Virus record (IMG/VR): IMGVR_UViG_3300020055_000205
Coordinates: 1-20,483 of that record
DNA length: 20,483 nt
Direction: 5' to 3' (one strand)
From: a virus
In this document: positions 1-20,483 of the stretch, in pieces
How the letters are laid out: the number at the start of each line of letters is the position of its first letter
How positions within the stretch are numbered: the first letter of the stretch is position 1
Program-made: the position numbers and the translations under genes
The notes under the pieces: generated by a model
Databases searched by the model: none
Told to the model about the DNA's origin: nothing
What the model saw: the letters and a program-made list of their open reading frames with translations, nothing else

Positions 1-288
1 TATCAACGCTTTTATTTCAGCGTCATTTAAACCTAAGTCTTTTAGTTTTTGTTTGCCTGTTGATGCGTCTGTTTCTTTTTGTGTTTCTGCATCTTTTAAT
101 TCTTGTATCTTTGCATTTACTTCAGCTTCAGTTGGCATAGTTGCACCATCTTTAATAATCTTAATGTGTTGGTATTGCATACGTTCAGAGTTAGGAATTT
201 TATTTCCATTGTCATCATGTGTTTTCCAGCCGTACCAGTTACCACCATTGAAAGTATGTAATGCGTCTTGTAAATAATCTCTATTCAT
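1..288 (-). CDS. small protein downstream of tail fibres, cut by window edge
   Basis: The reading frame opens with ATG at 288 and stays open for 96 codons to the window edge, so the C-terminus is missing. It starts one base after the TAG stop of the fibre gene to its right. A GGAG sits 9 bases before the ATG, inside that gene's end. The N-terminal part is aromatic and polar (MNRDYLQDAL, GGNWYGW). A Lys/Glu-rich helical part follows (MPTEAEVNAKIQEL), then KLKDLGLNDAEIKALI, which looks like the usual end of such proteins, so perhaps only a few residues are lost. I recognise this layout from small proteins that follow fibre genes in marine podoviruses. Function is unknown; a fibre-associated or chaperone-like role is only suggested by position. 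Confidence 0.75.
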   Translation of the reverse strand, partial: MNRDYLQDALHTFNGGNWYGWKTHDDNGNKIPNSERMQYQHIKIIKDGATMPTEAEVNAKIQELKDAETQKETDASTGKQKLKDLGLNDAEIKALI

Positions 289-289
289 T

Positions 290-1105
290 CTATGTGTCTC
301 CTAGTCTAACAAATGTAAATCCTGTAAGCTGTCGATTTGTTGCACCAGCAACATTTAAATTTCCAGCAGTTTGTTGTCTTACATGAAATTTTACTTTGTC
401 ATTTGAAATATCAGTTACATCAAAAATATACATACAAGTGGTATTAGCTTCTTCTGCTGTTCCTAAAATTGCACCATAACTTGATGCTCTCCTATTGTAA
501 GATGAGTTATCTGTTGTTACATAAATTTCTAAACCAACAAATTGATGTGTTACTGAACCATTTTGATAAAACGCACCAGTTCCAGTTATCAAATAAATAC
601 CAGTTGATGGAAATGAAAAAACGCCAGAACTTTCAGACATTCCTGTGCCAATACTTCCAGCATCTGAAGTATCAGCTTTTTCAAGATTTGTAGTTAAAAA
701 AGTATTTGTAGAAGTAACAGTAACTGAACTTAATCTCCATTGTTCTGCCATTGTAATTGTATTAACACCACTTGCTAATTTGCTTTCAGCTATTGTTCCG
801 TCAACTATCATAGCATTTGTAACTGAACCAGATGCTGGAGTTACTGTTTGAACAGCTTTACCAAGAAATACTGCATACATTGTATCAGTAGCTGAAGTTG
901 CAGCAGATAGAGTTAAAGATGTGCCACTAGCTGTATAAGCATAAGAACTTCCAGGTTGTTGAACAACATTATTAATTACAAGTCTTATTTCGTTTTCATT
1001 GGCTACAGAATAGTCTAGCGTATATGAAGTTGTTGCACTTGTTGTAAAGTGCTGAACTGCAAAGCTAGTGTAGCTTAAAGCTGGTGTATTTCCTAAATAA
1101 CCCAT
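290..1105 (-). CDS. tail fibre / virion protein with C1q-like C-terminal domain
   Basis: A 271-aa beta-rich protein with no signal peptide. Residues 1-110 form a module I recognise from marine phage fibres (MGYLGNTPA, FTTSATTSYTLDYSVANEN, VINNVVQQPGSSY). It is followed by a linker (SVTNAMIVDGTIAESKLASG) of the kind that joins fibre segments. Residues about 120-271 look like a C1q/TNF-type jelly roll: GVFSFPSTGIYLITGTGAF at 161-179, then alternating strands, ending in GFTFVRLGD. C1q-like domains in phage fibres are normally trimeric receptor-binding heads, so this is a good candidate for the distal host-recognition protein. Its ATG overlaps the stop of the 107-aa gene as TAATG, implying coupled translation. 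The fold is inferred from the strand pattern, not from alignment. Confidence 0.85.
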   Translation of the reverse strand: MGYLGNTPALSYTSFAVQHFTTSATTSYTLDYSVANENEIRLVINNVVQQPGSSYAYTASGTSLTLSAATSATDTMYAVFLGKAVQTVTPASGSVTNAMIVDGTIAESKLASGVNTITMAEQWRLSSVTVTSTNTFLTTNLEKADTSDAGSIGTGMSESSGVFSFPSTGIYLITGTGAFYQNGSVTHQFVGLEIYVTTDNSSYNRRASSYGAILGTAEEANTTCMYIFDVTDISNDKVKFHVRQQTAGNLNVAGATNRQLTGFTFVRLGDT

Positions 1106-1428
1106 TATGCAATATCCGTTAATAATGAAACAACAACATCTGCATTACCTGAAGCATTATCAGATTTGACTTTAACTGCTCCACCAGAAGGAATAACAAC
1201 TTTTCCAGAAATAACTTCAAAAGCTGATCCAACAGGTATAGGACATTCTTTGATTAAATATCTATCATTAGATCCGTCATTTAAAACAACGTCTACTAAA
1301 ATAGAAGATCCACCAGTATTTGATACTAAACAACCAATCATAATTTGTTTGTTAGCTGTAGTAGTAACTACTGTAGTCAAAGAATTGTTAGCCAATCTTG
1401 CATTTGTTGAACTAAAATTGTTTGCCAT
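1105..1428 (-). CDS. small virion structural protein (107 aa)
   Basis: A 107-aa beta-rich protein with few charges, starting MANNFSSTNARLANNSLT. The middle (IMIGCLVSNTGGSSILVDVV) and end (KSDNASGNADVVVSLLTDI) alternate hydrophobic strands and polar turns, as in small immunoglobulin-like or decoration-type phage proteins. Similar small proteins sit between fibre genes in marine phages, from memory. It has its own strong AAGGAG ribosome site 7 bases before the ATG, in the only gap of the fibre region (13 bases). That suggests a product needed in many copies. Its stop overlaps the start of the C1q-like fibre gene (TAATG). It may decorate the virion, act as a fibre collar, or help fibre assembly; the sequence does not decide. 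Confidence 0.8.
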   Translation of the reverse strand: MANNFSSTNARLANNSLTTVVTTTANKQIMIGCLVSNTGGSSILVDVVLNDGSNDRYLIKECPIPVGSAFEVISGKVVIPSGGAVKVKSDNASGNADVVVSLLTDIA

Positions 1429-1441
1429 ATTTTCTCCTTAA

Positions 1442-2854
1442 TTATCCTAATGCAATTGCAAAGGGAATACTATTATCTGTAGCAGCAATAGATAAAGTCT
1501 CATTACCACCATCATTTGTTTCTGTAAACGTCACATTTGTACCTGCAACTAATTTACCATTTAAAAATCCTGCAGTTGTATCATTAGCAGATACTTTTGT
1601 TTTTACATCAGTATCAGCAACAATTGCTACCCAAGCAGATCCATTATAATATTTAAGTTCATTAGATGTAGAATTGTAAAATAGATCACCTTCATCTAAT
1701 GATGTAGATGGATCTGAACTACCTATTCTGTATTGATTAGCAAAAGTATTAACATCAGTAATATTTGATGCAACAGTAGTTACATTTGATGCTATTCCTG
1801 CAACAGAAGTAACATCAGAAGCTATACCTGCTACTGAAGTTACATTTGATGAAATACCAGCAACCGTAGTAACATTTCCAGATATTCCAGCGACTGTAGT
1901 TACATTAGCAGCTATTGGGCCAACTTGTCCTACTTCTGTAGATATACCTGCAACAGTTTGTATATCTGAAGAATCTCCTGCCACAGTAGTAACATTACTA
2001 GAAATACCTGCAACAGTAGTTACATTTGCTGATATTCCACCTACTGTGTTTACATTAGCTATATTATTTCCTACAGTATTTACATTAGTTATTGAACCTG
2101 CAACTGTATCTATTTCTGGAGTTGCTTCTTGTAAATCTGATGCAACAGTTTCTATTTCGGAAACAGCTTCATTTAAATCATTTGCAACAGTTACAATATC
2201 TGCAATGTTTGTTGCAACTGTATTAATATTAGTTATGTTTGTAGCTACCGTATTGATATTTGTAACTGCACCTGCAACTGCTGTAACATTAGATGCAATA
2301 CCACTAACTGTAGTTACATCACTAGCTATTCCTGCAATTGTTGTAATATCTGTAATGTCTTGTGCAAATTCTAAACCATTACCAGAACTGTTTACTGATA
2401 ATACTTTATTAGCTGCAAGGTTTGGAAATGTAATATCAAATGTATTTGCTGTAGTAGCAGCAGCTTTTGGAGAAAATTTTAAATCTCTTTCTAGCTGTTG
2501 ACACATAGCTATAATTTTATCTAATTCATCATTTAAAGAACTAATTTGAAATGCACCAGATGTAGGAAAGTCAGTAGATCTAGCAATTGCTAAATCTCTA
2601 AAAATAGTTATTACATCATTAAGAGTAGCCCCACTCCCCCCTAATGTAATTGATCCACCACCAGAAACTCCTGCTCCAGATACCGAATATTGAGAAGCAC
2701 TTGATGGTGATGCATTAAATGTTAGTTGGCTTGTGCCATTAAATACTTTAATGTCTGCAGTTGTAAAAAACTCAAATGGCACTGCAAAACTAGTTTGTCC
2801 ACTTGTTGCTGTATATTGAACTCGAGGTTCTGTATCAGAAATAGTAATAGCCAT
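1442..2854 (-). CDS. tail fibre, T7 gp17-like N-terminus with repeat stalk
   Basis: A 470-aa fibre. Residues 1-130 match the T7-type tail fibre N-terminal domain that docks on the gp11/gp12 tail complex: early VQYTATSGQTSFAVPFEFF, then VITIFRDLAIARSTDFPTSG, then the NDELDKIIAMCQQLERDLK helix. Residues about 167-370 are a stalk of near-perfect 10-residue units of the VTTVAGISSN type, with two 14-residue units, likely a trimeric beta-helix or coiled stalk. Residues 371-410 (IGSSDPSTSLDEGDLFYN, ELKYYNGSAWVAI) form a short module common in phage fibres, followed by a beta-rich tip to 470. The ATG overlaps the preceding stop (TAATG) and has an AAAGGA 8 bases upstream. Because the C-terminal part is short, the neighbouring 271-aa fibre may carry the main receptor-binding head. 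Confidence 0.9.
   Translation of the reverse strand: MAITISDTEPRVQYTATSGQTSFAVPFEFFTTADIKVFNGTSQLTFNASPSSASQYSVSGAGVSGGGSITLGGSGATLNDVITIFRDLAIARSTDFPTSGAFQISSLNDELDKIIAMCQQLERDLKFSPKAAATTANTFDITFPNLAANKVLSVNSSGNGLEFAQDITDITTIAGIASDVTTVSGIASNVTAVAGAVTNINTVATNITNINTVATNIADIVTVANDLNEAVSEIETVASDLQEATPEIDTVAGSITNVNTVGNNIANVNTVGGISANVTTVAGISSNVTTVAGDSSDIQTVAGISTEVGQVGPIAANVTTVAGISGNVTTVAGISSNVTSVAGIASDVTSVAGIASNVTTVASNITDVNTFANQYRIGSSDPSTSLDEGDLFYNSTSNELKYYNGSAWVAIVADTDVKTKVSANDTTAGFLNGKLVAGTNVTFTETNDGGNETLSIAATDNSIPFAIALG
1745..2356 (-). repeat. 30-bp-period repeat encoding the fibre stalk
   Basis: Inside the fibre gene, about twenty tandem units encode a 10-residue consensus (V/I)-T-T-V-A-G-I-S-S-N, giving a 30-base period; for example residues 271-280, 281-290, 321-330 and 331-340 are almost identical. 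Two longer 14-residue units (residues about 225-252) carry acidic helical inserts (NDLNEAVSEIETVA, SDLQEATPEIDTVA). At DNA level the units are diverged at third positions, so identity is kept at protein level by selection rather than by recent duplication. Confidence 0.85.
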
Positions 2855-5800
2855 TAATGTAATCCTTTTTGAATATCGTCAAATAACCAATCAAGATACC
2901 ATACATTTTGAAATGGTATTAACCTACGCACATTTTTTGCACTGTGATGGTTATATTGATTCCCACCAACATCATACAAGATGTCAAATATATTATAAAT
3001 TTGTCCACCTGTTGGCCCAGCTAATGTTCCAGCTTTCCATCTGTTAGAAGATCCATATGGTCTATCTTCTCCAAACATTGGGCCAATACCAAATCTGTTA
3101 TCTGTTAAAGTTTCTATTGCTTTATTAATATCTGTATATATTCCTGCTAAACCAGATCTATCAAAACCATTTAATAATTTAGTAGTTAATGATTGTTTAG
3201 AATAATCTCTACCAAATCTAAACTCTGTATATATTTTATCTATAATCATACCTGATCCTACTAATAATAATGAACCAAACATAAAATCCATATCTTGTTC
3301 TTGCATACCTCTCATTAACATTCTTTGATTTGCACCAATTGCAAATTTTTTAAACTGAGTTAATAAACTACCTAACTCTGTACTCATAAATAGTGGAGTA
3401 TCTCCTAATCCTGGAGTAACAATAGTAATATTTATATCTTTATTAAGTGCTGCACCAAAAGCATCTACTGCTTGTGCATCTTCCCACTTAGCAGTATTAG
3501 CCATAAAATTATGTTTAGTTTTTTCACCATGTTTTTCAAATTGAACAGCTATTCTTCTAGCCATATCTTGATCTATACCAGAAGATGATAATGCAGTTTT
3601 CCATTTATCTGGTAAAGAACCTTTAGTCCATCTAATAGAATCTTCAATAATTCTAGAACCAATAGTAACAGATGCCATAGACTTAGCCATTTCTGTCCAT
3701 CTAGACATAAGGTTTACATACATAAAATTAATAGCTGATAGTTTACCCATACCACTTTCAAGCTTAGATGTAATTCCAAACATATCACCAACGTCTGCAA
3801 ATAACATAGCTCTTTGACCTGTAACCATATCAACAGCTTCACCAAATGATTGAGCTTCTTTTTTACCCATATTGTAAATTGTTTTACCATCTAAAAAATC
3901 AGAAAACATTTCAAATTGAGTTTTAAATCCACGTTTTATACCAGATGTCATAACAACACGAGCAACGTCTGGTATTGCAGCTGCAAAACCTGTAAGCATA
4001 GTTAATGCATTATAATGTTTAGCTGTTCTCATAGCTTGTGATGTCCAAGAATGAGGATTAGAAGGTAATCCATAAGTACCTCTAATTAATTCTATAGAAG
4101 CTTCTAAATCAGACAAAACTTTATCTCTTTCTTTAAAGATTGGTTTTCTTTTTTCTTTTAATGTATTTCTAATCCAATCTGCTTTTGCTTTACCTTTAAG
4201 ATTTTTTGGAGCTGTTACTGATATACTTTGTGCTTTAATATTAAATTCATTATTAATTGTCATTAATCCAGGATTAAAACCTGACATTTCACCATCTAAA
4301 AAATATTTAACTCCTAATCCATTTGGATCACCATATTTTTGAGTAAGAAGAATATCTGGTATTATTTGTCTAGCATAAGCTTTTTGTAATGCAAAAATAT
4401 CACTTAAAATAAATCCACCATCTAATAATTCTTCTTGAGCTATTCTATCTAAATTTAATTCTCTAGCTCTAACAGATCTAGCATATCTTGGTCTATTAAA
4501 TGCATATCTTTCTGTAAGATCTCCCATTGTTTTTTCAAATCTAACAAATGGAAAATGATTAGATAAATCTTTAACTAATTGATTTAATTTAGATTCATTA
4601 ATAGTAATTTTAGCTCTTTGAAAATGTCCTCTAATAATTTCTTTAAATTTTTCAGGACTTTTTTCAATAGCATTTTTGACATAAATAATATTAATATAAT
4701 CATTAACTCCACGTTTTTTAACATTAGCTAGTCTTTGAGTTAATTTATCTATTTGATTTTCTATTTTAGATATATTCCATGTAGTTTTTACATTATCTAC
4801 TTTAGATGTATAATTTCTAAATGTTTCACCTTTTTTTCTCATTGCATCTAATTGACTTTTCCAAAATAATAATTCAGTTTCTACTGGCATTTCTCTAATA
4901 CCTAACTGTTGTACTTTTTCAAATAATGGCCCATAAACTTTATCTTGAGTATGTCTAGCTGCTGCTGATACTTCTTGTATAGGATGTGAAAAACCATTTA
5001 ATCTAGCTCTAGTAACTTCATGACTAAATTGTGCTAATGACATTCTATCCATAAATCCACCAGGAGTATCTTTAGTTAATTTATTGTGAAGATTTAAACC
5101 TAAATCTGTTTTTGGAACTGCACGAGATCCTTGTATTCTAGCAATATATTTTTGAAATTCATCTTTAATTAATTTATGAGATTCTATTTCACCTACTCTC
5201 ATCATACGCATATCTGTTTCAATTGATTTACCTGAAGATTGAAATCCCCATTCTTTAGTATTTTTTAATTTTAATAAAGGTGTATCTAAAAGATCACCAA
5301 TCATTTTTCTTGCAGTTAAAGATGTGTTTTGTTTAATTAATCTAAATACAGGAGTCCATGGCCCTTCTTCACCAAATACACCTAAATTACTTTTAACAAA
5401 AGTTTCTCCTTCCATTTTTTGTTTAGTTGTCATTTTGGTTTTGAAAATTCCTTCAGCACCAACTCCAGAAGGTTGTGGATCAGTTTTATTTGGATTTACA
5501 AATGTTCCATCAACAGCAATATCATTTTGCTTAACAGTTTTGTTTCCAATAAATTGATCGTCTAATTGTTTTAAATTTTTTTGTACATTCAAAGGAACTT
5601 TTGCAGTTAATTTATTAACTAAAAAAGGAAGCGTATAACCCCAAGCAGCTACCATAGGAACCATAGAATCATCTCTAAATGGATCAATATTTTGTTTTAC
5701 AATTTCTTCACCTAACATAGCAGTACCAGCTATTCTTGCAGTTTGGCCTATTTTTGTAAAAAATAAATAACTTGATGGATCTAATATTGCTCCAGTTAAT

Positions 5801-6120
5801 CTACCAATCATATACCAAGGACTTTCTTTATTAACTTCATTATATCTTTTTATTTTATTTAAAGTTGCTGCAGTTTCAGCACTACTTTGACTAAAATAAA
5901 AATGATGCATTAAAGATTCATAACCGTTTAATTGTGGATCACTAGATGGATTATAATTTTCTTCTGGAGTAAAATCTGCATTATTTAATAAATTTTTTGC
6001 AGCAATCATTGAAAGGTTTTCTTGTTTAAAACCATCCCAAAATGCTGACATGCTATAATCTTTAGGATCTTCTTTTTTAGCAATAATAGTATTTTGATTA
6101 ATAGGTGTAATAAATTCCAT
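2854..6120 (-). CDS. large internal virion (DNA-ejection) protein, gp16-like
   Basis: A 1088-aa protein, the last core/ejection gene before the fibres, where T7 has gp16. The N-terminal 100 residues include SDPQLNGYESL and SSAETAATLNKI, which I recognise from gp16-type proteins of marine podoviruses. The middle is long, charged and helical (about 280-560). Hydrophobic stretches lie near 150-168, near 698-722 (LTMLTGFAAAIPDVARVVM) and at 944-964 (FMFGSLLLVGSGMIIDKIY); such segments suit a protein that enters the cell envelope during ejection. The C-terminus has GPTGGQIYNIFD and RRLIPFQNVWYLDWLFD (about 1066-1081), a typical ending of large podoviral core proteins. No transglycosylase motif was seen at its N-terminus, unlike T7 gp16. 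Start and stop both overlap neighbours as TAATG. Assignment rests on order, size and motifs. Confidence 0.8.
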   Translation of the reverse strand: MEFITPINQNTIIAKKEDPKDYSMSAFWDGFKQENLSMIAAKNLLNNADFTPEENYNPSSDPQLNGYESLMHHFYFSQSSAETAATLNKIKRYNEVNKESPWYMIGRLTGAILDPSSYLFFTKIGQTARIAGTAMLGEEIVKQNIDPFRDDSMVPMVAAWGYTLPFLVNKLTAKVPLNVQKNLKQLDDQFIGNKTVKQNDIAVDGTFVNPNKTDPQPSGVGAEGIFKTKMTTKQKMEGETFVKSNLGVFGEEGPWTPVFRLIKQNTSLTARKMIGDLLDTPLLKLKNTKEWGFQSSGKSIETDMRMMRVGEIESHKLIKDEFQKYIARIQGSRAVPKTDLGLNLHNKLTKDTPGGFMDRMSLAQFSHEVTRARLNGFSHPIQEVSAAARHTQDKVYGPLFEKVQQLGIREMPVETELLFWKSQLDAMRKKGETFRNYTSKVDNVKTTWNISKIENQIDKLTQRLANVKKRGVNDYINIIYVKNAIEKSPEKFKEIIRGHFQRAKITINESKLNQLVKDLSNHFPFVRFEKTMGDLTERYAFNRPRYARSVRARELNLDRIAQEELLDGGFILSDIFALQKAYARQIIPDILLTQKYGDPNGLGVKYFLDGEMSGFNPGLMTINNEFNIKAQSISVTAPKNLKGKAKADWIRNTLKEKRKPIFKERDKVLSDLEASIELIRGTYGLPSNPHSWTSQAMRTAKHYNALTMLTGFAAAIPDVARVVMTSGIKRGFKTQFEMFSDFLDGKTIYNMGKKEAQSFGEAVDMVTGQRAMLFADVGDMFGITSKLESGMGKLSAINFMYVNLMSRWTEMAKSMASVTIGSRIIEDSIRWTKGSLPDKWKTALSSSGIDQDMARRIAVQFEKHGEKTKHNFMANTAKWEDAQAVDAFGAALNKDINITIVTPGLGDTPLFMSTELGSLLTQFKKFAIGANQRMLMRGMQEQDMDFMFGSLLLVGSGMIIDKIYTEFRFGRDYSKQSLTTKLLNGFDRSGLAGIYTDINKAIETLTDNRFGIGPMFGEDRPYGSSNRWKAGTLAGPTGGQIYNIFDILYDVGGNQYNHHSAKNVRRLIPFQNVWYLDWLFDDIQKGLH

Positions 6121-9100
6121 TATTGTAATTTACCATCATATGATCTAATACCCATTGAATAACCTTCTCCAATTATTTGCAATGCAACATCAGAATTATA
6201 TTTAGAGTTAAATGCATCTTTTCCTGCTTCATGTTGAACCATAAAATAAATTAATTTTATCATTTGATTTTTATTTAATAAATCAACTTGTGTATCTCTA
6301 TTTAAAATAGGATGATTATCTAATGCATTCATATAAGATGCCATATTTGTAGAGTATTTTGTACCTTTTAATATTTGTTCAATTGTTGGCGTAGATGAAT
6401 ATTCACTTTGTATTGTTTTTCTAATTTTTTTAATACCATCTGTTAAAGATGAATGATTTAAAAATAATCTAGTCATAGCTCTAATACTTTGTTTAGGATG
6501 TGTAAATACAGCTACATTTCTACCATCTCTTTGATATTTTATATCTAATTCACCATCCCAATTTGCAGAAGATAAAGCACCCCAGTTATTTGTTCTTAAT
6601 GTTAAAGGAACTTTATTTCCTTGTTCATCTATTTCTTTATCATAATTATTTTGTACCCAATGTTTAAAGATTACTTCTGCATTTGCATTTGATTTTTTTA
6701 ATTCCCATGGTGGATAACGAGCTTCTAATACTTTTTCAATATCTGATAAATTTTGACTTTTTTCAATTTGTTCATTTAATGATAATTTATTATTTGCTTT
6801 AGTATGTGCTATTCTTAAATCAGATTCTATTTCTCTTAAATCACCTTTAAAACCCATTACTTTAGCTAACCAACCAAAAGGTCTTATATCAGTTGCTAAT
6901 GTTTCTGTTTCTCCAAAAAATTTAGTTTTAACATCAATTGATGGGTGAAATCTAAAATCAGATAAAGAAATACCATTTCTAATTATTGAATGTAATGTTT
7001 TTTTAAACCAAGAATTTTTATTGTATTTTTTACTATCTTTAAATGCATTTGGATTCATAGTTGCAACATCTGACCAATCAAATGCATTTTCTAAATTTTG
7101 AAACCAATCTGTTTTTATCCAATCTTGATATATTTCATCTGTTATTTCATTTACTAATTGATGTTTGCTACCGTATACACCTTCTTTATAATTAACTTTC
7201 ATATCTACAATTGGTGCAAAATGTTCATCAAATGTAACTGCTAAACCTTCTTTTTGATCTAATATAGATAAAGAGTATGCTTGTTTATCTTCATCTGTAT
7301 TATATAATAAAGGTTCAATAGCAATTCTTATATTTCCATTGGGATTTGAAAAATATTGATTTAATAAATTATTTATATCTTCCCATTTACTAGTTCCAAA
7401 TTTTACTTGATTTTCTAATGGAGAGTTCATTGTAAAATTTTTTTTAACAAACCCATATATATCATCATGTCTTACTTCTCCATGTTCAAGCCAAAAAGGT
7501 CTTTTAATTAATTCAGGTGTTCCAGAAAAAGTATATTCATTAATTCCATATCCTAATTCTTTCATTTTATGTGCTGTTTTAGTCCAAGCTGCATTAACAA
7601 GTTTATTATTAGGTATATTTGTAATTTCAGGAATTGTTTCTCCTTGTGACATTGCTGCCATATTTTCTGCAAATATTTTTTTCATTTCATCTTTTGCTGC
7701 AGTAGGTATTAATTTAGCTTCATTATATGCAAACCAAGTTGTTTGATCTGAACTTCTAAACATATGTTTGTGTAATTCATCTCTTTCATCTCTAAATAAA
7801 TTCATTAAAATATGTGGAGTTTGTAATTTATATGAAAGTATATTATCAAATGTTTTATTAAAATTAGGATTTAAAATTAAACTATCTTTTCTTTTAGTAT
7901 AATTTTTATTATCTTTAATAAGATTATTAATTTTTATACCTGCAGTATCAAAATCATTTATACTTATATCATCCATTACTCCATTAGTTATTGATTTTTC
8001 AAACAAATCATTAAATTCTGCATATGGATAAAATTGTTTAGCATATTGATAAATAAATAATTGATTATTAAAATGATCTAAAGAACCTTTAGTAGATAAA
8101 TCTGCTGCTGGATTAACTGTTAAAAATTCTTTTAACCCTTCAGGAAATATATCTTGTTTAGATAAAACATTAAATGCTGTTGTTAAACTATTTGCATTTG
8201 CACCTTTATATTGTATTTGATTTATTCCATTATTTTTTAAAACAAAATCTGCAAATTTTTGTGGATCTACATTATGATCTTGAAATACTATTTGTTCATC
8301 TGGTTTTTGTGAAAATTCAGAAATTAATTTTTGTACTCTATTATTTTCTTCTACAATATCTATTAATTTTTTAAAATCTTCAGAACCATAATCTATTTCT
8401 AATTGAGCTGCTAAATCTGATACTTGTACATTGCCACCTTTAAATTTTTCTCCACTTAATACGTTTCCATATTCTTGTGCAAATTCAAAATTAAAACTTG
8501 TTTTTTTTAATTTACCAACAATTTTTTCTTTACTAAATGCTTCGTATTTATTTTCAATATTATTAATTATTCTTTTTCTATCATCATCATCTTTAAGTAA
8601 TTTATTTACAATATCTGTTACTGGGTTATTTGGATCTAATTCTACATTGTAATCATCATTACCATTAGCAAAATTATATAACCAATTTCTTGCTCCTCTA
8701 TCATTTCCATTATTATCTAATAATTTCATAATGTTTAATCCTCTAGAAACAATAAGAGCTTCTAAATTTTCTTCTACATTATTTATGTGATCTTTATCTG
8801 TTAGTTTACCTAAATTAACTAAATTTATTAAATCTTCATAAGCTAATTCATTTACATTTTTCATGTTTTCTAAATATTTTGCATTAATTGAAGTTGTTCC
8901 AAATTCAACATTTTCTTCATTAAATAAACTCATTGCAAAATCTGATTCTGCTTTCCAATTATTCCAATTAGTTTCTCTATCTCCAAATATTTTATTGTTA
9001 GAAATTTGTCTAAAATTTTTAGATGCAGATAAAATAGAATTTTGACTATATTCAGACAACATTGCATTAGCTTGTATTTTGTATGCATTAGGAATTGTAT

Positions 9101-9374
9101 CTAACAAAGTTTTAGAATAAGTGTCTACTGCTGCTTTCATTCCATTAGGATCATTTTCAAAATCAACTCTAAATTTTTCAAATTGATCTCTAGTTTTTAT
9201 TTGAAAATCTTGAAAAAAATTAGCTTTAGCATTTTGATCTGCTTCTCTTTGTAATCGTTCTAAAGTAGGTTTAAATGCATCTACAGCAATACTTAAATAA
9301 CTAGATGCAGGTACATATGGTGTACTTCCAGGAGCTTGTATTTTATATTGTGTTTTTTCTTTTTTTAATGCCAT
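6120..9374 (-). CDS. large internal virion protein with lysozyme-like C-terminal domain
   Basis: A 1084-aa protein, mostly soluble and helical, rich in Asn, Lys, Asp and Phe, placed where T7 has gp15. The N-terminal 100 residues are helical (VDAFKPTLERLQREADQNAK). A large middle part has no motif I can name. Residues about 924-1055 stand out: LTLRTNNWGALSSANWDG, then VAVFTHPKQSIRAMTRLFL, then STPTIEQILKGTKYSTNMAS and YMNAL. This spacing matches the R-x-N-N-x-G-N/A-L ... F-x-x-P-x-x-(G/S)-x-R-A ... T-I-x-x-I pattern of phage and PRD1-P5-like virion peptidoglycan-degrading domains. I infer that it opens the cell wall during ejection, a job done by gp16 in T7. The start lies 2 bases after the gp14-like stop, with no clear ribosome site. 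Its stop overlaps the next start (TAATG). Confidence 0.75.
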   Translation of the reverse strand: MALKKEKTQYKIQAPGSTPYVPASSYLSIAVDAFKPTLERLQREADQNAKANFFQDFQIKTRDQFEKFRVDFENDPNGMKAAVDTYSKTLLDTIPNAYKIQANAMLSEYSQNSILSASKNFRQISNNKIFGDRETNWNNWKAESDFAMSLFNEENVEFGTTSINAKYLENMKNVNELAYEDLINLVNLGKLTDKDHINNVEENLEALIVSRGLNIMKLLDNNGNDRGARNWLYNFANGNDDYNVELDPNNPVTDIVNKLLKDDDDRKRIINNIENKYEAFSKEKIVGKLKKTSFNFEFAQEYGNVLSGEKFKGGNVQVSDLAAQLEIDYGSEDFKKLIDIVEENNRVQKLISEFSQKPDEQIVFQDHNVDPQKFADFVLKNNGINQIQYKGANANSLTTAFNVLSKQDIFPEGLKEFLTVNPAADLSTKGSLDHFNNQLFIYQYAKQFYPYAEFNDLFEKSITNGVMDDISINDFDTAGIKINNLIKDNKNYTKRKDSLILNPNFNKTFDNILSYKLQTPHILMNLFRDERDELHKHMFRSSDQTTWFAYNEAKLIPTAAKDEMKKIFAENMAAMSQGETIPEITNIPNNKLVNAAWTKTAHKMKELGYGINEYTFSGTPELIKRPFWLEHGEVRHDDIYGFVKKNFTMNSPLENQVKFGTSKWEDINNLLNQYFSNPNGNIRIAIEPLLYNTDEDKQAYSLSILDQKEGLAVTFDEHFAPIVDMKVNYKEGVYGSKHQLVNEITDEIYQDWIKTDWFQNLENAFDWSDVATMNPNAFKDSKKYNKNSWFKKTLHSIIRNGISLSDFRFHPSIDVKTKFFGETETLATDIRPFGWLAKVMGFKGDLREIESDLRIAHTKANNKLSLNEQIEKSQNLSDIEKVLEARYPPWELKKSNANAEVIFKHWVQNNYDKEIDEQGNKVPLTLRTNNWGALSSANWDGELDIKYQRDGRNVAVFTHPKQSIRAMTRLFLNHSSLTDGIKKIRKTIQSEYSSTPTIEQILKGTKYSTNMASYMNALDNHPILNRDTQVDLLNKNQMIKLIYFMVQHEAGKDAFNSKYNSDVALQIIGEGYSMGIRSYDGKLQ

Positions 9375-9376
9375 AA

Positions 9377-9817
9377 TTAACTTTCGTATAAATCTTTTTT
9401 AGCTTTATATTCATAACCTGCACTAGTTATACTTGCCCATCCACCAAATTGTTCTTTACGTCTTTGAGATGCAGCTATATCTTGTGCATAACCAATATCA
9501 CCAACTTTAGTTCCAACATTTAATCTTATTGTAGCAAGATCTTTTTCAAATGTTTTTGTTACATCTTTTTGTATATTTAAAAATGATCTACTATCCATTG
9601 AAAAACCAGAACCTGCTTGTGTTGCTTTATTAGCAGCAATTGTTGCTAAATAAGTTTCACGTCTTTCATCAGCTTCTTGTCTAGCAATATCTTCAGCAGC
9701 TTTCTTTTGAGCTTCATATCTTTGAGCTTCTATCTTAGCTTGTTTTTTAGATTCTTTAATGTCGTAAACTGTTTTAGCAGCAGTTACTACAAACATAGTT
9801 ACTGGATCAGCACTCAT
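9377..9817 (-). CDS. internal virion protein, T7 gp14-like
   Basis: A 146-aa protein between tail tubular protein B and the giant core proteins, exactly where T7-like phages carry gp14. The N-terminus has a short apolar stretch (PVTMFVVTAAKTVYDI). A long Ala/Lys/Glu/Gln-rich helix (about residues 22-55) follows, then a GSGFSMDSRSF turn and a second helical part. This matches small internal virion proteins that begin with a hydrophobic segment followed by a coiled coil and a conserved G-x-x-x-x-S-x-S turn. In T7, gp14 forms the outer-membrane channel for DNA ejection. The start overlaps the upstream stop as ATGA, and a strong GGAGGT lies 9 bases before it inside the upstream gene, so it can be translated independently at high rate. 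Confidence 0.85.
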   Translation of the reverse strand: MSADPVTMFVVTAAKTVYDIKESKKQAKIEAQRYEAQKKAAEDIARQEADERRETYLATIAANKATQAGSGFSMDSRSFLNIQKDVTKTFEKDLATIRLNVGTKVGDIGYAQDIAASQRRKEQFGGWASITSAGYEYKAKKDLYES

Positions 9818-12027
9818 GCAAAAACTACCTCCACTGACATTCCCAAGATTTTAATTGGTAAAGGATCATCTTGGCTTAAAGTTACTGTTGGACTTTTACT
9901 ATATCCTAAAAAGAAAAATTCTTTTTTATCTGTTACTGGTGTTAGGTCAGAGCCACCTTGAAAATTAACTTGTTGAATAACTAAAGCTTTAGAGGTGCTG
10001 TCTGCTGCTTTAATTGTCATATCAAGGGTAGTGTTAAGATCCACGATGGCTCTTGAGATTCTTCTTGGTAGACCAGTTAATGGCCCTTCTGGTAATTCTT
10101 TATCTATTGGCATAGTTTCAATTATTGGAATATAGTTAAAACCAACTTTAAGTCCAGTAGCTTTTGGTGCATTTGTCAAAGTTATTTGATCTGTACCAGA
10201 TACTGTAAATGATCCAATTGAACTATTACCATCAATAATATTAACAGATTCATTTGTATATATACCATTAACATCATGTAAAAAACCTGTTGTAAAAGTA
10301 ACTACTGCATTATCTGCTGGAGTTGCTGCTAAATTTTTATCAAGTGTTAAAGAATATTCTCCACTACCATTATTAACTAGTGATTGAATAGTATATTCTG
10401 TTGCATTACCAGCAATTGTAAAAGATTCATTTACTACAGGATCTGAAGTTAATCCATCAACTACTAAAACATTACCAGATTGAGATCCACCATCAACAAG
10501 AGGTGTTCCTCTTTGATTTAATGTTGTAGTTGTTTGGCAATCTAATGTTTCTGTATCATCATCTGCAAATTTTTCTAATGTATATACAGTAGAGCTATTT
10601 AAAGATCTTTTGCAAATTACTACTAAATTTTCATTTAAAGATGCAATAGATTGAAAAAAATCATTTTCTCTTGTAGACCATAATCCCCAACCTGCAATCT
10701 TTTCATCTCTTACAGAATGAAATAAAGCAAGTTTGCCATTATGTGTAGATCCACTATTTAAAAAAAATGCATATTGTTCTGGTCTAGTAAAGTTACCTTT
10801 CATAATTGCAATTTCTTTTGGTGAGTCAATTAAATGTTGAGCAAGAATTGATACAGCAGTAGATTTATATCCATCTTCTAAATCAGAATAAACAAACTCT
10901 CTAACAGCTTTACCATTTTTTTGAACAAAACCTGTAGCTTGGTCAAACATATGTGGTGCTGTTCTAGATATACCATAAGGTGTTTGTCTTAATATACTTA
11001 TGTTAGAAGGTGTAATAGTATTGTCAGTAGAATCTGGAATATAATATTCTCCACCATCAGTAAAAACTTGTAGGTCTTTACCAGATAGCATATGTCTTAT
11101 TTCGTTTACTGAATCACCTGTAATATCAGAGTCGAGAGCTTCCGAATCTAATCCAGTACCTAAACTAAAATTAAAATAATCTCCAATATGAGATGCAAGT
11201 ATACCTGCAGGTCTTGATTTTAAACCAGCTAACCATAATCTATTATGGTGAAAAGTTACTGCTTGTGGAAATCCACGTTTAGTAGATACTGTTTGTTCTT
11301 TCCATTCAAGATGAGGGCCAGTTGTAACCATGTCTTCAATAATTGTAATAGTAACTTGTGTTCCAGAAGTAAATCCTGTAATTTTACCTTGTTTACCATT
11401 TATTAAAATATAATCACCAACTTGATTACTTGTAAATGTACTACTACTTGCAGTAACAGTTCTACCTGTTCCTGTTGCATGAGAAGATAAAGTTACATCA
11501 ATAAGTCTATCTGCATATCTATAAAATGGTTGTAAACTTTTATTTACACCACTAACACTTACACTTGTATCTATATCAAATGTAAATTGTCTAATAATAA
11601 ATGATGTTGCAGATTCTCTAAATATTTCTCTTATTTCATTATCTCTATGGGTTATAAAAATAGTATCACCAAATTGTGCAAAGTTTAATTCAAACAATTG
11701 AGCTGTAGTCCAATTTGCATTAGTTGTATAATTGCTTGTTAATGCTGTACCACTTATATTGTAAACATCCATTCTTTGATTTGATAAAACAATAATAGCT
11801 ATTTCATCATCAGAAAAAACAAATGGAATAATTCTAGATTCTGCAGGTAGTGTTGCAAGATAAGAAGTACCTGGTCTTCTCATTAAACCACCTTCAGCTA
11901 ATAATGCAAAGTTTCTACATTGTTTAGCACCTTGAAAATAAGATGGTACATCAGTTCTTGTTGCTAATAATGGATTAAGCTCACCAGACGAAAAGTTCGT
12001 TATAACAGTTTTTAATGTTCTTCCCAT
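9814..12027 (-). CDS. tail tubular protein B (gp12-like nozzle)
   Basis: A 737-aa protein following tail tubular protein A. It opens with MGRTLKTVITNFSSGELNPL and continues with QCRNFALLAEGGLMRRPGTSYL, the hallmark N-terminus of phage tail tubular protein B / stabilisation proteins, which use a G-E-x-x-P...R-P-G-T pattern. Other typical stretches are VTFHHNRLWLAGLKSRP, IRHMLSGKDLQVFTDGGEYYI and, near the end, GPLTGLPRRISRAIVDLN. In T7, gp12 forms the six-fold nozzle at the tail tip, to which fibres bind. The protein is beta-rich with no membrane segment. The start forms TAATG with the stop of gp11-like, and the stop overlaps the gp14-like start (ATGA), so the three tail proteins are translationally linked. 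Confidence 0.92.
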   Translation of the reverse strand: MGRTLKTVITNFSSGELNPLLATRTDVPSYFQGAKQCRNFALLAEGGLMRRPGTSYLATLPAESRIIPFVFSDDEIAIIVLSNQRMDVYNISGTALTSNYTTNANWTTAQLFELNFAQFGDTIFITHRDNEIREIFRESATSFIIRQFTFDIDTSVSVSGVNKSLQPFYRYADRLIDVTLSSHATGTGRTVTASSSTFTSNQVGDYILINGKQGKITGFTSGTQVTITIIEDMVTTGPHLEWKEQTVSTKRGFPQAVTFHHNRLWLAGLKSRPAGILASHIGDYFNFSLGTGLDSEALDSDITGDSVNEIRHMLSGKDLQVFTDGGEYYIPDSTDNTITPSNISILRQTPYGISRTAPHMFDQATGFVQKNGKAVREFVYSDLEDGYKSTAVSILAQHLIDSPKEIAIMKGNFTRPEQYAFFLNSGSTHNGKLALFHSVRDEKIAGWGLWSTRENDFFQSIASLNENLVVICKRSLNSSTVYTLEKFADDDTETLDCQTTTTLNQRGTPLVDGGSQSGNVLVVDGLTSDPVVNESFTIAGNATEYTIQSLVNNGSGEYSLTLDKNLAATPADNAVVTFTTGFLHDVNGIYTNESVNIIDGNSSIGSFTVSGTDQITLTNAPKATGLKVGFNYIPIIETMPIDKELPEGPLTGLPRRISRAIVDLNTTLDMTIKAADSTSKALVIQQVNFQGGSDLTPVTDKKEFFFLGYSKSPTVTLSQDDPLPIKILGMSVEVVFA

Positions 12028-12626
12028 TATACATCCGTTCTAGTAGATCTTCTAAGATTAATAAATCTATTAGAATCTAAGACTTTAGTAGTTGTTTCTT
12101 GTGCATCAATATTTTTAGCAACTAAAAATTGTCTTTCAGCTAATTCTTTAAATTGTCTAATCATAGCAGAATCTCTAGCAACAGAACCTGCAAATATAGA
12201 TGCTAATTCGTATTCTAATGCAAGAACAAAATGTGGTGGAAAGTATGCTTCGTCTACTCTGTAAATATAATCCATAATTAATGTACTATTAGAACCATAT
12301 CCATTTACATAAATATAATCTTTGTATCTTGAATATGGAATTATAATATCATTAACTGTTATTGTATTAATTTGTAAAACTTCTGGGTCTGTTGGTATTT
12401 GATAACCATAATCATATCTTCCAGTAGGAGCTGCTGCTAATAATGAAAGTGTTTGTTGCGTTGTAGAAAATCTCCATCTACATCTTGTAAGAGCAGCTTT
12501 AGTAATATCTTCGTATATGTTACTGGCAACTAATGCTTCTGTGCTTCCATCAGAAAAAGATGTAATAGGTTGCGCACCTATCATTACCAAAGCTCTTGCA
12601 CATATATCTATATTTGTTGTTGCCAT
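12027..12626 (-). CDS. tail tubular protein A (gp11-like adaptor)
   Basis: A 199-aa protein with the usual T7 gp11 size and signature: ICARALVMIGAQPITSFSDGST at the start, then a helix with CRWRFSTTQQTL, the strand pair YGYQIPTDPEVLQI, and helical EYELASIFAGSVARDS near the C-terminus. gp11 forms the dodecameric ring joining portal and nozzle. It directly precedes the gp12-like gene with a TAATG overlap. Oddly, the ATG sits only 6 bases after the T-tract of a strong terminator hairpin and shows no Shine-Dalgarno sequence, so expression should depend on readthrough and perhaps a weak or unusual initiation site. No in-frame upstream start is possible through the hairpin without disrupting it. 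Confidence 0.92.
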   Translation of the reverse strand: MATTNIDICARALVMIGAQPITSFSDGSTEALVASNIYEDITKAALTRCRWRFSTTQQTLSLLAAAPTGRYDYGYQIPTDPEVLQINTITVNDIIIPYSRYKDYIYVNGYGSNSTLIMDYIYRVDEAYFPPHFVLALEYELASIFAGSVARDSAMIRQFKELAERQFLVAKNIDAQETTTKVLDSNRFINLRRSTRTDV

Positions 12627-12632
12627 AATAAT

Positions 12633-12666
12633 AAAAAAATGACTTGGGGGATTTCTCCCCCAAATC
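12633..12666 (-). terminator. intrinsic terminator after capsid and decoration genes
   Basis: Read on the minus strand, an 11-bp stem (5' arm GATTTGGGGGA at 12666-12656, 3' arm TCCCCCAAGTC at 12651-12641, with one G-U pair) closes a GAAA tetraloop. It is followed by one A and then seven Ts (12639-12633). This is a textbook rho-independent terminator. It is placed after the MCP and 83-aa genes and before the tail genes. It probably limits transcription into the tail block so that head proteins accumulate in excess. Confidence 0.92.
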
Positions 12667-12667
12667 G

Positions 12668-12686
12668 AATTAGCCTTATGCTAATT
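12668..12686 (-). other. second hairpin spanning the stop codon of the 83-aa gene
   Basis: A perfect 7-bp inverted repeat (AATTAGC / GCTAATT, 5-base loop ATAAG on the minus strand) lies one base upstream of the terminator stem. It contains the TAA stop of the 83-aa gene in its loop region. It is A/T-rich and lacks its own T-tract. It may stack on the terminator and shield the 3' end of the capsid mRNA from exonucleases, but it could be fortuitous. Confidence 0.5.
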
Positions 12687-12927
12687 TTGCAGTTGTTACA
12701 GTAGTTGCACCAGAAGCAGAACTTACTACAAGTAAGTCAGACTCCATAGTACCACCTACACCAGCAGCAACAAGGATCATATCACCTTGTTTAAGCTCAG
12801 CGTAAGCACTGTTAAAGTAACCACTAGCTACTATAGATGAAGTTGCATCTCCGTCAGTGTAAAACCAAAGAGAGTTGCCACCCATCTGAGCTACCTTTTT
12901 GATTGGATTGTCAGTTGCGTATGCCAT
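12676..12927 (-). CDS. probable capsid decoration / head protein (83 aa)
   Basis: An 83-aa protein directly downstream of the major capsid gene, with its own strong AAGGAG ribosome site 8 bases before the ATG. It is rich in Ala, Gly, Ser and Val, weakly charged and beta-type: MAYATDNPIKKV, SLWFYTDGDATSSIVASGYF, LKQGDMILVAAG, then SASGATTVTTAKL. Small proteins of this shape after the MCP in marine phages are usually annotated as head fibre or decoration proteins. The YFNSAYAELKQGDMILV stretch is a turn-strand pattern I have seen in that group. It shares the high-expression segment ending at the terminator, which fits a product made in capsid-like amounts. The exact role is inferred from position. 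Confidence 0.8.
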   Translation of the reverse strand: MAYATDNPIKKVAQMGGNSLWFYTDGDATSSIVASGYFNSAYAELKQGDMILVAAGVGGTMESDLLVVSSASGATTVTTAKLA

Positions 12928-12946
12928 ATTATATTCTCCTTAATTA

Positions 12947-13777
12947 TTACTCTGCACACTTCTGTATTCTAATACCATCAGAATCAATTAATACACCACC
13001 TATAGAAAGCATAGATGTAATTAAGTGTGATACTTTTTCTGGTATATAGTTTACTTCAGTTTTAACGTCAGAACCAATTCCCATACCAATTGATGATTTG
13101 TGGAAAGCTACAGTATGTCTATCAGTTGAACCAGAAGTTTCTAGTCCACTGTGTACAAACCATAAGAATCCTAACCATCTCTTAGCAGTCATACCACCAG
13201 CATAAGGAAGTTCACCTTCTCCTACATACTCGACTCTTGAGAATTGATCTAGGTTGATTAGGTCAGACCATTGTTTAGGCCCAACTACCCAGTATCTTTG
13301 TTGGTCATCTGGTACGTCATTAGTATTGAAAAGTTCCATCATAGCTTGAGCTTTTCCTAGGTTCATTCCAGTACCTGTACCTGATGAGTTATTAGCAAGT
13401 GCTGTTGCATTTTCCATTACAGAAGTAATAACGCTGTCAGTTTTTCTACCTAAAGCGTATGCTGCTGAATTTGCAACTACTTGTCTTTCGTCAATGTTTA
13501 CCTTTAACTCGTCTAACTTGTCAACGTAATCTGCTGCATAGTAATCAGTTAAAGTTGCTGACACATTGCTGTGAGCTAGATCCATTGCAACTACTTCAGC
13601 ATGTCTTGCTTTAGTGTTTGCAGAACCTTTTGCAACTTTCTGAAACTTAACAGTATTACCATTAACACCGTTCACAGTTCTTGTTAGGTTCTTTAATTTA
13701 GAACCCATTCTTTGATAAGCCATGTGAACTTCAGCTTCGAATTGAGTTATAAAGGCATTTGTTATTGATGTTGCCAT
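12947..13777 (-). CDS. major capsid protein
   Basis: A 276-aa protein in the centre of the head block, after scaffold. The N-terminus MATSITNAFITQFEAEVHMAYQ, the glycine-rich loop TVNGVNGNTVKFQKV, the helix with DKLDELKVNIDERQVVANSAAYALGRKTD and the later IPEKVSHLITSMLSIGGVLID are typical of short HK97-fold capsid proteins of podoviruses whose coats are annotated as phage capsid protein. In context it forms the icosahedral shell around the scaffold and portal. It has a strong GAGGA site 6 bases before the ATG and the longest untranslated leader in the window (about 144 bases), both expected for the most abundant virion protein. Codon choice looks less A/T-extreme than in the core genes. An alternative assignment is unlikely given size, order and motifs. 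Confidence 0.92.
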   Translation of the reverse strand: MATSITNAFITQFEAEVHMAYQRMGSKLKNLTRTVNGVNGNTVKFQKVAKGSANTKARHAEVVAMDLAHSNVSATLTDYYAADYVDKLDELKVNIDERQVVANSAAYALGRKTDSVITSVMENATALANNSSGTGTGMNLGKAQAMMELFNTNDVPDDQQRYWVVGPKQWSDLINLDQFSRVEYVGEGELPYAGGMTAKRWLGFLWFVHSGLETSGSTDRHTVAFHKSSIGMGIGSDVKTEVNYIPEKVSHLITSMLSIGGVLIDSDGIRIQKCAE

Positions 13778-13921
13778 TTATTTTCCTCGTTGTTAAGTTA
13801 TTATTATTTACCGATTATCTTTCTAATGCAGAGGATTGTTATCCAAGAAGGGCAATCATTGTACATTCTAAAGGTCTTGATTAAGCAATATTGTATAATA
13901 GATATTGTTGACAACGCACAA
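13778..13921 (-). promoter_or_regulatory. 144-base leader of the capsid gene, possible promoter
   Basis: This is the only sizeable non-coding gap in the window and it precedes the MCP. On the minus strand it starts with an A/T-rich stretch containing TTGTGC, then about 18 bases, then TATACA, a weak sigma-70-like pair. A small inverted repeat CAATAT...ATATTG (near 13879-13900) overlaps that stretch, and a GGAT-AACA-ATCC mini-hairpin lies further down. A 20-codon open frame (13804-13866) also fits inside. A capsid-specific promoter would make sense with the terminator at 12,633, but no element is strong. Confidence 0.3.
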
Positions 13922-14191
13922 TTATATCCATTTTTTAGGAATAGTAATTACTTCTCCAAACTCTATTGTTCCATCTTTATCTTCAGAATATGTGCCAAAT
14001 AATGTTATAAAATCTTTTGTATCTTTGTATATCCAAAATTCACCAGTTTTACAAACTGCTGGTACTGCAGCATCCATTTGTGCTACAGATAACCAACCAG
14101 TTTGCGAAACACAGTCTAGCCATTTTATTGGCTTTTTAAGTTTCTTAAAATTAAACTTATGTTTTTTCTTGTCCTTTGTATGCCTTCTCAT
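13922..14191 (-). CDS. conserved small phage protein, unknown role (89 aa)
   Basis: An 89-aa protein between scaffold and MCP. The first 22 residues are very basic (RRHTKDKKKHKF, KKLKK) and overlap the scaffold gene by 35 bases. The core, from residue 24, is WLDCVSQTGWLS, then a predicted strand GEFWIYKDTKDF, then IPKKWI at the end. I recognise this W-x-D...(T)GW...(G)xxxxx...IP-x-x-WI pattern from small phage proteins with no known function. The ATG at 14191 has no good ribosome site, so reinitiation after scaffold or a non-ATG start closer to the core is possible. Its place in the head block suggests a head-assembly accessory, but small proteins of this type occur in many phage contexts. 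Confidence 0.75.
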   Translation of the reverse strand: MRRHTKDKKKHKFNFKKLKKPIKWLDCVSQTGWLSVAQMDAAVPAVCKTGEFWIYKDTKDFITLFGTYSEDKDGTIEFGEVITIPKKWI

Positions 14192-14909
14192 ATAATTCTG
14201 TTACTCGTTTTACATAAGCAGGATCACGTCTACTAGAATCCCAATATCTAGGATCTTTTAACATAGATTTTAAATCATCTATATCAGCAGAAACATCTAC
14301 CTGTGTTTGAGTTGTAGGCATATTGCTATCTTTTGTAAGTTTCATTACTTCTTCCAAAGCTTTTACTCCTTCAGCAGTTGCAGCAAAACCTGATATAGCA
14401 TTATAAGCTTCTGGGCTTAAATGTTTTTTAGACCACAGTTCTGCAGCTTCTACTCTTTCTCTACCTGCATCTCCTAGTTTTTGTATTTCAAGATCAGTAT
14501 TAGGAAGATTAGCAATAGCATTATCTACAAATACTTTTACACCTTCATCATATTGTTCTTGAGATAGACCTGCATTTTTTGCAGTTTGATTCCACCATTG
14601 TACTATAGGCATGTCATTACTAATATCTAAACTAACATTGCCATCTAGTTCTGGAACATTTAATTTATATTCCTCTGGTACACTTTGTAGTTTTTCATTT
14701 TCAATATCTGTTCTAATTTGTTTAGTCAGATCTTCTGTTCTAGAACCTAATTTAGATTCTAGAGAGTTATATGATGAAGCTAAGTTTTCTATATTAACTT
14801 CACCTTTTTCAGCATTCCAAAATTTTTCTTGTACATATTCTGGTCTAGAAGTCGTTTCTGAAGATTGCTCTGTAGCGACTGGTGCTGAATTAGCATTATC
14901 ATCTGCCAT
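14157..14909 (-). CDS. capsid scaffolding protein
   Basis: A 250-aa acidic, helical protein just upstream of the capsid region, which is where podoviruses encode scaffold (T7 gp9-like). The N-terminal 25 residues are disordered and acidic (MADDNANSAPVATEQSSETT). Residues 26-60 carry the PEYVQEKFWNAEKGEVNIENLA stretch, a signature of phage scaffold/capsid assembly proteins (P-x-x-(V/L)-x-x-K-(F/Y)-W). PEEYKLNVPEL follows near residue 78. A Gln/Glu-rich helical middle leads to a C-terminal basic helix (AYVKRVTELYEKAYKGQ) that would contact the coat. A strong AAGGAG site lies 6 bases before the ATG, as expected for a protein used in hundreds of copies. It overlaps the upstream Bbp19-like gene by 11 bases. 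Confidence 0.9.
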   Translation of the reverse strand: MADDNANSAPVATEQSSETTSRPEYVQEKFWNAEKGEVNIENLASSYNSLESKLGSRTEDLTKQIRTDIENEKLQSVPEEYKLNVPELDGNVSLDISNDMPIVQWWNQTAKNAGLSQEQYDEGVKVFVDNAIANLPNTDLEIQKLGDAGRERVEAAELWSKKHLSPEAYNAISGFAATAEGVKALEEVMKLTKDSNMPTTQTQVDVSADIDDLKSMLKDPRYWDSSRRDPAYVKRVTELYEKAYKGQEKT

Positions 14910-15180
14910 CTTGTTCTCCTTTTGTTATACGAGTTTTAATTATGCCCACAAGGAATCGCATACCTTCCAAGTGAAACAATCTGTTGCTATCTATATTTGG
15001 CCCAGCAACAGCTTCTATTGTTATAGATTGCAAATAGTTTAAAACCTTTTTGCCTTCATCTCCTTTAAAGACATTAGCAAAATTTTTATTTAAGATCTGT
15101 TCTTCTTCTGCAGATCTTACATAACCGTCTATACTATTTGTTATTTTGGGCTTCTCTTTCTCTAGATCTTTCCAAGCCAT
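14899..15180 (-). CDS. Bbp19-like head-module protein
   Basis: A 93-aa protein between portal and scaffold. I place the start at the ATG at 15180, one base after the portal stop, because a GGAG lies 6 bases before it; a longer frame opening at 15204 would run into the portal gene and has no better site. The pattern NFANVFKGDEGKKVLNYLQS ... HLEGMRFLVGIIKTRI matches the family called Bbp19 in Bordetella phage BPP-1 (N-F-x-x-x-F-x-x-x-x-G-x-x-V-L ... x-x-x-G-x-R-x-L-(V)-x-x-I). It is small and helical. The role is not established. It travels with portal and scaffold, so a part in procapsid assembly is likely. Confidence 0.8.
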   Translation of the reverse strand: MAWKDLEKEKPKITNSIDGYVRSAEEEQILNKNFANVFKGDEGKKVLNYLQSITIEAVAGPNIDSNRLFHLEGMRFLVGIIKTRITKGEQDGR

Positions 15181-15181
15181 A

Positions 15182-16738
15182 TTACGCTCCTGGTGGAGCT
15201 TCACCTCCTTCTGGTGTTGATTGCATTTGTTGTAAACGCTGTACTAGCTCTTGTTGTTCTTCTTCATTTCTAATTAATCTTTCTGGAAGATTCATTTTTT
15301 CAGCTAGATATTTTGCAGTTGTGTTTTGGTCTACAATTAGATTAACCATTTGTGGCCCAAATGTAGCTCCAATAATTTCATTAAATCTAGTTACATCTGC
15401 AACATCTTGTAAATGTTGAGCTTGTGCTAGAGGTGAACGTGGAGCTATCTTAACTTCCCTACCGTTTACTTTAGGGATGTCTATTCTACCTTGTTTAGAT
15501 AAAATTCTAATTATTCTTTTTAACAATGGAGTTATTAATTCAGATTGAAGTCTACCAAAAGAAGATCCTATTTGTCTTGATAGATCTGCCATTCTTTCAG
15601 AAACTTCGGTAGCTGTCATGGGTGTACCTTCTGGTCTACCAAGAGCTTCCATGTATAATGCTTTTTTAATATTTGTTCTCATATCATTTAAAACTAATTG
15701 AGCTACATCAAAGTTAGATGCAGAAGGTATAGGACTTAATCCTCTAGAACCTGGAGCTACAGGTATTAAAGATCCAGGTACTAATGATATATTGTCTGGA
15801 TTAATTACACCATCATCTTCGTAAGTATATACACCAGATACTGACATCTGTGCATTTTGTAATATTAATTCTATTGTAAGATTACAAGTTTTAATTGCTG
15901 CCATTGCATTAAATACTGGCCCTCTACCATATACTTCGCCTGATGCCTTATTCCATCTAAATACTAAATAAGGATTAGAACCTTCGCCTTCAAATATTTC
16001 TTCATATAAAATATGTTTTGGACTATCCATAACAATACACATTTTATGTTTTTCTACATTTTCTTCATATATTTTATAAACTACTTCTATAATTTTAACT
16101 TTCTTTTTATTTTTTAAAGGATCAAAATTTTCTGGTAGTTTAGCTTTAGGATATAAAATTTTTATTTCGTGTGGTTTACAATATCTAGTTCTGTACACAG
16201 AATCTATTTTACCATCTGGGCCTGTGTTTAAACAAACTCTAGTTAATGGAACTGCTGTAAATTTAATTGGGTTTATTGCATCACCTTCTTCAACAAGCAT
16301 AACTCCTGTACCAATTGCAAGATCCATAAACGATTCATGTATTTCTTGGTTAAAGTTTGATTGTTGTAATAATTGAAAAACGTAATCTGTAATTTTATCT
16401 AACTGTAAATTTATATTTGGTTTTTGTTCTGGTGGTATTTCTGATCCAGCTTGAAAGTCTGCCCATCTAGCAAAGGTAGGAGTTATACCTGCTTGTAGTC
16501 TTGATGCAAATTCTTGTACTCCAACTACTGCAGTTTCATCAAAAATTTTATCAGTTCTTTTTTGACCTGGAGATTCTTCATAAAAAGATTCTCTATTTGG
16601 AAGACAGTATTCATATGCTTCTTCAAACTTATCTTTCCAGTAATCTTTTATAGATTGTGCTTCTTTAAATTTTTTTAAAATTTCAGACGCTTTATCTTCT
16701 GTACCGTAATTAATTTCAGAGTTATCCAAGTAATCCAT
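15182..16738 (-). CDS. portal protein (head-tail connector, T7 gp8-like)
   Basis: A 518-aa protein of normal length for T7-type connectors (about 500-560). Typical stretches: KDYWKDKFEEAYEYCLPNR (31-49), FASRLQAGITPTFARWADF (77-95), the tunnel-proximal VFRWNKASGEVYGRGPVFNAM (259-279), a helix with KTCNLTIELILQNAQ (283-297), the VPGSLIPVAPGS loop (320-331), and MTATEVSERMADLSRQIGSSFGRL (374-397), an almost invariant block of the family. The C-terminal 30 residues are Gln/Glu-rich and end in a Pro/Gly tail. The dodecamer replaces one capsid vertex, docks the terminase and gives passage to DNA. It starts in a TAATG overlap with the gene to its right. Confidence 0.95.
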   Translation of the reverse strand: MDYLDNSEINYGTEDKASEILKKFKEAQSIKDYWKDKFEEAYEYCLPNRESFYEESPGQKRTDKIFDETAVVGVQEFASRLQAGITPTFARWADFQAGSEIPPEQKPNINLQLDKITDYVFQLLQQSNFNQEIHESFMDLAIGTGVMLVEEGDAINPIKFTAVPLTRVCLNTGPDGKIDSVYRTRYCKPHEIKILYPKAKLPENFDPLKNKKKVKIIEVVYKIYEENVEKHKMCIVMDSPKHILYEEIFEGEGSNPYLVFRWNKASGEVYGRGPVFNAMAAIKTCNLTIELILQNAQMSVSGVYTYEDDGVINPDNISLVPGSLIPVAPGSRGLSPIPSASNFDVAQLVLNDMRTNIKKALYMEALGRPEGTPMTATEVSERMADLSRQIGSSFGRLQSELITPLLKRIIRILSKQGRIDIPKVNGREVKIAPRSPLAQAQHLQDVADVTRFNEIIGATFGPQMVNLIVDQNTTAKYLAEKMNLPERLIRNEEEQQELVQRLQQMQSTPEGGEAPPGA

Positions 16739-17397
16739 TAATTATAAAATCCTCTACCACCAGCTCTACCAAACAAAGATCTAGATGATGTTATTGATAA
16801 TCTTTTTTTCTTATAAGCATCAGCTTGTTCTGCTGCAGCTTGATCTGCTTCTGCTTGTGCAGCTTTTTGTTGTGCAACATTTTCAGCTTCTATTTGCTGT
16901 GTTGTCTTAGTTTTAGTTTGCCCACCCTTATCGTTTCCACCCAAAATTACTTGTTTAGTTGTCATTGTACCATCTGCTTTTTTAACTTTAATAGTTTCTC
17001 GTCTATAACCTTGTTGTAAATTACCATAAGCATCAATCTGTCCAGACATTCTACCTTGCATGTATTTATCATAAGCTCTATTTTGTTCTGTTAAAGATAA
17101 AGCTTCAAACTCTGTTTTTGTATATCCAATATTTTGTTTAGCTCTACTAGATGCTAAAACCTTTTCATTAAAAAAAGTTCTTGTTTTAATAGACCCTGCT
17201 TGAAATGGGCCTTTCATTGCTTGTAATGCAGGTGGGCCACCTACAGTTCTATCTATTTTATCAGCACCAGATTTAATAAAATCTTTTTTTTTTCTGTCTT
17301 TTATTTTTTTTTCTGAATAGGTTGTGCCACCAGTTGTAACTGCTTCAGCACCTGATACGTCTGTATCTCTACCTGCTCTACCACCATCACCACTCAT
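16738..17397 (-). CDS. polar, low-complexity virion-module protein (219 aa)
   Basis: I choose the ATG at 17397, because AAAGGA lies 7 bases before it; the longer frame (to 17430) would need a TTG inside the upstream gene. The product begins MSGDGGRAGRDTDVSGAEA, is Gly/Lys/Gln-rich throughout, has a probable Ala/Gln/Glu coiled coil near residues 175-200, and ends SSRSLFGRAGGRGFYN. Small glycine-flanked ends of this sort (R-S-L-(F/L)-G/T-G-x-G-G-x-G) recur in proteins placed beside the portal in many podoviruses. No enzymatic motif is visible. Its place between TerL and portal, and its TAATG overlap with the portal, suggest a head-completion or packaging accessory. Two long A-runs occur in the coding strand (17304-17312 and 17284-17293 on the plus strand as T-runs). 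Confidence 0.8.
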   Translation of the reverse strand: MSGDGGRAGRDTDVSGAEAVTTGGTTYSEKKIKDRKKKDFIKSGADKIDRTVGGPPALQAMKGPFQAGSIKTRTFFNEKVLASSRAKQNIGYTKTEFEALSLTEQNRAYDKYMQGRMSGQIDAYGNLQQGYRRETIKVKKADGTMTTKQVILGGNDKGGQTKTKTTQQIEAENVAQQKAAQAEADQAAAEQADAYKKKRLSITSSRSLFGRAGGRGFYN

Positions 17398-17411
17398 AGA
17401 AAAATCCTTTT

Positions 17412-17825
17412 TTAATCTGATTTGTTCCAAAATCGCTTATATCCTGCTTTACGCAACGCACAATATAATTGCCATGGAGTTATAATATACCATCTATAAA
17501 AACCTATTAATCTCATAACAAATGATACACAGCTTAATTCTTTTATTCTAAATAAATGCCAATCATCTTTTACTGGACATACTAATACCTCATAGTCATA
17601 CAAGTAACCTAAAAAGTTTTCTGACTCTTGTTTAGTTAGATAGCTTGTCTTAATACCTGCGTGAGTAAACTCAAGATGTTCCCAAACATCTAAACTGGGT
17701 ATGAATTTTAAGGCTCCACAATGATTAAATCCATGTGGAGGTTTCCACCACCATATCCATTTAGCATATCTTTGAGTTCCTCTACTATGAAAGTAGACTA
17801 ACCATTCCTCTTGAACAGATCCCAT
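17412..17825 (-). CDS. possible permuted papain-fold (NlpC/P60- or LRAT-like) protein
   Basis: A 137-aa protein overlapping the end of TerL by 28 bases. A Trp-rich start (KWIWWWKPPHG, 22-32) leads to FNHCGALKF (33-41), two further strands (WEHLEFTHAGI, YEVLVCPVKDDW), and then LSCVSFVMRLIGFYRWYIITPWQLYCAL (97-124). A histidine in a first strand followed by a cysteine at the head of a helix is the order seen in circularly permuted NlpC/P60-type and LRAT-type enzymes. I have seen the C-V-x-x-V-(K/M)-R-x-L-G...TP-x-Q-L-Y block in phage proteins. H35 and C99 would be the catalytic pair. There is no signal peptide. The substrate is unknown: peptidoglycan, a lipid or a protein. The family is inferred, not proven. 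Confidence 0.65.
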   Translation of the reverse strand: MGSVQEEWLVYFHSRGTQRYAKWIWWWKPPHGFNHCGALKFIPSLDVWEHLEFTHAGIKTSYLTKQESENFLGYLYDYEVLVCPVKDDWHLFRIKELSCVSFVMRLIGFYRWYIITPWQLYCALRKAGYKRFWNKSD

Positions 17826-19330
17826 ACTTTTCTTTTTTTAGTTTTTTGTCCAGCAAATACATCCCATTCTTTTTTAGCAACAGTTGGTTGTGATTGTGAT
17901 CTACCTGCTAGTAATGTTCTACCTTCTCCAGCACCCATCATTAAATATTGCAAAGCATCATGAACGTGAGAATATCTATTCTTATATGGTTTTTCATCAT
18001 AACGATCTCCAGATGTTTGAAGTCTTCTATAATGATAACCACCATTAAATCCTTTTTTTAAATTAAGACATTGTGGATCTATTAAAAATCCTGCTTTACC
18101 ATCTATAAGTCTTTGTAAAGCTGTGTCTACAGATTCTATTCTAAGAGCAACATCATTAGATGGTGCAGGTACAGCTTTTAATCCATAGTTTCTCATAATA
18201 GAAAAAGGAGTTCTTTCGTCTGTCTGTGATCTAAAATCACCAGCAGGATCTCCAAATATTTGTACATCATAGTTATTATAATTTTTTGCTATCTCACCTC
18301 TAAGTAATTCAGAAAACCTCATTACACCCATATCAAAACATACAAGCTCATTTAATATATTCCATCTACCCAATGCTGTTCTTTGACCAAAGACAGCAGC
18401 AGGAGTTAATCCAAAGTCTATACCTATAAACAAAGTTTGGTTAATAGATGGTTTTATTGTTTCTGCAGATATATGTATTTCTTGTTTAAAGTTTGGATAT
18501 ACTGGTTTACCTTCTTCTATGCTACCGAGTTTGTTTAAAACATAAACATCTATCCATCCTTTTGTTTTACCTCTAATAATATTAGGATAGTATTTAGGTG
18601 TTAGGTTTTTTTTATTTTCTGCATTATCATTTGGTATATATTCTTCTGTAAAACCTTCTTTGTTTTTCTTTTCAATCAAAGCAGATGGTTGTGTATGAAA
18701 ACTCCAGTTGTCTGGTTTAATTAACATTAAAGCTTCATCACGAGATATATGATCTGGTACAGGTACATCACCTGCCATTATAGGCCACCAATGATCTTCT
18801 TCTGGTGCATTGGTATCTGCAATAACACCATACCATGTAGCACCACCATCTCTCATAGATGGAAATCTACCTACCCTCATAGTACAAGCATCTATAATAG
18901 ACTTAGGTATTTCTCTAGCTTCATTTACCCATACACCTGTAAGCTCAAGAGATAATAGTTTCTTGACATCTTCTGGTCTATCAAGAGCTAAGAATATAAC
19001 TTCTAAATCTATATCACCTCTTTGTATTTTATGAGTATAAGGTACTGACCAAGCAAAGTTACCCCAAGTATCTTCTGGAAACCAATCTAACCAAGTTTTA
19101 ATTGTTGTAGTTCTTAGCTGTGGATTTGTATTTCTTATTACTGCCCATCTTGATTTACGAACACCTTGTGCATTTTTTTCTTGTAACAATGCTCGTCTAA
19201 ATATTTCTATACAGCAAGATACAGATTTACCAGAACCTACTGGCCCTCGTAATCCTCTAAAGAAGTCATCAGACTTCATAAACTTTTTTAAAGTTTGTCC
19301 TTCTGGTTTATAATTAAAATTAATCGACAT
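17798..19330 (-). CDS. terminase large subunit (TerL)
   Basis: A 510-aa packaging motor with both domains intact. ATPase: Walker A GPVGSGKS at residues 29-36, a Walker B-like strand TGVWVNEA (131-138) with E137 as probable catalytic carboxylate and Asn in place of the usual Asp, and the coupling motif VIADTNAP (169-176). Nuclease (RNase H fold): D305 in FIGIDFG, D361 in IFGDPAG, and D458 in HVHDALQYL. This N-x-(E) form of Walker B is common in the podoviral TerL group to which it seems to belong. It binds the portal, pumps DNA and cuts it. Its ATG overlaps the 62-aa gene upstream by 11 bases, and its end overlaps the papain-like gene. No small terminase is obvious; the 62-aa protein next door is a candidate. 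Confidence 0.96.
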   Translation of the reverse strand: MSINFNYKPEGQTLKKFMKSDDFFRGLRGPVGSGKSVSCCIEIFRRALLQEKNAQGVRKSRWAVIRNTNPQLRTTTIKTWLDWFPEDTWGNFAWSVPYTHKIQRGDIDLEVIFLALDRPEDVKKLLSLELTGVWVNEAREIPKSIIDACTMRVGRFPSMRDGGATWYGVIADTNAPEEDHWWPIMAGDVPVPDHISRDEALMLIKPDNWSFHTQPSALIEKKNKEGFTEEYIPNDNAENKKNLTPKYYPNIIRGKTKGWIDVYVLNKLGSIEEGKPVYPNFKQEIHISAETIKPSINQTLFIGIDFGLTPAAVFGQRTALGRWNILNELVCFDMGVMRFSELLRGEIAKNYNNYDVQIFGDPAGDFRSQTDERTPFSIMRNYGLKAVPAPSNDVALRIESVDTALQRLIDGKAGFLIDPQCLNLKKGFNGGYHYRRLQTSGDRYDEKPYKNRYSHVHDALQYLMMGAGEGRTLLAGRSQSQPTVAKKEWDVFAGQKTKKRKVWDLFKRNG

Positions 19331-19508
19331 TAGTACCTACATTTGCTTTAAGCAGTTTGTAGATAGTTTCTTCTCCAAAAGCTTCTACTAATTTATCAGC
19401 TTCTTTGTCGGTTATCATATGCGTAGGATAATGTTTAAGATGTGTATTCTTAACAATAGTACGAAGTCTTCTTCTGTCTTTTAAACTTAAAGTATTGAGG
19501 AACGACAT
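19320..19508 (-). CDS. small protein preceding TerL (62 aa)
   Basis: A 62-aa mainly helical protein: MSFLNTLSLKDRRRLRTIV, then HLKHYPTHMITDKEADKLVE and FGEETIYKLLKANV. I recognise this L-S-x-x-D-R-R-R-L-R ... H-x-K-x-Y-P ... D-x-E-A-D-K-(L/I)-(V/I)-E-x-(F/L)-G-x-E-T pattern as a small protein sitting just before TerL in many marine podovirus genomes. The role is not known; position and a basic helix followed by an acidic one make a minor terminase-associated or DNA-binding role thinkable. It overlaps the nuclease gene by 22 bases and TerL by 11. AAAGG lies 7 bases before the ATG. The overlaps at both ends support that it is genuinely translated. Confidence 0.85.
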   Translation of the reverse strand: MSFLNTLSLKDRRRLRTIVKNTHLKHYPTHMITDKEADKLVEAFGEETIYKLLKANVGTNVD

Positions 19509-19783
19509 TCTTGTACCTTTAGTTCTAGTAGTACAGCTTGTAATATTTCAGCTTCTGTACCATATTTTTCTATAAAATTTTTTTTATCTAAATGTATACC
19601 TGTACATCCTTGATGATGTTCAAAGCATAATGGAATAACTTCAAAGTGAGAAGATCTTCTTCCCATACCTACATTGCCTTTACCATTGTTTCTAATATGG
19701 TGTAAGGTAGCAGGTGCTTTACAAACATAGCACCCTAATTGGGCTACCTTATCCATATGCAATTTTTCAGCTTTGGTTGCCAT
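19487..19783 (-). CDS. HNH-type zinc nuclease, Ref (RecA-dependent nuclease)-like
   Basis: A 98-aa protein. C18-x-x-C21, then LHHIRNNGKGNVGMGRRSSH (27-46), then VIPLCFEHHQG (49-59) and H64. The order C-x-x-C ... HH ... G-x-G-x-R-x-S-x-x ... P-L-C-x-x-H-H-Q-G ... G-x-H matches the C-terminal domain of phage P1 Ref and its relatives, an HNH/beta-beta-alpha metal nuclease with a structural zinc. Here it is stand-alone, without the P1 N-terminal arm. HNH proteins next to TerL are often needed for packaging cleavage in other phages, while Ref-like proteins act in recombination, so the role here is open. The start forms TAATG with the 43-aa gene. It overlaps the 62-aa gene by 22 bases. Confidence 0.88.
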   Translation of the reverse strand: MATKAEKLHMDKVAQLGCYVCKAPATLHHIRNNGKGNVGMGRRSSHFEVIPLCFEHHQGCTGIHLDKKNFIEKYGTEAEILQAVLLELKVQECRSSIL

Positions 19784-19914
19784 TACTTTTTCTTGGCAGA
19801 CATTATTTTCTTTTTTAAACCTTCAGGTAAATTTTTTTGTTTTCCTGTTAGTCCTTTGCTTTTGTTTGCTGGTCTTCCTCTTTTTGAACCGTAGGTTCCT
19901 TTTCCGTAAGGCAT
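19783..19914 (-). CDS. tiny basic protein (43 aa), MPYGKGTYGSK family
   Basis: A 43-codon gene: MPYGKGTYGSKRGRPANK at the start, then a Lys-rich C-terminus ending SAKKK. It contains 12 Lys, 2 Arg and one Glu. I recognise the N-terminus MPYGKGTYGS-K-x-G-R-P from small proteins in cyanophage and other marine phage genomes, usually of unknown role. A strong GAGGAG is placed 6 bases before the ATG, and its stop makes TAATG with the nuclease gene. It overlaps the last 67 bases of the 73-aa gene in another frame. The conserved start, the ribosome site and the coupled stop together make it more convincing than its length would. Nucleic-acid binding or packaging with DNA is plausible from charge alone. 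Confidence 0.82.
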   Translation of the reverse strand: MPYGKGTYGSKRGRPANKSKGLTGKQKNLPEGLKKKIMSAKKK

Positions 19915-20069
19915 TGTTTCTCCTCTTGTGTTATTTCATAATATGTAGCTCTACATCCGTCTGGGATAGCAGCACTACATTTCTGCATAGCTATAACATC
20001 ATTATCAGCAGAAAACAATATTTCTTTTTTGAGGGTATCATCCCTCCATATTTTACAAATATAATCCAT
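19848..20069 (-). CDS. hypothetical protein, 73 aa
   Basis: I do not recognise this protein. It is 73 aa: MDYICKIWRDDTLKKEILFS, then a helix-like ADNDVIAMQKCSA, then GCRATYYEITQEEKQ and a strongly charged Glu/Lys/Gln tail. The first 50 residues look like a small alpha/beta fold of strand, helix, strand, with three Cys (positions 5, 31, 39). The start follows the stop of the 79-aa gene directly (TAAATG), which favours coupled translation; no strong ribosome site is seen. Its last third overlaps the well-supported 43-aa gene, so the charged tail may be dictated partly by that frame. It appears real because its start abuts a stop and it leaves no gap. Confidence 0.65.
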   Translation of the reverse strand: MDYICKIWRDDTLKKEILFSADNDVIAMQKCSAAIPDGCRATYYEITQEEKQCLTEKEPTVQKEEDQQTKAKD

Positions 20070-20309
20070 TTATCTAAATCTTCTAACTTTGGCAGCAATG
20101 CTTTTTGGTTGTTTAACAAATTGTTTTCCAGAAGCTTTGCCTTTTCTTTTGGCAGCAGTTGTTCTTGCATATTCAGATGCACTCAAAGATTTAATAGCTT
20201 TTTCTGGTAAATATCTTTCTCCTGTTTCAGAAGACTTCTTACCAGACTTGGTTCTCCACTTTTGTTTTCCCCAAGCTTTTAAACTTCTTTGAGATTTAGC
20301 TAATGCCAT
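20070..20309 (-). CDS. basic conserved marine-phage protein (79 aa)
   Basis: A 79-aa protein with 24 Lys/Arg and only 4 acidic residues: SLKAWGKQKWRTKSGKKS (9-26), GERYLPEKAIKSLSASEY (30-47), then a basic tail with KQFVKQPKSIAAKVRRF. I recognise K-x-W-x-x-Q-K-W-R-T-K-S-G-K ... R-Y-L-P-x-K-A as a recurrent small protein of marine phages and algal viruses, with no established function. It is compact, has no membrane segment, and could bind DNA or RNA. Its start overlaps the stop of the 56-aa gene (TAATG) and its stop touches the start of the 73-aa gene. I would expect co-expression with the 56- and 43-aa genes. Confidence 0.85.
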   Translation of the reverse strand: MALAKSQRSLKAWGKQKWRTKSGKKSSETGERYLPEKAIKSLSASEYARTTAAKRKGKASGKQFVKQPKSIAAKVRRFR

Positions 20310-20479
20310 TATTTATATCCACCACCAGCAGCTTTATATTTCTTAGCAAGTAATTGGGCTTTTCTAGCTGACCATTGTCCAGCTTTAGTTCCATGTGTTG
20401 CTGATGATTTGATTTGATTAAATAATCTTTTTCTTAGACCAGGTTTCGTATAGTTACCTGCTTTGTTTACAGTACTCAT
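20309..20479 (-). CDS. basic conserved marine-phage protein (56 aa)
   Basis: A 56-aa gene: ATG at 20479, four bases from the window edge, so any ribosome site is not visible and an upstream start cannot be excluded. The sequence begins MSTVNKAGNYTKPGLRKRL and continues with KAGQWSARKAQLLAKKYK and a GGGYK end. There are 13 Lys/Arg and no Asp or Glu. Y-T-K-P-x-x-R ... G-Q-W-S-A-R-K-A-Q-x-L-A-x-x-Y-K-x-x-G-G-G-Y is a signature I know from small proteins in marine phage and algal virus genomes, with unknown function. The stop forms TAATG with the next gene. It is probably a nucleic-acid-binding protein. Confidence 0.88.
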   Translation of the reverse strand: MSTVNKAGNYTKPGLRKRLFNQIKSSATHGTKAGQWSARKAQLLAKKYKAAGGGYK

Positions 20480-20483
20480 CTTT

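Follow-up and report, generated by a model that had tools for sequence, protein, structure and literature searches.

The window, by which we mean the whole 20,483-nucleotide stretch of viral DNA that was analyzed, carries on its minus strand a run of packaging and head genes, and a small gene lies among them. The features that concern us are these:

17798..19330, minus strand: terminase large subunit (TerL; phrog_2, E 4e-19)
17798..17825, minus strand: 28-nt overlap of the TerL 3' end with the 5' end of the family gene (a similar overlap occurs in most relatives)
17412..17825, minus strand: family-member coding sequence, 137 aa, ATG start (homologue scans and dN/dS)
17721..17723, minus strand: codon for H35, the first residue of strand 2 and predicted to be the catalytic His (conservation and model)
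17670..17672, minus strand: codon for E52 on strand 3, predicted to serve as the third residue (conservation in viral and bacterial members)
17529..17531, minus strand: codon for C99, predicted nucleophile, residue 1 of the core helix (conservation)
16738..17397, minus strand: small head protein with C-terminal ...SLFGRAGGRG... (counterpart in relatives)
15182..16738, minus strand: portal, or head-to-tail connecting protein (PF12236, E 1.6e-90)
14157..14909, minus strand: probable scaffolding protein (between portal and capsid genes; homologues in bacterial elements sit in the same place)
12947..13777, minus strand: major capsid protein (phrog_3437, E 1.6e-58)

The 137-aa reading frame is a genuine gene and not a chance one; dN/dS is 0.08-0.19 between the window member and five close relatives. 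An earlier note on this DNA had singled out two motifs in the protein, and both are there, FNHCGALKF at residues 33-41, which includes H35, and CVSFVMRLIG at residues 99-108, which begins with C99. Its placement of the gene between TerL and the head genes is also right, as the small head protein and the portal follow directly on the gene that overlaps TerL. A purine-rich stretch precedes the ATG. The window indeed shows no endolysin, as the note says, but both it and its record end within the tail-fibre genes. For the small head protein the open reading frame call begins at a TTG at 17430, and the ATG at 17397 is the likelier start; the protein is the counterpart of a small MGS...RRG...LLG protein that precedes the portal in relatives. 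Elsewhere in the window, positions 6120-9374 encode a 1084-aa probable internal virion protein that is without significant Pfam or PHROG match.

Extent of the family and its conserved residues

How far does the family extend? Scanning viral contigs with the window protein gave 74 loci, and scanning with an alignment gave 286 relatives, of which 80 were kept. When a divergent member served as a tblastn query, the matches in Vibrio phages were non-significant by score, and on inspection they proved to sit where the window gene does, across the TerL end and ahead of the portal, and to have the same motifs. Viral contigs searched with a DNA pattern encoding C-V-x-F-x-K...G...T-P...L gave 119 stretches, every one of which contains an open reading frame of the family. 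A profile that drew on close relatives of the window protein alone matched all 119 pattern members at E<1e-3, a score that owes part to the motif used for selection, and in the reverse direction a profile built only from pattern members matched the window protein at 2.5e-24; neither profile matched anything outside the family. Homologues reach down to about 20% identity. Members of the family occur in marine phages, in Vibrio phages and on alphaproteobacterial chromosomes, and it is widespread yet without recognition by Pfam, PHROGs, NCBIfam or PADLOC; the window protein itself has no significant match in these collections or among PDB sequences. A weak resemblance to phrog_15451, seen in 20 of 63 members and falling, in the window protein, on the C-terminal Cys motif, does not support counting the two as one family (best E 0.0097), and the function of phrog_15451 is not annotated. 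In member L250 and in some bacterial members (frames of 230-730 aa) the reading frame is extended by a long N-terminal stretch, which possibly represents fused domains.

The earlier note held that homologues lacking either H35 or C99 would speak against an enzyme. In a set of 188 distinct viral and phage sequences, not all of them complete, H35 is retained in 182 of 183 and C99 in 187 of 187; position 52 (n=184) is E in 134, D in 19, H in 19, Q in 10 and N in 2. Selection of the pattern-derived members included C99, but neither H35 nor residue 52. Members from bacterial genomes agree: H35 is present in 60/60, and residue 52 is D, N or E in all 60. For those bacterial members obtained with the A2 profile, which demands no particular residue, the His, the Cys and a D, E or N are each found in 38/38. 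E, D, H, Q and N are also the residues reported at the third position in papain-like enzymes (PMC10318531). We consider it likely, and with good confidence, that the protein is a catalytic Cys-His-acid enzyme. A metal site formed by H35, C36 and C99 was rejected, C36 being Val in a large clade. The lone H35 exception, in L176 (1013-1477), has Asn in place of His (YQNVFATRY) and retains C99, and is a natural candidate for an inactive form.

Might the His, Cys and acid instead stabilize a non-papain fold in a non-enzymatic assembly or structural protein? Such a protein would fit with the other near-invariant residues of the family, which are many (G108, T116, P117, L120), with the H35N variant of L176, and with the failure of Foldseek to return a papain-fold structure. 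Even among homologues with as little as about 20% identity, however, residue 52 is always one of E/D/H/Q/N, as in catalytic triads, and in the model described below C99 opens a helix and H35 opens a strand. A purely structural role therefore strikes us as unlikely.

The predicted fold compared with permuted papain enzymes

An AlphaFold model computed from an alignment of 63 diverse homologues has a pLDDT of 83.7 and a pTM of 0.79. An earlier run with 13 close homologues was too shallow (pLDDT 71) and had no helix at C99, which appeared once the 63-sequence alignment was used. The modeled elements are a strand at 7-13, a helix at 22-27, strands at 35-42, 47-54 and 57-63, a helix at 65-75, a strand at 79-84, and helices at 99-107 and 117-126. 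By DSSP, H35 is the first residue of strand 2, E52 lies within strand 3, and C99 is the first residue of the core helix. In the model, this order of elements is that of circularly permuted papain folds, and, judging from the limits of the 35-42/47-54 hairpin strands, H35 and E52 should point to one face.

The fold search that the earlier note had proposed did not find a papain-fold structure. Against the PDB, Foldseek returned nothing with E<0.6; the best match had E 0.66, and a papain-like toxin/immunity entry, 9l5u, came only at E 2.7 with a TM of 0.27. This does not exclude a papain fold, as minimal or permuted papain folds may escape detection. Against BFVD, seven viral models without stated function were found at E<1e-3; the proteins (for example A0A1E1GES3, A0A516MFG2 and A0A6J5NZ77, E 3e-6 to 2e-4, probability 1.0) look like members of the same family.

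Does the family belong to the permuted NlpC/P60 enzymes, as was first suggested? The likeness lies in the order of His, polar residue and Cys found in the C92 proteins YaeF and YiiX (PF05708), LRAT (PF04970) and PPPDE, with the His starting strand 2, the acid on strand 3 and the Cys first in the last core helix. The spacing from His to acid is 17 residues in the window protein versus 15-16 in two C92 proteins. NlpC/P60 enzymes also have a GD motif and a catalytic Tyr (PMC3142127, PMC10318531). In the phage family the GD motif at strand 1 is absent, the position being variable (E, K, D, S, H) with no conserved Gly, and no Tyr is conserved in the stretch from strand 5 to C99. Pfam gave no match to PF05708, PF04970 or PF00877 for the window protein or for family members. 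When home-built C92 and LRAT alignments were compared by hhalign with an in-silico permuted NlpC/P60 profile they scored 95.7% and 96.1%, so that the test works; with the same permuted NlpC profile the phage family scored 1.3% (A2 alignment) and 2.4% (extended alignment), and its direct comparison with C92 and LRAT gave below 0.2%. The best local alignment with NlpC does place H35 on the NlpC His, with a score reached by 1 of 200 column shuffles. An early comparison using three sequences, which aligned both catalytic halves at 7.6%, was dropped when the deeper alignment gave 1.3%. Because the profile scores are low and the GD motif and Tyr are not conserved, we do not file the family in NlpC/P60, and membership in C92, LRAT or NlpC is unsupported by Pfam, by PDB sequence search and by hhalign with working positive controls. 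Besides lacking sequence or profile similarity and a PDB fold match, the family differs from the permuted NlpC/P60 enzymes in that its gene sits in a phage head module.

Transglutaminase-like domains (PF01841) have an H...W...D-P motif. The bacterial branch of the family has H-C...W-x-x-[LIV]-[DN]-P, with the W four residues before the acid, and we treat the resemblance as a lead only; the Cys is last in the family and first in transglutaminases. A profile comparison gave no support, though with only three usable transglutaminase sequences it was a weak test, and a regex search of about 1.2 Mb of bacterial DNA found no transglutaminases. A permuted transglutaminase thus has nothing beyond the motif resemblance.

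Where does this leave the papain-like reading of the earlier note? The permuted order of His, E/D/H/Q/N and Cys and the modeled topology sustain it, whereas the lack of a papain match in the PDB and of a profile match to NlpC/P60, C92 or LRAT does not. We regard a permuted papain-like fold as probable, and would say at most that the protein works like a permuted papain enzyme.

Neighborhood, lysis genes and possible roles

What might such an enzyme do for a phage? TerL lies within 300 nt upstream of the family gene, usually overlapping it, in 137 of the 172 non-redundant loci with enough upstream DNA, and the portal lies within 3 kb downstream in 128 of the 138 with enough downstream DNA. Distance matrices for the family protein correlate at 0.86 with those for TerL and at 0.76 with those for the portal, as compared with 0.91 for TerL versus portal; label permutations for the family protein peak at 0.14. 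The family gene is co-inherited with TerL and portal. In phages Hodr and MEP301, whose TerL is related, the gene was not found beside TerL, so that podovirus assembly can probably do without it.

The mechanism we propose is as follows. The family gene would encode a cysteine enzyme, small and cytoplasmic, whose papain-like core is circularly permuted, in the order strand 1, strand 2 (His35), strand 3 (Glu52), strands 4 and 5, and a helix headed by Cys99. By analogy, His35, oriented by residue 52, would deprotonate Cys99, which would attack a carbonyl to give an acyl-enzyme resolved by water or by transfer. The enzyme would be made late, coupled to translation of TerL, and may act on a portal-proximal head component during assembly, trimming or modifying a head protein. 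Of the three roles first suggested, acting on the wall, on lipid or in maturation, that of a maturation enzyme is the one that remains best, the others being judged less likely. A role in morphogenesis is our best assignment for the gene, a putative one that we hold at about an even chance; that the protein is at once a permuted papain-like cysteine hydrolase or transferase and active in head/portal morphogenesis is a conjunction we put a little short of that. If the enzyme reading is true, podovirus head assembly has a cysteine-enzyme step missing from current annotations. With H35, E52 and C99 as targets for mutation, and culturable hosts for the Vibrio phages that have members, among them phage 1.179.O with NVP1179O_03, the proposal is directly testable.

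The small head protein (window 16738-17430, and relatives) has a C-terminal RRG/RAGG...LLG-like motif and is a possible candidate substrate; the motif is also present in Hodr, MEP301 and BcepC6B, which are phages without the family gene.

The wall-active role deserves comment, since the window gave no sign of a lysis gene. A near-complete relative (35.9 kb, family protein 76% identical) has a Peptidase_M15_3 gene just past its tail-fibre genes, a distant relative has a glucosaminidase and a 3TM holin, and an alphaproteobacterial element has a Hydrolase_2 gene. As relatives carry separate lysis enzymes, the family gene is unlikely to be an endolysin, and this was set aside as the likeliest role; the gene also stays with head genes and not with lysis genes. 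A broader version would make the protein a lipid- or wall-active enzyme, an LRAT/YiiX-like acyl hydrolase or a peptidoglycan amidase, either taking part in lysis or travelling in the virion to help the genome enter the cell. Lipid-active enzymes are known among those with a permuted papain fold (PMC3142127), and the modeled element order resembles theirs. Relatives nevertheless have their own lysis genes, which encode an M15 peptidase, a glucosaminidase or a Hydrolase_2; neither Pfam nor the profile comparisons nor the PDB searches linked the protein to the lipid- or wall-active families, and judging the sequence by eye we see no N-terminal hydrophobic signal. We find this version improbable.

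Could a cysteine enzyme of the same kind act on a host protein, as a deconjugase or deamidase in late takeover or counter-defence, and merely travel as a passenger in the packaging operon? The protein is small, soluble and apparently dispensable in some relatives, and in MEP301 a gene annotated as an acetyltransferase fills the same TerL-overlapping slot. Co-inheritance with TerL and portal, the single-copy retention with head genes in chromosomal elements described below, and the lack of any PADLOC match count against it, and we give a host target little credence. The MEP301 gene itself (L149, 3987-4487; a Methylophilales phage) overlaps the TerL 3' end.

Chromosomal elements in Alphaproteobacteria

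The pattern was also matched in genome contigs, where 22 of 32 matches are real and 10 are unrelated short frames; real matches with a named host are alphaproteobacterial or from unclassified proteobacteria. Of 385 sampled Alphaproteobacteria genomes 66 carry the family gene, nearly always in single copy, and each of 29 Thalassospira genomes has exactly one copy. The host genes flanking the element are common to three Thalassospira genomes, and between two Thalassospira elements dN/dS for the family gene is 0.05. In the longer bacterial regions examined, the portal, scaffold and capsid genes follow the family gene on one strand, with tail genes in two of three. In three Thalassospira genomes inspected for it, about 12-28 kb separate TerL from the family gene. 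In the Thalassospira elements examined, then, the gene has stayed next to the portal but not next to TerL, which suggests that it works with the portal-proximal head, in keeping with the assembly function we prefer.

What are these elements? Thalassospira chromosomes (L443-L447) and other regions (L353-L384, L405-L442) contain a podovirus-type structural cluster made up of an S24-type repressor, a small AWFWF protein, the family gene, portal (PF12236), scaffold, capsid (PF19821), tail genes and a distant TerL. In the three Thalassospira species compared there is one copy in the same chromosomal place, and related clusters are present in part of the Alphaproteobacteria. The chromosomal cluster is a candidate podovirus-type gene transfer agent (GTA), and the family gene marks elements that look like such candidates. 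An element of Faecalibacterium has been called the first podovirus-like GTA-like element (2026 paper, PMC12946183), and our search of the literature found no report of a podovirus-type GTA in the Alphaproteobacteria. It is a tentative further thought, which we hold to be possible but doubtful, that an unrecognized permuted papain-like family of podovirus virion-morphogenesis enzymes was domesticated together with a podovirus-type, GTA-like particle cluster that Thalassospira and other Alphaproteobacteria pass on vertically.

In the alphaproteobacterial elements the family gene comes immediately after the gene for the conserved AWFWF... protein of 108-182 aa (L444, 1-546; L371, 3188-3679; L375, 1180-1506). 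It has no Pfam match where scanned, and is possibly a small terminase or a regulator.
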